Source: Cyanobacteria bacterium FACHB-63 (GTDB taxonomy: Bacteria > Cyanobacteriota > Cyanobacteriia > Leptolyngbyales > Leptolyngbyaceae). Taken from it: a stretch of 64,000 nucleotides of DNA. Of this stretch, positions 1 through 64,000 are shown piece by piece. The stretch spans positions 434,001 to 498,000 of the forward strand of contig JACJNX010000061.1 of NCBI GenBank assembly GCA_014695255.1. Reading direction: 5' to 3'. A model generated the notes under the pieces. It worked only from the letters and a program-made list of their open reading frames with translations. It did no database searches and had not been told where the DNA came from. Made by a program: the position numbers and the translations under genes. Positions within the stretch are counted from its first letter, which is position 1; each line of letters begins with the position of its first letter.

Positions 1-72
1 TTCCAATTTGTAGCTTTGGCTACGAGTGAATCGGGACTTTCTGTAGTTGGTCTTAAAGAACTCCACGGTTAA
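1..72 (+). CDS. Possible C-terminal end of an upstream gene (partial)
   Basis: Frame 1 is open from the window edge to a TAA at 70-72 and encodes about 23 residues ending in ...VVGLKELHG. The other two forward frames close early. The fragment is too short to assign a family; it is called only because an open frame ends a little before the fbp leader. The 8-bp hairpin at 100-130 (CACTCTCT / AGAGAGTG) could end this transcript. Confidence 0.3.
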   Translation, partial: FQFVALATSESGLSVVGLKELHG

Positions 73-144
73 GAAATGCCTTCTTAAGATAGAAGTAAGC
101 ACTCTCTCGTCTTGACTACGCTACAGAGAGTGTGAATGTGAAAA

Positions 145-170
145 CCCTGAATCTCAGGGGAGGAAACTCG
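145..170 (+). promoter_or_regulatory. fbp ribosome-binding site beside a small hairpin
   Basis: CCCTGA-ATC-TCAGGG forms a perfect 6-bp hairpin at 145-159, directly abutting the GGAGG at 159-163 that serves the fbp ATG at 172. The stem may overlap or expose the Shine-Dalgarno, so translation could depend on its folding. This is inferred from base pairing only. Confidence 0.4.
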
Positions 171-171
171 A

Positions 172-1224
172 ATGGCCGATGCTTATCCGCAGCTTACCGA
201 TCGCGACACTCTGCTCGATCGAGACTGCACGACTCTCTCGCGTCATGTGCTAGAACAACTCCAAAGTTTTTCAGCCGAAGCACAAGATCTCAGCGCCATC
301 ATGACGCGCATTGCGCTTGCCGGAAAGCTGATTGCGCGTCGCCTCAGTCGAGCTGGACTGATGGAAGGGGTTCTAGGCTTTACGGGCGATACCAATGTGC
401 AAGGCGAATCCGTTAAACGGATGGATGTTTACGCCAACGAGGTGTTTATCTCTGTATTCAAGCAAAGCGGTTTAGTCTGCCGTCTCGCTTCTGAAGAAAT
501 GGAGCAGCCTTACTACATTCCAGAAAACTGCCCGATCGGTCGCTATACCTTGCTGTATGACCCGATCGATGGTTCCTCGAATGTGGATATCAACATCAAC
601 GTGGGATCGATCTTTGCGATTCGGCAGCAAGAAGGCGAGGATACTGACGGACAAGCGCAGGACTTGTTGCAGAATGGGCGCAACCAGCTTGCCGCAGGCT
701 ACATTCTGTATGGACCGAGTACGATGCTGGTGTATTCGATCGGCAATGGAGTTCACTCATTTGTGCTTGATCCCAGCTTGGGCGAGTTCATTCTGGCAGA
801 CGAAAACATTCGCATTCCCGATCACGGACCGATCTACAGTGTGAATGAAGGGAACTTCTGGCAGTGGGAAGAGTCGTACCGCGATTTTATTCGCTATGTG
901 CATCGGCATGAAGGTTATACCGCCCGCTACGGTGGCGCATTGATCGGGGACTTTCATCGCATTCTCTATCAAGGCGGCGTGTTCCTTTATCCCGGCACTG
1001 GAAAGCAACCGGAGGGTAAGCTGCGCCTGCTGTACGAAGCCTCACCCTTAGCCTTTTTGGTTGAGCAGGCAGGTGGACGGGCTAGCACTGGAACTCAAGA
1101 CATTCTGGATTTTGTGCCCGATCGACTTCATGCCAGAGTGCCGTTGATTATTGGCAGTAAAAACGATGTTGCGCTGGTTGAATCATTTGTAAAAGAGCGC
1201 ATTCGAGAAAAAGCCGTTTTGTAA
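172..1224 (+). CDS. fbp: Class I fructose-1,6-bisphosphatase
   Basis: Hydrolyses fructose-1,6-bisphosphate to fructose-6-phosphate in gluconeogenesis and the Calvin cycle; cytosolic. The 350-aa product has the class I FBPase metal-binding signature DPIDGSSN near residues 129-136, an upstream SEEME acidic motif near 104-108, and the C-terminal glycine-rich part including VEQAGGRAS. The length is normal for the family. The ATG at 172 follows GGAGG by 8 nt. It heads the fbp-tal-zwf-opcA cluster typical of filamentous cyanobacteria, where the products link the reductive and oxidative pentose phosphate routes. Cyanobacteria also use a dual FBPase/SBPase (GlpX type); this gene is the FBPase-only family. 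Confidence 0.95.
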
Positions 1225-1264
1225 AGCGTAGTTCACCACACACCTTAATAGGAGCAGATTCCCA

Positions 1265-2407
1265 ATGACAAATCATCTTCTAGAAATCAAAGATTACGGT
1301 CAAAGCATTTGGATGGACAACTTGACCCGCGATCTGATTCAGTCGGGCGAACTCAAGCGCATGATCGACGATCGAGGGTTGCGCGGTATTACTTCCAATC
1401 CTGCAATCTTTGAAAAAGCAATTAACGGAAACAAGATTTACGATGCGGACATTGAGGCAGGCATCAACGCTGGAAAGCCACTGCTTGATATCTATGAATC
1501 GCTGATTTTCGAGGATATTCGCAATGCGTGTGATATCCTCGCTGGAATCTACGAAGAGTCAGGCGGATTGGATGGCTATGTCAGCATTGAAGTTCCGCCA
1601 AACATCGCGAATGACACTGAGAAAACAATCAGCGAAGCTCGACGCTATTACAAAGAAATTGGTCGCCCGAACGTGATGATCAAGATTCCGGGAACTTCAG
1701 CAGGTTTGCCCGCCGTTGAACAAGTGATCTCAGAAGGCATCAATGTTAACGTTACTCTGCTGTTCTCAGTTCAAAGCTATATCAACACCGCATGGGCTTA
1801 CATTCGTGGACTAGAGAAACGAGTCGAAAAAGGTGAAGACATCAGCAAGCTCGCGTCAGTTGCCAGCTTCTTCCTCAGCCGGATTGATAGCAAGATCGAT
1901 GAAATGATCGATGCGAAACTAGCTAAGGGCGCAGATATGTTGCAAGAAGAAGCCAAACTGGCTGCAGTTAAAGGCAAGGTGGCGATCGCAAACGCCAAAG
2001 TCGCTTACCAAGAGTACAAGAAGATCGTGGCTGATCCCCGTTGGCTAGCCCTGAAGGAAAAAGGCGCAAACGTACAGCGACTGCTTTGGGCAAGCACCGG
2101 CACCAAAAATCCAAACTACAGCGACGTGATGTATGTCGATGGGCTGATTGGAGCAGAGACGGTGAATACCCTGCCGCCGAACACGATCGAAGCTTGTGCC
2201 GACCATTGTGATGTGGCTCCCCGAATTGATACCGGAGTTGAAGAAGCCTACAACTTGATTGAAAGCTTGAAAGATCCGGATATTGATATCAACTTGGATC
2301 AAGTCATGAGCGATCTGCTCGAAGACGGCATTGATAAATTTGTTCAGCCGTTCAACTCGCTGATGAGTTCAATGCAAGAAAAGGTCGATCGGCTCGCTAA
2401 AGTCTAG
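1265..2407 (+). CDS. tal: Transaldolase
   Basis: Transfers a dihydroxyacetone unit between sedoheptulose-7-phosphate and glyceraldehyde-3-phosphate in the pentose phosphate pathway. The 380-aa protein is the long bacterial transaldolase type. It shows IWMDNLTR near the N-terminus, GITSNPAIFEKAI at about 39-51, the strand with the probable Schiff-base lysine in VMIKIPGT near 137-144, and LLWASTGTKNP near 270-280. AGGAGCAG lies just before the ATG at 1265. It is 40 nt downstream of fbp and probably co-transcribed with it, and sits upstream of zwf and opcA, the usual cyanobacterial order. Confidence 0.95.
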   Translation: MTNHLLEIKDYGQSIWMDNLTRDLIQSGELKRMIDDRGLRGITSNPAIFEKAINGNKIYDADIEAGINAGKPLLDIYESLIFEDIRNACDILAGIYEESGGLDGYVSIEVPPNIANDTEKTISEARRYYKEIGRPNVMIKIPGTSAGLPAVEQVISEGINVNVTLLFSVQSYINTAWAYIRGLEKRVEKGEDISKLASVASFFLSRIDSKIDEMIDAKLAKGADMLQEEAKLAAVKGKVAIANAKVAYQEYKKIVADPRWLALKEKGANVQRLLWASTGTKNPNYSDVMYVDGLIGAETVNTLPPNTIEACADHCDVAPRIDTGVEEAYNLIESLKDPDIDINLDQVMSDLLEDGIDKFVQPFNSLMSSMQEKVDRLAKV

Positions 2408-2414
2408 ACACTCT

Positions 2415-2524
2415 GCCCTCACCCCCTTGCGAAGCGTGGCGCAGCCCTCCCTCTCCTCATGGGAGAGGGAGCAAGAGTCCGGCTCCCCTTCTCCCGCGAG
2501 GAGAAGGAGTTGGGGAATGAGGGC
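2415..2524. repeat. Multi-hairpin repeat between tal and zwf
   Basis: About 110 nt bounded by GCCCTCACCCC and its imperfect complement GGGGAATGAGGGC. Inside are a CCCTCTCC / GGAGAGGG hairpin and a CCTTCTCC / GGAGAAGG hairpin. This resembles the CCCTCACCCC...GGGAGAGGG repeats scattered through many cyanobacterial genomes. It lies within the probable fbp-tal-zwf-opcA transcript and could stabilise the upstream mRNA or attenuate zwf. Short open frames here are by-products of the repeat. Confidence 0.8.
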
Positions 2525-2559
2525 ACACCACCACCCAGGCTACTCTCCATCCCTTCACT

Positions 2560-4089
2560 ATGGTCACTCTCCTACAAAACCCGCTGCGTGTTGGGCTCCA
2601 GCAGCAGCGAATGCCCGAACCGAATATCATTGTGTTTTTTGGTGCGTCTGGTGACTTAACCAAACGCAAGCTCGTTCCCGCGCTGTATCACCTCAAACGA
2701 GAGCGCAGACTACCGCCTGAATTAACGATCGTCGGGGTTGCCCGTCGCGAATGGAGTGACGATTACTTTCGGGAGCAAATGCGCGAAGGAGTCGAAGAAT
2801 TCTCTGATGGAGTCGGCTCTGACGCGCTGTGGGAAGATTTCGCCCAAGGATTGTTCTACTGTCCCGGAGACATCGACAATGCCGAAAGCTATCAAAAGCT
2901 GAAAGAGCGACTGGAAGAAATTGATAATATACGCGGCACCAGAGGTAATCGGGTTTTCTATCTATCCGTTGCACCTAAGTTCTTTCCCGAAGCGATTCGG
3001 CAGTTGGGCGATGCCGGAATGCTGAAAGATGCCCAAAAGACGCGGCTTGTGATCGAGAAACCCTTTGGTCGCGATTTGAGTTCGGCGCAAAACCTCAACC
3101 GAGTCGTCAACAAAGTCTGTCAGGAAAATCAGGTTTATCGGATTGACCACTATTTAGGAAAAGAAACGGTTCAAAACTTATTGGTGTTTCGATTTGGCAA
3201 TGCCATCTTTGAACCCCTGTGGAATCGTCAATTCATTGATCACGTTCAAATTACGGTGGCTGAAACTGTCGGGGTCGAAGATCGGGCGGGATATTACGAA
3301 TCTTCTGGAGCATTGCGCGACATGGTGCAAAACCATTTGATGCAACTGTTTTGTCTCACCGCAATGGAACCGCCAAACTCACTTGATGCCGATAGTATCC
3401 GGACTGAGAAGGTGAAAGTCATTCAGGCAACCCGACTAGCAGATATTAATCGCCTAGAAAACTCAGCCATTCGCGGGCAATATTCTGAAGGCTGGATGAA
3501 AGGCAAGCAAGTTCCCGGCTATCGGCAAGAACCTGGAGTCGATCCGAACTCCACCACGCCAACTTATGTGGCGATGAAGTTCTTAGTCGATAACTGGCGC
3601 TGGCAGGGGGTTCCCTTCTATCTGCGAACCGGAAAGCGCCTGCCGAAAAAGGTGAGCGAGATTGCCATTCAATTCCGCGATGTGCCGTTTTTGATCTTTC
3701 AGTCGGCGGCAAAACAAGCGAACGCCAACGTTCTAGTCATGCGAATTCAGCCGAACGAAGGCATCGGAATGCGGTTTGAAGTCAAAATGCCGGGAGCCGA
3801 TTTGAGAACGCGATCGGTCGAAATGGATTTCAGCTACGGCAGTTCATTCGGTGTAACTGGGGGAGAAGCCTACGATCGTCTCTTACTCGACTGCATGATG
3901 GGCGACCAAACGCTGTTTACTCGCTCTGACGAAGTAGAAGCCGCTTGGCGCGTGGTGACTCCCGCGCTCACCGCTTGGGAGGCTCCCACTGATCCCAGCT
4001 TGATCCCGCAGTACGAAGCAGGAACCTGGGAACCCACCGAAGCCGAACAACTAATTAACCGCGATGGTCGCCGCTGGCGCAGACTCTAG
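2560..4089 (+). CDS. zwf: Glucose-6-phosphate 1-dehydrogenase
   Basis: Oxidises glucose-6-phosphate to 6-phosphogluconolactone with NADP+, the entry step of the oxidative pentose phosphate pathway used for dark metabolism. The 509-aa protein has the Rossmann motif [12 protein letters not shown] near residues 27-38 and the substrate/catalytic signature RIDHYLGKE near 193-201. The length fits the family. The ATG at 2560 gives an N-terminal extension before the conserved MPEPNII; a start at that internal methionine (2611) is possible. It is followed 84 nt later by its allosteric partner opcA. Confidence 0.95.
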
Positions 4090-4092
4090 CCA

Positions 4093-4135
4093 TTTTGGAT
4101 TTTAGAGCAGCGCTGTGATGCGAACGCTAAAAGCC
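4093..4135 (+). terminator. Imperfect hairpin between zwf and opcA
   Basis: TTTTGGATTTTAG pairs imperfectly with CTAAAAGCCAAAA across a GC-containing centre just after the zwf stop. No strong T-run follows, so it may be an mRNA-stabilising structure or weak attenuator rather than a full terminator, given that opcA follows closely. Confidence 0.35.
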
Positions 4136-4172
4136 AAAATTTAACTCCTAAAATCTAAACCCCTACTCTCTT

Positions 4173-5528
4173 ATGGCTACTAAAACCGCCCCGCTCGTTT
4201 CCCTCCAAGCCCCAAAAGATGTCTCACTGAACGACATCGAGCAGGAACTCAATCAAATCTGGCAGTCCTACAGTGCGACAGGTGACGGCTCATCGATGGT
4301 TGCGACTCGCGCGACCTCGTTTACGCTGGTAGTTTATGAGCCAGAAGAAACCCAGCAATTGCTCGCCATGATGGGCTTTTATACCGGACCTGTCGATGGG
4401 ATTGATGGTCCTCGTACCGAAGCCGCCATTCAAGCGGCTCAAGCGGCTTACGGCTTACCGATCGATGGTGAGTCCAGCTCCGGACTGCTGACAAAACTGC
4501 GTGAAGACCTTGCTAAACGTAAGGGGGAACCGATCGTAGATAGCAACGCACCCCGATATGCGTCTGATGCTGCTGGAAGTGGAATTGCCGATGTGGTTGC
4601 CAGCCAGAATCCTTGCCGCATTATTTCGCTGTTTCCGGTTGCAGGCGAAGATGAAGGCGTTTCGGCTCAGGTCTCGGCGTACTGTCCGATCAATAAATCA
4701 AATCACGGAACGCTGGTGTGCTGCGAATACATTATGCTCCGGGGAACAGAATCTGCGCTTGAGCGAGTGGGTGATCTCACTTCGTCGCTGTTGATTAGTG
4801 AATTGCCTAGAATTATCTGGTGGAAGGGTACGCCCAATCTTGACCAAACGCTGTTTCAACGGTTAGCCAAGTTCTCAAGCCAAGTTATTTTCGATTCGAG
4901 CCGATTTACTGCCGATACCGAGGGCGACCTGCTGAAGCTGTCCGCGCTGATTGATGATGGTGTTTCGGTGATTGACTTGAACTGGCGACGCTTAGCCGCT
5001 TGGCAAGAACTTGCGGCAGAGGCGTTCGATGCACCTGGACGACGCGAGGCAATTTGGGAAGTCGATCGCGTGGTGATCGATTACGAGAAGGGCAATCCGG
5101 CACAAGCGCTGATGTATCTCGGCTGGTTGGCAGGTCGGCTCGGCTGGGAGCCAAATTCTCGTGAACACGAAGGAGATATTTACGACTTACAACGAGTGTA
5201 TTTTACGGCGGCAAACGGTCGTGAGATTGAGGCGGAATTAGCTGGCGTTCCGACGGCTGCGATCGGAGAAGTCAAGGGCGATATGGTAAGCCTGAAGCTG
5301 TCCTCGACAAATCCGAATGTAGATTGCTGTACGGTCTTGTGCTCTGGCACAACGGGCTGTATGCGAATGGAAGCAGGCGGCGGCGCACAGTCTTGCCGAA
5401 TCAATCAGGTGACACCGTTGAATGATCAAAAGGCAGAAACGCTCTTGAGTGAACAGCTTCACCGGGTCGGTCAGGATGTGCTGTACGAGGAAAGCATGGC
5501 AGTGACGGCAAAAATCATTAAGCTGTAG
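4173..5528 (+). CDS. opcA: OpcA, glucose-6-phosphate dehydrogenase assembly/activator protein
   Basis: OpcA promotes oligomerisation and activity of glucose-6-phosphate dehydrogenase in cyanobacteria. The 451-aa protein has an N-terminal peptidoglycan-binding-like fold around residues 65-115 (GFYTGPVDGIDGPRTEAAI), as other cyanobacterial OpcA proteins do, followed by the OpcA domain with LPRIIWWKGTP near 210-220. Several cysteines (pairs in DCCTVLC near 385-391) could take part in redox control, which is known for OpcA; the specific cysteines are my inference. The position directly after zwf supports the call. Confidence 0.93.
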   Translation: MATKTAPLVSLQAPKDVSLNDIEQELNQIWQSYSATGDGSSMVATRATSFTLVVYEPEETQQLLAMMGFYTGPVDGIDGPRTEAAIQAAQAAYGLPIDGESSSGLLTKLREDLAKRKGEPIVDSNAPRYASDAAGSGIADVVASQNPCRIISLFPVAGEDEGVSAQVSAYCPINKSNHGTLVCCEYIMLRGTESALERVGDLTSSLLISELPRIIWWKGTPNLDQTLFQRLAKFSSQVIFDSSRFTADTEGDLLKLSALIDDGVSVIDLNWRRLAAWQELAAEAFDAPGRREAIWEVDRVVIDYEKGNPAQALMYLGWLAGRLGWEPNSREHEGDIYDLQRVYFTAANGREIEAELAGVPTAAIGEVKGDMVSLKLSSTNPNVDCCTVLCSGTTGCMRMEAGGGAQSCRINQVTPLNDQKAETLLSEQLHRVGQDVLYEESMAVTAKIIKL

Positions 5529-5540
5529 TTTGGTGAGTTG

Positions 5541-5667
5541 TGCTGCGTTTTGGGTTGATCGGTGCCCCCTAAATCCCCCACGAGTGGGGACTTTGAAGGA
5601 CGGAGTTTCTCCTTAATGTAGGAAATTCTTTCTCTCTAAGTTCCACTCATGGGGATTGGGGAGGCAA
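5541..5667. repeat. Inverted pair of the GCCCCCTAAATC element (MITE-like)
   Basis: A reverse-oriented copy of the dispersed element (5541-5596, with GCCCCCTAAATCCCCCACG and ACTTTGA) faces a diverged forward copy (5636-5667, ending GGATTGGGGAGGC). The two arms pair imperfectly over about 45 nt around a short centre near 5617, giving one large hairpin of roughly 105 nt in the opcA-cobB gap. Its terminal inverted repeats and size suggest a miniature mobile element or a transcript-end structure. Confidence 0.75.
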
Positions 5668-5725
5668 CTCGAATTCATGATCGAAGCCAAGCAACTGACA
5701 TCAATGTAGTGTTTTGCTCTAAGGT

Positions 5726-7087
5726 ATGGCGTTTGTAATTGCAGGGGAACGGAGCGGAGCCGGGAAAACAACAGTCACGCTGGCGCTATTAGCGGCCCTG
5801 AGACGGCGAAATTTACAGGTACGATCGTTTAAGGTTGGGCCGGATTATATTGATCCGATGTTTCATCGCCATGTCACAGGTCAGGCTTGTTACAACCTTG
5901 ATCCGAGGCTCACTTCGGAAGCGTATGTGCAGCAGTGTTTTTCCCAAAAGGCAGGAAATTGCGCGATCGTCGAAGGCGTGATGGGTCTATTCGATGGTGC
6001 AGCCGGACAAAAAGATTTCGCCAGTACCGCTCACATTGCTCGTCTGCTCGATTTACCGATTTTACTGGTGGTCGATTGTAGTCGATTGTCCTATTCTGTA
6101 GCCGCGATCGTGCATGGATATCGCTCACTCGATTCCCGCTTGAAATTTGCAGGGGTCGTACTGAATCGAGTTGGCAGCGATCGACATTTAGAATTGCTCA
6201 AATCTGCTCTAGAACCGTTAGAAATTCCGATTTTAGGAGTATTGCGGCGACAGGATGCGATCGAAATTCCCGATCGCCATCTCGGTTTAGTTCCGACTGA
6301 CGAACTACCCGGATTAAATGAACTCATCGATCGCTTCGCCCATCTCGGCGAGACCTGTTTCGATTGGACAGCATTAATGCCCCTAGCTTCCGTTCAAAGT
6401 CCCCCACTTGTGGAGGATTTAGGGGGCAGCGACCCACCCAACCGCAGCCAAACTTATCGAATCGCGATCGCCCGTGATGCCGCCTTCAATTTCTATTACG
6501 AAGAGAATCTAGAACTCCTCAAGCAATCCGGCGCAAACCTGATTGAATGGAGTCCTCTAAACGACAATTTCCCTGAAGACATCGACGGTTTGTACTTCGG
6601 TGGCGGCTTTCCTGAAATGTTTGCCGCAACGCTAAGCGAAAATCAAACCACACGTAAAGTCATCCAAACTGCAATTCGATCGGGAATGCCGACGTATGCA
6701 GAATGTGGTGGATTAATGTATCTGAGTGAAAACATTGTGGATTTCTCCGGCGATGCTTTTCCAATGGTCGGAGCAATTCATACTACAACAGTTATGGGAT
6801 CGCGTCTGACACTCGGCTATCGTCGCGGAATTGCACTAGGAGATACCCCGATCGTCGCTCAAGATACGATCGTTCACGGACACGAATTCCATCGCTCAAC
6901 CCCCACCTGCTCACCGCCTCACCCCCTATTCCAATTCACAGAAACTGAGCAATTCGACGGCTGGCGATCGCCCAACTTACACGCCTCCTACCTGCACTTA
7001 CACTGGGGCGCAACTCCAGAAATTCCCCAACGCTTTGTACAGCACTGCGCTAAATTCAACCGCGATCGCTATCCTAAAAAAGAATAG
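5726..7087 (+). CDS. cobB: Cobyrinate a,c-diamide synthase
   Basis: Amidates the a and c carboxylates of cobyrinic acid with glutamine and ATP in cobalamin (or pseudocobalamin) synthesis. The 453-aa protein has an N-terminal P-loop GERSGAGKTTVTLAL (about 7-21) and a C-terminal class I glutamine amidotransferase domain with the nucleophile in YAECGGLMYLS (Cys near 327) and a late His in HGHEFHRS. Residues about 223-241 (SPPLVEDLGGSDPPN) are encoded by a copy of a dispersed palindromic repeat in the linker between the two domains. AAGG precedes the ATG closely. Confidence 0.92.
   Translation: MAFVIAGERSGAGKTTVTLALLAALRRRNLQVRSFKVGPDYIDPMFHRHVTGQACYNLDPRLTSEAYVQQCFSQKAGNCAIVEGVMGLFDGAAGQKDFASTAHIARLLDLPILLVVDCSRLSYSVAAIVHGYRSLDSRLKFAGVVLNRVGSDRHLELLKSALEPLEIPILGVLRRQDAIEIPDRHLGLVPTDELPGLNELIDRFAHLGETCFDWTALMPLASVQSPPLVEDLGGSDPPNRSQTYRIAIARDAAFNFYYEENLELLKQSGANLIEWSPLNDNFPEDIDGLYFGGGFPEMFAATLSENQTTRKVIQTAIRSGMPTYAECGGLMYLSENIVDFSGDAFPMVGAIHTTTVMGSRLTLGYRRGIALGDTPIVAQDTIVHGHEFHRSTPTCSPPHPLFQFTETEQFDGWRSPNLHASYLHLHWGATPEIPQRFVQHCAKFNRDRYPKKE
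6394..6449 (+). repeat. Dispersed element copy inside cobB, in frame
   Basis: TCAAAGTCCCCCACTTGTGG followed by AGGATTTAGGGGGCAGCG and ACCCACCCAA matches the intergenic copy at 36605-36660 over about 50 nt with few differences. It lies in the inter-domain linker of cobB and leaves the reading frame open. Confidence 0.85.
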
Positions 7088-7104
7088 GGATTAAAACATT
7101 AAAC

Positions 7105-7947
7105 ATGGCTGGATCGATCGAACAAATTACACAACAGCTTGCCGCCCTCGACCAAAAAATCGAGACAATGGGCGACACCTTCACCGAGACCTATCGCGGC
7201 TATCTCAAGCAGCTTGGGCAAACCGTCAGGCAGCAAATCATCCTGTCGTGCTACCGGATTTGCACCGAAAACTATCCCACCCGCTTCTTATCGCTTTCCC
7301 TCAATCAGCGGCAGCACCTCCAGGAAAACCTGCAAGCCCTAGCGCGCCAAACCATAACCGACCTCAACGATCTGCTCATCCCGATCGCTCAAATCAATCT
7401 TGAACCCGGCTCCGAAGATCTTCCTGATGAACTCGAAGCCCTCTTGTCCGAAACAGACTACGACTTGCCCAACGAATCTTCGCTCACGCCGCTCGAAGCC
7501 CTGACCATCTGGCAAGAACAGCTAGAGCGATCGATTAATAAAACTCTGAAAACTGCCTCCAGTGCCGCCAATTCCCTACTCCAAGACGCTGAAATCCTAC
7601 CCAAGCGCCTTCCACAAGCCGTTCTGGATGCCGCAGCAAAAGCAGAAGGCAGCGACTCCAACGCAGCCAACTTGCTTAACGTTCTCGTTAGTGCCAGTGA
7701 AAAAACCGAGGACGCGGAGACTTCGCAGCCCGTCATTACCGCCCTAATGCACGTTGTCGCCGTCAATCTGCGGGTTTCAGAACTCGAATTTAATGACCCA
7801 GCCGTTTCATCTTGGCGCAACAAACTGCGCGATCTCAAGCAGCAACTCCAAGGGATGGCGCGGGACTACCAAAAGAAACGCCGCGAACAGGCGATCGCAC
7901 AAGCCCAACTCGCCTGGAAATCTACTTGGGTAAAGGACGAAGGCTGA
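7105..7947 (+). CDS. Conserved cyanobacterial protein of unknown function
   Basis: 280 aa, acidic and largely helical, with no signal peptide or membrane segment. Heptad-like stretches appear at the N-terminus (IEQITQQLAALDQKIETM) and near the C-terminus (LRDLKQQLQGMARDYQKKRR), so coiled coils are likely. I recognise the general look of a conserved cyanobacterial hypothetical protein but not a function. It starts 18 nt after cobB and is probably co-transcribed with it and with the metallophosphoesterase gene 70 nt downstream. Confidence 0.75.
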   Translation: MAGSIEQITQQLAALDQKIETMGDTFTETYRGYLKQLGQTVRQQIILSCYRICTENYPTRFLSLSLNQRQHLQENLQALARQTITDLNDLLIPIAQINLEPGSEDLPDELEALLSETDYDLPNESSLTPLEALTIWQEQLERSINKTLKTASSAANSLLQDAEILPKRLPQAVLDAAAKAEGSDSNAANLLNVLVSASEKTEDAETSQPVITALMHVVAVNLRVSELEFNDPAVSSWRNKLRDLKQQLQGMARDYQKKRREQAIAQAQLAWKSTWVKDEG

Positions 7948-8017
7948 TCCTTAGATCTATGCCAAATTTACCCGCCCCGCCTATTCTAGAAACAGAGAAA
8001 ACAAGGGAGAACGGAAG

Positions 8018-8932
8018 GTGGCGAACCAGACAATCAAATTAGCTGCGATCGGGGATGTTCACGATCGATGGGAAGCTGAAGATGAAGCAGCGCTTAAATC
8101 TCTCGGCGTTGATCTGGCATTGTTAGTGGGCGATTTTGGCAATGAATCAGTCCACATTGTCAAGCTGATCGCCGAAATGCAGATTCCCAAAGCCGCCATT
8201 ATGGGAAATCACGATGCTTGGTACACAGCAACCGATTGGGGAATTAGTAAATGCCCTTACGATCGCAAAAAAGAAGATCGGGTGCAGCAACAATTAGATT
8301 TGCTGGGTGAAGCGCATGTGGGTTATGGCAAGCTTGATTTTCCGCAGTTGAATCTCAGCGTGGTCGGGAGCCGTCCGTTTAGCTGGGGTGGCTCTAGCTG
8401 GAAAAATGAGCGATTTTATCGGGAACGCTACGGCGTTGAGAGCTTTGATCAGTCGGTCGATCGTATCCTCGACGCGGTGGATCAAACTCAAACCGACACG
8501 ATCCTTTTCATCGGTCACAACGGCGCAAAAGGTTTAGGCGATCGCGCTGAAGATCCCTGCGGTCGAGACTGGCAGCCGATCGGCGGTGATCATGGTGATC
8601 CTGATTTTGCACAAGCGATCGCCCAAACTCGCGATCGTGGAAAATCGGTGCCGCTAGCGGTGTTTGGACACATGCACCATTCGCTGAGACACACTAAAAC
8701 CGAGCTACGCCGCCCGATTCATGTGGATGCTGCTGGAACGGTGCATCTCAATGCGGCTAGGGTTCCTAGAATCATTGAGCAAGGCGGCGATCGCCTGCGA
8801 AATTTCTCGATCGTCACCTTACAGGACAGTAGCGTCATAGAAGCATCGCTGGTTTGGTTGAACCAGAATTTTGAAGTTGTCCAAGAAGAGATTTTATATC
8901 GCTCAAAAGACGCTGCAAAGGCGATCGCGTAA
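8018..8932 (+). CDS. Metallophosphoesterase, TIGR04168-type family
   Basis: 304 aa with the calcineurin-like metallophosphoesterase motif series: GDVHD (about 11-15), VGDFGNE (36-42), GNHDAW (65-70), GHNG (166-169) and FGHMHH (217-222). These residues coordinate the dimetal centre. The substrate is unknown. The start is GTG at 8018 with GGAAGG just upstream. It looks like the cyanobacterial/plastid TIGR04168 subfamily; that subfamily name is from memory and was not tested by a search. Confidence 0.85.
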   Translation: MANQTIKLAAIGDVHDRWEAEDEAALKSLGVDLALLVGDFGNESVHIVKLIAEMQIPKAAIMGNHDAWYTATDWGISKCPYDRKKEDRVQQQLDLLGEAHVGYGKLDFPQLNLSVVGSRPFSWGGSSWKNERFYRERYGVESFDQSVDRILDAVDQTQTDTILFIGHNGAKGLGDRAEDPCGRDWQPIGGDHGDPDFAQAIAQTRDRGKSVPLAVFGHMHHSLRHTKTELRRPIHVDAAGTVHLNAARVPRIIEQGGDRLRNFSIVTLQDSSVIEASLVWLNQNFEVVQEEILYRSKDAAKAIA

Positions 8933-8939
8933 TTGAGGA

Positions 8940-8957
8940 GCGTGATTTAAGTCACGC
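8940..8957. terminator. Short palindrome between convergent genes
   Basis: GCGTGA-TTTAAG-TCACGC lies 7 nt after the metallophosphoesterase stop and before the convergent transglycosylase gene. It could act as a weak bidirectional terminator; no long T-run is seen. Confidence 0.35.
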
Positions 8958-9003
8958 CCGATCTACTCTAAATCCCAAACCCCTCTAAGATTTTGCAGTG
9001 CAA

Positions 9004-9636
9004 TTAACCGCCGACATTTTGCACTGCTGCATTCCGCATGGCATTCTGTGCGTCCCAAATCGCTTGATAGCGCATTAAAATCGCTCGACTATAGGACGCA
9101 ATACTGGGATAGCGATGCCCGTTATAAAACTGCGTAGTCGTTGAAGTGTATTTCTCTGGTCTACCGCTGTACCACCAGGCTGCAACTCGCTGAATTGCAA
9201 CCGCAACATTTCCATTACTTGCTGCAAAAGATCTCTGCCAATATTGGTTTAATTTGTAATCGACGATCGCGATTTGCAAATCAGGACGCGCTAAGAATTG
9301 CTTTCTTGAAACCACGTATCCCAACGCTTCTTTTGACCATCTTGGCAGATTTTCCGGCATGATTTGAGCATAGCCTAATGCGCCAGAATGCGGATTCACG
9401 GCTCTAAAATTCGCGCCGCTCTCTTGACCAATAATGGCTTGCCGAATCAGGATGACTTCAGGTGCGATATCACTTTGGGTCTGAAAAATTGCAGCAGTTT
9501 CCGGAATCGCAAGCGTTCTTTCTGGAGCTACAGTAGCGGCGCAAATCGGAATCCCAATCGTAAGGACGATCGCGCTTGTAATTTTAGACAAATGAAACCG
9601 GGCGAAAATCCCTTTCGCTTGCAAATTAAAAGTCAT
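9004..9636 (-). CDS. Lytic transglycosylase (SLT domain), exported
   Basis: 210-aa protein with an N-terminal signal segment (residues about 15-40, hydrophobic, before APERTLA). It has a soluble lytic transglycosylase domain: the catalytic glutamate in IIGQESGANF near 69-78 and the following SGALGYAQIMPENL motif. It would cleave peptidoglycan glycan strands in the periplasm. The rest of the domain (DLQIAIVDYKLNQYW and the GNVAVAIQRVAAWWYSG segment) fits a minimal SLT fold without accessory domains. It is convergent with the metallophosphoesterase gene. Confidence 0.85.
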   Translation of the reverse strand: MTFNLQAKGIFARFHLSKITSAIVLTIGIPICAATVAPERTLAIPETAAIFQTQSDIAPEVILIRQAIIGQESGANFRAVNPHSGALGYAQIMPENLPRWSKEALGYVVSRKQFLARPDLQIAIVDYKLNQYWQRSFAASNGNVAVAIQRVAAWWYSGRPEKYTSTTTQFYNGHRYPSIASYSRAILMRYQAIWDAQNAMRNAAVQNVGG

Positions 9637-9837
9637 TCAAGTAATGATGAAACGAACTTTGAAGAGTGTACCTTCGTTCATTACATTTACTTAATGCGAT
9701 ATAAATATCTAATCGACTTAGCTTAATAAATCTGAACTCTGCTAATACATTCCTGTTTATTTCAAGGAGCGAAATTATAATAATTTATCGATAAAATTGT
9801 TACTTAATATGCTTCAGCAAATGCACTTAAAAAAATC

Positions 9838-9872
9838 GAATAAAAAAACTGGGTAGCGGTGAAACTACCCAG
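9838..9872 (-). terminator. Rho-independent terminator of the aldolase gene
   Basis: On the minus strand, CTGGGTAG-TTTCACCG-CTACCCAG (perfect 8-bp stem, 9849-9872) is followed by seven T. It lies about 22 nt after the fba stop. Confidence 0.9.
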
Positions 9873-9894
9873 CCTTAAACTTTAAGCTTCTAGC

Positions 9895-10974
9895 TTAGAC
9901 TGCTGCTGCGGTTTTGGTTACAGCGTTCAGTTCGCCTTTCTTGTACTTCGCAGCGAAAATCTCCATTGATTCTTGCTTGATCGAGCTTGCTTGACCTGCT
10001 GCACCAAACTGGCTATAGCGATCGGCACAAACCTTCTGCATGTACTTGATCGACGGCTTCAAGAAGTGGCGCGGATCAAATTCTTTCGAGTTCTGCATCA
10101 GCGCTTCACGCACGGCTGCGGTGATCGCCAAACGGTTATCGGTGTCGATGTTGATCTTACGCACACCCGACTTGATGCCCTTTTGAATTTCTTCAACCGG
10201 AACACCATAGGTTTCAGGAATTGTACCGCCGTACTGGTTGATGATCGCGATCAGGTCTTCAGGAACCGAAGAGGAACCGTGCATCACCAAGTGGGTGTTC
10301 GGCAAGCGGCGGTGGATTTCTTCGATGCGGCTGATTGCGAGGATTTCCCCGGTCGGTTTGCGGGTGAACTTATAGGCACCGTGGCTGGTTCCGATCGCAA
10401 CTGCCAACGCATCGACTTGAGTCCGCTCAACGAAGTCAACTGCCTCATCGGGATCGGTGAGCAGCATCGAGTGATCCAATTCACCTTCAAACCCGTGACC
10501 GTCTTCTGCTTCGCCTTTTCCGGTTTCGAGCGATCCAAGACAGCCCAATTCACCTTCGACCGAAGCGCCGATCGCATGAGCCACTTTCACAACTTCTGCG
10601 GTGACTGCTACGTTGTACTCGTAGCTTGCGGGAGTTTTGGCATCCGCTTCGAGCGAACCGTCCATCATGACGCTGGTGAAGTTGTTCTTCAACGCTGAAT
10701 AGCAGGTTGCAGGCTCGTTGCCGTGATCCTGGTGCATTGCGATCGGAATATGAGGGTAGGTTTCGACCGCTGCCAAGATCAAGTGGCGAAGGAAGTTTTC
10801 GCCTGCGTAGTTTCGAGCGCCACGGGAAGCTTGCAGAATGACTGGGCTATTGGTTTCGTGAGCAGCCAGCATGATCGACTGGATTTGCTCCATGTTGTTG
10901 ACGTTAAATGCGGGGATGCCGTAACCGTTTTCAGCCGCGTGATCCAGCAATAGCCGCATCGGGACAAGCGCCAT
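9895..10974 (-). CDS. fba: Class II fructose-1,6-bisphosphate aldolase (Calvin-cycle type)
   Basis: Zn-dependent aldolase interconverting fructose-1,6-bisphosphate with dihydroxyacetone phosphate and glyceraldehyde-3-phosphate (also sedoheptulose-1,7-bisphosphate in the Calvin cycle). The 359-aa protein has [10 protein letters not shown] near the N-terminus, the metal-ligand motif MHQDHGNEP near residue 80, [14 protein letters not shown] near 140, [11 protein letters not shown] near 193 and [10 protein letters not shown] near 230. Length and motifs match the long class IIB/CbbA form of cyanobacteria. AGGAGAAC lies about 6 nt before the ATG, and a strong terminator follows. Confidence 0.95.
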
Positions 10975-11101
10975 ATCAAGTTCTCCTGGTTATCTCAGCA
11001 AGTTCTATGTTCACAAACTTAATTGTTACGATAATCTTAAGGCAATTTTCGCCCGGATTGTTGTCGAATTTGGAATTTTGTTAGGTAAAAATAGCTATTA
11101 A

Positions 11102-11731
11102 TTATTCTGATTGCTTTTGCAGAAGTTCATAAGGTAAGAGGGCAGAGACTGGAATTTGTGCGATCGTGTGTCCCTCTAGAACAACTCCAATCTGTTCTGT
11201 AGCAGGCGTTTGCTGCTGATAGTCTTCGTTTTCGGGCTGACTGTAGATCTCGATCGTGCGATCGATCAAATTGATAATCCAGTAGACCGGAATGAGCGAT
11301 CGAGCGTAGAGACGCTTTTTGGAAGTGCGATCTCTTTCCAGTGTTGAGTCCGAAACTTCGATGACGAGGGCAACATCTTGAGCGGTGGAATGTCGATCGA
11401 GATAATCCTGCGTTGCTCCCCGCACAATTACCACATCTGGTTCTGGCTCGCTATCGTTCAGCGTAATCGGCTCTTGCGTATCGACGTACCACCCAGGCGG
11501 CAAGATTTGATCTAGTGCATCGCGAGTTAATTTAGTCGTAATTCGATGCGGCGGATTTTTCGGTATTTTGTAGACAAGCCAACCTTCGAGCAGTTCTACC
11601 GGATCATCATCGGTCAAAATGCCCAACTGAATCATCTGGTGATATTGCTCGACACTTAACCGCCAGATGAGTTCGGATGGGATTGATTTAGCAATAGCAG
11701 ATGAAAGAGACACAGATAGTTTAATCAACAA
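11102..11731 (-). CDS. Uma2-family (DUF820) endonuclease-like protein
   Basis: 209 aa with the PD-(D/E)xK-like Uma2 core common in cyanobacteria: LSVEQYHQMIQLGIL and VELLEGWLVYKI at the N-terminus, then EPEPDVVIVRG and DVALVIEVSDSTLERDR, with the conserved D, E and K spread over residues about 95-145 (KKRLYARSLIPVYWIIN). The biological role of the family is unknown; many copies occur per genome. The ORF begins with TTG at 11731; a GTG at 11713 is an alternative and neither has a clear Shine-Dalgarno. It is the last gene of a three-gene minus-strand run after the DUF433 and 175-aa genes. Confidence 0.8.
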   Translation of the reverse strand: MLIKLSVSLSSAIAKSIPSELIWRLSVEQYHQMIQLGILTDDDPVELLEGWLVYKIPKNPPHRITTKLTRDALDQILPPGWYVDTQEPITLNDSEPEPDVVIVRGATQDYLDRHSTAQDVALVIEVSDSTLERDRTSKKRLYARSLIPVYWIINLIDRTIEIYSQPENEDYQQQTPATEQIGVVLEGHTIAQIPVSALLPYELLQKQSE

Positions 11732-11785
11732 TAGCTGTATTGCAACGGTGATAGAAGAGCTATGCGAACGGTAAATAAACCAAAC

Positions 11786-12313
11786 TCAATATCTGCCTCG
11801 ACGAAAAGACATCCTTAAAGGAACACGATTAGCTTCGTAGCTACGCAATATTTCTTTTGCTGCTCTTCTAGTCAACTCTTTTAGTTTACATTTCTCTAGA
11901 ACTATACTTGCAGTCATCATCGATCTCATGAGAAGTAGGTAAGAAGCCTCTTTCTTCTGACTATTACTCAAGTATTTAACTTGATCGATCTTAACAAAAG
12001 CTTTAGCAATATTTTCCCAAACAGTAATCTCTATTTCTGGGTCTACGTCTCGTGAAAAATCCGTAGCCCATTGCTCAGACTCATCTGGGAAAACCCCTGA
12101 AAATATATCTGCTACAACCTCTACCCGCTGCTTCTGCTGCTCACTCAATGAACTTCTTCCAGGTTTAGTAGGAACTAATTTGGCGAACTCATTGCTACTA
12201 AGCCGATACACATTAGGTAAATCCTCAGCCTCATTATCTAGCAGTAAATCTGGTTCACCAATTTCTTGCTTGTCAATGACTACCGGATTTTCAACAATAC
12301 AACTTATGGTCAA
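11786..12313 (-). CDS. Unknown protein paired with the DUF433 gene
   Basis: 175 aa, not recognised. The N-terminal third is acidic (EDLP, DNEAED), the middle holds LSEQQKQRVEVVADIFSGVF and a Trp-containing segment, and the C-terminus is strongly basic and helical (KLKELTRRAAKEILRSYEAN ... RRGRY). It has no signal peptide or membrane span. It starts with TTG at 12313, only 9 nt after the DUF433 stop, so the two are very likely one transcript. DUF433 antitoxin-like proteins are often followed by a PIN-like toxin gene; this protein is not visibly of that family. Confidence 0.65.
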   Translation of the reverse strand: MTISCIVENPVVIDKQEIGEPDLLLDNEAEDLPNVYRLSSNEFAKLVPTKPGRSSLSEQQKQRVEVVADIFSGVFPDESEQWATDFSRDVDPEIEITVWENIAKAFVKIDQVKYLSNSQKKEASYLLLMRSMMTASIVLEKCKLKELTRRAAKEILRSYEANRVPLRMSFRRGRY

Positions 12314-12322
12314 TCAAAAAAT

Positions 12323-12556
12323 TCACGATTGGGATTTGAACTTGGCTTTTGCAGCTTGAATTTTTGCACGAATAGCCTCGCGTCCTGGTTTTGGGGGTTG
12401 AGCAGCAATTCGAGCAATCAAACCCTGAATAAACTTGGGTGGATACTGAGCCGTGACGTAATCCATCACGTCGTAAAGCGTGATGCGAGTTCCTGCGATC
12501 GTTAATCCTCGCTCTGTCCGAACGATCGCGCCCGTTTTGTAGGACGACGAAGCCAT
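12323..12556 (-). CDS. DUF433 domain protein, antitoxin-like
   Basis: 77 aa with the DUF433 helix-turn-helix-like core GLTIAGTRITLYDVMDYVTA (about 17-36) followed by QGLIARIAAQPP. DUF433 proteins are small DNA-binding antitoxin-like proteins usually encoded just before a toxin. It lies 30 nt downstream of trpD on the same strand and 9 nt upstream of the 175-aa gene. The lysine/glutamine-rich C-terminal tail (IRAKIQAAKAKFKSQS) could contact the partner or nucleic acid; that is inference. Confidence 0.8.
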   Translation of the reverse strand: MASSSYKTGAIVRTERGLTIAGTRITLYDVMDYVTAQYPPKFIQGLIARIAAQPPKPGREAIRAKIQAAKAKFKSQS

Positions 12557-12586
12557 ACTGCTTACCTGCCGGACTCTATTTTTATA

Positions 12587-13624
12587 CTATTTCAAGAATT
12601 CAACGAGCTGGTCTAACTTATCCCACGCTGCACCAGACTTAAGGATTTCCCTTGCCCGATCGATTCCCTGCTCATAGGACTCTACCGCCTGTCCCACACG
12701 CAGCGCTAATGCCGCATTCAATGTCACAGCATCTTGTTGAGCTTGCGTTCCTTTTCCTTGCAGCACCGATCGTAAAATCTCCGTATTTACAGAGATATCA
12801 CCTCCCCGCAGGGCATCGATTGCGGCTTTCTGCAATCCAAGCGCTTGAGGATCGATCGTCGTGAGTTCAACTCTTTGATCATGCAACACTGCGATATCAG
12901 TTAAATCCCCCAAGCCTGCTTCATCGAGTCGCTCTCTGCCATGCAGCACGATCGCAGATTCTTTGCCCAAAAGCTTTAATGCTTCTGCGATCGGTTCTAA
13001 CAGCGCAGAACTATACACCCCAATGACTTGTCCTGTCGGCTGTAACGGGTTCGCCAACGGGCCTAACAAATTAAACACCGTCCGCACTTTCAGCGTTCTC
13101 CGCATCGGAGCGACGACCTTCAGCGCCGGATGCCAACCCGGAGCAAACAAAAACGTGATGCCTACTTCTGATACTGCCGCCTGAATTCGCTCTGGGTCTG
13201 CACTCAAATTCACGCCTAACGCTTCGAGAACATCCGCTGATCCCACTAAACTCGATGCCGATCGATTGCCATGCTTTGCCACTCGTAGTCCGGCTGCTGA
13301 AGCTACAAACGCCACAGCAGTTGAGATATTGAAGGTAGAAGCACCATCGCCACCCGTTCCGCACGTATCAATCAAGGGAAAATCGGGGCGCTCGATCGAC
13401 TGTGCTTGCGACTGCAAGACTTTCGCCATTCCCGCGAGTTCTGATGCTGAAATGCCTTTTGCCTGCAACGCCACTAAAATTGCACCCGATAAAACTGGCG
13501 GAATCTCATCCTTGAGCCATCCCTGCATCAACGTTGAAGCTTGATTAAGCGAGAGCGATTCGCGATCGAGAAGCTGCTGAAGTAATTCAGACCATTGTGC
13601 GGTTTCTGGAGCCAGGGTAGTCAT
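12587..13624 (-). CDS. trpD: Anthranilate phosphoribosyltransferase
   Basis: Joins anthranilate and PRPP in tryptophan synthesis. The 345-aa protein has the family motifs [17 protein letters not shown] near 86-102 (PRPP/Mg binding), [23 protein letters not shown] near 115-137 and [13 protein letters not shown] near 180-192. The length is typical. The neighbouring accessory genes downstream are unrelated to tryptophan synthesis, so trpD appears isolated from other trp genes, as is usual in cyanobacteria. Confidence 0.95.
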
Positions 13625-13829
13625 AGGTCAGGGGGGAGAACGATTCAAATCCTGTAGAGAATGATCTCACGCAATGGTTTTCTTGAAGCTTCTTCCTTAA
13701 AACTTGCAAATTAGGCTGTGATCTGGATCGCAAGGTAGCGCGATCTAAGTCACATTTGATACTCTATATGTACGGAGAAAAATTCGTCGTCTGTGGTGCA
13801 TCCTTTAAGAAATGTGAGGGGTTTCTTTT

Positions 13830-14912
13830 GTGCAAATTATTCCCCAATCCAATCATCTGTTCACCTTGATTGTGCAGCCGAGCGATCGTGAAACTCGCGC
13901 AGTGCTATATCGTTTGGGCTTTGAGAAAATCGCAGTCTTGCCGCAACTGCTCTATCGTTCTGTGAGCCAGTTTGAGCTGTCGAATCTGTTCGCGGCAATC
14001 TGTCAGCACGTCTCGAATCAGGGAAAGGCATTGTCTCGATATCTCGTGACGCGATCGGCGCTGGATTTGGAGCATTTATTGAGTGAGTTCCACAGTGCCC
14101 AATCGCTCAAACACATGATGCTGCTGGGTAAGCACACCTGGTTTTTCCAGGTTTTGTCGAGTCGGCAACTGTTTTTTAACTATCAGCCGATTTTCGATCT
14201 GCATTCGGGCCGGGTGGTGGCGCATGAATGCTTAGCTCACGCCCGCAATGAGGAGGGACAACTCTTTAACGGACAACAACTGATCGATGCGGCGTTGATG
14301 ATGAATTTGACGCGAGAGTTTGATACGCTGGCTCGATCGATGTGCTTTAACACCTTGGCGCAGTGGAATCAGCCGGATCGCCCCACTTTTTTCATTAACG
14401 TCTTACCCAACGCGATCGCGCATCATCCTGAATCGCTAGAGCAGAACTTTCAGCAAGTGCTGGATCTCGGCTTGCACCCGGAACAGATTGTGTTTGAACT
14501 CACTGAAGTCGAAGCGCTCACTCAGCATCCCAACTTACTGAGAGTGATTGAACAAATTCGGGCAGGCGGGTTTGGGTTAGCGCTGGACGATTTGGGCAGT
14601 AATGTGGGAATCGATCACTATTGCACCGAGTTACGCCCGGATGTAATCAAGCTCGATCGACGCTTGGTTCACCGGTGTAGTCGCTACGAAATGAAGCAAG
14701 TGATGGTTAAGAGCCTGGTTCAGGTGGCGAAAGAATTTGGTATTACGGTGCTAGCCGAAGGACTTGAAGCTGTAGAAGACATCGAACTTTGCCGATCGAT
14801 TGGAGTAGATCTGGGGCAGGGATTCGGATTAGGAATGCCGAGTCGAATGCCGATCGTCGCGGGTTCACTTCAATCTGGCGCAGGAGTGATCGATCGAGCG
14901 TCCGTCAATTAG
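13830..14912 (+). CDS. EAL-domain protein (cyclic-di-GMP phosphodiesterase family)
   Basis: 360 aa. Residues 1-110 form an unassigned N-terminal region, followed by an EAL domain. The signature is altered: YQPIFDLHSG then HECLAHAR, so the motif is ECL rather than EAL but keeps the metal-binding Glu. FINVLP, FELTEVEAL, DDLGSNVGIDHY, VIKLD, AEGLE and LGQGFGLG follow. Loop 6 (DDLGSNVG instead of DDFGTGYS) is changed, which may reduce catalysis or dimerisation, so it may be a c-di-GMP sensor rather than an active enzyme. The start is GTG at 13830. It is convergent with the channel gene and overlaps it by 4 nt. Confidence 0.85.
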   Translation: MQIIPQSNHLFTLIVQPSDRETRAVLYRLGFEKIAVLPQLLYRSVSQFELSNLFAAICQHVSNQGKALSRYLVTRSALDLEHLLSEFHSAQSLKHMMLLGKHTWFFQVLSSRQLFFNYQPIFDLHSGRVVAHECLAHARNEEGQLFNGQQLIDAALMMNLTREFDTLARSMCFNTLAQWNQPDRPTFFINVLPNAIAHHPESLEQNFQQVLDLGLHPEQIVFELTEVEALTQHPNLLRVIEQIRAGGFGLALDDLGSNVGIDHYCTELRPDVIKLDRRLVHRCSRYEMKQVMVKSLVQVAKEFGITVLAEGLEAVEDIELCRSIGVDLGQGFGLGMPSRMPIVAGSLQSGAGVIDRASVN

Positions 14913-15973
14913 TTCCAAATGCGGGGAGAGCCACGATAACGCATCTTCCGCCGTACCACTAAACTTCGCATCACCTGGGGAATATCGCCGCGATGCCCCA
15001 TCACAATCACCGCATCGCCTTCGTTTAATATGGTCATTTGTCCCGGATGAGTGATTGTCGTTCCGTCTGCTCGTCGCAGCGCTACGATGATCATCGTGCC
15101 GCGTCCCCGCGTTTCAATATCGCCGATCGTCGCACCAATCATGCCTGACTTTTGAGTAATCGCCAGTTCATCCATCTGAATATCCATCTGTCCGAGGAGT
15201 TCATTCAGCGTATTGCGATCGTCGCCTTGGCTGAAGAAGTCCAGCGTTGCCGGATGCGTGATCATATGTGCCATCCGCAAAGCGCTAATCGAAGCGGGTA
15301 ACACCACTTGATTGGCTCCTGCAAGTCGGAGCTTTTTCTCGGTCGAAGGCAGTTCCCCGCGAGACAGAATCAAGAGTTTCGGATTCAGTTCGCGAGCCGT
15401 CAGCGTGATGAACACATTTGCTGCATCATCGGGTAGCACCGTCGCCAATGCCCGCGCCGTATTGATGCCCGCTTTATGCAAAATTATGTCATCCGTCGCA
15501 TTTCCCAGATAGACCAAATAGCCTTGAGATTCCGCTTGCTCGATGCGATCGTCATTATTATCAATCACCACAAACTTGACTTGAGCATCGGTCAGCTTTT
15601 TCGCCAGAATCTGCCCCATCCGACCGAAACCACAAATAATCACATGGTCTTCCAGTTCCTTGATTGTCTGAGACATACGTTTTCTTTGTAAAATCTGCCT
15701 GATTTCGCCTTCGGTCACCATTTGAACAAATCCGCCCACTGCATAAACCGCAGACGACGTACCACTGATAATCACCAGCATCGTAAAGACTTTGAGTTCC
15801 GGGGTATTAACGGGACGTACCTCTCCGAACCCCACCCCAAACACCGTGATTACCACCATGTAAAACGCATCGAGTACCGACCAGCCCGCGACAACATATC
15901 CTGCGATAGCAATAAAGACGGTAATGACAAAAAAGACGACTCCGGTGACGATTCGTCTGAGGGAACCTTGCAT
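14909..15973 (-). CDS. K+ channel-like protein with TrkA-N/TrkA-C regulatory domains
   Basis: 354 aa. Two transmembrane segments (about 9-31 and 59-82) flank a pore loop with the filter-like sequence GVGFGE, where classical K+ channels have TVGYGD. Then follow an RCK/TrkA-N domain with the nucleotide-binding strand VIICGFGRMGQILAKKL (about 112-128) and a TrkA-C domain (about 255-340). It would be a membrane K+ channel or a related ion channel gated by ligand binding. The GFGE filter suggests altered ion selectivity. It begins with ATG at 15973 and is divergent from the CBS gene. Confidence 0.85.
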   Translation of the reverse strand: MQGSLRRIVTGVVFFVITVFIAIAGYVVAGWSVLDAFYMVVITVFGVGFGEVRPVNTPELKVFTMLVIISGTSSAVYAVGGFVQMVTEGEIRQILQRKRMSQTIKELEDHVIICGFGRMGQILAKKLTDAQVKFVVIDNNDDRIEQAESQGYLVYLGNATDDIILHKAGINTARALATVLPDDAANVFITLTARELNPKLLILSRGELPSTEKKLRLAGANQVVLPASISALRMAHMITHPATLDFFSQGDDRNTLNELLGQMDIQMDELAITQKSGMIGATIGDIETRGRGTMIIVALRRADGTTITHPGQMTILNEGDAVIVMGHRGDIPQVMRSLVVRRKMRYRGSPRIWN

Positions 15974-16163
15974 AGTAAAGCTTGAGCGTGTTCGCGCTCT
16001 CGGTGGCGAAGTGCTTCTATCATCGCAGATTCATCCTCCTTTAGAGTGTTTATTCCGCAACACTAAATCTACGAATGTTAAATCGAGTGAATCGATCGCA
16101 GTCTCGATCACCAATTCCCCAATAATTGATCTAGACCTTAGAAGAGAACGGTTCACAACCTCC

Positions 16164-16628
16164 ATGCCGAAAACTGTTGCGGAAGCGATGACCCCCAATC
16201 CGATCACGGTTCATCCTGAAACCCCGATCAACGACGTGATCAAAATCCTAGCCGAGCGGCATATTAGCGGTCTGCCTGTACTCGATGCCAATGGTCAACT
16301 GGTCGGCATCATTTCTGAAACCGATTTGATGTGGCGCGAGACCGATGTCACACCCCCCGCGTATATCATGCTGCTCGATAGTGTGATTTATCTGGAAAAT
16401 CCAGGGCGGTATGAAAAAGAATTGCATAAAGCGATCGGGCAAACCGTCGCAGAGGTAATGAGTTCGGCTCCAGTCACCACGACTTCAGACACCCTCCTGT
16501 CCAAAGCTGCTAAGGCAATGCACGACCACAAAATTCATCGATTGCCTGTAGTTGATTTATCCGGTAAGGTCGTCGGCATCTTAACTCGTGGCGATATTAT
16601 CCGCAGCATGGCAGCAGAGCAAGCTTGA
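16164..16628 (+). CDS. CBS-pair domain protein
   Basis: 154 aa from the ATG at 16164 (the open frame extends upstream but that part overlaps the channel gene leader and has no protein-like character). Two CBS domains occupy residues about 1-65 (AEAMTPNPITVHPETPINDV, ISGLPVLDANGQLVGIISE) and 95-150 (VAEVMSSAPVTTTSDTLLSK, HRLPVVDLSGKVVGILTRGD). CBS pairs bind adenosine nucleotides and regulate partners; this stand-alone protein has no other domain. It lies 33 nt upstream of the NblB-like gene and may be co-transcribed with it. Confidence 0.88.
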   Translation: MPKTVAEAMTPNPITVHPETPINDVIKILAERHISGLPVLDANGQLVGIISETDLMWRETDVTPPAYIMLLDSVIYLENPGRYEKELHKAIGQTVAEVMSSAPVTTTSDTLLSKAAKAMHDHKIHRLPVVDLSGKVVGILTRGDIIRSMAAEQA

Positions 16629-16661
16629 TTTATTAGAGATTTGACCCAGAGATTTGACCCT

Positions 16662-17324
16662 ATGAATACACCAGATTCGATTCGCGAACTATTACAATCT
16701 CAAGATTTTGGCGATCGCCTGCGCGGAGTCAATCAACTCAGAGCAATTGATCCGGCGATCGCGTTTGAACTGATTCAAATTCCTGTCGCTGATTCCAATG
16801 TCCGGGTACGATATGCTGCGGTGAGTCAGCTTGCGACGCTAGGGAGTCAAAATCGCGAAGCTGCACTGAGCTTGTTAAAAGCGGCGCTGGCAGATATCGA
16901 ACCGGATGTGCAAGCGGCAGCGGCGGACTCAATCGGAGCGCTGAAACTGACGGAGGCTTATGAACAACTCGAAGCCCTCTATCATAGAACTTCAGAATGG
17001 CTCGTCAGTTTCAGTGTGATTGCGGCGTTGGGCGAACTAGGCGAGCCGCGATCGTTCGAGCTGCTGAAAGAAGCACTCGGCTCCAACAATGAGGTGCTGG
17101 TCAAAACAGCGGCGATCGGTTCGCTGGGAGAATTAGGTGATACGCGAGCCGTTGAATTACTTGCGCCTTATGCAGCAGATCCCGATTGGCAGATTCGCGA
17201 TCGGGTAGTGCAAGCCCTGGCTCGGTTGAATACACCAGAAGCAAGAGCGACGATCGAAACTCTAACCCACGATGAAACCGAGCAAGTTGCAACTCACGCA
17301 AAGCAAGTTTTGGCTGCATCGTAG
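16662..17324 (+). CDS. nblB: HEAT-repeat protein, NblB-like phycobilisome degradation factor
   Basis: 220 aa from the ATG at 16662 (an in-frame TTG at 16641 is less likely). It is built of about five HEAT/PBS-lyase-type repeats: SNVRVRYAAVSQLATLG, EPDVQAAAADSIGALK, LVSFSVIAALGELGEP, EVLVKTAAIGSLGELGD, WQIRDRVVQALARLNTP. Size, repeat layout and the N-terminal LLQSQDFGDRLRGVNQLR resemble cyanobacterial NblB, which takes part in phycobilisome breakdown during nutrient starvation. A related bilin lyase-like function cannot be excluded. Confidence 0.7.
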   Translation: MNTPDSIRELLQSQDFGDRLRGVNQLRAIDPAIAFELIQIPVADSNVRVRYAAVSQLATLGSQNREAALSLLKAALADIEPDVQAAAADSIGALKLTEAYEQLEALYHRTSEWLVSFSVIAALGELGEPRSFELLKEALGSNNEVLVKTAAIGSLGELGDTRAVELLAPYAADPDWQIRDRVVQALARLNTPEARATIETLTHDETEQVATHAKQVLAAS

Positions 17325-17358
17325 ATTTAGAAAGATCACCGATTTATTGCATCCGTGG

Positions 17359-17390
17359 TTGTAGCGACGTGATTAATCGCGTCGCTACAA
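17359..17390. repeat. Palindromic repeat TTGTAGCGACG / CGTCGCTACAA
   Basis: Perfect 11-bp inverted repeat around a 10-nt loop (TGATTAATCG) between two convergent genes. The GTAGCGACG...CGTCGCTAC type is a widespread dispersed hairpin of cyanobacterial genomes. It may end transcripts from both sides. Confidence 0.75.
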
Positions 17391-17430
17391 CAAATTCAAC
17401 CTTTATCGCTCCTGTAGGACGATCGCGGTT

Positions 17431-18300
17431 TCACGAGAACTCAATCGATAGGCTAATCGTTGTGTTCATCGTTGCACCCGGTTCAATCGAAAGTAGTCGA
17501 TCGCCTGTATTTAAAGCATTGCGGGGAGCGCTCCAAGGTTCTAGACAATAAAAATCCTTGCCTTTCAGCGTCCAAAACACCAGCAAAGGAAATTCATCCG
17601 CCGCAGTCAGAGTAATTCGCGTATGACGGCTTAGATCTGTGACATTTGAAACTTGGCGGCTGATTTGCAGAAACGCCCAGTCGATCTCATCCTGAGCGAA
17701 ATCGAACGTATTGAAGAACGGCTGATGCGCTTGAGTTCTTTGATCTAGAGCGTCGTTCGCAGGAATATCAAATCGAAGCTGATGTTTTTCTGGAGCTAGA
17801 AAATACGGATGAAACCCGATCGAAAACGGCATCGCTTCATCTGAAAGATTGCTAATTTGCTGCTCAATCAGCAAGGTTTGACCCTGTAATCGATAGGTAA
17901 ACACTAACCGGAAGTCAAATGGGTACTGTTCACGAGTTTGAGGGGTACTGGAAAGCCCGATCGTAAAGCTGAGTTCCTCCTCTGCTTTTTGATCCATCAC
18001 CTCCCAAGGCAAATCACGGGCAAATCCGTGCTGCTTCAGCGTGTAGGACTGTCCTTTGTAGGTGTAAGCATTGTTGGGCAAATTCCCACAGATGGGAAAC
18101 AGAATCGGAATTCCACCCCGGACTGAAAGCGTGGGATCAGCAAACCGAGCAGTATCCATGTACAGGAGTTCGCGTCCCTGAACTTGCCAACTGGTGATAA
18201 TGCCCCCGCGATCGGGAACGATTTCGAGCTTAGAATTAGAAGCCCGATCAGATAAGACATAGGTATCGAATTGCTGGCGACGACGTTCAATGGAAAACAC
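17431..18300 (-). CDS. Aldose 1-epimerase family protein
   Basis: 289 aa, galactose mutarotase-like. Landmarks are VPDRGGIITSWQVQGRELLY, RGGIPILFPICGNL near 60-75, QHGFARDLPW near 90-100, IGFHPYFLAPEKH near 160-172 (catalytic His region) and CLEPWSAPRNALNTG near 256-270. It interconverts sugar anomers or acts on glucose-6-phosphate anomers as in the YeaD branch; the WS/EPWS motif favours that branch. It is cytosolic. It lies 20 nt downstream of the CapA-like gene on the same strand. Confidence 0.88.
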   Translation of the reverse strand: MFSIERRRQQFDTYVLSDRASNSKLEIVPDRGGIITSWQVQGRELLYMDTARFADPTLSVRGGIPILFPICGNLPNNAYTYKGQSYTLKQHGFARDLPWEVMDQKAEEELSFTIGLSSTPQTREQYPFDFRLVFTYRLQGQTLLIEQQISNLSDEAMPFSIGFHPYFLAPEKHQLRFDIPANDALDQRTQAHQPFFNTFDFAQDEIDWAFLQISRQVSNVTDLSRHTRITLTAADEFPLLVFWTLKGKDFYCLEPWSAPRNALNTGDRLLSIEPGATMNTTISLSIEFS

Positions 18301-18320
18301 AGGCAGATGAATAAATGGGG

Positions 18321-20285
18321 TTAAGGATAGAGAGCAGCATCAACGATCGTGTCCTCAGGCAGTGAGCTTGCATAACGACGACGACCGGGTTCAATGCTTT
18401 GACTCGGTGCTGGAGGGTTGAGTCCATCTGAGTCTGTTTGGCGATCGTTTGGATCGTCGGTCGCTTGCGGACTGGGTGAAACAGAGGGCTGAGCCTCTGG
18501 AGCAGGAGATTCGCGCTTGGGCTGATTGATGAACGAATTTTGATTCCAGGGTTGGTCAGAAGAAGTCGGACTCGATTCCGGAGCAGGCGTTGAAGTCGGA
18601 CTTGCGGACTCAGGACTCGATTGGGAATCCGAAGGCGATGGGTTTGGGGCAGCCTGATCGGGAGCAGAATCAGGTTGAACAGTGCCAGAGGGATTCGGAG
18701 ATGGGGTCTCTGGCTGGGTCACGCTGTTCGATCGCGCATCAATAATCGTGGACGACTTTAGCGGCTGCTGGAACACATCGGAAACCGATTCGATTTGATT
18801 GAGAATTTCTTGTCCACGATCGCCCGTTGCGATATGCGGCTGGAATCCTTTAACCTCAACGGGTAGAAGTTCGACTTTCATTTGCCGATCTTTGAGCGCA
18901 ACCCGCAGCATGGCACTGTCATAATTCCCTTCTGCTTTTTTGCCAAAAATGAAGTTTCCGAGCGAATAGGCGATCGGGCGACCTTTGTAAATTTCTGCCC
19001 CTTGCAAAACGCTGGAATGATGACCCACCACTAAATCTGCGCCTTGATCGATGGAAAAATGGGCAAGTTCGATCTGAGATTCGCTGGGATATTTGGCAAT
19101 CTCATCGCCCCAGTGGAGATTCACAATCACCCAATCGACTTGATCGCGAATGGCTTGAATATCGGCTGCAATGCGATCGTTTTGCTTCAGGTTCGTTCCA
19201 GGGCTTGATTCGCCAGCAGCTTGATTCGGTGCGCCGAAATAACCCAGGTACGCCACTCGTTGCCCATCGACATCGAGAATTTCAGGGCGACGGGCTTCTT
19301 TCGTGTCTCGTCCTGCCCCAAAATGACGAATTCCCGCTTGGTCAAGCGTTTTCATCGTGTCTTCGAGTCCGGCACTCTGGTAATCCATAATGCGATCGTT
19401 TGCCAGGTTCACAAGACCGATACCGCCGTTTTTCAGCACCTCGACCTGGGCCGGATCAGCTTTGAATGCTTCACTCTTTGTTGAATCGGTTGCCGTGGTA
19501 AACGGCGCTTCGAGATTGACGATCGAGACATCTGCTTGCCGTGTTTCTGGCAGCGCGGCAAATGCCCAATTTTTGTCGTCCTTCACCAACTCTGCATAAG
19601 TATGCGTGAGCGACACATCACCCGTAAATAAAAGCGTTGCGGTTCCATCGGTGGAAGTTCCGGCAGTCTCGACCTGCACAGGTTCTAGCGCAGTGGTCAC
19701 AGTTTGGGGTCTGACCGTAGAGTTGGCTGCTGTCGCTGTGGTTTGGGTGGGGGGTGCATCTTTGTACCCTAACCAGCAGCCGAAGATAAACGCGGCAGCA
19801 GTCGTTCCGGTGAGTAAGAACGATCGCAGAGCGCGAAACTGCACTTTTTGACGAGTGGTTTGCCGGAGTTTTGACTTGATTTGAGCAACGTCTGCGGTGG
19901 AAGCTTGTACTTGAGTTTGTGCGAGTTTGGCGCGACGGGCGGGGGAAACAACTCGAACCGTTCTACGCCAGAGAATTTGAGGTTTACCCGTAAAGCGGGC
20001 GGCAATTTGAACGCCATCGATCGTGGCGGAGTTCAATTGCCAAATGTGATGACAAATGAATCGCACCAGATTTTGCTGAAATTCTGGCGCTTGGGCATCG
20101 ACTTCCGGAGAAGGATGAAACTCCACAAAGATTTTGACGCACCCCGGCGATGCAGCGGATTCTGTCTGAGCGAACAGATTATGAGGCAGCAAAAACACAT
20201 TCAGCCAATACGTGAGCGCGTCCAAATCGCCCGATCGTGCTAACTCCTGCACTGAGGGCTGATCTGACTGAGTTGCATGACTCAT
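18321..20285 (-). CDS. CapA-family (PGA_cap) metallophosphatase-like membrane protein
   Basis: 654 aa from the ATG at 20285 (10 codons inside a longer open frame). Residues about 1-160 are a cytoplasmic domain, a single membrane helix follows near 165-185 (FLLTGTTAAAFIFGCWLG), then a CapA/PgsA-type domain at about 225-480: LLFTGDVSLTHTYAELV, SIVNLEAPFT, VIVNLHWGDEI, LVVGHHSSVLQGAEIYKGR, YSLGNFIFG. The last 150 residues are a low-complexity Pro/Ser/Gln tail. CapA proteins are linked to polyglutamate capsule or cell-surface polymer synthesis; the substrate here is unknown. Confidence 0.85.
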   Translation of the reverse strand: MSHATQSDQPSVQELARSGDLDALTYWLNVFLLPHNLFAQTESAASPGCVKIFVEFHPSPEVDAQAPEFQQNLVRFICHHIWQLNSATIDGVQIAARFTGKPQILWRRTVRVVSPARRAKLAQTQVQASTADVAQIKSKLRQTTRQKVQFRALRSFLLTGTTAAAFIFGCWLGYKDAPPTQTTATAANSTVRPQTVTTALEPVQVETAGTSTDGTATLLFTGDVSLTHTYAELVKDDKNWAFAALPETRQADVSIVNLEAPFTTATDSTKSEAFKADPAQVEVLKNGGIGLVNLANDRIMDYQSAGLEDTMKTLDQAGIRHFGAGRDTKEARRPEILDVDGQRVAYLGYFGAPNQAAGESSPGTNLKQNDRIAADIQAIRDQVDWVIVNLHWGDEIAKYPSESQIELAHFSIDQGADLVVGHHSSVLQGAEIYKGRPIAYSLGNFIFGKKAEGNYDSAMLRVALKDRQMKVELLPVEVKGFQPHIATGDRGQEILNQIESVSDVFQQPLKSSTIIDARSNSVTQPETPSPNPSGTVQPDSAPDQAAPNPSPSDSQSSPESASPTSTPAPESSPTSSDQPWNQNSFINQPKRESPAPEAQPSVSPSPQATDDPNDRQTDSDGLNPPAPSQSIEPGRRRYASSLPEDTIVDAALYP

Positions 20286-20536
20286 ACTGTTTAGACTCCA
20301 CACACACAAGGACACAGATTAGTAATACTGCAATTCTGGGAAGTTGAACGAATTTTATGGCATAAAAGCCAACTTTTGTCACATTGAAGAAATATTTTTC
20401 CCACAATTTAGCGATGAATTGATCAATCCTCACTGGATTTGGGATTGGAATCGCAGCAAAGACACAGATCAGGCTTGTACGTAGCGGGTAACATAAGCTT
20501 ACTGACTGAATTGACAAACTGAATTGACAAAGCTCC

Positions 20537-21772
20537 ATGTCTGTTGATCCCAATCTGCCTGCTTCCAATACTCCCAATGGCTCTGCGGTTTCAATCACGC
20601 CAACTCGTGCAGAAATTTCGAGAGAGCGCACTGCTGCTCATCTAACGTCTTCACGACTTGGCTCACCTCCTCCAAATCCAAGCCGATCGATCATTTTGAT
20701 TGTGGCATTGATTATTGTGTCGATCGGACTATTTCTCAATCAGTTCTGGCTCATTTTGGCAGGCTCGATCGTCACGCTCCTATTCTCAGCGCAGATGCTT
20801 TACCCAACCGTAAAGCCCGTCCTGATCGAAATTCTTACTGAGCAAGATCAAGGAATTACGTTGGGGATAATTGGGTCAGTTGTGGGGTTGATTGGGATTG
20901 CAAAAATTTTCGGAGCCGATCGAGCGCTCGCACAGTTATATCGCACTTTAGATTGGGGTGCAGTTGGGGCATTAGGTGAAGTGTTCGGCGCGTTGGGACA
21001 GATTTTGATCGCGATCTTGGCAGTTTATATTGCATGGCGACAGTACATTATCTCGATCGAACTCACCGTGCAGCAAAATACGATCACGCAACAGCAAACG
21101 ATCGATACCTATTTCCAGGGAATTTCGGATCTAGTGCTGGATGAGGAGGGATTGCTGGAAGATTGGCCCCAAGAACGAGCGATCGCAGAAGGGCGAACTG
21201 CCGCAATTTTAAGTAGTGTCGATGGAGCAGGGAAAGCCAAGATTATTCGGTTCCTCTCGCGGGCAAAGTTGCTGTCTCCACTCAAACGAGATGCACGCTT
21301 GGGTAGAGCCATCCTGAACGGAACGGGTGGATATGCAGAAGATCGAGCCAATGGAATTCGCGTCATTGATCTCGGAATTATGCTAGCAGCAGCCGATCTT
21401 GCAAGCACTGATTTACGCTGGACAGACTTGAGTGAAGCAAATCTGATTCGTGCTAATCTTGCCAATTGCGATTTGGTGAAAACAAATTTTGCCCGCACTG
21501 TGTTGTGTAGTGCGAGTCTGCGCGGAGCGGATTTAAGCGGGACTCGCTTCTTTTATGGCAAGGCAGAAACCGCCTCGCCCCGCAGTCGCACAGAGCCGCC
21601 AAACTTCAAGACTGGAGCCTTTACAGGTGCAGTGGTTGAAAATGCAGACTTTACCGATGCAGAAGATATGTCTGAGGAGCAACGCTACTATTGCTGTGCT
21701 TGGGGTGGCTCAACCACACGCGGCACCATTCCCGGCGGATGTGAAGGAATTCCTAACAAGCTAGGGCGTTGA
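20537..21772 (+). CDS. Membrane-anchored pentapeptide-repeat protein
   Basis: 411 aa. An N-terminal cytosolic segment is followed by hydrophobic helices at about 52-95 and 110-125, and another near 145-165 (GQILIAILAVYIAWRQYII). A central region (FQGISDLVLDEEGLLEDW, RTAAILSSVDGAGKAKIIRF) is common to cyanobacterial membrane pentapeptide proteins. The C-terminal part has A(D/N)LxxA-type pentapeptides: AAADLASTDLRWTDLSEANL, IRANLANCDL, ASLRGADLSGTRF. Function unknown; the repeat folds as a right-handed beta-helix. Confidence 0.82.
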   Translation: MSVDPNLPASNTPNGSAVSITPTRAEISRERTAAHLTSSRLGSPPPNPSRSIILIVALIIVSIGLFLNQFWLILAGSIVTLLFSAQMLYPTVKPVLIEILTEQDQGITLGIIGSVVGLIGIAKIFGADRALAQLYRTLDWGAVGALGEVFGALGQILIAILAVYIAWRQYIISIELTVQQNTITQQQTIDTYFQGISDLVLDEEGLLEDWPQERAIAEGRTAAILSSVDGAGKAKIIRFLSRAKLLSPLKRDARLGRAILNGTGGYAEDRANGIRVIDLGIMLAAADLASTDLRWTDLSEANLIRANLANCDLVKTNFARTVLCSASLRGADLSGTRFFYGKAETASPRSRTEPPNFKTGAFTGAVVENADFTDAEDMSEEQRYYCCAWGGSTTRGTIPGGCEGIPNKLGR

Positions 21773-21779
21773 AAATTTA

Positions 21780-21827
21780 AAAAGAAAACAAGAGCACAGT
21801 CGGTCTTTCGACGTTCCGCACTCTTGA
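21780..21827 (-). terminator. Candidate terminator for the binding-protein gene
   Basis: On the minus strand CAAGAG...CTCTTG (21791-21827, with an inner CGA/TCG pair) is followed by TTTTCTTTTT. It lies about 190 nt past the stop of the gene at 22013 and directly after the convergent pentapeptide gene. Confidence 0.5.
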
Positions 21828-22012
21828 TGCTATCCTTTGGGACACTTGATCGAAGGTAGAGTCTGTATCAACGCTCCAGCCCTCTGAATGCTGCTAAACT
21901 TTGGCTTTCTCTTGAGAATCTCAACGGGTCTAGGGTTGAGGTCGTTGATTTGGATCAGCCTTGCAACGGACGATCGAAGAGCAAGACACTACTCTTCGGA
22001 ATCGATCTCACC

Positions 22013-23368
22013 CTAGACTTTGACTTTCTTCACTTTCAGGCTCTTGAGGTACTCGGTCGGATTGGCAGGATCGAACGAGGCACCATCAAAGAACTTCTCG
22101 ACCCCACGCGAGCTATCTTTTGGAATGTCAGCATCTGCGATTCCAGCTTCTTTCGCCGCTTCTTTCCAGAGGTCTTCGCGGTTGGTTTTATCTACCAGCG
22201 CTTTGACATCGGTTTCAGCCGGAAGCATTTCCCAGCGAATGTTCTCGGTGAGGAACCAGGTGTCGTGGCTCTTGTAGGGGTAAGACACGCTGCCTTTGCT
22301 GTCTTTCCAGTAGAGCGGACCCATGCTGATATCGTTGATTTCAGGCTGACCGTCGCCCATGTTGTACTTACCAGCGAGCGGCGAGTCGAGGATGTTCGCC
22401 GGCAGGTTGAAGTATTGCCGCCCGCCCACAAGCTGAGCCAGCTCTTTGCGGTTTTCTTGCTTGTCGCACCATTGTTGCGCGTCCATCAAGCCTTTCAGAA
22501 TCGCTTTTGCTGCTTTCGGGTGCTTGTCTGTCCAGTCTGCACGCATTCCAAAATATTCTTCGGGGTGGTCTTTCCAGATTTGAGCGGTGAGCGCTCCCAT
22601 AAAGCCGATGTTGTCAGACAAGATCCGGTAGGGCCAGGGGTCGCCGGTGCTGAATCCGTCCATTGTGCCGGTTTTCATGTTGGCAACGGTTTGCGCGGGC
22701 GGAACCACGATCAGTCTCACATCTGCATCGGGATTCACACCGCCTGCGGCTAGCCAGTAACGAATCCACAGTTCTTGGTTTGCGCCAGGGAAGGTGTAGG
22801 CTGCGGTGAACGGAGTGCCTTTCGATTGCAGTTCCTTCAAATAGGCAGCGCCGCCTTTAGAGAGGTCGAGGTGCAGATTTTTGCCGAGGTGCTTATTGGC
22901 GATCGCAATGCCATTTCCTTGAGTTGAGGTTTGCAGCATCACGTACATCGGAACCTTGCGGTTATCCGTGATTCTGCCGTCTGAAATTAAGTAAGGCATC
23001 GGCATTTGGAACTGTGCGCCATCAATCCCGCCACCTGCTGAGCCGATGACAATGTTATCTCGCAATGCACCCCAAGAAGATTGCTTCAAGACTTGCACAT
23101 CGGTCATGCCGTACTTTTTAAAGAAGCCTTTTTCAGCAGCAACGACGAATGGTGCAGCTTCAAAGATGGGTAGATAGCCAAGCCGAGCGGTTGTAACTTC
23201 TGGGGCTTCTCCACCGCCAGAGTTAACGGCGGGAACGGCGGCAGGGGAGGAAGGAGTCGCCGCATTATCCCGGCTGGGAGGATTACCAACACAGCCTTTC
23301 AGCACGAATGCGCCGATGCCGGATGCAGTTGCGGTGTATAAGAAACGACGGCGGGAAAACTGACTCAT
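22013..23368 (-). CDS. Nitrate/bicarbonate-type ABC transporter binding lipoprotein (NrtA/CmpA family)
   Basis: 451 aa with a twin-arginine plus lipobox signal (SRRRFLYTATASG then LKGC), a Gly/Pro/Ala-rich linker and the NrtA/CmpA fold: LGYLPIFEAAPFVVAAEKGF, SWGALRDNIVIGSAGGGIDG, MPMPYLISDG, AYTFPGANQELWIRYWLAAG, DGFSTGDPWPYRIL, MRADWTDKHPKAAKAIL, YPYKSHDTWFLTENIRW. It binds nitrate/nitrite or bicarbonate outside the plasma membrane; motifs alone do not separate NrtA from CmpA. The permease and ATPase genes usually next to it are absent from this window, so it is an orphan here. No GTA-N8-TAC NtcA site was seen in the upstream region. Confidence 0.85.
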   Translation of the reverse strand: MSQFSRRRFLYTATASGIGAFVLKGCVGNPPSRDNAATPSSPAAVPAVNSGGGEAPEVTTARLGYLPIFEAAPFVVAAEKGFFKKYGMTDVQVLKQSSWGALRDNIVIGSAGGGIDGAQFQMPMPYLISDGRITDNRKVPMYVMLQTSTQGNGIAIANKHLGKNLHLDLSKGGAAYLKELQSKGTPFTAAYTFPGANQELWIRYWLAAGGVNPDADVRLIVVPPAQTVANMKTGTMDGFSTGDPWPYRILSDNIGFMGALTAQIWKDHPEEYFGMRADWTDKHPKAAKAILKGLMDAQQWCDKQENRKELAQLVGGRQYFNLPANILDSPLAGKYNMGDGQPEINDISMGPLYWKDSKGSVSYPYKSHDTWFLTENIRWEMLPAETDVKALVDKTNREDLWKEAAKEAGIADADIPKDSSRGVEKFFDGASFDPANPTEYLKSLKVKKVKV

Positions 23369-23415
23369 AACTCGAATCTCCTAACAAACAAAATTGCTAT
23401 TTTCTTGCATGAGAA

Positions 23416-23516
23416 GCTGTCAGGAGTTATCCCAAAGTGACAGCCTTTTGAGAAGTAAAAGCTGAGTAGAAATTGAACCAAAACGAAACACAAATATTGC
23501 ACCCGAAAGGACGCAA
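23416..23516 (-). promoter_or_regulatory. Structured leader of the binding-protein gene
   Basis: Two hairpins lie 48-148 nt upstream of the ATG. One has a perfect GCTGTCA / TGACAGC stem (23416-23444) and the other a TTGCACCC / GGACGCAA stem with a GAAA loop on the plus strand (23497-23516, two wobble pairs on the RNA strand). The first encloses GGGATAACTCC. I do not recognise a known riboswitch. Confidence 0.4.
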
Positions 23517-23529
23517 AGCCGCACAATTT

Positions 23530-24120
23530 CTAAAGCTTTCTAACATTTGAACAAATGGATAGAAGCTACGATCGCGCTGACATTTGTATTTACGTCCAAG
23601 TATTCAATTAGCGAATAAACTTTGTGAACTCAGAACTTTCTTCTCTGATGGAAATTAGTTTATAGCCTTTTATGGTCATCTTGATCAAGTTAGGAACAAA
23701 ACTATGAGAGTAATATTCAATCCATTCAATAAGTTTTTATTTTGATTTAATAATTCTAGATAGTTGATTAAGCAATTATTCTTATTTGAATCTATATAAT
23801 GCTAAAAATTGATTGGAGCCTATGAACATTTAAAAATGACTAGAATGACTACATTACGAAAGTTTCAGCCATTGAATAATGGTTTTGAACTATTGAAGCT
23901 GCGCTTTTGATTAGATTATATTTGCTCTATTAAACAGTGTTAAATTACAAGATTTCTGCTTACGAATTTGCGTTTTGACCGAAACGAAATCAATTCCAGT
24001 GTAATTTTATTGATTCTTCAAATAGAGCGAAATCAATTCAATCTTATTTATAATTGCTTTGTAGCCCGTGATCGATCGTGAAAGTCAGATCTAAAATCAT
24101 TGAGTAGAACTAATTAGAAG
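23530..24120. other. AT-rich intergenic stretch without a recognisable gene
   Basis: About 590 nt of clearly lower GC than its surroundings, with many A/T runs and stops in all frames. Only tiny ORFs occur, such as a 13-codon one near 23704 without convincing context. It separates the divergent binding-protein and DUF423 genes and must hold both promoters. It could be a remnant of lost genes or acquired DNA; no repeat or transposase is seen. Confidence 0.6.
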
Positions 24121-24131
24121 GATTGATTGTA

Positions 24132-24509
24132 ATGCGATTCTTTTTATCAATCGGAGCGATTCTTGCTGCAATTTCGGTTGCAGGAGGCGCATTTGCAAGT
24201 CATGCGTTAAAGGGAAAACTAGACGATCGCGCTTTGGCTATCTTTGAAACGGGGGCGCGATATCAGATGTACCACGCGATCGCATTAGTTCTAGTTGCAT
24301 TATTTATTAGCAGAACTGAATTTGCAGATTCGCTTTTAACTGCCTCAGGAATCGCTTTTATTCTAGGAATTGTGCTTTTCTCTGGCAGTTTGTATGCGCT
24401 GTCGCTTTCTGGCGTGAAGTGGTTGGGAGCGGTGGCTCCATTAGGCGGAACAGCGTTTATCGCCGGTTGGCTGTGTTTGGCGATCGCGGCTTGGCGAATG
24501 AAACTATAA
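24132..24509 (+). CDS. DUF423 small membrane protein
   Basis: 125 aa from the ATG at 24132 (an upstream in-frame TTG at 24123 is less likely), preceded by AGAAGGATTG. Four hydrophobic segments are visible, with the DUF423 landmarks GAFASHALKGKLDDRALAIF near 23-42, RYQMYHAIALV near 45-55 and PLGGTAFIAGWLCLAI near 105-120. The family (YwdK/YgdD) is widespread and of unknown function in the plasma membrane. It is followed 49 nt later by the ergothioneine genes. Confidence 0.88.
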   Translation: MRFFLSIGAILAAISVAGGAFASHALKGKLDDRALAIFETGARYQMYHAIALVLVALFISRTEFADSLLTASGIAFILGIVLFSGSLYALSLSGVKWLGAVAPLGGTAFIAGWLCLAIAAWRMKL

Positions 24510-24558
24510 GCGAAAGATTTGTGTCACCATCTAAATAGTTCGCTTACGAAACTTCTTT

Positions 24559-25332
24559 ATGTGTCGTTTGCTTGGTTATTTAGGGCAGCCTGTTTTACTC
24601 GATCGCTTAGTTTCTCAATCGGATCATTCTCTGGTTGTGCAGAGCTATCAACCGAAAGAAATGACGGCGGGCTTGATGAATGCTGATGGCTTTGGGGTCG
24701 GTTGGTATCGGGAAACTGAAGCGTTTATGTATCGCAACACCTTACCGATTTGGAGTGATGTGAACTTGCAAAGTTTAAGTCGGTACGTTGAATCGGGCTG
24801 TGTGTTGGCAAATGTCCGGAGCGCAACGGCTGGACTTGCGACAGATTTGAGTAACTGTCAGCCCTTTCAGTACGATTCGATCTTAGGGCTTCACAACGGA
24901 TTTATTCAGGATTTTCGCAAAACGCTGTATCGTCCGCTGCGCGATCGTCTTAGCGACGTTGCCTATGAATTAATCCAAGGACTGACGGATTCAGAGCATC
25001 TTTTTGCAACAGTGATTAATGAGCTAGAAACGAGCGCGAATTTAACCGAAGCGCTGCATCGTACTTTGAAGGTGCTGACTGAACTGGGTGAAAAACATCA
25101 AGTTCCTTTCTCGGCAAACCTAATACTGAGTGATGGCAATCAGTTGGTCGCATCTCGTTATGCTCAGGGAGTTCCGACTCCCACGCTTTATTATCTGGTG
25201 AATGACTCGAATTTTCCGCAGTCGGTGCTCGTTGCATCTGAGCCACTCTTCGAGGGAAATTGGAAAGCATTAAGCGATCGCTGTTTGTTAACTGTAGATG
25301 ATGATTTCGAGCCAACCATTACTTCTATCTGA
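24559..25332 (+). CDS. egtC: Ergothioneine biosynthesis amidohydrolase EgtC
   Basis: Removes the glutamyl group from gamma-glutamyl hercynylcysteine sulfoxide. The 257-aa protein is a class II glutamine-amidotransferase fold with the N-terminal nucleophile Cys2 (MCRLLGYLG), NADGFGVGWY near 34-43, VLANVRSATAG near 82-92 and the QPFQYDSILGLHNGFI loop near 100-115. Its presence implies that the sulfur donor is gamma-glutamylcysteine, as in the mycobacterial route. Its 3' end overlaps egtB by 35 nt, so translation is probably coupled. Confidence 0.9.
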   Translation: MCRLLGYLGQPVLLDRLVSQSDHSLVVQSYQPKEMTAGLMNADGFGVGWYRETEAFMYRNTLPIWSDVNLQSLSRYVESGCVLANVRSATAGLATDLSNCQPFQYDSILGLHNGFIQDFRKTLYRPLRDRLSDVAYELIQGLTDSEHLFATVINELETSANLTEALHRTLKVLTELGEKHQVPFSANLILSDGNQLVASRYAQGVPTPTLYYLVNDSNFPQSVLVASEPLFEGNWKALSDRCLLTVDDDFEPTITSI

Positions 25333-26452
25333 GTTGCGACACTCGATGCAGCAGTGTCGGTCGAGAACCCTAGCGCTAGTTGAATCGATTGACTACAACA
25401 CTTTTTGCACTCAGGCGCACCCGGACTTCAGCCCGATCGGGTGGCATCTGGGACATATTGCTTACACCGAGGCGCTGTGGATTTTGCAGCGATGTGCAGG
25501 TTATCCGCCGTTGCTGCCTGAATATCATCGATTGTTTGCTCAGGATGGATTGCCAAAAAGCGATCGCGTTCGATTACCCGAAATTGAGACGGTCGTTGAA
25601 TATTTGGCAACAGTGAGAGCAAAAGTGTTTGATTATTTGGCGATCGCGCCTGTCGATGAGCAGGAGCGGTTGTGGAAATGGTTACTGCAACATGAGTGTC
25701 AACACGCGGAAACAATGGCGATCGTGCTTGCGCTGATCGGGCGTGCTGCGGTTAGAGATCTCGGAAGCCCCCTAAATCCACGCCACTTGCTTCAAGTCGG
25801 GGAACCCGCCCAACGTAGTGGCTCACCACTCGTGGGGGACTTTGAAAGCGAGATGATTTTGATTCCGGGGGGTTCTTTTATTCAGGGAAATGAGGAGATC
25901 GAAGCACAGGATAATGAACGACCCCAGCACGAAGTCTATTTAGAGGCATATTGGATCGATCAACATCCAGTGACTTGTGCGGAATATCGATCGTTTATTG
26001 AAGCGGGCGGCTATCAGAATCGGGAGTGGTGGACAGCAGAGGGATGGGAATGGGTTCGGAATAGCGGAATTGATCGTCCGTTGTATTGGAGTGCAGACAA
26101 TATTCCGGTTTGTGGCGTGAGCTGGTATGAAGCGGACGCTTATGCGAAATTTGTAGGAAAACGATTGCCAACCGAAGCCGAGTGGGAAAAAGCGGCTGCA
26201 TTTCAGAATATGCTAGGTGAGGTTTGGCAGTGGACATCGACCTGGTTTGATGGATATTCAGGCTTTGAGAGCTATCCGTATCCGGGATATTCTCAAACCT
26301 ATTTCGATCGAGCGCATCGCGTTCTCAAGGGCGGAAGTTGGGCAACTTTCGCGTGGGCAATGCGAAACAGCTTCCGAAACTGGTATTATCCGCAGGTTCG
26401 GGAGATTTTTTCAGGGTTTCGCTGTGTTTGTTCGGCTGGTGTAAGGAGTTAG
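25298..26452 (+). CDS. egtB: Ergothioneine sulfoxide synthase EgtB
   Basis: Non-haem iron enzyme joining hercynine and the thiol donor with O2. 384 aa with an N-terminal DinB-like domain (GWHLGHIAYTEALW near 44-57 and the iron-site motif HECQHAE near 132-138) and a C-terminal formylglycine-enzyme-like domain from about 187 (MILIPGGSFIQGNEE, GVSWYEADAYAKFVGKRLPT, GEVWQWTSTWF, RVLKGGSWATF, SGFRCV). Residues about 157-183 in the inter-domain linker are encoded by a copy of the dispersed palindromic element. The start at 25298 or the next ATG at 25301 lies inside egtC. Confidence 0.92.
   Translation: MMISSQPLLLSELRHSMQQCRSRTLALVESIDYNTFCTQAHPDFSPIGWHLGHIAYTEALWILQRCAGYPPLLPEYHRLFAQDGLPKSDRVRLPEIETVVEYLATVRAKVFDYLAIAPVDEQERLWKWLLQHECQHAETMAIVLALIGRAAVRDLGSPLNPRHLLQVGEPAQRSGSPLVGDFESEMILIPGGSFIQGNEEIEAQDNERPQHEVYLEAYWIDQHPVTCAEYRSFIEAGGYQNREWWTAEGWEWVRNSGIDRPLYWSADNIPVCGVSWYEADAYAKFVGKRLPTEAEWEKAAAFQNMLGEVWQWTSTWFDGYSGFESYPYPGYSQTYFDRAHRVLKGGSWATFAWAMRNSFRNWYYPQVREIFSGFRCVCSAGVRS
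25767..25845. repeat. Dispersed element copy inside egtB, in frame
   Basis: Starts GCCCCCTAAATCCACG and ends CCACTCGTGGGGGACTTTGA, the reverse orientation of the element. About 35 nt of extra sequence bounded by CCACT / AGTGG sits in its centre. The whole stretch is open in the egtB frame and encodes the linker between its two domains. Confidence 0.85.
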
Positions 26453-26454
26453 TT

Positions 26455-27468
26455 GTGTCGCAGAATTCTAGTGCGTTGGATCGCGTTCATCTCGTTTATC
26501 TCGTCGATCGCTCCCTTCCTTCTGAAGACGAGCTACATCCGGGAAGTGATGTTATACGCGGATTGAGTCAAGCACCCAAAACCTTGCCGCCGCGATATTT
26601 CTATGACGATCGCGGCTCTCAGCTATTTGAGCAGATTACCGAACTGCCAGAATATTATCTGACTCGAACTGAAACAGAAATTCTCAAAGCTTGTGCGCCC
26701 GAAATTGTTCAGATTACCGGAGCTTGCGAACTGATTGAACTCGGTAGCGGCAATTCAACCAAAACGCGAATTTTGCTGGATGCCTATCGATCGGCGGATT
26801 ATCCTTTGGTGTATTGCCCGATCGACATCAGCGCTGGAATTCTTGAAAGTAGCGCTCAAAGCCTGTTGTCGGATTACCCAACCCTTGAAGTTTATGGGCT
26901 AGTCGGAACCTACGAACAGGCACTGGAAAAACTTCCGCAAACTCATCTTCAAAGTCGAATGATCGGGTTTATCGGCAGCACATTAGGAAATTTGAACCCG
27001 CAGGAATGCGATATTTTTCTTGATCAAATTGCAAATGCGCTGAAGCCGAAACAATATTTTCTACTCGGAATTGATTTACATAAATCCACTGCCCAACTCG
27101 AAGCAGCGTATAACGATCGCCAAGGCGTGACAGCAGAATTTAACCTAAATATGCTGCGGCATTTGAACCAGCGGTTTCAGGGTGATTTTGATTTAACTCA
27201 GTTTCAGCACGTCGCCATTTATAACGAAAGCGAGCGACAAATTGAGATGCACTTACGGAGTTTGCGATCGCAAATCGTTCATCTGAAGACATTAGATTTA
27301 ACCGTCGAATTTTCAGCCGGAGAAACGATTTTAAGTGAAATCTCGCGCAAGTTTGATCTCGATCAAACGAAACAGCTTCTAAGCACAAAAAAATTAGACT
27401 GTGTTCGCGTCTGGACAGATTCCGCGCAAGCCTTTGCCGTTCTGCTCTGTCAGCGAATTCTTGGTTAG
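26455..27468 (+). CDS. egtD: L-histidine N-alpha-methyltransferase EgtD
   Basis: SAM-dependent trimethylation of histidine to hercynine, the first step of ergothioneine synthesis. 337 aa from the GTG at 26455, which sits 2 nt after the egtB stop and 6 nt after AAGGAG; upstream codons of the open frame lie inside egtB and are not part of it. Landmarks: PPRYFYDDRGSQLFEQITEL near 43-62, YYLTRTETEIL, the SAM motif LIELGSGNSTKTRILL near 95-110, and LGSTLGNLNPQE near 175. This organisation gives egtC-egtB-egtD as one operon. Confidence 0.93.
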   Translation: MSQNSSALDRVHLVYLVDRSLPSEDELHPGSDVIRGLSQAPKTLPPRYFYDDRGSQLFEQITELPEYYLTRTETEILKACAPEIVQITGACELIELGSGNSTKTRILLDAYRSADYPLVYCPIDISAGILESSAQSLLSDYPTLEVYGLVGTYEQALEKLPQTHLQSRMIGFIGSTLGNLNPQECDIFLDQIANALKPKQYFLLGIDLHKSTAQLEAAYNDRQGVTAEFNLNMLRHLNQRFQGDFDLTQFQHVAIYNESERQIEMHLRSLRSQIVHLKTLDLTVEFSAGETILSEISRKFDLDQTKQLLSTKKLDCVRVWTDSAQAFAVLLCQRILG

Positions 27469-27734
27469 AATATCGAGATCGATCGCGCACTGGGGCATTC
27501 TAAACATCAGTAAAAGCGACTCAAAACGGGGCGACTCTAATGCTTAAATTTGTTAGAAATTGCCCCTTTCCGTAAAATCTATATAAACTGATATGGACAA
27601 TTCAGAAAATCTGAACTTGAATAAACATAGAATCACCCATAAGATTCAGAGATCCTGGCTTGAGTCACAATAAACTAGAGACCGTTAGGAGACCGCAATT
27701 CGCGTTACAGCCAGCATGAGAAGGTGAAGGGGAG

Positions 27735-28337
27735 ATGAGTGAAACGACATCATTTTTAGGAGGCGCGGCACTTGCAGGACTAGCGGCTGTTGTTTTGCTG
27801 AAAGGAGGAGTCAGCACTAGTTCGCCTACCGTCCCGTCTCAACCCTTACCGAACTACAACTATTCTGTTCCGCCTGCGATCGTTCCCACCGCCCCTCCTT
27901 CTCCGACTGCCACGACAACCGCTGATTTTGATAAGCAAAAAGCAGAGATCGAGCAGTTAAGGACGATCGTCGAACAGCAGCGGATTCAAACCGAGCAGTT
28001 CAAAACGCAACTGCAAAGTCAGCAAGCCCTGATTGAGACGTTGAATGCTCAAAATAAAGTTGCCGTACCCGCGCCGCAAAGGGCTGCAAATCCGACAAAC
28101 GAAAACAATTCTGTTCTCTCGAATCTTCTCTGGATGCTGGGCGGTGTGATCTTAACCTTTGGCGGCGGGATTGCCTTGGTGGGAATGTTTGTGTTGTTTG
28201 CAAAACAGCAGCGCCCTTCACGAACGATCGAGGTGATTCACGATGAGTATCCAGGCTATTTGTCGAATCGTCGTAGAACGCAAGTGTTGCCTGCGCGTCG
28301 ATCGATCCGACGAGTTGAAGCAGAGGAAATCGATTAG
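27735..28337 (+). CDS. Unknown two-helix membrane protein with coiled coil
   Basis: 200 aa, not recognised. A short hydrophobic N-terminal helix (about 8-24) is followed by a Pro/Thr/Ser-rich linker, a coiled coil at about 63-105 (KAEIEQLRTIVEQQRIQTEQ), another hydrophobic helix at 129-152 (LWMLGGVILTFGGGIALVGM) and a basic C-terminal tail rich in Arg. AGGGGAG precedes the ATG at 27735. It sits 39 nt before the most likely start of the sugar permease gene on the same strand and may be co-transcribed with it. Confidence 0.65.
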   Translation: MSETTSFLGGAALAGLAAVVLLKGGVSTSSPTVPSQPLPNYNYSVPPAIVPTAPPSPTATTTADFDKQKAEIEQLRTIVEQQRIQTEQFKTQLQSQQALIETLNAQNKVAVPAPQRAANPTNENNSVLSNLLWMLGGVILTFGGGIALVGMFVLFAKQQRPSRTIEVIHDEYPGYLSNRRRTQVLPARRSIRRVEAEEID

Positions 28338-28376
28338 TTGTACAGTGTGAGTTGGCTTTTTGCAACTCCACTTCTG

Positions 28377-29288
28377 ATGATTAAGACACTCCGAGTCAGT
28401 TGGCCTCCGATTCAGCGACGCTTAACGCCTTACCTGTTTCTGTTGCCAGCGTTGATCGTGTTGGGGATTACGGTTTTTTATCCAGCACTGCAAGCGTTTT
28501 ATTTCAGTTTTACGCGCTACGACTTGATTACAGAGCCGCAGTGGATCGGGTGGGCAAATTTCAAGCGACTGAGTACCGATCCGGTTTTTTGGCAGACGTT
28601 ACGCAATACGATTCTGTACTTGGTCTGCGTGGTGCCGGTTCTGGCGATCGCGCCTCTGGCTTTAGCAATTCTGGTCAATCAAAAGCTTCGAGGAATTCGC
28701 TGGTTTCGAGTAGCGTACTATACGCCTGTGATCATTTCGATGGTAGTGGCGGGAATTGCTTGGAAGTGGTTGTACTCGGATAACGGGTTGTTGAATCAGT
28801 TTTTAAGGGCGATCGGTTTCGGGGGTGTACCGTGGCTGACTGATCCGAATTGGTCACTGTTTAGCGTGATGGCGGTGACGATTTGGAAGGGGTTAGGCTA
28901 TTACATGGTGATTTATTTGGCGGGATTGCAGTCGATCCCGGCGGAATTGTATGAAGCAGGAGCGATCGACGGTTCAGACGGCATTCGTAAACATTGGGAT
29001 ATTACTCTGCCGTTGATGCAGCCTTACTTGCTGCTTGTTGCGGTGATTTCTGCAATTTCTGCAACGAAGGTGTTTGAAGAGATATTCATTATGACGCAAG
29101 GCGGCCCGTTGAATAGTTCTAAAACGATCGTGTTTTACGTGTATGAGCAGGCGTTCACAAAATTAGAAATTAGCTATGCCTGTACGATCGGGCTTGTGAT
29201 GTTTTTGATGATTTTAGTTCTGTCGATCGTGCGGTTAGCCGTGCAGCGTTCTACCGATGCAGAAAGCTTAAACGAAACAAAGCTATAG
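28377..29288 (+). CDS. Sugar ABC transporter permease (MalF/UgpA type)
   Basis: 303 aa from the ATG at 28377 (the open frame extends to 28338 with a TTG). Six membrane helices and the EAA loop EAGAIDGSDGIRKHWDITLP near 192-211, which docks onto the ATPase, place it in the binding-protein-dependent sugar permease family (malF/ugpA/lacF). The partner permease, ATPase and binding protein are not in this window, so the substrate is unknown. It ends immediately next to the convergent glycosyltransferase, with no spacer. Confidence 0.9.
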   Translation: MIKTLRVSWPPIQRRLTPYLFLLPALIVLGITVFYPALQAFYFSFTRYDLITEPQWIGWANFKRLSTDPVFWQTLRNTILYLVCVVPVLAIAPLALAILVNQKLRGIRWFRVAYYTPVIISMVVAGIAWKWLYSDNGLLNQFLRAIGFGGVPWLTDPNWSLFSVMAVTIWKGLGYYMVIYLAGLQSIPAELYEAGAIDGSDGIRKHWDITLPLMQPYLLLVAVISAISATKVFEEIFIMTQGGPLNSSKTIVFYVYEQAFTKLEISYACTIGLVMFLMILVLSIVRLAVQRSTDAESLNETKL

Positions 29289-29304
29289 TCAAGCTTTAGC
29301 TTTG
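29278..29304. terminator. Inverted repeat across two convergent stop codons
   Basis: CAAAGCT and AGCTTTG (7-bp perfect stem, 13-nt loop) straddle the adjacent stops of the permease (+) and the glycosyltransferase (-). It may end transcription from both sides although it lies partly inside both coding regions. Confidence 0.45.
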
Positions 29305-30236
29305 CGAATCCTTTGAAACAGGCTTTGTCTCAAGGATTTGGGCAGCAGCGAGAGTGCTAATCCAGCATAAGCTTTTGAAACTGAAGCAGATTTACCAAAT
29401 CGTACTAATTGCCGCCCTTGTTCTGTTTCACCAATTTCAATCAATCGCAGTCCGAGTAACAATTTCGTTTCGGCTAAGCGCGATCGTCGAATCTGCTCTA
29501 GCTCACTCGATGTAAACTGAAAGTTTTCCAGGTAACTGAGCTTATCTTTGAGATAAGGAATAGCACGATCGATACCTTGCTGTTCTGGATGTACGCGATA
29601 TTCCATTAAACGTTGTGGCAAGTAATAACCCTGCTTTTCATCAAGTGCTAATCGCACAAACAGATCATTATCTTCGCAGTTTTGAATATTTGGGCGCATA
29701 TAATCTACATCTTGTAACGCCTGCATTCTAAAAAGTGTTGCGCCAACTTGAAAACTCTGCTTCACAAATACGATTTCTAAGAGCGATCGCGGAATTCCCT
29801 CGGTCAATTCAGTTCTGCCCCATTTTTGCGAATTTTTATCCGTTTGTTCAGGGTCGCGCTGATTGTCGGAATTAATAATCCAGTGATCTGTTCCAACAAA
29901 GTCGATCGCTGCATCTCGATCAAGAATCTCACTCGTTTTTTCTAAAAACTCAGGATTGAGGCGATCGTCATCATCGAATTTAATAAAATACTTCCCACTC
30001 GCGACTTCATAGCCCGATCGCATATTGTTGCTTTTGCCCACGTTGCGAGGATGTTGCACATATCGGACTCGCGGATCAGTGTAGCGCTGCATGATTTCCG
30101 GAGTTCCATCTTGAGAGCCATCATCGCAGACAATCAGCTCCCAATCTGAAATCGTTTGCGCGAAAACACTGTCGATCGCATAAGACAAAAAGTGAGCGCG
30201 ATTATACGTAGGAATGCAAACGCTAATTTTGGGCAT
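29289..30236 (-). CDS. Family 2 glycosyltransferase
   Basis: 315 aa GT-A enzyme: SVCIPTYNRAHFLSYAIDSV at residues 5-24, WELIVCDDGSQDGT near 32-45, PRNVGKSNNMRSGYEVASG, and the metal/nucleotide-sugar motif KFDDDDRLNPEF near 90-101. It transfers a sugar from a nucleotide donor, probably in polysaccharide or glycolipid synthesis; donor and acceptor are unknown. The C-terminal part is helical without membrane spans. It is divergent from the family 4 glycosyltransferase, 44 nt away. Confidence 0.9.
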   Translation of the reverse strand: MPKISVCIPTYNRAHFLSYAIDSVFAQTISDWELIVCDDGSQDGTPEIMQRYTDPRVRYVQHPRNVGKSNNMRSGYEVASGKYFIKFDDDDRLNPEFLEKTSEILDRDAAIDFVGTDHWIINSDNQRDPEQTDKNSQKWGRTELTEGIPRSLLEIVFVKQSFQVGATLFRMQALQDVDYMRPNIQNCEDNDLFVRLALDEKQGYYLPQRLMEYRVHPEQQGIDRAIPYLKDKLSYLENFQFTSSELEQIRRSRLAETKLLLGLRLIEIGETEQGRQLVRFGKSASVSKAYAGLALSLLPKSLRQSLFQRIRKAKA

Positions 30237-30280
30237 ACCGATAGGAGGTTAGTTTCTCTCAATATCGACACGATCGCCCC

Positions 30281-31459
30281 ATGAATATCCTCATGTTGTC
30301 CACAACTTTCTCGTATCCCCCAACCAAAGGCGGAACGCAGGTTCGTACATTCCATTTGCTGAAGTATCTCAATCAAGCACATCACGTTACGCTTCTGACG
30401 CAGCGAAGCGAGGATGTTAGCGATGCAGAAATTGAAGCGCTACGGGAATTTACGGGGAAGTTAGTTGTATTTGAGAAACCGATGCCTCGATCGAATAAAG
30501 TGCAACGATTTGCAGAGTTTCTGCTCGAAGGAACACCGCCGAGTGTGCGATCGAACTATTCACCCCAGATGCAAGCTTGGATCGATCAGCACATTGATCA
30601 GTTCGACGTGATTACTTGTGAACATAGCGTCAACGAAATTTATGTCCGTCCAATCTTTCAACAGAAAAAGATTGTGAACGTGCATAGCTCAGTGTATGGA
30701 TCTTGTAAGAACCAATTACAGACTGGAACTTCTGAGAATCAACTGCGAGATCGCGTTAATCTACCGCTTCTGAAACGCTACGAGAAACGCTATTGTCGAA
30801 AGTTTACCAACGTTGTGGTGACAACTGACGACGATCGTACCCAACTCCAACGCTTTAATCCAAACGCAGATTTCACCGTGATTCCGAATGGAGTTGATTT
30901 CACGGCTTTTCCTTACCGCACCACTGATCCGGGTGGTCATCATCTGGTTTTCATTGGTGCAATGGATAATTTAGCGAATATCGATGCTGCAAAGTTTTTA
31001 AGTCTAGAAATCTTACCGCAGCTTCAATCGATTTATCCTGATGTGACGTTGTCGATCGTTGGCGCACGTCCAACCGCAGAAATTCAACAACTGGGAGATC
31101 GCAAAAATATCACTGTTACTGGGCGGGTTGAATCAATCGCAGATTACCTACACCAAGCAACAGTCTGTGTAATTCCAATGCGAACCGGATACGGAATTAA
31201 AAACAAAACACTTGAAGCAATGGCAGCCGGAACGCCAATTGTATCGAGCGATCGAGGACTTGAAGGACTACAATTCAATCAACCAATTCGAGCACTACAA
31301 GCCAATACAGTGAGCGAATATGTTGCGGCAATTTCGCGATTATTTGGTGATCCAGCATTACGATCGCAACTGTCCCAAAATGCACGATCGTTAATCGAAA
31401 CTGAATACACTTGGGAACGTGCAGGACGGCAATATTTACAAGTCTTAGAGAGGAATTAG
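30281..31459 (+). CDS. Family 4 (GT-B) glycosyltransferase
   Basis: 392 aa. N-terminal Rossmann domain opens with MNILMLSTTFSYPPTKGGTQ and contains HLLKYLNQAHHVTLLTQ; the C-terminal domain has VIPNGVDFTAFPY near 203-215, LVFIGAMDNLANIDAAKF, and the donor-binding part VIPMRTGYGIKNKTLEAMAA near 297-316 followed by GTPIVSSDRGLEG. It would use a nucleotide sugar in surface polysaccharide synthesis. With the adjacent divergent family 2 enzyme it forms a small glycan cluster. Confidence 0.9.
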   Translation: MNILMLSTTFSYPPTKGGTQVRTFHLLKYLNQAHHVTLLTQRSEDVSDAEIEALREFTGKLVVFEKPMPRSNKVQRFAEFLLEGTPPSVRSNYSPQMQAWIDQHIDQFDVITCEHSVNEIYVRPIFQQKKIVNVHSSVYGSCKNQLQTGTSENQLRDRVNLPLLKRYEKRYCRKFTNVVVTTDDDRTQLQRFNPNADFTVIPNGVDFTAFPYRTTDPGGHHLVFIGAMDNLANIDAAKFLSLEILPQLQSIYPDVTLSIVGARPTAEIQQLGDRKNITVTGRVESIADYLHQATVCVIPMRTGYGIKNKTLEAMAAGTPIVSSDRGLEGLQFNQPIRALQANTVSEYVAAISRLFGDPALRSQLSQNARSLIETEYTWERAGRQYLQVLERN

Positions 31460-31518
31460 CTCGAAAACTCAAAAACGCATATACCATTCAAAGAAAGGGC
31501 AGTGTTTCAAATCGCGTT

Positions 31519-32934
31519 ATGAAAGTGCAATTGCCAAAAATTGGTGCAATTCCCTGGAAATCAGTCGGATCGGGTGTGGTAATCGTGACCGCAGCAGGTT
31601 TGGTTGCTTCTAGCATTTGGCTAAGTTTGCAATTTATCAAAGACCCGCGATCGGTCGCCTGGATGAATCAATACCTGCCCAAAAACGCCAAAATTCCGAT
31701 CAGCACTTGGGACGATCCAAAAACGCTCCGAGAAATCCAAGCAGACCTGAGAAAAGCTGGCTTATTTGCAGGAGAACCGATCCGCGTTGAAACGGCAATC
31801 AAAGCCAAATCCAACCAAACCGATTTTCTCATCCCGATCTATCGTCTTGATCAAAGCGGCGGAGACGATCGCTTAACCGAACTCCGGGCTTATCGATTGG
31901 TGTTCAATCCAACCCCAAACAAAGAAGAAGCCCTTCAGTTCGTCAATCAAATTGCAGTGCGGGAACTCCAGGAAGATTTTGTCGCCGAACCTCTTATTCG
32001 CGCCCACGTGATCGATTCCAGTGCCGATCGATCTGTCCCGTTTACCGCAGTTCAACGATTTGAAGACCGCGCTCCCCGGAACGGAGTTTGGCTCACCTTG
32101 AGCGGCAAGCTCCAGCAGGGGGACAAATCGATCTCCTATGGTCAAGTGGTTTACTACAATCCAATCACGACTGCGATGAGTGTCATGCTGTCGTGGACAA
32201 GTCCGACGGACGAGTTTCCAACTTGGCAAGCGGTTGCAAAAGGTCGTCCGGCTGAATTTGTAGTGAATCAAACCGTTGGATTAGAGCCAGATTTTCAGGT
32301 GTATCAACTACGATCGGTGCAGCGAAAAACCATTCCGTTTCAGCTTCAGCCGATTTCGCTTAGTCAAAGCGGACTGCGACAAGAGAATGGAGCCTTTGTT
32401 GATGCGTTGTTCCTCGCTCGCAGTGGGCTTTGGTCAACGGCACTTGAGTATATGCAGTCTGTCAAGCAGCAAGTCGGCAAAAACTGGACGGCGACGGCTC
32501 AAGCTCAAATAGAGCTAGTTGAGCGTCATGCCAAAGTGACAAAAGCACAAGCCGATCAACCCTGGGCAAGTGCAGGACAACAACTGGTAGCCAACCTAAT
32601 CGATGGACGCTGGGAACGCGCTGCCCAGTTTGTGCAAAACCCTACGATCGATCGCGCTGAAATCCTTGATACGCTCAAGCTCGATTCCGATCGAGTTCAG
32701 AAGCGAATTCATGCTGCCCTAAACCTGAATCCAGCCCGATCGGACGTGCAATTTTGGGCAGCGCTGCGACTGGCAGCACAACGCGGAAAACCCAGCGCGA
32801 TCGCGTGGCTGAAGAAACAACCCCAAGATTCGAGCCTGCGTCGCGCTCAAACGCTGAAATTTCTGAGCGATCTAGATCCGACGACTCTAGGAGCCACTCC
32901 GCCTGCCCCCACAACGATTTCTCAAGGTCATTAG
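31519..32934 (+). CDS. Membrane-anchored protein of unknown function
   Basis: 471 aa from the ATG at 31519; the longer open frame overlaps the preceding gene and is unlikely. One hydrophobic helix near 14-37 (SGVVIVTAAGLVASSIWLSL) anchors a large, probably extracytoplasmic domain. The C-terminal third is helical and alanine-rich (LNPARSDVQFWAALRLAAQ), like tetratricopeptide-type helices. No catalytic motif is recognised. It starts 59 nt after the family 4 glycosyltransferase and could work with it. Confidence 0.7.
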   Translation: MKVQLPKIGAIPWKSVGSGVVIVTAAGLVASSIWLSLQFIKDPRSVAWMNQYLPKNAKIPISTWDDPKTLREIQADLRKAGLFAGEPIRVETAIKAKSNQTDFLIPIYRLDQSGGDDRLTELRAYRLVFNPTPNKEEALQFVNQIAVRELQEDFVAEPLIRAHVIDSSADRSVPFTAVQRFEDRAPRNGVWLTLSGKLQQGDKSISYGQVVYYNPITTAMSVMLSWTSPTDEFPTWQAVAKGRPAEFVVNQTVGLEPDFQVYQLRSVQRKTIPFQLQPISLSQSGLRQENGAFVDALFLARSGLWSTALEYMQSVKQQVGKNWTATAQAQIELVERHAKVTKAQADQPWASAGQQLVANLIDGRWERAAQFVQNPTIDRAEILDTLKLDSDRVQKRIHAALNLNPARSDVQFWAALRLAAQRGKPSAIAWLKKQPQDSSLRRAQTLKFLSDLDPTTLGATPPAPTTISQGH

Positions 32935-33060
32935 CATTAATGACATCGATTCTCAAAAATGACAATATTTATGTTTTACGCCTTGTCGTTTTAAGAGTCT
33001 GAGTAAGTTATCTAGAGAAAGAAAACATTAAGTTTAGGCAAAAGCGATCTCTATTTATTT

Positions 33061-33079
33061 GACAATAAGTCCTATTATC
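33061..33079 (+). promoter_or_regulatory. Candidate Fur-type operator upstream of the porin gene
   Basis: GACAATAAGTCCTATTATC is an imperfect 19-bp palindrome that agrees with the textbook Fur consensus at 12 of 19 positions by my count. It overlaps a TTGACA-like hexamer and lies 74 nt before the porin ATG. The match is moderate and AT-rich DNA can give it by chance. Confidence 0.3.
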
Positions 33080-33152
33080 AAAAAGATTCCGCTTTTCAAT
33101 GTTCTGAATTCGGAACTAATGAATTATTCGCTGGTGTAAGGATAAATAGATC

Positions 33153-34829
33153 ATGACAAAACTTTTGATTCATTCCCTGGTTCTCGCCGCAGGATTAGGA
33201 ATTGCCTCTAGTGCCACTGCAACTGAAATTAATGCAGATTCCGAGATTAGCGCAAATCCAAAAGTCGCAGAACTAAGCAATGAAGAATCCTTAGCGCAGG
33301 TAACGTCTGTCTCGCAGCTTTCGGATGTCCGCCCAACTGACTGGGCATTCCAGGCGTTGCAATCCCTAGTTGAGCGCTATGGCTGTATCGCGGGTTATCC
33401 CGATCGCACCTTTCGAGGCAATCGGGCTACCACTCGATATGAATTTGCAGCCGGACTGAATGCCTGCCTTAATCGCATCAACGAACTGATTGCTGCTTCC
33501 ACCGCAGATTTAGTCAAAAAAGAAGACCTCGCCACGCTGCAAAAACTCCAAGAACAATTTGCCGCAGAACTGGCAACGCTGCGAGGTCGGGTGGATTCGC
33601 TGGAAGCCCGCACGACTACGCTGGAAAAACAACAATTTTCAACCACAACAAAGCTCAATGCCGAAGTCGTTTTAGGAATCACTGGAGCCGCCGCAGGACG
33701 GGATTTTATTCGACGTGAGTTTGATCCTGTAACCGGAACCAGCACCGAAGTGCTCGATCGCGTCTCACGCAATACGATCGTCGGTAATCGTATCCGTTTA
33801 AACTTCGATACCAGCTTCACCGGACGCGACAACTTGAGAACTCGTCTGCAAGCGGCAAACCTTTCTGCGCTTCCTGCAAGCGTGAGTGGCGAGCAACTGA
33901 CCACCGAAGGGACGCTGAGATTTGCCGGGGGTGAGAGTAATGAAGTGGTGATCGATGCTTTGAACTATACGTTTCCGATCGGAGAAAACACGACCGTTGT
34001 TGTAGAAGCGAATGCAGGTGCGATCGACGACTTTACCGATACGCTGAATCCTTATCTCGATGGAGATGGTGGCTCAGGTGCATTGTCGCACTTCGGTACA
34101 CGCAACTCGATCTACTATCTCGGCAACGGTACTGCCGGAACCGGACTCGGACTGCGCCACAAGTTCGGCGAGGCTCTAGAACTGAGTTTAGGCTATCTCT
34201 CAGGTGAGCCAAATTCTCCCGCAGCCGGAAACGGTTTATTTAACGGTTCTTATGGTGCGCTGGCTCAACTCACTTTCCGTCCGACTGAGCGACTGGGAAT
34301 CGGTTTGACCTACATTCACGCTTACAACGTCGATTTTGCAGGGAACGGTGCAGTCGGGAGCAACCGTGCAAATTTCCGCTCACTCGCTGACACAGGCTTC
34401 TTAGCCAACAATGTGCCTACTTCAGCCAACGCTTACGGCATCTCGGCAACCTTCCAACTTGCGCCGCAGCTTGTACTAAATGGTGCAGTCGGCTACACGA
34501 ATGCTCAATCGTTGCAGCCCGGACAGCGGGGGACATTGGACATCTGGAACTGGTCAGTCGGTTTAGCGGTTCCTGACTTCCTCAGAAAGGGCAGTGTAGC
34601 CGGGGTGATTGTGGGGATGGAACCAAAAGTGACGGGTGCAAGAGGCACATTTGGATCTGCCGTGGGACGCGATCGCAGCACCTCACTTCATGTTGAAGGC
34701 TTCTATCAATATCAACTCAATGACAACATTGCAATCACACCGGGAATTATTTGGTTAACGGCTCCGAATCATGACGATCGTAACGATGACATTGTGATTG
34801 GAACGATTAGAACTACCTTTACGTTTTGA
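33153..34829 (+). CDS. SLH/OprB-type outer-membrane porin, iron-uptake type
   Basis: 558 aa. A signal peptide (residues 1-23, cleavage near ASSATA-TE) precedes an S-layer homology domain at about 62-115 (SDVRPTDWAFQALQSLVERY, GYPDRTF, TRYEFAAGLNACLNRI) that binds peptidoglycan-linked polymers. A coiled coil follows at about 128-170 and then a beta-barrel rich in aromatic/polar strands of the OprB family, ending with the outer-membrane-type C-terminal Phe (TIRTTFTF). Cyanobacterial homologues permit passage of inorganic ions including iron. Confidence 0.9.
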   Translation: MTKLLIHSLVLAAGLGIASSATATEINADSEISANPKVAELSNEESLAQVTSVSQLSDVRPTDWAFQALQSLVERYGCIAGYPDRTFRGNRATTRYEFAAGLNACLNRINELIAASTADLVKKEDLATLQKLQEQFAAELATLRGRVDSLEARTTTLEKQQFSTTTKLNAEVVLGITGAAAGRDFIRREFDPVTGTSTEVLDRVSRNTIVGNRIRLNFDTSFTGRDNLRTRLQAANLSALPASVSGEQLTTEGTLRFAGGESNEVVIDALNYTFPIGENTTVVVEANAGAIDDFTDTLNPYLDGDGGSGALSHFGTRNSIYYLGNGTAGTGLGLRHKFGEALELSLGYLSGEPNSPAAGNGLFNGSYGALAQLTFRPTERLGIGLTYIHAYNVDFAGNGAVGSNRANFRSLADTGFLANNVPTSANAYGISATFQLAPQLVLNGAVGYTNAQSLQPGQRGTLDIWNWSVGLAVPDFLRKGSVAGVIVGMEPKVTGARGTFGSAVGRDRSTSLHVEGFYQYQLNDNIAITPGIIWLTAPNHDDRNDDIVIGTIRTTFTF

Positions 34830-34869
34830 GAAGCTGTTTGAAATGTCCTCGTTTGCTGCACAGATCGCC

Positions 34870-34984
34870 CTGAAATGAATTTCGGGCTAATCGGCGCAAG
34901 TCCTTTGAAAAGGACTAAGAGGCTGAAAATTGGTCTAAGTCTACTTTAGTAAACTTTCCACAATTAGCCCAAAATTCATTTCAG
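34870..34984. repeat. Hairpin element with 22-bp terminal inverted repeats
   Basis: The arm CTGAAATGAATTTCGGGCT (34870-34888, continuing AAT) pairs with the complementary arm ending at 34984 over 22 bp with one mismatch. Between them are a second hairpin AGTCCTT / AAGGACT (34899-34917) and a third, AAGT-TACT / AGTA-ACTT. It starts 40 nt after the porin stop. It may be a MITE-like element or a strongly folded 3' end; no target-site duplication is evident. Confidence 0.8.
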
Positions 34985-35042
34985 AGCGGGGTGCAATCGA
35001 AGTGAGGAAGACGCTTATACTTCTCAAACATTCTCTAAAGTG

Positions 35043-35080
35043 CAAAAAAACGATCGGAGTTTTGATAGGCTCCGATCGTT
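35043..35080 (-). terminator. Rho-independent terminator of the pmbA gene
   Basis: On the minus strand AACGATCGGAG / CTCCGATCGTT forms a perfect 11-bp stem followed by a run of T. It is 22 nt after the pmbA stop at 35103. Confidence 0.9.
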
Positions 35081-35102
35081 CATTTATCAGTTCAATAGCT
35101 CG

Positions 35103-36443
35103 CTATTCTCCAGTAACAGATAGTTCGTCTACCCAAACTCTCGGAGCAACCCCTGAGCCTGTGAACTCTGTTTCCTTCTCAACATAGATGATCGACTTCA
35201 GCACTTCCCGAATGTCACCTGCAACGGTAGCAGATTCAATACTGGTGCGCTTCCCGTTCTGAATCAGCCAACCATCAAACGGCAGCGAGAACGAACCTTG
35301 CAGCGCTTGAACCCCTGCATGAAGCGCACTCAGATCATCAATCAGAATGAGATTGTCTGCATTCTCTAAGCTATATTCTTGTGCTGCAGGTTCACCCGCA
35401 TAGACGTGAAAGAAATGCGGACTGACTGTAACCTTTGCGCCCATGTTTGCGTGTCCGGTAGGCTGTGCACTCATCCGTTTTGCTGTGCCTGCACTATGGA
35501 GAAAGTTCGACAATACGCCATTTTTGATCAATGGAATGGCACGAGTCGGAGTTCCTTCACCATCAAATGCTTCTGTACCAATGTTTTCAGGATGTAGAGC
35601 ATTGTCCTCTAAGCACAGGAGCGGAGATGCAATCGTTGTTCCCAAAGATTCCACTGTGGAAAGACTTTGGTTATCTAAGATGCTCTGGGCATTAAACAGG
35701 TTAGAAAATGCGCCAATCAAGCTCAAAAAGGCTTCCGGTGAAAACACAACGCGATACTTGCCTGTTTTCACTTTGTCATAGTTCAAATGGCTGATTGTTT
35801 TCTCTGCTGCTTCTTTCAAACAGCCTTCAACATCCAGCTTTTCAATCCCAGGACTCACGCGAAATGCGCCTGCACTCCGCGGTTTTCTGCCTTCTTCTTC
35901 GGTTTTGGTGTAGAGATACAATGACGCATAAGAATGCGCCTCATGCCGTAATGCACCTTGACTGTTGAGATAGAAGCGATCGATATCTCGTTGCGCTAAC
36001 CCATTGTAGGGAACACCCGCGATCGCAGGATGCGCTGATAATAGTTCTTTCTCCGCGTGAATCAATGTTTCTAACAGCTTCGACACCGGAGCTTGCGGCA
36101 GATGCTCACTTTTTACGTCTGCCGTTTTCGCTGTTGCTTCAGGACTAAAATCTGGTGCATTGTCTTTCACACCAAAGTAACTTGCTTCTTTAGCCGTTTT
36201 CAAAGCAAGCTCTAAGCCGATCGCATCTACATCCGTTGTCGAAGTGACACCCACACTGTGTTCTTCGTTCCACACGCGCACCGTTACGCCCGATCGCTGC
36301 GAAGCCTTCATTTGCTGCGGCTCACCTTGATCGACCTGTACACTGGTTTCATCGATCGATGAACCATAGATATCAAACTTCTCAATTCCTAGTTTCTTTG
36401 CAGCTTCCTGTGCTGCGGCTGCAATGTCTTGAACGTTTGCCAT
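35103..36443 (-). CDS. pmbA: PmbA/TldE-family metalloprotease subunit
   Basis: 446 aa. PmbA/TldE is the non-catalytic partner of TldD in a heterodimeric protease that trims modified peptides (microcin B17 and other RiPPs) in some bacteria. Landmarks: YGSSIDETSVQVDQGEPQQM near 25-44, SGVTVRVW, YRVVFSPEAFLSLIGAFSNL, AFDGEGTPTRAIPLIKNGVL, GHANMGAKVTV. It lacks the HExxxH metal motif. It lies 226 nt downstream of tldD on the same strand, the gap carrying an inverted pair of the dispersed element. Confidence 0.9.
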   Translation of the reverse strand: MANVQDIAAAAQEAAKKLGIEKFDIYGSSIDETSVQVDQGEPQQMKASQRSGVTVRVWNEEHSVGVTSTTDVDAIGLELALKTAKEASYFGVKDNAPDFSPEATAKTADVKSEHLPQAPVSKLLETLIHAEKELLSAHPAIAGVPYNGLAQRDIDRFYLNSQGALRHEAHSYASLYLYTKTEEEGRKPRSAGAFRVSPGIEKLDVEGCLKEAAEKTISHLNYDKVKTGKYRVVFSPEAFLSLIGAFSNLFNAQSILDNQSLSTVESLGTTIASPLLCLEDNALHPENIGTEAFDGEGTPTRAIPLIKNGVLSNFLHSAGTAKRMSAQPTGHANMGAKVTVSPHFFHVYAGEPAAQEYSLENADNLILIDDLSALHAGVQALQGSFSLPFDGWLIQNGKRTSIESATVAGDIREVLKSIIYVEKETEFTGSGVAPRVWVDELSVTGE

Positions 36444-36489
36444 TTGTTTAATGCCTATTGTGCAGAGATAAATTTCTTTAATTGCTTAG

Positions 36490-36660
36490 GGTCTGCTCCC
36501 TAAATCCCCAGCCAGAAACTTTGAGCAAAATGCTTTAACCTCCTAAGAAGCATCACTCAGCTTTAACGCCAAGAATGCTCCTACAGTCGATCAATTCCTC
36601 TATCTCAAAGTCCCCCACTCGTGGGGGATTTAGGGGGCAGCAACCCACCCAAAACGAAGC
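36490..36660. repeat. Inverted pair of the dispersed element between tldD and pmbA
   Basis: A diverged reverse copy (36490-36524, GCTCCCTAAATCCCC ... ACTTTGA) and a well-preserved forward copy (36605-36660, TCAAAGTCCCCCACTCGTGG ... GATTTAGGGGGCAGCA) flank about 80 nt. The arrangement, with GGGGGC ends outward, is the same as at 5541-5667. Confidence 0.8.
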
Positions 36661-36669
36661 AATTTGCCC

Positions 36670-38142
36670 TTATCGACCACCCACCGTGATCGAATCCACT
36701 TTCAGGTGCGGCTGTCCAACGGTGACATAAACGCTACCGCTCACCGAACCACAGAAACCTGCTGCCAAGCCCAAATCCTTAGAACACATGGAAATCTTGT
36801 TCATGATGTCCACGGCTTCTCCGATCAGCGTTGCACCTTTGAGCGGTTTCGTCACTTTGCCGTTTTCGATCAAATACGCTTCATCCACTGCAAAGTTAAA
36901 CTGTCCGGTTGGTCCCACACTACCACCGCCCATTTTCTTGCAGTAGATGCCTTTCTCGATCGACGCAAACAAGTCATCGATCTCATACTCGCCCGGTGCA
37001 ATGTAAGTGTTCCGCATCCGACTAGCTGCTGCGAAAGTGTATCCTTGACGGCGACCGCTTCCGGTTCTCGGATGTCCAGTTCTGACCGAACCTGCACGAT
37101 CGGAAATAAAGTTCTTTAGAACGCCATTTTCAATCAGCAAAGTACGCTGAGCGGGCATTCCTTCATCGTCCATGTCGATCGTTCCAAACGCATCCGAGGT
37201 GATGCCTTCATCCCAAGCCGTGAGATTTTCGTGTGCAATCTTCTCGCCCTTCTTCTCAGCAAACGGAGTCGTCTTGCGCTCGATCTGCGTCGTTTCGAGC
37301 AAGTGTCCACACGCTTCATGGAAAATCACTCCGCCGAATTCGTTTGCCATGACGATTGGATAGTTGCCCGACTCAACATAATCCGCATACAGCATCTTCG
37401 CGGCGGAGTCTGCCACTTCTTCCGCATCGATCGCATAATTCCAATTTCTGAGGAAATCCGGTTCGCTGGTGCTACCAACGCGCTTGTTGATCGATGATCG
37501 ATTCGTTCCTTCTGCACACAGCAAGCTATATCCAACCGACTGCGTTAATCGAATGTCCCGCGCAAACGTACCATCACTTGCTGCAACCAACACTTCTTGC
37601 CAATCGCGGAAATACACAGCGCGACGCGATTGGACGTGACTCGCTTTCTGCAATAGCGATCCGTTTGCTGCAAGCAGCACATCCCCCATTTCCCGCATCG
37701 AACTCGACTGACCAAGCCACGCTTCTTTGCCCTTCTTCGTTGCGTAATCGCGCAGCAGTTCCAGATGAATTTCCGGAATAAACGAATTCGGAGACGGCAA
37801 GTGCAAGCCCATGATCGACAAGCCCTTCTCCAGTGCCGCTTTTAGACCGTTAAACGACAAGTCATTCGTCGAAACATAACAGTCTGCTTTGCCGCGAAAT
37901 ACCCGCACCCCTGCACCCGTTGCCAATCGAGGCGAAATGCTGGTAATCGCGTCATCTTCTGCCATACAGCTAATGTAGTTAACGCGCTCTAGGAAAAATT
38001 CAATAAAGTCTGCCCCGGCTGCGCGTCCAAGTCCAAGCAAAATTGACAACGGTGCTTCCCACGTTTCATCGAAGCGATCGGGAGCATAGGTATAGTTCAA
38101 GCTAGGTAGCTCTTTGGAAATCAAAAGAGTCGGTGATTGCAT
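36670..38142 (-). CDS. tldD: TldD-family metalloprotease, catalytic subunit
   Basis: 490 aa from the ATG at 38142; the open frame runs 76 codons further upstream but that part is not TldD-like. The zinc motif HEACGH lies near residues 275-280 in [16 protein letters not shown]. Other landmarks are [54 protein letters not shown] and [16 protein letters not shown]. It forms a protease with PmbA/TldE acting on unfolded or modified peptides in the cytosol. No RiPP precursor gene was recognised nearby. Confidence 0.93.
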
Positions 38143-38381
38143 CAAGCAAGCCTCGTGCGTATTCGGGGTGTGTTTTCGTTTATTGTAGCGAAGCCGTTCC
38201 GTTTCCGGGATCTCTGCGCTTTGGGGGGAGACCGTACTTTTAGGGGCGATCGAGAGAAGAAGAGTCACAGATACAGTCTTGAGTTCACAGGATTTTAAGA
38301 AAGATTTCACTGATTCTGCCTGAGAAGTCAGTAGATCTGCTGAAGGACTAACTGGTTCTCTAAAAATCATGGAGGCATCTC

Positions 38382-38534
38382 ATGCGCGATCTTCTCGCTC
38401 TGATCAGCCTAGTGTGTTGGTTCATTCTCATGATTTGGGTCTATCGCAATTCGCCCGAATGGTTTTTTGTCCCCTTTTTCTTCGTGGCAACTTTTGCCTA
38501 TCTGCGTTTATTAGAGCCGGGAAAAAGCTCGTAG
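38382..38534 (+). CDS. Small two-helix membrane protein (50 aa)
   Basis: ATG at 38382 with GGAGG at 38371-38375, 6 nt upstream; stop TAG at 38532-38534. The product runs MRDLLALISLVCWFILMIWV, then YRNSPEW, then FFVPFFFVATFAYLRLL and a short EPGKSS tail: two hydrophobic helices joined by a charged turn. It is too short for common ORF cut-offs. It lies between the divergent tldD gene and the NAD(P)HX repair gene, 32 nt before the latter. Function unknown. Confidence 0.7.
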   Translation: MRDLLALISLVCWFILMIWVYRNSPEWFFVPFFFVATFAYLRLLEPGKSS

Positions 38535-38566
38535 AGTTGGCGTTTGCTTGATAGCCTGAAAGTGCT

Positions 38567-40159
38567 GTGATTGGAATTGAGGTTGTGAATTCTCCACGCA
38601 CGAAGTTCGACATCAGGCTAGAACAAATCCACCGCACGATCGTCACGGCTGCACAAATGCGATCAGTCGAACAGTGCCTATTTGATGCGGGAATGCCCGT
38701 TGCGGCACTGATGGAAAAGGTTGCCGGAAGGCTGAGCGATCGCATTATCAGCCTGTATTCTTCTGCTTGCAAAGTCGGAATTCTCGTCGGTTCAGGACAT
38801 AACGGCGGAGATGCCTTAGTTGTGGCGCGAGAACTTCACTTTCGAGGGTATGACGTGCGATTGTGCTGTCCCTTTTCTCGCTGCAAAGAGCTAACCACAA
38901 GTCACCTACAGTACGCCAAAAGCTTAGGGATTCCTTGTGAAGCAGAAATCGACAGTTTGCGATCGTCTGACTTCTTAATTGATGGCTTGTTTGGCTTCGG
39001 GTTAACCCGATCGCTCGAAGTCCCGATTTCTACACTGGTCAATTCTGTCAATGAATGGAATTTACCGATCGTCAGCATTGATCTGCCATCAGGACTGCAC
39101 ACCGATACAGGTCATCCGCTCGGAACGGCGATTCGAGCCACTCATACGCTTTGTCTCGGCTTATGGAAACTCGGCTTACTGCAAGATCACGCCTTAGAAT
39201 TTGTCGGTCAAGCAGAGTTAATTGATTTTGATATTCCCCTAACTGACATCGCTGCGGTGCTAGGCGAATCTCCTCAAGTTCAACGCATTACTCCCACTTG
39301 GGCAATGTCGGCCTTACCGCTCCACCGTCCCGCCTCAACGCATAAATATAAGATGGGACACCTGTTATTAATCTGCGGCTCTCGTCGATATGCTGGCGGC
39401 GCATTGCTTACCGGACTAGGCGCACGATCGAGCGGTGTAGGAATGCTGTCGATTGCTGTTCCCGAATCGCTCAAACCGACGCTCTCCGCTCAACTGCCCG
39501 AAGCTTTAATCATGGCCTGTCCTGAAACTGAATCCGGTGCGATCGCCCAGCTTCCACAACTCGATTTGAGCGCGTTTGATGCGATCTCTTGCGGCCCCGG
39601 CTTAACGCTCGATGCCGCCGCGATCGTCCAGCAAGTTTTAGCCTCCGATCGTGCAGTCGTTCTCGATGCCGATGGATTAAATGCTTTAGCGCACTTTGGA
39701 ACCGTTCCCACTCTCCAAAAGCGCCAAGCTGCAACGATTCTCACACCGCATTTGGGCGAATTTAAGCGCTTGTTCCCGGATCTTACGGTGGAGTGTCGAG
39801 CCACGGCGGTTCAGCAAGCGGCAAAATCAACGGGTGCGATCGTGCTGCTTAAGGGAGCGAGAATTGCGATCGCGTCCCCCCAAGAGCAAACGAGAATCAA
39901 CCCAGAGAGTACCCCAGCGCTTGCCCGTGGCGGTAGCGGCGATGTGTTGACCGGGCTACTTGGTGGACTCGTAGCACAAAATCTTGCAGCTCAGCCCTCA
40001 ATCTCGCTGCTCGATCTGACGCAGACTGCTGCTTGGTGGCACGCTGAAGCAGGCATTCTCGCGGCTCAAAACCGCACAGAACTTGGGGTTGATGCCCATA
40101 CGTTGACTCAATTCCTAATTCCAGCCCTAGCGAGTCAACAGCAAAAATCATTTTTTTAG
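38567..40159 (+). CDS. nnr: Bifunctional NAD(P)HX epimerase/dehydratase
   Basis: Repairs hydrated NAD(P)H. 530 aa with an N-terminal YjeF_N epimerase domain (TAAQMRSVEQCLFDAGMPVA, VGSGHNGGDALVVARELHFR near 82-101, LPSGLHTDTG near 181-190) and a C-terminal ribokinase-like dehydratase domain (HKYKMGHLLLICGSRRYAGG near 260-279, VLDADGLNALA, TPHLGEFKRLF, ARGGSGDVLTGLLGGLVAQ near 455-473). Fusion of both activities is usual in bacteria. The start is GTG at 38567 or the GTG at 38585. Confidence 0.93.
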   Translation: MIGIEVVNSPRTKFDIRLEQIHRTIVTAAQMRSVEQCLFDAGMPVAALMEKVAGRLSDRIISLYSSACKVGILVGSGHNGGDALVVARELHFRGYDVRLCCPFSRCKELTTSHLQYAKSLGIPCEAEIDSLRSSDFLIDGLFGFGLTRSLEVPISTLVNSVNEWNLPIVSIDLPSGLHTDTGHPLGTAIRATHTLCLGLWKLGLLQDHALEFVGQAELIDFDIPLTDIAAVLGESPQVQRITPTWAMSALPLHRPASTHKYKMGHLLLICGSRRYAGGALLTGLGARSSGVGMLSIAVPESLKPTLSAQLPEALIMACPETESGAIAQLPQLDLSAFDAISCGPGLTLDAAAIVQQVLASDRAVVLDADGLNALAHFGTVPTLQKRQAATILTPHLGEFKRLFPDLTVECRATAVQQAAKSTGAIVLLKGARIAIASPQEQTRINPESTPALARGGSGDVLTGLLGGLVAQNLAAQPSISLLDLTQTAAWWHAEAGILAAQNRTELGVDAHTLTQFLIPALASQQQKSFF

Positions 40160-40214
40160 CTTGAGGCTCGATTGCTCACAATCCTGTGCTATGATGTTTA
40201 ACTGTGAATGACAA

Positions 40215-40296
40215 GGGTCGATGCCCGAGTGGTTAATGGGGGCGGACTGTAAATCCGCTGGCTACGCCTACGCTGGTTCAAATCCAGCTCGGCCCA
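40215..40296 (+). tRNA. tRNA-Tyr (GUA)
   Basis: 82 nt. The acceptor arms GGGTCGA and TCGGCCC pair fully with one G-U, the anticodon loop is CTGTAAA in GGACTGTAAATCC, there is an extended variable arm (GGCTACGCCTACG region), and the T arm GCTGGTTCAAATCCAGC is intact. The discriminator is A and CCA is not encoded. Confidence 0.95.
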
Positions 40297-40329
40297 TATT
40301 CACAAGCGCGATGAAAATCATCGCCTTTT

Positions 40330-40401
40330 GCCCGTGTGGCTCAGTGGTAGAGCACACCCTTGGTAAGGGTGAGGTCACGAGTTCAATCCTCGTCACGGGC
40401 T
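40330..40401 (+). tRNA. tRNA-Thr (GGU)
   Basis: 72 nt. Acceptor GCCCGTG / CACGGGC, D arm GGCTCAGTGGTAGAGC, anticodon stem-loop ACCCTTGGTAAGGGT with anticodon GGU, T arm CGAGTTCAATCCTCG. CCA is not encoded. It follows tRNA-Tyr by 33 nt and is probably processed from the same transcript. Confidence 0.95.
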
Positions 40402-40506
40402 TTTTGAGAATTTCCTAAAATTTCCAAACTGTAGGGTTTTAGAAAATTTTGCCACTTCTCCTGGTTTCCCTGTGAGTACGGATAAACTTGCTAAATCTAG
40501 TGAGCA

Positions 40507-40722
40507 CTAGGGAAAATTGATATAACTATCGAGATCGGGCATCGAAACATCGAGCAAAATAGGATTCTTTCTGGTCATTACTGCGGGATTTGAATGAGAT
40601 TGCTCCACTGCTCGTGCTTGATTAACTCCTACTTGAGTAGATGAACAAGCCATCAAGGCAAAACCCACAATCCCGAAACAACCAATTAGCTTTAATCGTA
40701 GGTACTTGCGCTTTAGAGACAT
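40507..40722 (-). CDS. Possible small lipoprotein (71 aa)
   Basis: From the ATG at 40722 the product has a basic N-terminus, a hydrophobic stretch and a lipobox: MSLKRKYLRLKLIGCFGIVG then FALMACSSTQ. The remaining 45 residues are polar and not recognised. A longer frame to 40827 exists but its extra part is not signal-like. It lies between the tRNA pair and a truncated group II intron, so it may be part of an unstable accessory spot. Confidence 0.45.
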   Translation of the reverse strand: MSLKRKYLRLKLIGCFGIVGFALMACSSTQVGVNQARAVEQSHSNPAVMTRKNPILLDVSMPDLDSYINFP

Positions 40723-40850
40723 AAGAAGAATGATGAGGTTTTGCACAAGAATACCCGCAAGACCATCTTTCCTAGCAGTCGAACGTTCGCGCTCACCGGA
40801 CGCAGATAACCTTCGTAACTCAATCAATCATTTTGAAACGTTCCGGTGCA

Positions 40851-41070
40851 GTGCGATTGTGTACGCCCGGCATGGGCGTGAACTAATGGGGTGAAAGTCC
40901 CCTGGAGGAGAACCAGCGTCCAAATGCTCGAAAGTTCTTGGAGCCGAGTGACGACAACTCCTAGCTTAAGGCAAGGACACTTCCGCGAGGAAGGGGCTGA
41001 AGGAAGCCAGCGGCAAACCTGCGAGCCGACGAACAGAAACGTCATAGAAGGCTCTCACCTCTGCAACCCA
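40851..41070 (+). mobile_element. Truncated group II intron (5' domain I fragment)
   Basis: Begins with the canonical GTGCG and continues with blocks characteristic of cyanobacterial group II intron domain I: GGCATGGGCGTGAACTAATG, GGTGAAAGTCCCC, GGAGGAGAACC, GGGCTGAAGGAAGCC, GCCGACGAACAGAAACG, TCATAGAAGGC. The rest of domain I, domains II-VI and the reverse transcriptase ORF are missing. A short CCGTTCTGGCTGAGGG at 41101-41116 could be a scrap of the 3' end. Short ORFs across it are spurious. Confidence 0.75.
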
Positions 41071-41151
41071 AGAACCTGTCATTTAAGCTTTTAAACTTAA
41101 CCGTTCTGGCTGAGGGATGATCATTCGCACTCAGAAATCAAGGTTTTGAGC

Positions 41152-42762
41152 TTAGAGATTATTTGGCTTTTCTACTTTCCACAGTCCGCCCCACATTGGA
41201 ATGCACCAAGAAGAGTCAATTTGTTTAACTGTATTGCCATTTCTCTCTATTACAGGCTTCAAACTCTTTAGGGTGAAGATAGGATTAATCAAAAATATGT
41301 CGCTGCCCTCGTTAGGAAGCTTGAATGTACTTGATGGTGTAAAAACAGCGATTTTTGATTCTGGTTTAACCCGATAGCTCAGAGCTACTAGAGTGCCTAC
41401 AGAATTACTCTCCCCAACCAAGAGTGGATTCTTTGCATTATTAATAATTCTGGCTACTTGAGGAATTGGATCGTCATACTTATTCCACCAATTTTCTGCT
41501 TGAGAGCTGACTGAGCAGGATATGACTCCAACTGACAAGAGGGCAGCCAGCGAACATTGCCATAGTCTTTTCTTCTGAGGTTTTAGCGAAGAGGTAGTTT
41601 GAGATGCGAAGAGATAAGCAACAGCTAATTCAACTCCTAAATACGACGGAATTAAGTAGCGCGCCATTAGCGATCGTCGTCCTCCAAAGAGTATATCGGG
41701 TAGTGCAAGCGCGATCGTAGTCACTCCGATTAATAGCAGTATAAATATTCCAGATTTAGGCGCACGACGGAGTACAAAATAAATTGAAAACCCCATCAGA
41801 GGTAACAGTAAGAATATTGGCAAATACTGCCACCACTGGGTATTACAAGGGTACTGCCAATTGATGTTGGTATCATAAAAAACGCTACTAAAAGCGAAAG
41901 ACAAACCCTGAATCAAAGTCTTCAATCCTACTTTTTCATCCGCCCAGGGGGTCGTCTCCTCTATTTGTGATAGGTTAGACACCATTACAAATAACCAAGG
42001 TAGAAAACTCACGAAACTGAGCAATGACGCTATCAAATAGTAAATTGTCTTCTTAGTTAATCGGAAGCGTTCAACGAAGGCAAGATAAACTCCATGCCCG
42101 ATCGCTACAAAGATAGTAAAAGGAAATGTGTACAAACTTGCTGCCAATCCGGCGGCATACATTAACCAGTTTAATTTTGTATTCTTACGTATTGCTCGTA
42201 AAAACAGGGCGCTAGACAACAAGATTGTTACAGCCCACAAGGAATATTCGCGAGCTTCCTGAGCATAAAGTACATGAAAAGGCGAGATTGCGACTAACAA
42301 AATGGAAATCCAGCCTACAAACGATGATTCAAATAATTCTAAGCTCAGCCAATAAATAGCAGGAAAGATAAGTAAGCCTATTACGGCAGATAAACTTCTT
42401 ATTGCTGCTACCGAAGTTCCAAAAATCTGCGCCCATAACCTTAATAACAAGAAATATAAAGGGGGATGTTGTGGTTCTTCCTCAGCTAATCCTTGAATTG
42501 TTCCACTCACATCTTTCTCAGAAGATATACGCTGATATTTCTGCAAATCTCCAAGGATTGAGATCTCCTTATTGTTAACTGCTGCCAATATCTCTTTTGT
42601 TGTGTGGCCAGAGATTCTTAAAGAAGTAAATGTTTCATCATAGCTATAGACTTTCGTATCCAGGTTAGTAAATCGAAAAAATACACCAATAACTAATATG
42701 GTAATGGCTAATACACGTAATCCTTGAAAATTAAAGTTTTTATTTCTTGGAAAGTAGGTCAT
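41152..42762 (-). CDS. GT39-like (PMT/ArnT superfamily) membrane glycosyltransferase
   Basis: 536 aa with about 11-12 membrane helices. The first extracytoplasmic loop has the conserved acidic pair in KVYSYDETFTSLRISGHT near 36-53, as in dolichyl/polyprenyl-phosphate-sugar transferases, and a later QHPPLYFLLLRLW near 98-110. It would move a sugar from a lipid-linked donor to a surface acceptor. Base composition is lower in GC than the neighbours, which, together with the adjacent intron fragment, hints at acquisition. The last about 100 residues form a soluble domain. Confidence 0.85.
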   Translation of the reverse strand: MTYFPRNKNFNFQGLRVLAITILVIGVFFRFTNLDTKVYSYDETFTSLRISGHTTKEILAAVNNKEISILGDLQKYQRISSEKDVSGTIQGLAEEEPQHPPLYFLLLRLWAQIFGTSVAAIRSLSAVIGLLIFPAIYWLSLELFESSFVGWISILLVAISPFHVLYAQEAREYSLWAVTILLSSALFLRAIRKNTKLNWLMYAAGLAASLYTFPFTIFVAIGHGVYLAFVERFRLTKKTIYYLIASLLSFVSFLPWLFVMVSNLSQIEETTPWADEKVGLKTLIQGLSFAFSSVFYDTNINWQYPCNTQWWQYLPIFLLLPLMGFSIYFVLRRAPKSGIFILLLIGVTTIALALPDILFGGRRSLMARYLIPSYLGVELAVAYLFASQTTSSLKPQKKRLWQCSLAALLSVGVISCSVSSQAENWWNKYDDPIPQVARIINNAKNPLLVGESNSVGTLVALSYRVKPESKIAVFTPSSTFKLPNEGSDIFLINPIFTLKSLKPVIERNGNTVKQIDSSWCIPMWGGLWKVEKPNNL

Positions 42763-43260
42763 GCTAAATTCTTGATTAGATTCAAAGACGATAAGCGCCT
42801 GGAATTAAAGCAATGAAGTTAGATGCTGGCGAATTTCAATCTCCAACTTCATTAGATTTGATTCCTTCTTCACATCTGCATTTAGCTTAAGTTATTAGCA
42901 AATAATATTGAGAGGTGCAATACGCCTTCATACAAACTTCATATTATCAATCCTATAGCTTGATCTCTATCTGTGGGTTGATTTGTGATAACCAATTGAT
43001 TTAGTAGTGCACCTTATTCAGAGCTACAAGTCAAAAATTTAAGCCAGCGACCTCGGGTCAAACTCTTCATAAGTTGTAGAATCTAGCGGAGCGATCGTCT
43101 TCTACCAAACTGATGTCAGTCTGATAAAATCTCCGCTTTGTTTTAAGCAGCTTCTGCCCCCTAAATGCACCACTCATTGGGATTTAGGGGGCGACACAGA
43201 TTCATCACCATAGCGATTTTTTGCTGTCAAACTGAGGCTAGCAATTAAGCGAAAGCCAGC
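42763..43260. other. Intergenic stretch with one palindrome
   Basis: About 500 nt between two minus-strand genes. It holds the solitary palindrome at 43156-43192 and otherwise AT-rich DNA that should contain the promoter of the GT39-like gene. No ORF with a ribosome-binding site or RNA gene is recognised. Confidence 0.6.
43156..43192. repeat. Solitary short form of the dispersed palindromic element
   Basis: GCCCCCTAAAT and ATTTAGGGGGC, an 11-bp perfect inverted repeat around GCACCACTCATTGGG. It lies about 70 nt after the LCP gene stop and could terminate that transcript. Confidence 0.8.
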
Positions 43261-44814
43261 TTAATGTGCGCTCTTGCTTGTAGGCTTTTCTGAAGGTTGT
43301 TCAGGGGTCAGACGTTTGACAGATCTTTTTGGCTGTAATGCATCTCGACCCAGTTGAACCGTCACATCCGATCGCAAGTCTCCTGTATTCTCGATTCGGA
43401 CTTCTCCAAACCCCAACGCTTCCCGAATTGCCTCAGCGCTACTGACATCCCCCCATTCCGCCACAATCCGCGTCATGCTCAGCGGCTCGTTCCAGTCCTG
43501 CCCTTCGTAAACATTGCGATAACCCGCATTATTCAAAGCGGTCATGGTCGTCTGGATGCTCTTGGCTTGCTTCGTACTATCTTGAATGGCAACTCTCAAC
43601 CCGGCAGGATCTGGAGCCTCTAGACTTGAGGTTCCATAATTAAAATACTGTGCCATCATCCCGTTAATTCGCTTCGGATCGGGCAGCCAATAGCTTGCTT
43701 TGTACTCGCCGGGGGAGCTAAATTCGCCGGGAACCATTAGCATTTTGGTGTTCGATCGATTCACTTGTGAAGCAAATCCAACTAAGGCAACTAATTCTTC
43801 AACAGTCAGATTGGTATCAATATGCGATTGCACCACGCCCAGCAGACTTGGAAAACGGGCAACCGTGCCGGGATTCAGGGATTGTTCCATCAAGGCTCGC
43901 ATCACCATTTGCTGGCGCTGAATCCGTCCGATGTCGCCATTCTCGTCCTGCCGATAACGCAGCAGTTGGAGCACTTTATTGCCGTCTAACTGTTGTCGTC
44001 CCGCTTTGAGATTGATGTATAACCGTTGGCTGTCGTCCTGGTATTTCATATCTTTGGGGACGTGAACGGTGACACCACCGAGGGCATCCACTAAGGCCTG
44101 AACGCCTTGAACGTTGATCGTCATGTAGCGATCGATCCCCACTCCCCCTAGCAGTTCACTCACCGATTTGGCGCTCAGCGCAGGGCCTCCATAAGCGTTC
44201 GCTTCGTTGATCTTGGTCATGCCGTGATTTGCAATGTAGGTGCGCGTATCACGCGGAATCGACATCACCACGACCTTCTTATTCTCCGGATCAAATCGCA
44301 GCAGCAGCATCGTATCGGTTAAGCCCTCGAAAGAGTTGACTAGGGCTTGATAAGGCAGCTTTCTCAGTTCTGTAGGGGCATTGCTGACATCCGTGGTGAG
44401 GACTTTCGTACCGAGAACCAAGATGTTAACTGGGCGAGTTAAAGCTGGAAGTTGCAGGCTCATCCGGGTCGAAAAGCGATCGCCCTTCTTGAAAATCGAG
44501 GCTTCAGAGGCGGAAAGTTGTCGCTGCATCAAGGGGGTACTAGCAAGAGAAACGGCTAGCAGCGCTCCTGCGGTAGCTGAGATCATCGCAATTCCGCTGA
44601 GAGAAAGCGCCATAAACAACAGCCGCATTCCTTTCGATCGCTGGACAGGCTTCTTTTTGGGGGGCTGTCCCGATGGCGATGACGATTTAGTTGTTTGCGG
44701 CTGTCCCACTTTTTGCGTCGCGACTTTCTTCAAGGTCGATTTTTGCGTGGGCTTAACAGGCTGTACTTTCTGCTTCACAGAACGTTGATTGTCGCTTTTC
44801 ACGGGTTCCCTCAT
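43261..44814 (-). CDS. LytR-CpsA-Psr (LCP) family protein
   Basis: 517 aa from the ATG at 44814; a GTG at 44850 would add 12 codons and neither has a good Shine-Dalgarno. A basic, Lys/Pro/Gln-rich cytosolic tail of about 60 residues precedes one membrane helix (LLFMALSLSGIAMISATAGA) and the LCP domain: LTDTMLLLRFDPENKKVVVM, SIPRDTRTYI, INEANAYGGP, LLRYRQDENGDIGRIQRQQM. A LytR_C domain (VAIQDSTKQAKSIQTTMTAL) follows. LCP enzymes attach glycopolymers to the cell wall. A tiny ORF with a strong ribosome-binding site lies just upstream. Confidence 0.88.
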   Translation of the reverse strand: MREPVKSDNQRSVKQKVQPVKPTQKSTLKKVATQKVGQPQTTKSSSPSGQPPKKKPVQRSKGMRLLFMALSLSGIAMISATAGALLAVSLASTPLMQRQLSASEASIFKKGDRFSTRMSLQLPALTRPVNILVLGTKVLTTDVSNAPTELRKLPYQALVNSFEGLTDTMLLLRFDPENKKVVVMSIPRDTRTYIANHGMTKINEANAYGGPALSAKSVSELLGGVGIDRYMTINVQGVQALVDALGGVTVHVPKDMKYQDDSQRLYINLKAGRQQLDGNKVLQLLRYRQDENGDIGRIQRQQMVMRALMEQSLNPGTVARFPSLLGVVQSHIDTNLTVEELVALVGFASQVNRSNTKMLMVPGEFSSPGEYKASYWLPDPKRINGMMAQYFNYGTSSLEAPDPAGLRVAIQDSTKQAKSIQTTMTALNNAGYRNVYEGQDWNEPLSMTRIVAEWGDVSSAEAIREALGFGEVRIENTGDLRSDVTVQLGRDALQPKRSVKRLTPEQPSEKPTSKSAH

Positions 44815-44879
44815 CACACCATTTTTAAAGTCGGGCTGAACAGATCGCACTTGCCATTTCGGACTCTAATTGTATTCAA

Positions 44880-44909
44880 CTAGCGCCGAATGCGCGATTT
44901 TTTTAACAT
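44880..44909 (-). CDS. Possible 9-codon leader ORF before the LCP gene
   Basis: On the minus strand AAGGAGG-AAACG-ATG opens a frame encoding MLKKSRIRR then TAG. The Shine-Dalgarno is near-perfect and correctly spaced, better than that of the LCP gene itself, whose start lies 30-66 nt further on. Whether the peptide is made is unknown. Confidence 0.4.
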   Translation of the reverse strand: MLKKSRIRR

Positions 44910-44914
44910 CGTTT

Positions 44915-44928
44915 CCTCCTTTTAGGAG
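44915..44928 (-). promoter_or_regulatory. Hairpin that can sequester the leader-ORF Shine-Dalgarno
   Basis: CTCCT-AAA-AGGAG on the minus strand places the AGGAG of the leader ORF in a 5-bp stem. It could make translation of the leader conditional. Inferred from base pairing. Confidence 0.4.
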
Positions 44929-45111
44929 AAGACTAAAAGCAGACTTTGAATCAGTTTGTTCTAATTTGTCTGAATTAATCGGACAAAATTAGCAGCGACT
45001 GCATCGATCGTAGGATTGATTTGGGGCAATCCGATCGACGACTGAATTGATTTTAGAAGCAAAGATTGAAATAAATCACTTTTTTGAAATATACCTCTAG
45101 GCTGAACTTGA

Positions 45112-47340
45112 TTACTTAAAGTAGATCAAGAGATTGAGTCCTGGGATCGTTCGGGAAAGCGTCCACAAGAGTAATGCGATATATAGCGTACCCAATGTCC
45201 ACTGATACCACACGAGGATTGAAACAAGTCCCGGTAGATGCTCGTCCCTGAGCCGAATATCATTAAAGCCGAAACGCAAAAAATTGTTGAGACTGAAATC
45301 AAAATAGTTTAACCAATTCCATCGCTTGTTCCACAAAATTGGCAAGTAGCGCTCTCGAAACAGGGGATATCTCGGAATGGTTGGTAATCTTCCAACGAGA
45401 ATTCTCAACTGTCGCAATGTGCCTTCTTCCAGGAAGTAGCTCACCTCCATTAACCCGTGGTATCGCCCTCGCAGGTATAACCAGACGGTTAAGCTTAAGG
45501 GCACAGGAATCACGACGATCGCCCAGCACAGTAGCGTGATTAAGGGGCGATCAGCAGTTTGAATCACTGCGGTTAAGCCGAGTAAAAACAGCACGATCGC
45601 AAAACCAATCGTCGAAATCGTCTCAGAAACCGTCGGCAAAATTGGTTTAGGATAACGCCGCCGTGCCCGATCGATTAGCCAAAATAAAACACTAAAATAG
45701 GCGACTGTGACAATTCCGATGCCAAAGCTCAGCCAAAAGCTCGTTCCGTCTCGACTGAGCAATAAAAGCAGGTTTAAACAAATCCAGCGAAACCCGATCG
45801 AAAAGCGCCACCAAAGATTAAGTGCAGGCGGTAATGGATCAGCTGCAATCACACGATCGCGGACGTTAATATAAGTCGCGATGCCGATTTGATCGAGGGT
45901 GAGCAGTTCCGTGAGATTGCGGAAGGGTTGTTCTATCCGGTGTCGAATAATTGCATTTGCCTGGGGTTCACTAAATCCAATTTGCTTTAATTGAGTGACG
46001 CTTGCAGAGTTGAGATCGGTTCCAAAAAATTGGCGTTTGAGTTGGCGCGATCGTAATAATTGCGTGGTGTAATCGATTTGATTCGCATCAGAAATCTGCT
46101 CTAATCGGCGAAAATTTCGTACCAGTTCGCGCAATAAATTTTCGTTGCCCTGGAGCGTGGGCACTGAAATCACCCGCCCAATTTGCCCCGGATCGCCTAG
46201 AATCTTGGCTTTATCCGAATCGAATCGCAGTCCTGCCACATTCAGATAGGCGCTTTTTGCGAAACTGCAATAGCTAAAATCGGCACGATCGAGAATGGTG
46301 GCTCCGCGCAGATTCGCGAATGAATTAAACTGTGCTTCTCGGAAGACGGCAGCTTTCTCGAATGTGGCATCGGTGAGAAAGAGCGATCGACTAAATTTTG
46401 CTTTGCTAAAGCTGGCTTGTTCGCGCCATCGCGTCTGAGCAAAATCTGCATTGCCTTGCCACTGGACTCGTGCAAAGTTAGCAGGCTGATAGAAAACGGC
46501 TTGATTAAAATTTGCCGTGGTTTGGAATTCTGTGCCTTGAAAATTCACCTCGCCGCGAAACTGAACTTGGTTAAACTCAGCTTTTGCAAAGAAGATGGTG
46601 TTGCGAAACTGAACTTCTCGACCAAAGTTAGCGCCCGCAAAATTCATCGGCAAGCTAAATCGCGACTGAGAAAAGTCTGCTCCTACTGGAAGCTGTGCGC
46701 CTTGAGCTTCGACCCGATTCAGAAAAAATGTATTAGTTAAGTCTGCAAATCCTGTGATTCTAGTTTGTACGAATTTGATCGGAGCACGAAACACAGTCAG
46801 TTGCAGAGATGCTGTAATTCCAGTTTCTTTTGGTGCAACCAAAAGTGATTGTGAGAGTGTGCTTAACCTGTATAAACGTCTACGATCGCGCCTTAACTGC
46901 TCTTGTTCTGTCGGCGTAAACAATTTCGACAAGGCTTCCCCATCGTAAATTGGCGCACGTAACCCTAACTTACTCGTGGTAAAGTCGCCCTCGATCTGCG
47001 AATTGCTCAGATCTAATCCGACTGGCACACCGGGTCGCTGAAGTTGCGCCTGCACCAAACCGTAAAACTGATCTCGAAACGCCGCATTTTCAGGACGGAG
47101 ATCGATCGTCATGCGTTTGAGATCGACCATTCGCGTTCCTTCACTGGGGATCGGAGAGCGTAATCGCTCCTGCAACAATTCCAGCGTTAGCGGCACTCGT
47201 TCCGGTTCTGCTGCCACAGGAACTGCATAAAACCAAATCAAAATCGCCAATAAAGCCGCAAAAAAGACTAGCTTTGCTCCACCCAATGACCGCACAATTT
47301 GTCCAATACTCTCTGTTTGGTTATACCGAAGAACGGTCAC
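45112..47340 (-). CDS. Pentapeptide-like repeat / HhH / membrane fusion protein
   Basis: 742 aa. An N-terminal hydrophobic helix (about 25-45) leads into an extracytoplasmic pentapeptide-like beta-helix at about 215-375 with AxFxxxxFxxxxxF periodicity (FQGTEFQTTANFNQAVF, FSKAKFSRSLFLTDATF). A helix-hairpin-helix segment follows at about 455-500 (LKQIGFSEPQANAIIRHRIE, LDQIGIATYINVRDRV), then four to five membrane helices at about 520-740. This combination of domains is unusual. Function unknown; the whole protein is probably in the plasma membrane. Confidence 0.8.
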   Translation of the reverse strand: MTVLRYNQTESIGQIVRSLGGAKLVFFAALLAILIWFYAVPVAAEPERVPLTLELLQERLRSPIPSEGTRMVDLKRMTIDLRPENAAFRDQFYGLVQAQLQRPGVPVGLDLSNSQIEGDFTTSKLGLRAPIYDGEALSKLFTPTEQEQLRRDRRRLYRLSTLSQSLLVAPKETGITASLQLTVFRAPIKFVQTRITGFADLTNTFFLNRVEAQGAQLPVGADFSQSRFSLPMNFAGANFGREVQFRNTIFFAKAEFNQVQFRGEVNFQGTEFQTTANFNQAVFYQPANFARVQWQGNADFAQTRWREQASFSKAKFSRSLFLTDATFEKAAVFREAQFNSFANLRGATILDRADFSYCSFAKSAYLNVAGLRFDSDKAKILGDPGQIGRVISVPTLQGNENLLRELVRNFRRLEQISDANQIDYTTQLLRSRQLKRQFFGTDLNSASVTQLKQIGFSEPQANAIIRHRIEQPFRNLTELLTLDQIGIATYINVRDRVIAADPLPPALNLWWRFSIGFRWICLNLLLLLSRDGTSFWLSFGIGIVTVAYFSVLFWLIDRARRRYPKPILPTVSETISTIGFAIVLFLLGLTAVIQTADRPLITLLCWAIVVIPVPLSLTVWLYLRGRYHGLMEVSYFLEEGTLRQLRILVGRLPTIPRYPLFRERYLPILWNKRWNWLNYFDFSLNNFLRFGFNDIRLRDEHLPGLVSILVWYQWTLGTLYIALLLWTLSRTIPGLNLLIYFK

Positions 47341-47598
47341 GGAGGCACAACTTTTTCAGCGTGATAATAGAAATGGCTCGATCGTCCTTTCTCTTATAGA
47401 AGGTAATATGCAGTCTGCACCGAATCAGCATTCAACGATGGGCAGAGGTTTTACGACGATTACGATAACAAGTCGCCCAGATTAATTGAATCGAAACTTA
47501 TCTAACGATACTCTCTTAGAGTATCGTTGCTTGAAATTACTGAGATCAGGTGTAAGAATTTAGGAATTATTCCGTAATTTCTCGTATTTCAGTAATTC

Positions 47599-48705
47599 AT
47601 GCTGCTTCAGAAGTCCCGGTTATCTGTGCTTAAATCCGTACTTTTGCTACTGATTGGACTTGGATTAGTCATCGGTATTAGGCATCTTGGGCAACCGTCG
47701 TCGATCGACCTATCTTTCCATTCCCTGCTTTTTCTTTTAGGACTTGGGGTACTGGCGATCGCTTACGGGCTGCGCTCTACACTTCTGGGGATCTTGGCAA
47801 TTCTTTTCACTGGACTGGGTTACTGGAGCGGATGGAGTGAGACTTATTTAAATCCTGAATCATCGCTCATTGACCAAATCAGGCTGCAAATGCCGATCGT
47901 CGCTGCGATTTTGTTTTTCCCCTTGGCGTATCGGTGTCGATCTGGAATCCTGTTTGGATTGAGCGCGATCGCGGTTTGCTCGGCATTAATCAGCAGCTTG
48001 GCTGAGATTGTGACTAAAGGAAGCGTGTTACCGCCTTTGGTGCTGGGTCTTCCTGCTGCGTTGTTGTGGTCGTATGACGATGCAATCTGGACGCTGGGGC
48101 GGCAAGAAAAGCGGTTTCAGCCGATCGCTCGTCGGTTGGCGATGCTGTATTTGAGCGGACTGTTTTTTTGCCTGTCGTTTCAGTGGACTTGGGGGAATCA
48201 TGCTTGGTACAGCATTCTTTCCGGTTGGCGATCGCTTCCTAGTGTGGTGTTTCTGGCGGCGATCGCGATCGGGCAATGGCTCTATCTATTAATTGCAATG
48301 CGGAGATGCAATTGGCAGACGATTACGATCGGCTCGATGATTGCGCTGTATGGAATCGTTCAGATTTGGCATCTCCGAGTGCAGCCGATTCCACTCTTTG
48401 CGGTGATCGTGTTCAATCTAATGCTTGCTATGTTGTCGATCGTGACGATACGCAACAGCTTGCAAACCGGAGAGCGATGGACGTTCTGGTCTGGAATAAC
48501 GTTTCTAATTTTGCAGATTTTGAGCCGCGCTCTAGAGTATGACTTACCCCTACGATCGCTGATTTTTGCATTATGTGGAACGGGCGCGATCTCGTCAGGT
48601 CTTTGGTTTGAGCGCTACCGTCTGCGATCGCTCTCAAAGTTCCCCAGAATGGAGGATTTAGGCGGCACCCAATCGATCGCATCAAAGCAGAAAATCTCCG
48701 TCTAA
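47599..48705 (+). CDS. Polytopic membrane protein of unknown function
   Basis: 368 aa with about 9-10 hydrophobic segments spread evenly (LLLLIGLGLVIGI, LLFLLGLGVLAIAYGL, TLLGILAILFTGLGYWSG and so on) and few polar loops. No motif is recognised. The C-terminal tail (residues about 346-357, SKFPRMEDLGGT) is encoded by a copy of the dispersed palindromic element. The stop overlaps the stop of the convergent ATPase gene by 4 nt (CTAA). Confidence 0.75.
   Translation: MLLQKSRLSVLKSVLLLLIGLGLVIGIRHLGQPSSIDLSFHSLLFLLGLGVLAIAYGLRSTLLGILAILFTGLGYWSGWSETYLNPESSLIDQIRLQMPIVAAILFFPLAYRCRSGILFGLSAIAVCSALISSLAEIVTKGSVLPPLVLGLPAALLWSYDDAIWTLGRQEKRFQPIARRLAMLYLSGLFFCLSFQWTWGNHAWYSILSGWRSLPSVVFLAAIAIGQWLYLLIAMRRCNWQTITIGSMIALYGIVQIWHLRVQPIPLFAVIVFNLMLAMLSIVTIRNSLQTGERWTFWSGITFLILQILSRALEYDLPLRSLIFALCGTGAISSGLWFERYRLRSLSKFPRMEDLGGTQSIASKQKISV
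48634..48670 (+). repeat. Diverged dispersed-element copy in a C-terminal coding tail
   Basis: TCAAAGTTCCCCAGAATGGA then GGATTTAGGCGGCACCC aligns with the forward element (TCAAAGTCCCCCAC...GATTTAGGGGGCA). It is read in the same frame over GGATTTAGG as the cobB copy (EDLGG). Confidence 0.7.
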
Positions 48706-50756
48706 CTCAACGGAATCGCGGCATTCACAAGCGAAGTTAGAATTCCCGTCTGCTCCTGTCCGCTCGTCGAAAGGTCGCTGTAGCACAAGAACAATCGCGC
48801 CTCTGCCCGTCCTAACAAATCGAGCAAAATGCGGCGTAATCGCTGCTCGTTCATCCGTTGCGTGTCTTCCACATCCCACACCTGCCCCGACCAATCCTGC
48901 AAAAATAACGGAGCCGCAAACAGCGAATCTACCCCGCTTAACCAGCGCGACGATCCCGCATCTAACCAAAACTGCCAGCGATGCGATCGCCGCATGGAAC
49001 GATACTGAAATACCGTGGCTAATGTCACTGAATTCGGCTGCACCAACCGCACCGGATAAGGATTTGCCGTCACCGTACCGCTCCTCAACAGTTGGATAAA
49101 GTTCCGTACGGTGAGAGATTGCGGTGCATCACTTAGATCGCTGCGTCGGAGTCGATCGTCTATTTCCCAATAATGCTGCGCCGTTTCCATCAGTTCCCGC
49201 AGTCCCGCAAGTTGATCAAACGGTAAATGACTACCACCGAGAAAGAATCGCTGAATGGCTCGATCGAGCATCACAACCGGACTGGCAATCATTCGGGCTT
49301 CTAACTGCGATCGCTGCAATTCGATCCAGCGCACTAAGCTTTCATAAGCTTCCGAGGCTTGGTAGCCTAGACGATCCCAGCGTGGAAACGTATTCGCAGG
49401 TAGTAAGCGCGGTTGCTCCGGCTGCGGCTCGAAACAATGATCGGCGAGCAGTCCCGCCCGGACTGGATCGATCGCATAAGTTGCAGGCGATTCGGATTTC
49501 TGGCTGAGAATGACCAGCATTTCTGCGATCGTATCTCGATTCGTTGATCGTCCCAGTCCTGGATAAATCAGCGTCAATAACGTTAACAGAGAGCGCACGA
49601 TCGGGCTACTTGCCAACGGTCGCTGATCGTTGAGAAACTCAACTGGAATATTTTGGCGCATCAGGATTTCCCGCAGTGCATACCGAGAAATTGGATCGAT
49701 CCCAGGCCCAATCAGCGCAATATCACGCGGCTCAACCGTCCCCGATTGCACTGCTTTGATAATGATTTCTGCGGTTTGGCGAATGAGTTGCGCCTGCGTT
49801 GTGGTTTGAATCGTTTGAATCGTATCCGGCAAACTGGCAAAGAAAACCGGATCAGTCACAAGATCTAAAATTGATTCGCCGAGGTCATCCATTAAACAAG
49901 GTGAAACACGATTGCTCAATTCCACCACCGAACACCGATCGCTCAGTTCGGCTAAATACACCGGATCGGCTCCCAGCCCCAAGCGCACCGCTCCGTCTGG
50001 ATTAAAACTAAACGCGCAAGGAACTTGTCGATCGATCAAAAACTCAAACAGGGATCGTACGATCGCAGGATACTCATCGACATCATCTGCAATCACCGCT
50101 TGATACCGTTCCAGTAAATGTTCTTGATACGTAGGGTGATGCAGCAAATAACGCCCGTATAAATCCGTAATTAAACTATAGGTAAGCAATCCGCGCCGCA
50201 AACACCAAGATCGCCAGCGCTGCATCATTTCGCCGATCGTTTCTGATGACAACGGCAATTCGGAAAAGCCTTCCTCGAATTTCGGTAAACCTTGATCCAG
50301 CATTGCGGGAATGTCCTCGATCGCCGCACCGCTCAACGCCCCAAGCTGCATCAAATCCAGCACCCGTCGCACTAAACGCGCTTCTGCAATTCCCGACTGC
50401 GCGATCGCCTGATCCAACTCAACCCGCCATAATTTTGTCGCTAACTCCTGCTCATTTTCAGGACGCAACCGCACCGGAAACTGAGCCTTCAGATCCAACT
50501 GCTGCACCAACAGAGACCAAAACAGCGTCACTTCATCTTCAAAAAATCCGAGCGGGGTCGTGGCTCGAAACGGAAACTTGCCCTGAGTCGCATCCGTCAG
50601 ACGATCGCTCAGTTCCAGCCGATTATCCCCGATCGCCGCCAACACCAGAATCCCAGATTTTCGCACCCGCATCCACTCGCACGCCTGCGCCACCAGTCGG
50701 GCAGTTTTACCCGTACGAGTTGCGCCTGTAATCCAGACTGACGGAAATGTTTGCAT
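48702..50756 (-). CDS. P-loop ATPase, UvrD/AddB-like (cyanobacterial recombinase-type) protein
   Basis: 684 aa from the ATG at 50756 (a TTG at 50774 is in frame). The Walker A motif GATRTGKTARLV lies near 10-21 and a Walker B-like VIADDVDEYPAIV near 222-234, with superfamily 1 helicase-like features further on (DIALIGPGIDPISRYALREI, PIVRSLLTLLTL). No C-terminal nuclease motif is evident. I infer a role in recombination or repair by resemblance to AddB/UvrD-type proteins; the exact family is uncertain. It is convergent with the membrane-protein gene. Confidence 0.7.
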   Translation of the reverse strand: MQTFPSVWITGATRTGKTARLVAQACEWMRVRKSGILVLAAIGDNRLELSDRLTDATQGKFPFRATTPLGFFEDEVTLFWSLLVQQLDLKAQFPVRLRPENEQELATKLWRVELDQAIAQSGIAEARLVRRVLDLMQLGALSGAAIEDIPAMLDQGLPKFEEGFSELPLSSETIGEMMQRWRSWCLRRGLLTYSLITDLYGRYLLHHPTYQEHLLERYQAVIADDVDEYPAIVRSLFEFLIDRQVPCAFSFNPDGAVRLGLGADPVYLAELSDRCSVVELSNRVSPCLMDDLGESILDLVTDPVFFASLPDTIQTIQTTTQAQLIRQTAEIIIKAVQSGTVEPRDIALIGPGIDPISRYALREILMRQNIPVEFLNDQRPLASSPIVRSLLTLLTLIYPGLGRSTNRDTIAEMLVILSQKSESPATYAIDPVRAGLLADHCFEPQPEQPRLLPANTFPRWDRLGYQASEAYESLVRWIELQRSQLEARMIASPVVMLDRAIQRFFLGGSHLPFDQLAGLRELMETAQHYWEIDDRLRRSDLSDAPQSLTVRNFIQLLRSGTVTANPYPVRLVQPNSVTLATVFQYRSMRRSHRWQFWLDAGSSRWLSGVDSLFAAPLFLQDWSGQVWDVEDTQRMNEQRLRRILLDLLGRAEARLFLCYSDLSTSGQEQTGILTSLVNAAIPLS

Positions 50757-50938
50757 TTGCTCGAACCCTCTCAACCGGATTTGTTAGGATACTTAGCACT
50801 TGCTTAAGATGCTCTTTCTATCCTAAACCTTCAGCCAAAAGCAGTTTTAGAATAGAGCGATCGCCGAAAACCTGACCCGGCTCCGTTACGCTGTCATGCC
50901 ACATTCTTTGATCGACCTCGATTTCTGCTATACAAGCC

Positions 50939-52387
50939 ATGAACAATAATTCGCTACTTTCGCAACTCAAAGCCTATGTACATCGGGCTGAGCGATGGTA
51001 CCTCGAAACGCCTGATCGCGCTCTCGATCAGGCGTATGATGCTGCCCTCAAAATCAAAGCGATCGAGAACGAGCATTTTGGCGGTAAGAAGATCGCGCCT
51101 CATTCAACTCAACTGCGTGGGAGTGCGTTTGAGTATTTCTCAGCCGATTTACAGAAATATCTCCGCATGATTCGGATGCGATTAACCGAATTTCGTCGGA
51201 GTCGCGCTGCACTGGCGGTTACGAATCCGAACAAAACGACGCAGGAAGTTCGCACGATCGAAACAACGGAGGTTGGCTCATCGCGGTTTGTGCCTACCCT
51301 GCGCGATAAGTCTTCAATTACGCTAGAAAAACTTCGATTTATCGATGAAACTCTAGCTCGATATGCAGATGAGCAACTCACACTTGAAGCTGTTTCAACG
51401 ACCATGCTTTCGACTGAGCGAAATAACAGTCTTGCTAAAAAGAATGCTGATCAAGATGTAGCGGTACCTGATACTCAAAAAGTTCCACTCAATGACGTGC
51501 AAACTTCCGAAGATTTTGAAAGCATTTCTGATAAAACAGGGCTGCTTCCTCGATCGATTCTGGCAACACTGAATCGATTAAGACGCGATCTTGATCCCAA
51601 ATCTGAAGCCGAATTCGTTCAAAACTATCGCATTTCCAAGGTCAAAACGCTATTAGCAGTCCGATTTGTTTTGGTCTTAATTCTTGTACCGTTATTGGTG
51701 CAGCAAGTGACTCGGAATTTTGTGCTGAGCGATCGATTACCTGCTGGTGCTTGGATTTCGCAACAGTTCACGATCGAAAATCCAGACCGAATCTTCATCA
51801 ATGGCGACATGGCAGAAGAAGCGCTGAGAGAGATGCAGGGATTTGAGGAGCGCTTGAAGTTTGAAAATATCATCAAAGAAACCTTAGAACGGAATATTCT
51901 CAGTTCTGAGGAAGTCGAAGCGAGAGCGAAAGTGCGATCGCAACAAGTCGAAGTCCAAGTTCGTGAGAAAGCGACCGAAATTGCAGAACAATTTTCAGGT
52001 GAAAGTGCAAACGTGATCCGCAACTGGATTGCTGATATCTTGGGCACGATCGCGTTTACGTTCGTGCTGCTGAACGGCAAACGCGAAATCGAAATTCTCA
52101 AGTCTTTTATGGATGAAACGGTTTATGGTCTTAGCGATAGTGCTAAGGCATTTATCATCATTCTGTTTACCGATGTCTTCGTTGGATTCCACTCGCCTCA
52201 CGGTTGGGAAATCATTCTCGAAGGGGTTTCAAGACACTTCGGTTTACCCACGAGTCGCGATTTTATCTTCTTGTTTATTGCAACCTTTCCGGTGATTTTA
52301 GACACGATTTTTAAGTATTGGATTTTCCGTTACCTCAATCGGGTTTCACCATCTGCTGTGGCAACTTATCGCGAAATGAACGAGTAG
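50939..52387 (+). CDS. pxcA: Proton extrusion protein PxcA (CotA/CemA family)
   Basis: Needed in cyanobacteria for light-induced proton extrusion and, indirectly, inorganic carbon uptake; related to chloroplast CemA. 482 aa with a long hydrophilic N-terminal region, then a CemA domain with membrane helices near 239-258, about 365-380, about 405-420 and 440-460. Signatures include IRNWIADILGTIAFTFVLLN and DVFVGFHSPHGWEIILEGVS, then RDFIFLFIATFPVILDTIFK. The stop touches the stop of the convergent hydrolase gene. Confidence 0.92.
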   Translation: MNNNSLLSQLKAYVHRAERWYLETPDRALDQAYDAALKIKAIENEHFGGKKIAPHSTQLRGSAFEYFSADLQKYLRMIRMRLTEFRRSRAALAVTNPNKTTQEVRTIETTEVGSSRFVPTLRDKSSITLEKLRFIDETLARYADEQLTLEAVSTTMLSTERNNSLAKKNADQDVAVPDTQKVPLNDVQTSEDFESISDKTGLLPRSILATLNRLRRDLDPKSEAEFVQNYRISKVKTLLAVRFVLVLILVPLLVQQVTRNFVLSDRLPAGAWISQQFTIENPDRIFINGDMAEEALREMQGFEERLKFENIIKETLERNILSSEEVEARAKVRSQQVEVQVREKATEIAEQFSGESANVIRNWIADILGTIAFTFVLLNGKREIEILKSFMDETVYGLSDSAKAFIIILFTDVFVGFHSPHGWEIILEGVSRHFGLPTSRDFIFLFIATFPVILDTIFKYWIFRYLNRVSPSAVATYREMNE

Positions 52388-53236
52388 TTACGCCATTTCA
52401 ATTTGCCTGGTAAATTCAAGCACGATTGAAGTAAATTTCTCTGGATACCAAAGCCCCCATTCGTGAAAGCCTTCGGGCACGGTGATCAGTTTAGCGTTCG
52501 GTATAGTGGCTGCCATTTCCCGCGCGATCGCTAACGGCTCTGTTAAATCCTCTTCTGACCAAAGCAATAATGCGGGAGCTTGAATCGTGGGTAATAAATG
52601 CCTCAAATCGCCGTATAAAGAAAGCAGCAAGGCTTGCAGAACGTTCGCTGTGTTGAATAGAAAATTATGCGTAAACACTTTTGGAATCGTGGTTAACTTC
52701 AATTCCAGCTTCGGTAGAAACAATTGTGCCGTCATTTCTGCTGCGCGTCTCGGAATAATTTCGGCAACCGAAACGGTTGGAATTCCGGTACTGCCAAGTA
52801 GGGCGAGACTCTTCACTCGCTCGGGGAACAGGGCTGCGATCGTCAGTGCCACTCCTCCGCCAAACGAATGCCCCATGATATGCACTTGCTTCAGGTTCAG
52901 CGCATCTAAAAACTCCACCAGAAACGCTGCATAAGTCTTGTAGTCCGGAATCATCTTGTCGTAGGACGATCGCGCAAAACTTGGCAAATCTGGTGCAAAC
53001 ACTGGATGCTGCTCTGACAACCGTTCTAAAACTTCTTGATAGGGCTCCGCCGAGATTCCCCAACCGTGTAGAAACAGGATAGGCAGCGATCGTAGTTCCT
53101 GTCCGCCTTGCTCATAGTGGATCTGACACTCGCTGAGATTCACGCTGCGACTGACTAACCGAGTATTCACCGACCATTTCTCCAGAGCCAGAACAATTCT
53201 CCGACTGTAACAAGCTTTGAGAATTGACATAACCAT
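52388..53236 (-). CDS. Alpha/beta hydrolase
   Basis: 282 aa with the alpha/beta-hydrolase series: PILFLHGWGISAEPY near 52-66 (oxyanion hole), nucleophile elbow MGHSFGGGVAL near 120-130, a likely acidic residue in LWSEEDLTEPL near 228-238, and the catalytic His in VPEGFHEWG near 256-264. Substrate unknown. Start ATG at 53236, with a second ATG at 53230. It is separated from the sigma-factor gene by only 55 nt on the same strand. Confidence 0.88.
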   Translation of the reverse strand: MVMSILKACYSRRIVLALEKWSVNTRLVSRSVNLSECQIHYEQGGQELRSLPILFLHGWGISAEPYQEVLERLSEQHPVFAPDLPSFARSSYDKMIPDYKTYAAFLVEFLDALNLKQVHIMGHSFGGGVALTIAALFPERVKSLALLGSTGIPTVSVAEIIPRRAAEMTAQLFLPKLELKLTTIPKVFTHNFLFNTANVLQALLLSLYGDLRHLLPTIQAPALLLWSEEDLTEPLAIAREMAATIPNAKLITVPEGFHEWGLWYPEKFTSIVLEFTRQIEMA

Positions 53237-53291
53237 CCTGAGAGTTAAATAGATGGCTTCGATCGCCTCAGTTCCGCAGGAATGGGTTCAG

Positions 53292-54248
53292 TTAGCTTGC
53301 GAGATATTCACCCATATCACCTTTGCGCTTCCGCAATTTCGTCAGCGCTTCACGTTCGATTTGGCGCACTCGTTCACGGCTGATATTAAGACGATCGCCA
53401 ATCTTCGCCAGCGTCAGCGCTTTGCCGTCATCTAGCCCAAACCGCAAAATCAAAACTTCCCGCTGCTGCTGGGTTAGATCTGCCAGCAGCGCATCAAGAT
53501 CGAGCTTGAGTGAAGTCTGAGTGGTGAAATCTTCGGGTGACATTCCAGTGTCTTCGAGCAGTTCGCCTAACTCGGTATCCTGATTATCTCCGACTCGCAA
53601 ATCCAGCGATAAGGGAACTCTCGCCCGTTCGAGATAATCCCGCACCTGCGAGATGGGAATATCTAATTCGTTTGCTAATTCTGAGAGTGTAGCGGCTCGC
53701 CCTAACTGTTGTGACAAACTCCGCTGCGCTTTCTTAATCTTATTCAGCTTCTCGGTAATATGAATCGGTAAGCGAATCGTGCGACCTTTTTCCGCGATCG
53801 CACGGGTAATCGCCTGACGAATCCACCAGTACGCATAAGTCGAAAAGCGATACCCCTTGGTGGGATCAAATTTCTCAACTCCGCGCTGCATCCCGATCGT
53901 GCCTTCTTGAATCAAGTCCATCAATTCGACATTGCGCTTGGTGTACTTCTTTGCCACCGAAACGACCAGACGTAAATTCGCCTCGACCATTCGCCGCTTG
54001 GCAAGCTCACCTTCCGCTAACACCTGTCGCAGTTCTGTTTCTGAGAGTCCTGCTGCCTGCGCCCAGGTTGAATCATCTGGCGCTGCACCCAGTTTCTCAA
54101 CAAGCTTTGCCCGGACAGAGTTGGCGATCGCAAATCGCTGTACCTGTTTTCCATACAGCACTTCTTGCTCGTGCGTCAGAAGCGGCACACGACCAATTTC
54201 ACGCAGGTAAGCCCGAACGGAATCAGTAGGGGTCTGAGCAGTTTTCAT
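53292..54248 (-). CDS. Group 2 sigma-70 factor (SigB/C/D/E type)
   Basis: 318 aa RpoD-like factor without the long region 1.1, typical of cyanobacterial group 2 factors. Region 1.2 ([20 protein letters not shown] near 9-28), region 2 ([46 protein letters not shown] near 130-150), region 3 ([17 protein letters not shown]) and region 4 ([40 protein letters not shown]) are all present. Such factors control responses to light, nutrients or stress; sequence alone does not say which paralogue. Confidence 0.93.
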
Positions 54249-54831
54249 AACAACTTCAACGGGTGTGAGGGAACAAAGGGAAATTGGGGATGCTGGAGCG
54301 GTGGGACATCTGTGAAGCGTGTGCGGCTTAACGCAACCTTGCCTGTAAAAACAAAAGTAAGGGGGCTACAACTCAGCCGATGAGCGTAAATGAATGTGCT
54401 GCTTCTAACATTGCTTCAACCGTAGCACTAGCGGCTGTATTAAGGATTATCCCTAATGAATTAAGGTTTGTAAAGATTATGAGAAAAAATTTAACAATTT
54501 TATTCCAATCGTGCGAGTCTATTCTTGATTTACACTCTATGCACCACGTTACCAAAACTCCAGCTTCCGTTTGTTTCCTGTACGACGGAATTGTAAGTTT
54601 AATCAAAGCTTGAGTCATTTAAACAAGGTGGCAATGATAGTGGAATGAATTATGAGAATGATTTGTAAAACTTTAAGGTTTAGCCTAGATGTGCTGACGC
54701 GATCGCGGTTAAATTTAGTGCTTCACTTTCCGTAATATGTTTTATAGACATACCGGTTTCGTTCTGTAGATGTCATCTATCCTCTGACAGAGCGTGAAAG
54801 CGGAGCTGGACTAGGCTCCGCTTTGGAAGAA
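54249..54831. other. Intergenic stretch upstream of the sigma-factor gene
   Basis: About 580 nt between the carB terminator side and the sigma gene start. Two overlapping antisense ORFs of 77 and 81 codons exist but lack ribosome-binding sites and protein-like composition. The region should hold the sigma-gene promoter(s). No RNA gene was recognised. Confidence 0.55.
54797..54824 (-). terminator. Terminator hairpin of carB
   Basis: AAAGCGGAGC / GCTCCGCTTT is a perfect 10-bp stem with an 8-nt loop, 8 nt after the carB stop on the minus strand. The T-tract after it is short. Confidence 0.75.
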
Positions 54832-57800
54832 TTAGTGAGCGATGTAGTCTTGCAAAGCCCGAACCGTGAGCGCCTCAGATTGTAGCGATCGAATTGCTGC
54901 CGCCGTCGCTTTGGCTCCCGCGATCGTCGTAATCATAGGAATTTTGTACGTCAACGCGGTACGACGAATCAGGCGATCGTCTTCGTGTGCCTCTTGTCCA
55001 GTAGGAGTGTTGATGATGAGTTGAATCTGCTCATTCTTGATTGAGTCGAGAACGTGCGGTCTACCTTCGTGTAGCTTCAGGACGAGTTCCACGTCGAGAC
55101 CCTGTTCTTTTAGGGTTTTACGAGTTCCAGCCGTTGCTACGACTTTGAAACCGAGTTCCATTAACTCTTTGACGGCTGGAACCACCGCCGCTTTTTCTCG
55201 ATCGTTCATTGAGACAAAAACCGTTCCCTGACGCGGCAAACGTTGACTCGCGGCAAGTTCTGCTTTGGCATAAGACTTACCAAAATCAGTATCGATCCCC
55301 ATCACTTCTCCGGTCGATCGCATTTCGGGTCCTAGAATCGTGTCGGTTCCGGGGAACTTCTCAAACGGCAGAACGGCTTCTTTAACAGAGATATGCTTCG
55401 GGATCACTTCCTGCGTGAAGTTCAGATCGACAAGCGTTTTACCAGACATAATCCGGGCTGCCATCTTTGCAAGTGGATAGCCGATCGCTTTTGACACAAA
55501 CGGAACCGTCCGAGAAGCACGCGGATTCGCTTCAATGATGTAAACCTGATCGCCCTGCACGGCAAACTGGATATTCATCAAGCCCACCACTTTGAGCGCT
55601 TTCGCCAGTTGAACTGTCCAGGTGCGGATGCGATCGACGATTTCGGGTTTCAGCGTGACGGTTGGGAGCGAGCACGCAGAGTCGCCGGAGTGAATTCCTG
55701 CCTGTTCGATGTGTTCCATAATGCCGCCGATCACGACATTTCCGGTTTGGTCGGCGATCGCATCGACATCGACTTCGATCGCGTTTTCGAGGAAGCGATC
55801 GACCAAAATCGGGTGATCAGGTTCAACCTGAACGGCATAAACCATATATCGTTCGAGTTCTGCATCCGAGTAGACGATTTCCATTGCCCGTCCACCCAGC
55901 ACATAACTGGGGCGCACAACGACCGGATACCCAATTTGCCGTGCGACCTTTTTCGCGTCTGCATAATCTCGTGCCATTCCGTTTGCAGGTTGTTGAATAT
56001 TCAACTCGCGCAGAATCTTCTCAAACCGTTCGCGATCTTCGGCAGTGTCGATCGAATCTGGCGAAGTCCCCCAAATTTTCGTTGGCACGGTGCCCTGTTT
56101 GAGAAACGCATCAAGCGGAACCGCTAACTTCAGCGGCGTTTGTCCGCCAAATTGGATGATCACGCCTTCAGGCTGTTCTGCTTCGATGATGTTGAGAACA
56201 TCCTCTTTCGTTAGTGGCTCGAAGTAGAGGCGATCGCTGGTGTCGTAGTCGGTGGAAACGGTTTCGGGGTTTGAGTTCACCATGATCGTTTCGTAGCCGT
56301 CTTCGCGCAGCGCAAACGAGGCATGACAGCAGCAGTAATCAAACTCGATCCCTTGCCCGATGCGGTTTGGACCGCCACCGAGAATCATCACTTTTGGTTT
56401 GCTCGATGGTAGAACTTCGGTTTCTTCTTCGTAGGTCGAATAGTAGTACGGAGTCAAAGCTTCAAACTCAGCCGCACAGGTATCCACCGTTTTATAAACC
56501 GGGATCACTCCGATCGATTTGCGGTGAGCGCGAACCTCATCTTCGGTCGTTTTAGTGGCGAAAGCAATTTGACGATCGCTAAAGCCCTTCCGCTTAATTT
56601 CACGCAGTTTCTCAACGGTTAGATCTTTGAGGCTCAATCGCTTCAGGGCTTTTTCGGTTTCAAGCAGATCGAGCATCTTATCGAGAAACCAAGGATCAAT
56701 ATTGGTTAGCTCAAAAATCTCCTCGACGGGCATCCCCATCAGCATCGCGTGTCGCACGGTGAAAATGCGATCGGGATTCGGAGTTCTCAAGCCTGCACGA
56801 ATTTGCTCTAGGCTTGGGAGAACTTCTTGCTTATCACACCCCCAACCTGCTCGCCCGGTTTCGAGCGATCGCAGCGCTTTCTGAAACGATTCTTGGAAGG
56901 TTCGCCCGATCGCCATGGCTTCACCGACTGATTTCATTTGCGTGGTGAGATACGGCTGCGATCCAGGGAATTTTTCAAACGCAAACCGGGGAATCTTGGT
57001 GACAACATAATCGATCGTCGGTTCAAAACTCGCTGGTGTTTTCTTCGTGATGTCGTTGGGGATCTCATCGAGCGTGTAACCGACTGCGAGTTTTGCCGCC
57101 ATTTTTGCGATCGGAAATCCAGTCGCTTTGGAAGCCAGCGCCGAACTGCGAGACACACGCGGGTTCATTTCAATCACAACCACTTCACCTGTGACCGGAT
57201 TCACCGCAAACTGAATATTCGATCCCCCCGTTTCAACTCCAATCTCACGAATAATTTTGATCGAAGCATCCCGAAGCCGTTGATATTCTTTATCCGTGAG
57301 CGTTTGAGCCGGAGCAACCGTGATCGAATCTCCGGTATGAATGCCCATCGGATCGAGGTTTTCGATCGAACAAATAATCACGACGTTATCCGCCAAGTCG
57401 CGCATCACTTCGAGTTCATACTCTTTCCAGCCGAGCAGCGATTTCTCAATCAAAATCTGCGACACCGGACTTGCATCCAATCCCGACTGCGCGATTTCTT
57501 CAAACTCTTGCTGATTATAGGCAATCCCACCGCCCGTTCCGCCAAGCGTAAAGGCAGGACGAATAATCAACGGATAAGACCCAATTTGTTGACCGATTAC
57601 TTTGGCTTCTTCCGGAGTGTTCGCCAATCCTGACGGGCAGACTCCGACCCCGATTCGCTCCATCGCTTCTTTAAACAGCTTGCGATCTTCTGCCATCTCG
57701 ATCGCAGGCAATTTTGCCCCAATCAATTCGACGTTGTATTTATCCAGAACGCCACTCTTTGCCAGCGTCACCGCCAGATTCAATGCCGTTTGTCCGCCCA

Positions 57801-58068
57801 TCGTCGGCAGCAGGGCATCCGGGCGCTCTTTGATAATAATTTGCTCCACCAGTTCCGGTGTGAGTGGCTCAATATAGGTACGATCGGCGGTTTCGGGATC
57901 AGTCATGATCGTCGCCGGATTCGAGTTCACCAAAACGACCTCGAATCCTTCATCCCGTAGGGCTTTACAGGCTTGAGTCCCGGAGTAATCAAACTCGCTG
58001 GCTTGCCCGATCACAATCGGACCAGAACCGATTAATAAAATCTTATGGATGTCTTGGCGACGGGGCAT
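54832..58068 (-). CDS. carB: Carbamoyl-phosphate synthase large subunit
   Basis: Makes carbamoyl phosphate from bicarbonate, ATP and ammonia supplied by CarA, for arginine and pyrimidine synthesis. 1078 aa, full length, with the two homologous ATP-grasp halves: [20 protein letters not shown] at the N-terminus and [20 protein letters not shown] near 560, with ATP-grasp signatures [19 protein letters not shown] and [19 protein letters not shown]. The C-terminal MGS-like allosteric domain is intact ([24 protein letters not shown]). A hairpin terminator follows the gene. Confidence 0.97.
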
Positions 58069-58180
58069 AGTGTCTTTCCGCTTTCTTCTCTAAATCCAAC
58101 TCATTCTAGTGGGTTTCGTTTAGATTTCTGTTGCCCCTTTATCTAATTCCCAGAATTGCTCTAGAGGCGGATGTGTCTCA

Positions 58181-58507
58181 TTAAACGAAATGCTCCTTCA
58201 GCACAAGAGATCGCGCAAACTCAAATACCTGCTTGCGACGATCGTCCGGTAATTGTTCGACGATCGCTGCAACTTGCTCAGAGATTGAAACATCAGATTT
58301 CGTTGCCGATCGCCAAACCACTACAAATTGATCCAATGTAAGCCTACAAAGCGCTAACGTTTCTCCATTGGAGTTTGGCACAAAGAATTCTATTTCGTAA
58401 GCATCTCCGTAGTCTTCTACGATTGCCCCTTGTTCTCCAGCCTGGATTCCAACCTCTGGCAGATCAACTAGGAGTTCAATTCCATCAAATAAGTCAGGTT
58501 TCGTCAA
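58181..58507 (-). CDS. DUF4926-domain protein
   Basis: 108 aa. Residues about 7-66 are DUF4926-like (LFDGIELLVDLPEVGIQAGE, GAIVEDYGDAYEIEFF), a small beta-rich module. The remaining part is helical and ends QVFEFARSLVLKEHFV, resembling short antitoxin-like tails. It is the last gene of a minus-strand triad and overlaps the preceding gene by 4 nt, so translation is coupled. Function unknown. Confidence 0.75.
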   Translation of the reverse strand: MTKPDLFDGIELLVDLPEVGIQAGEQGAIVEDYGDAYEIEFFVPNSNGETLALCRLTLDQFVVVWRSATKSDVSISEQVAAIVEQLPDDRRKQVFEFARSLVLKEHFV

Positions 58508-58746
58508 GCAGGAACAACCTCCGGTTCTTGCAGCAACAAGAGTAATCGACTCACTGGGATTGTTTCCATAGCGTAAGTCATTCCTTGAGAATCGGCAAAA
58601 TCAATTAGACAGGCTTGATCCTCAAATGTCATTAGTACGGTTCCAGCCTGTCCGCGCCTCAATAGAATCGGTTGGTGCGTTGTTTTATGAATTGCTGGAG
58701 TATCTTCAATGAGTGCAACCACGCCATATTCTTGAATGATTGTCAT
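58504..58746 (-). CDS. Second DUF4926-like small protein
   Basis: 80 aa with the same plan as the neighbouring DUF4926 gene: EYGVVALIEDTPAI at the N-terminus, ILLRRGQAGTVLMTFEDQAC near 27-46 and LIDFADSQGMTYAMETIPVS near 47-66. It overlaps the upstream 127-codon gene by 41 nt and the downstream DUF4926 gene by 4 nt. Function unknown. Confidence 0.7.
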   Translation of the reverse strand: MTIIQEYGVVALIEDTPAIHKTTHQPILLRRGQAGTVLMTFEDQACLIDFADSQGMTYAMETIPVSRLLLLLQEPEVVPA

Positions 58747-59089
58747 GGAAATCCCCTAGCGATCGATAGACGTTCGTCAACCTTGGAAAGTCTTCGTCGT
58801 TGCGGATGATCCAACAGCTAAGAATCAAAGACGAACCAACTTCGGTTTCAAGCGAGAGTTTAATGTCATAGTGAATCCCGTATCGGTCTTCTTTGTAAAT
58901 CACAGCGTCACCAGTCACTGCTGCTTCCAATAACGCAATCTCTAAAATTTCTTTGTTGTCGAGTGTGATTCCAAGCCGACTTCTGAAGAGGATTGCTTTA
59001 TTTCTGCCTCTAGAGTGTGCAAGATTCAGACAGTATCGCTCAACTTTATCTCCAAGTTGAGCATTCTCACCATTTGGCAACTTCATCAA
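58706..59089 (-). CDS. DUF6883-like protein
   Basis: 127 aa. The N-terminal part has the DUF6883-type pattern LNLAHSRGRNKAILFRSRLG near 22-41, followed by a beta-rich half (GIHYDIKLSLE, SSLILSCWIIRNDEDFPRLT). DUF6883 genes commonly neighbour DUF4926 genes, a layout reminiscent of toxin-antitoxin modules, although no such activity is established as far as I know. A second ATG lies one codon in. The triad sits alone between carB and the divergent rsmB. Confidence 0.7.
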   Translation of the reverse strand: MMKLPNGENAQLGDKVERYCLNLAHSRGRNKAILFRSRLGITLDNKEILEIALLEAAVTGDAVIYKEDRYGIHYDIKLSLETEVGSSLILSCWIIRNDEDFPRLTNVYRSLGDFHDNHSRIWRGCTH

Positions 59090-59142
59090 CGCACTCGATC
59101 GATTGTTATTCTAGATAAGCCAATCTTAGCCCTTGCCGATCG

Positions 59143-60468
59143 TTGTCTGAAAATCCCCGCCAACTCGCGTTTCTCGCACTCCGAGCCATCCAAAAAGGAG
59201 CCTTTGCGGATGTTGCTGTTGATCAAGCGTTGCATCAATCAGATGTAAATGTACTCGATCGCCGTTTGTTCACCGAATTAGTTTATGGAACAATTCGCCG
59301 CCAGCGTACTCTAAATGCGCTGATTGATCAGTTTGCCAAAAAGAAAGACCAACCGCCCGATCTGCGTTTGATTCTGCAATTGGGACTGTATCAACTGCGC
59401 TATCTTGACCAAATTCCAGAGTCGGCAGCCGTAGATACAAGCGTTGAACTTGCAAAGCAGAATAAGTTAAGCGGACTAACTGGGGTTGTGAATGGAATAT
59501 TGCGGCAGTATCTACGATCGCAAATGATTTTGCATACTGATCCACTGCAATTACCTGAAGATGCAATTGCCCGAATTGGAACGCTACACAGTTATCCCGA
59601 TTGGATTGTTCAAATCTGGTGTGATCAGTTTGGAATCGAAGAAACCGAAAAGCTTTGCGAATGGATCAATCGATCACCACAGATCGATCTACGAATCAAC
59701 ACACTTAGAACGAATATCGATGAAGTTGAAGCCGCAATGCAGGCGCGGGATATCAAAGTCGAGCGCATTCCAAACGTACCAAATGCACTGCGATTGCCTT
59801 CTGTCGGCGCAATTTACAACTTACCAGGCTATGCCGAGGGTTGGTGGATTGTGCAAGATAGTAGCGCTCAGTTGGTGAGTTATCTCGTAGATCCACAACC
59901 CGGAGAGATTGTTGCCGATGCTTGCGCGGCTCCCGGTGGGAAAACCTTGCACCTTGCGGAACTGATGCACGATCGCGGCACAGTCTGGGCGATCGATAAA
60001 ACTGCATCTCGCCTGAAGAAGTTACAGCAGAATATCGATCGTTTATCGTTCCAGTCGATTCAAACTCTAACCTGTGATAGTCGTAATGTGCCGCAGTTAA
60101 AGGGAGTGTGCGATCGCGTTCTCGTCGATGCACCTTGTTCTGGACTGGGAACGCTCAATCGTCATGCCGATGCCCGTTGGCGACAAACCCCCGAAACCGC
60201 CACACAACTTGCACAACTCCAGCAGGAAATCCTGACCGAAGCGGCAACTTGGGTCAAACCGCAAGGAATCTTAGTGTATGCAACCTGCACCTTGAACCAG
60301 CGCGAAAACGAAGCCGTAATCACGCAGTTTTTAGCGCACCATTCCCAATGGTCAATTGAACGATCGGATTCACTTGCAGAATTCACCACTTCGGAAGGCT
60401 GGATTAAAGTTCTACCGCACAGCCATAATATGGACGGATTCTTTATGGTCAGACTGAGACATGGATGA
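59143..60468 (+). CDS. rsmB: 16S rRNA m5C967 methyltransferase
   Basis: Methylates C967 of 16S rRNA. 441 aa with an N-terminal NusB-like RNA-binding domain (about 1-135, FTELVYGTIRRQRTLNALID) and a SAM-dependent RNA m5C methyltransferase domain: GEIVADACAAPGGKTLHLAE near 249-268, VLVDAPCSGLGTLNRHADAR near 327-346, and YATCTLNQREN near 383-393. The two catalytic cysteines are in DAPCSG and YATCTL. The start is a TTG at 59143, 53 nt from the divergent DUF6883 gene, and is uncertain. The 3' end overlaps the TerB-like gene by 8 nt. Confidence 0.92.
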   Translation: MSENPRQLAFLALRAIQKGAFADVAVDQALHQSDVNVLDRRLFTELVYGTIRRQRTLNALIDQFAKKKDQPPDLRLILQLGLYQLRYLDQIPESAAVDTSVELAKQNKLSGLTGVVNGILRQYLRSQMILHTDPLQLPEDAIARIGTLHSYPDWIVQIWCDQFGIEETEKLCEWINRSPQIDLRINTLRTNIDEVEAAMQARDIKVERIPNVPNALRLPSVGAIYNLPGYAEGWWIVQDSSAQLVSYLVDPQPGEIVADACAAPGGKTLHLAELMHDRGTVWAIDKTASRLKKLQQNIDRLSFQSIQTLTCDSRNVPQLKGVCDRVLVDAPCSGLGTLNRHADARWRQTPETATQLAQLQQEILTEAATWVKPQGILVYATCTLNQRENEAVITQFLAHHSQWSIERSDSLAEFTTSEGWIKVLPHSHNMDGFFMVRLRHG

Positions 60469-60874
60469 TGCAAAAACGCTTGTTAAGATTCTGATCGGAG
60501 TCGCTTGGCTGGATGGAAGAATTCAGCCCGAAGAACGATCGCACCTCCAGCGTATCGCCAAAGATAAAGGCGTAGACCAGGAGCGCGAAATTCAGCCGAT
60601 TCTCTACGAACTGCGATCAGTCAAACCGGAAGAATGTTACCAATGGGTGCAAGACTATCTCGGCGAGCATCCCACTGCTGAACGCTGTCATCAACTGATC
60701 GAAGCGATTAGCCAATTGGTTTATGTAGACGGAACGATCGACCTCGAAGAAGCAAAACTTCTGACTCGACTCCAGAGTCTTGAATCTGCGTCTGCGCCCA
60801 GCTTGCACTCCAAAGTCATTGCTGCTATTCGCAAGCTTTACCAGCACGGCATTGCAAAAATTGAAAAGCTCTGA
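60461..60874 (+). CDS. TerB-like (tellurite-resistance family) protein
   Basis: 137 aa, acidic and all-helical, with the TerB pattern ILIGVAWLDGRIQPEERSHL near 9-28 and LVYVDGTIDLEEAKLLTRLQ near 85-104. TerB domains carry conserved acidic residues and are metal- or membrane-associated; function in cyanobacteria is unknown. It overlaps rsmB by 8 nt and is probably translated from the same mRNA. Confidence 0.85.
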   Translation: MDDAKTLVKILIGVAWLDGRIQPEERSHLQRIAKDKGVDQEREIQPILYELRSVKPEECYQWVQDYLGEHPTAERCHQLIEAISQLVYVDGTIDLEEAKLLTRLQSLESASAPSLHSKVIAAIRKLYQHGIAKIEKL

Positions 60875-60891
60875 ACGATCGTCCAGAGCTT
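60866..60891. terminator. Bidirectional terminator between TerB-like gene and psb35
   Basis: AAGCTCTG / CAGAGCTT, 8-bp perfect stem around AACGATCGTC. On the minus strand it is followed by TTCAATTTTTG and on the plus strand by TCTTTAAACT, so it can serve both convergent genes. It starts inside the TerB-like coding end. Confidence 0.7.
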
Positions 60892-60898
60892 CTTTAAA

Positions 60899-61102
60899 CT
60901 AGAGTCCAGGATTCTCTTCTTTTTTGACTTCAGGCACAATGTCTGGGCGATCTTTATCTTCCCAACCTACTGGGCGTTTTGAGTTGTACCAGGTGATCGA
61001 GCCGAAAGTCACTGCTGCAATAAAGCCAACCACATAAACAGCCGTGAATGACACCGGAAACTGCATTCCAGGCTTCGTTGCGACTTCTAATAGAAGGTTC
61101 AT
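60899..61102 (-). CDS. psb35: Psb35-like photosystem II-associated small protein
   Basis: 67 aa with one membrane helix (VSFTAVYVVGFIAAVTFGSI, about 17-36), followed by TWYNSKRPVGWEDKDRPDIV and a charged C-terminus. This pattern is that of the cyanobacterial Psb35 family (Ssl2148 in Synechocystis), which associates with the CP47 assembly module and Hlip proteins in photosystem II. AGGAG lies 8 nt before the ATG. The identification is from recalled family features only. Confidence 0.75.
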   Translation of the reverse strand: MNLLLEVATKPGMQFPVSFTAVYVVGFIAAVTFGSITWYNSKRPVGWEDKDRPDIVPEVKKEENPGL

Positions 61103-61206
61103 GTAAATACTCCTGTAATTTTTTTACTAGGACTAAGTTATCAAAGCCATCATATCAGGGCATCTTTCAACGGTTCGATTCGCAATGACGAATCAGGTAA
61201 TTTTCC

Positions 61207-63585
61207 CTAATTCCCAGGGGGAGGAGCAGGATCAGTCGCAGCGGGGGGTTCTGGAGCTGGAGCCGCCGCCGGAGGTTCTGGAGCTGGAGCCGCAGCGGGG
61301 GGTTCTGGAGCCGGAGCCGCAGGTTCTGGGGCTGGAGCGGCTTGACTGGGCGCAGGTTCAGAATAGGCTGGCTCCGATCGACGGGGTTCTGAGTAGGTCG
61401 GTTCCGGTGCTGGTTCTTCGTAATAGCGCCGCCTGGGTTGCTCTTCTGCCGGATCAGGCTCACTACCAAGCGATCGTGTCCGCGCCGCTCGAATCGGCTG
61501 CGGTTTAATCGTGCCTTTGCGGTCTTCGAGATTCGACGGAATTTCCGCAAATTTCTGTACAGGCATTCCCTGCACGACTTCTTTCATAAATTCGTGCCAG
61601 GTATAAGCGGCTGTTCCACTTGTTCCCCCAGTCGGTGAACTGTCATCGTTACCCAGCCAAACGCCTGTAACAAGCTGCGGAATATAGCCAATAAACCACA
61701 AGTCTCGTGCTTCCTCAGAAGTTCCGGTTTTTCCAGCTACGGGACGACCGAGTTGCGCGGCGCGTCCGGTTCCTTCGGTTACAACCTCACGCATCATCCA
61801 GTTGGTAATTGCAGCCGTTTCTGCATCTAAAACTCGCTTGGACTTGAAGTTAGAATCAAACAAAACTTTACCGTTGCGATCGAGCACGCGCCGAATGGCA
61901 TGAGGCTGAACAAAATTGCCTTGTGCTGCAAACACCCCGTAAGCGCTGGTTAGCTCTAGCGGATTAACTTCATAAGCACCCAGCGCTAGCGCTAGCGTTG
62001 GCTCCAGCTTAGAGGTAATGCCCACGCTGCGAACCAGATCGATCGTGGGCTTATACCCCACATCCATCAGCACTTTCACGGCGATCGTATTAATCGATTT
62101 CGTCAGCGCCGATTTCATGCTCATCCAGCCAGAATACTTGTTACCGTAGTTTTTCGGCTGGTAGCCATCGATCGAGAAGCGTTCATCGAGATAAGACCGA
62201 TTCGGAGAAAATCCAGAGCCGATCGCGGTCGCATACACAAACGGCTTAAAGGTCGATCCCGGTTGCCGCTGTGCCTGAGTGGCGCGGTTGAACTGGCTAT
62301 CTTTGTAAAAGTCATAACCGCCAATCATCGCCCGAATCTCACCGTTGCGCGGATCGATCGACACGAGCGCTCCTTGTTTGAAGCCCTCTGCGTTGCCATC
62401 TTCACGAATAGCAGTTCTCAACGCTTTTTCTGCTGATTTTTGCCATTTTGCATTTAGCGTCGTTTCAACCGTGACCCCGCCTGCTAACAGCGCTTCTTTT
62501 GGCACCAATTTTTCAAGCTGCTGCTGCACGTAGTAGGTGAAATACGGTGAAGAACTCTGAATGTTTCTCGGCGTACTTGGTTTTACCGTCAGGGTTTCAG
62601 CTTGTGCCGCTTGTGATTCTGCTTCAGTAATGTAGCCCGCGACGACCATCTTATCGAGCACCACATTGCGCCGCTCTTGTGCTTTTTCCAAGCTAACCAG
62701 CGGCGAATACAAACTCGGAGCGGGGGGTAGTCCGGCGATCGTTGCCATTTCTCCCAGCGTTAACTGCTCGACGGACTTACTGAAATAAATCCAAGCAGCA
62801 TCTGCGACTCCGTAGGCGTTAGAGCCAAGATAAACAAAATTGAGATATTTCTCTAGAATCTGCTGCTTGTCGATGTCGCGCTCAAGTTTCTGCGCGATTA
62901 GAGCTTCCCGCACTTTGCGTCCAATGCTGCGATCGTCTTGATCGAGAAACACAATTCGAGAAAGCTGCTGCGTGATCGTACTGCCGCCTTCAATGACATC
63001 GCGAGAGGTTAAGTTCCGAAAAACCGCTCGTCCAATACCCTGAAAATCAAGTCCACTGTGATCGTAAAATCGCCGATCTTCCGAAGCGACAAAGGCTTGC
63101 ACGAGGCGTTGGGGAATTTTATCGATCGTCAATCTCTGTCGAGTGGCAGGACCTAGCTGATGCAGCACCGTGCCATCCGATGCCCGAATCGTCAGCGTTC
63201 CAGGACGAGCAAACGTTTTAACTTCAGCAGGATTGGGTAAGGTACTGTCAATCTCGATCGCAGCGACTCGAAGTGCACCAATTCCCCCAACAACCACCAC
63301 GCCGCCAACAATCCATCGCCAAGTTTTCGCCTCTTTCAGCGGTGCGGGGATTTTTTCTCCCAAGGGCTTGAGGCGGGCTGTGACTCCATTGATCCAACTG
63401 CGGACTCCTGCCAAGCGAGAACCTTCTGTCAGCTTCCGCACACCCCGCCGCGCCCGTTTGCGCTCTGATCGTGCTTTCGGGGTGCGTTTTTTTCCGTCAG
63501 TTCCGTCTGTCATAGAGTCTAGCCCTGTTGGGGAATGATCAGGTTGAGTGGGTTTCCCGTTGCGCTTCGAGCTACTCTTTGCCAC
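61207..63585 (-). CDS. Class A penicillin-binding protein (PBP1A type)
   Basis: Bifunctional peptidoglycan glycosyltransferase/transpeptidase. 792 aa: a basic cytosolic tail of about 85 residues, a membrane helix near 90-110, the GT51 domain (FVASEDRRFYDHSGLDFQGI near 167-186, GGSTITQQLSRIVFL near 200-214) and the transpeptidase domain with catalytic SxxK in QPGSTFKPF near 447-455, SIN in TKSINTIA, and KTG in VAGKTGTSEEA near 648-658. The last about 90 residues are a Pro/Glu/Ala-rich repeat tail. The start is a GTG; the ATG at codon 25 is an alternative. Confidence 0.93.
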   Translation of the reverse strand: MAKSSSKRNGKPTQPDHSPTGLDSMTDGTDGKKRTPKARSERKRARRGVRKLTEGSRLAGVRSWINGVTARLKPLGEKIPAPLKEAKTWRWIVGGVVVVGGIGALRVAAIEIDSTLPNPAEVKTFARPGTLTIRASDGTVLHQLGPATRQRLTIDKIPQRLVQAFVASEDRRFYDHSGLDFQGIGRAVFRNLTSRDVIEGGSTITQQLSRIVFLDQDDRSIGRKVREALIAQKLERDIDKQQILEKYLNFVYLGSNAYGVADAAWIYFSKSVEQLTLGEMATIAGLPPAPSLYSPLVSLEKAQERRNVVLDKMVVAGYITEAESQAAQAETLTVKPSTPRNIQSSSPYFTYYVQQQLEKLVPKEALLAGGVTVETTLNAKWQKSAEKALRTAIREDGNAEGFKQGALVSIDPRNGEIRAMIGGYDFYKDSQFNRATQAQRQPGSTFKPFVYATAIGSGFSPNRSYLDERFSIDGYQPKNYGNKYSGWMSMKSALTKSINTIAVKVLMDVGYKPTIDLVRSVGITSKLEPTLALALGAYEVNPLELTSAYGVFAAQGNFVQPHAIRRVLDRNGKVLFDSNFKSKRVLDAETAAITNWMMREVVTEGTGRAAQLGRPVAGKTGTSEEARDLWFIGYIPQLVTGVWLGNDDSSPTGGTSGTAAYTWHEFMKEVVQGMPVQKFAEIPSNLEDRKGTIKPQPIRAARTRSLGSEPDPAEEQPRRRYYEEPAPEPTYSEPRRSEPAYSEPAPSQAAPAPEPAAPAPEPPAAAPAPEPPAAAPAPEPPAATDPAPPPGN
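61239..61345 (-). repeat. 27-nt tandem repeat encoding the PBP tail
   Basis: Units of the type GGGGGTTCTGGAGCTGGAGC(CGCAGC) repeat about four times with small changes and one shortened unit. On the minus strand they encode the nine-residue unit APAPEPPAA in the C-terminal tail of the penicillin-binding protein. Such repeats vary in copy number by slippage. Confidence 0.85.
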
Positions 63586-63828
63586 ATTCGTACCTCACAC
63601 ACACTGCTAGTCTTGCGGAAATCTGCCTTCGTTCGATCGATGCCTTGTATCGATCAGGTTTCAGGCAAACCGGGCATCTCCCAACCCTGTATCAGAAGAC
63701 GCTTCAAAATTTGTAGAAATACTCACGCTTAGTTTACAAGACTTTAGAGATTTTGCAATCGCGCCTCCAAATTCTCCGATGTACGGGTTGTGATTAGAAG
63801 CGCGAATTTGCTGGGTCGGAGATCAACC

Positions 63829-64000
63829 TTAAAGAGCCGCATGACCCAGCGCTAATGCCGTCACTAGCATTCCAAACACTAGGAAAGGTTGAGCGCTGGC
63901 TTGATATTTCACATCGTTTTCCACCGGATTGCGAAGGAAATACATATCTTGAAACGTGATCTGCGGAATGATCAGCAAAATCAATAACGTTGCGTACAGA
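63829..64000 (-). CDS. chlG: Chlorophyll synthase ChlG, C-terminal part (cut by window edge)
   Basis: The frame open from the window edge to a TAA at 63829-63831 encodes 56 residues with PQITFQDMYFLRNPVENDVK and YQASAQPFLVFGMLVTALAL then GHAAL. This matches the remembered C-terminus of the membrane prenyltransferase that esterifies chlorophyllide with phytyl or geranylgeranyl diphosphate. Two hydrophobic stretches are visible. The 5' part lies outside the window. Confidence 0.85.
   Translation of the reverse strand, partial: LYATLLILLIIPQITFQDMYFLRNPVENDVKYQASAQPFLVFGMLVTALALGHAAL

Follow-up and report, generated by a model that had tools for sequence, protein, structure and literature searches.

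A 45-nucleotide hairpin repeat nested within a dispersed hairpin repeat in the EgtB linker of a cyanobacterium

Introduction

Among the systems closest to the repeats described here are the RPE of Rickettsia, palindromic elements of 105–146 bp that occur between genes as well as in frame in conserved proteins, with the enzyme still working (PMC2229807, PMC3733652). The repeats of the present study are likewise palindromic and are found in intergenic DNA and in frame in conserved genes, but they measure 34 and 45 nt, are cyanobacterial, and lie one nested in the other. REP sequences offer another comparison, and their doublets are termed REPINs (PMC3116915). The outer of our two repeats resembles the REP, REPIN and BIME class in being a short, high-copy hairpin that also forms inverted doublets (in G004 and G007); it differs from REPs with a RAYT in that its window copies, inspected by eye, have neither GTAG nor CGTC as a tag at the hairpin foot. 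Finally, insertion sequences that insert specifically into palindromic REPs have been described (PMC1525189). The inner repeat shares with them the location of a mobile unit within another palindromic repeat, but is 45 nt long and gene-free. Unlike MITEs, it comes without a target-site duplication, as seen at an intein site and at locus L078 (see below).

Tandem repeats of cyanobacterial genomes are known as STRR. Repeats of the STRR type form tandem arrays, whereas the present elements are hairpin insertions; a point of contact is that tandem repeats also sit in other EgtB linkers (e.g., L042, L043, and L066). Elhai et al. 2008 reportedly deals with very small mobile repeats in cyanobacterial genomes, as the title of that work conveys. 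The inner unit probably belongs to this kind of small dispersed repeats and, likened by title only, may already be listed there. For repeats in EgtB linkers, or for the nesting of one repeat in another, no description was found in the open literature at the level of titles and abstract openings.

Here, we analyze a composite element in egtB of Cyanobacteria bacterium FACHB-63, located in a 64,000-nt stretch of contig JACJNX010000061.1 (the window, i.e., the whole stretch of DNA that was analyzed). Two non-autonomous hairpin repeats are very probably stacked in the EgtB linker, the inner one inserted into a resident outer repeat, and tolerated there. Genomes, loci, and taxonomic families are denoted below by G, L, and f numbers.

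Results

A composite element in the linker of EgtB

The element lies in an ORF whose product matches DinB_2 (residues 18–140) and FGE-sulfatase (best stretch 184–301) in Pfam (Table 1). With 320.6 bits, TIGR03440 stays below its curated cut-off of 360; the gene is therefore named egtB because of its neighbors egtC and egtD, which are both above cut-off, and because of its fold. The closest solved structure to the AlphaFold model (mean pLDDT 89; 35 sequences) is that of EgtB (4x8b; TM 0.82). Residues H53, H132, and H136, which we take to form the iron site, are invariant across the 35 EgtB sequences of the alignment. Outside the linker, comparison of the window egtB with that of the related genome G006 yields a dN/dS of 0.082 over 349 codons, which indicates, at the level of sequence, that this part of the gene is under purifying selection.

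The original prediction held that a repeat with a nested insert occupies the segment between the DinB-like and FGE-like domains. We find the element to be real at 25767–25845, with exactly these ends, between the two domains and with the reading frame open across its whole length. The insert had been thought to comprise some 35 nt bounded by CCACT and AGTGG; these motifs turn out to be the internal stem of a 45-nt insert (15 codons), which is preceded by ACG and followed by CTC. The surrounding outer repeat measures 34 nt (CCCCCTAAATCCCCC-core-GGGGGACTTTGA), and the inner unit is unrelated to it. The structure prediction proposed for the linker gave low confidence: runs of at least three residues with a pLDDT below 50 are found at 159–161 and 166–182, both inside the composite element. 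Overall, EgtB looks functional by prediction, with the inserted residues apparently tolerated.

Folded as single-stranded DNA, the 80-nt stretch adopts a mixed structure with a z of only −2.4. A known RNA family is ruled out for the element, as no Rfam family matches within 25600–26000 at E up to 1. The inner unit is free of stop codons in five of its six frames, which by our estimate is unremarkable for 45 nt.

Table 1. Coordinates of egtB, its neighbors, and the hairpin repeats in the window.
Feature	Position	Strand	Basis
Outer copy, not under any ORF of at least 60 aa	5565..5596	+	
Outer copy within the CobB reading frame, between CbiA (4–186) and GATase_3 (245–429)	6394..6426	-	
egtC neighbor	24559..25332	+	TIGR03442 above cut-off
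egtB, 384 aa	25298..26452	+	ORF; DinB_2 and FGE-sulfatase matches; fold like 4x8b
Composite of the outer hairpin repeat and its nested insert, EgtB residues 157–183, 79 nt	25767..25845	+	
Outer repeat, left part, GCCCCCTAAATCC	25767..25779	+	
Inner 45-nt hairpin unit, ACG..CTC	25780..25824	+	Missing in G006; family and covariation; ends from intein and L078 sites
Outer repeat, right part, ACCACTCGTGGGGGACTTTGA, with A instead of C at its first base	25825..25845	+	
egtD neighbor, ORF as listed, true start further in	26338..27468	+	TIGR03438 above cut-off
Outer copy, not under any ORF of at least 60 aa	36605..36637	-	
Diverged copy, CCCCCTAAAT arms facing each other, not under any ORF of at least 60 aa	43157..43191	.	
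Diverged outer copy, C-terminal end of ORF 47599–48705 (no Pfam match)	48634..48665	-	

Filled and empty linker sites

The nesting of one repeat within another, as originally proposed, is borne out by the sister genome G006, which carries the plain outer repeat without the inner insert at the identical place in the linker, so that the two genomes provide a filled and an empty site. Their EgtB proteins are 95% identical (alignment A2, which includes L067 and L068 and leaves out L066 and L178–L185), and the two genomes are sisters with a local support of 1.000 in a FastTree phylogeny from which the linker columns had been removed. At the insert site, the linker of the window egtB has 45 bases more than that of G006; an additional codon of G006 further downstream reduces the difference between the proteins to 14 residues. 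The outer parts of the window site resemble G006 in both sequence and place. Compared with the same junction elsewhere, one neighboring C reads A in the window and must have mutated.

The genus shows a series of linker states: G005 has no repeat, G004, G006, and G007 have a single repeat, G001 has a single repeat with a 9-nt internal deletion, G002 has two repeats head to head, and the window genome has the nested pair. In the tree, G005, which lacks the outer repeat in the linker, groups with G002, which has two copies, and the history of the outer repeat is thus not one simple gain but involves gain or loss on more than one occasion. A second in-frame outer repeat is seen in the first variable FGE loop of G001 (L061), G007 (L037), and G004 (L038), where it reads SKSPxxGDLGG, near window residue 263; it is missing in the window genome and in G006.

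Conservation of the linker in sequence and length is refuted by the alignment of 35 EgtB homologues, in which this segment spans 13–49 residues with a standard deviation of 10.6, as compared with 2.8 for the DinB domain and 0 to 1.4 for three FGE segments. Two FGE loops are likewise variable (5.6 and 20.6). An exact 9-mer is present at least twice in 13 of the 37 linkers that were read out of 39 (the linker motif missed L065 and L185); the clearest repeats are the tandem in L066 and those of the RRQEA and GVRSQESG type in L043 and L042. The repeated 9-mers and the variety of these repeats indicate that unrelated repeats have entered the EgtB linker in several lineages. The tandem repeat of L066 (Oscillatoriaceae M33_DOE_052) is about 18 residues long (APLSPLVGERGWGIEGEN) and present in about four copies.

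The outer repeat is dispersed through the genus

The outer repeat is dispersed in each of the eight genomes searched within the genus, with strict copies ranging from a single one in G005 to 269 in G003; the window genome has 18 and G006 has 106, while a control with the reversed pattern gave 0. In the window genome, 18 to 40 outer copies would amount to about 1e-4 to 2e-4 of its length. Among the matches listed, head-to-head pairs spaced by approximately 38–40 nt are frequent in G004 and G007. Within the window (Table 1), the stretches 5541–5589, 6394–6441, and 36605–36652 have about 15 further bases in common beyond the hairpin, which implies an extended form of the outer repeat, represented in CobB as well.

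Two in-frame copies in opposite orientations had been put forward, one of them in EgtB. The other, which we take to be the copy in CobB, is indeed reversed and located between CbiA and GATase_3; both stand, but the count is higher, with four more in-frame copies in three genes of the same genome. Altogether, six of 23 outer copies examined in a partial census of this genome are in frame, in five genes, which encode EgtB, CobB, CobN (a doublet), a MenC-like protein, and an AMP-binding protein. The MenC-like copy lies between MenC_N (38–105) and MR_MLE_C (138–322), and those in the AMP-binding protein and CobN fall within domain matches. A seventh copy lies close to the beginning of a GATase_5 ORF, the true start of which is uncertain. 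The CobN doublet comprises two outer repeats head to head (L004, 1430–1532; C138), and the in-frame repeats of the AMP-binding and MenC-like proteins sit in adjoining ORFs (L017, 566–597 and 1501–1532; C105).

Also unlike REPs with a RAYT, the outer hairpin was not found beside a Y1 transposase gene at any of 22 loci in the genus (1.7–3.4 kb each). Across the eight genomes, the number of Y1 genes is unrelated to the number of repeats (0 genes and 106 copies in G006, 4 and 1 in G005, 5 and 269 in G003). A link between the outer repeat and a Y1 transposase of the IS200/RAYT type is thus unsupported.

The inner unit is a conserved hairpin of other cyanobacteria

The original prediction further treated the inner unit as a possible repeat family of its own, which fails for the window genome and holds for other cyanobacteria. 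Searching the window genome with up to three mismatches returned the window copy and one match with three mismatches (reversed control, 1), and a covariance model, of which the window copy is itself a member, returned this copy as its one match (E 4e-15); by both pattern and model, the unit is single-copy and is rejected as a repeat of this genome. Across the phylum, the family is present in 31 of 386 genomes (reversed control, 0), 28 of which belong to family f28, which we infer to be Nostocaceae-like; the maximum is 39 copies in G425. In the window genome's own family, the unit occurs in 3 of 42 genomes by pattern; the covariance model detects it in 5 of the 42, in two of these weakly. One copy from G425 (L140), a genome of another family, equals the window copy at 45 of 46 bases.

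We tested the hairpin on 55 of 59 distinct inner copies (L096, L098, L148, and L153 were dropped as misaligned), all taken as fixed 46-nt windows, which in part accounts for their equal length. In the alignment, 96.9% of the cells are paired, against 87.5% after shuffling, and covariation reaches 0.224, against 0.061; none of 500 shuffles scored as high in both measures, and slid versions of the hairpin were paired at 44% at most. One stem pair occurs as C-G, G-C, U-A, and A-U, and across all 59 copies each of the 14 modeled pairs forms in 48 to 59. The covarying pairs thus mark the inner unit as a conserved hairpin and not a chance stretch. Variants with the same outer stem and another inner hairpin (e.g., CGGAGG-ACA-CCTCCG) are found at L244 and L245.

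Insertion sites of the inner unit

In G425 and G244, the inner unit is located in frame in a large ORF that matches LAGLIDADG_3 and Hom_end above cut-off, with matches to an intein splicing domain and a B12-dependent ribonucleotide reductase below their cut-offs; this ORF is likely an intein of a class II reductase. The corresponding stretch measures 423 nt in all 12 other full-length homologues from the 60 genomes searched (one further match, in G463, covers the end only) and 468 nt in the two filled ones, so exactly 45 nt were gained, with no duplication. The filled proteins read RHLLQVGEPAQRSGS or RHLLQVGKPAQSSGL, in the same frame as in EgtB. At L078 (G343), an outer-type repeat holds the inner unit between its TAAATCC and CCCTTAAAAAGGGGG, again with nothing duplicated, and the plain repeat CTAAATCCCCCTTAAAAAGGGGGACTTTGA is also present in G343. 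The insert site in egtB is the same base as at L078, TAAATCC^CCC of the outer arm.

This junction pattern has 14 matches in 7 of the 388 genomes of the class. After dropping the match in G042, set aside by eye as chance, 13 remain in six genomes from four families, namely f1 (that of the window genome), f25, f28 (three genomes), and f35; they are not uniform, as L244 and L245 contain the other inner hairpin and the match in G125 lies in the other arm. All seven pattern copies of G011 (L131–L137) are similar composites with three kinds of flank, which implies that they multiplied as units or inside larger repeats. Eight composite matches (L247 and L251–L257) come from G079, a genome distant from G011, and the sole pattern match in G003 likewise lies within an outer-type repeat. 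Another kind of hairpin repeat, GTTGGGTTTCGTTCCTCAA^CCCAACCTAC, likewise hosts the inner unit (L085, L168, and L171); with up to three mismatches, copies of this repeat number 135 in G119, 11 in G174, and 27 in G216. These observations fit a preference of the inner unit for other repeats as targets, but some of them are explained by a composite moving in one piece.

Downstream of the insert, base +3 is a C in 57 of 77 sites. When joined, the 77 insertion sites, many of them mutually related and many singly without a hairpin, have a mean folding value of −3.44, compared with −2.41 for 308 control 40-mers (p 1e-4), a modest difference that gives no more than a hint of folding at insertion sites. 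At least 50 open codons on either side flank the unit in 7 of 38 long-flanked copies, a count that includes L084 (a 154-aa ORF), on which we do not rely. A TnpB carries the unit between OrfB_IS605 (179–292) and the TNB domain (325–390), and a GH38 enzyme carries it ahead of the catalytic match. In a DNA methylase, a Uma2 protein, and a helicase, the unit lies within a domain; the matched Helicase_C part starts just past the unit, yet at profile position 37. For inner and outer copies taken together, domain borders are frequent without being a rule.

Discussion

The composite element is most likely selfish hairpin DNA that is tolerated in the linker. The 34-nt outer repeat, dispersed in the genus, occupies the egtB linker in several genomes, and the 45-nt inner hairpin would have inserted in place once this lineage had separated from G006. 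At clean sites elsewhere, the inner unit adds exactly 45 nt with no visible target duplication, so that 15 codons are gained there and the frame is left unshifted. Both elements may be moved, or may formerly have been moved, by an enzyme acting in trans or through the copying of hairpins in single-stranded form, and the inner unit would favor other repeats as targets. Selection against coding damage could then confine most remaining copies to linkers and loops, and EgtB would draw no benefit from its insert.

A different history, in which recombination exchanged the plain outer repeat of egtB for a composite that arrived whole, seems improbable to us. In G011 and G079, whole composites multiply as units, so that the egtB pair may have come in one piece, and all seven pattern matches of G011 together with the one of G003 lie within outer-type repeats; the window genome, however, holds no further composite or inner copy, and the outer parts of its egtB site resemble those of G006 in sequence and place. 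Even less credit is due to the idea that the inserted residues were retained for a benefit to EgtB, for example in domain spacing. Although the insert preserves the frame and unrelated repeats have lengthened the linker in several lineages, linker length is unconserved (13–49 residues), G005 has a linker without any repeat, and model confidence is low over the inserted stretch.

The single inner copy in the window genome might, on its own, point to chance resemblance or an assembly error. This we regard as barely conceivable given the near-identical copy (45 of 46 bases) from a different family, the conserved inner hairpin, and a junction that recurs in other families. The original prediction had also called chance unlikely, and we agree in view of the small share of the genome covered by outer copies (~1e-4 to 2e-4), the E of 4e-15 for the inner unit, and the absence of exactly this piece from G006.

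Under the preferred reading of stacked and tolerated repeats, our results suggest that ordinary enzyme linkers can lengthen through stacked selfish repeats. Presence, doubling, shortening, and nesting of hairpins can all be seen in one linker among close relatives, and for the nesting step the empty site is at hand too. The results also suggest that a 45-nt element can spread via coding DNA because its length equals a whole number of codons. More tentatively, and in our view less likely than not, the inner unit could be a codon-sized mobile peptide cassette, which would enter a fixed base in the arms of other repeats, as well as protein linkers, across cyanobacteria and without target duplication, add 15 residues per jump with the frame unshifted, and find in the nesting within coding repeats a safe way into genes.

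The precise target site provides a handle for finding the enzyme that moves the repeats. Similar flanks surround the inner unit at seven f28 loci (L070, L138, L147, L158, L169, L170, and L088); a transposon may help to spread the unit, L070 being, as the one confirmed case, a TnpB gene. At L183 and L080, where the 45-nt unit sits in an apparent intein that itself sits in a ribonucleotide reductase, the insertions add up to three layers of inserted DNA.
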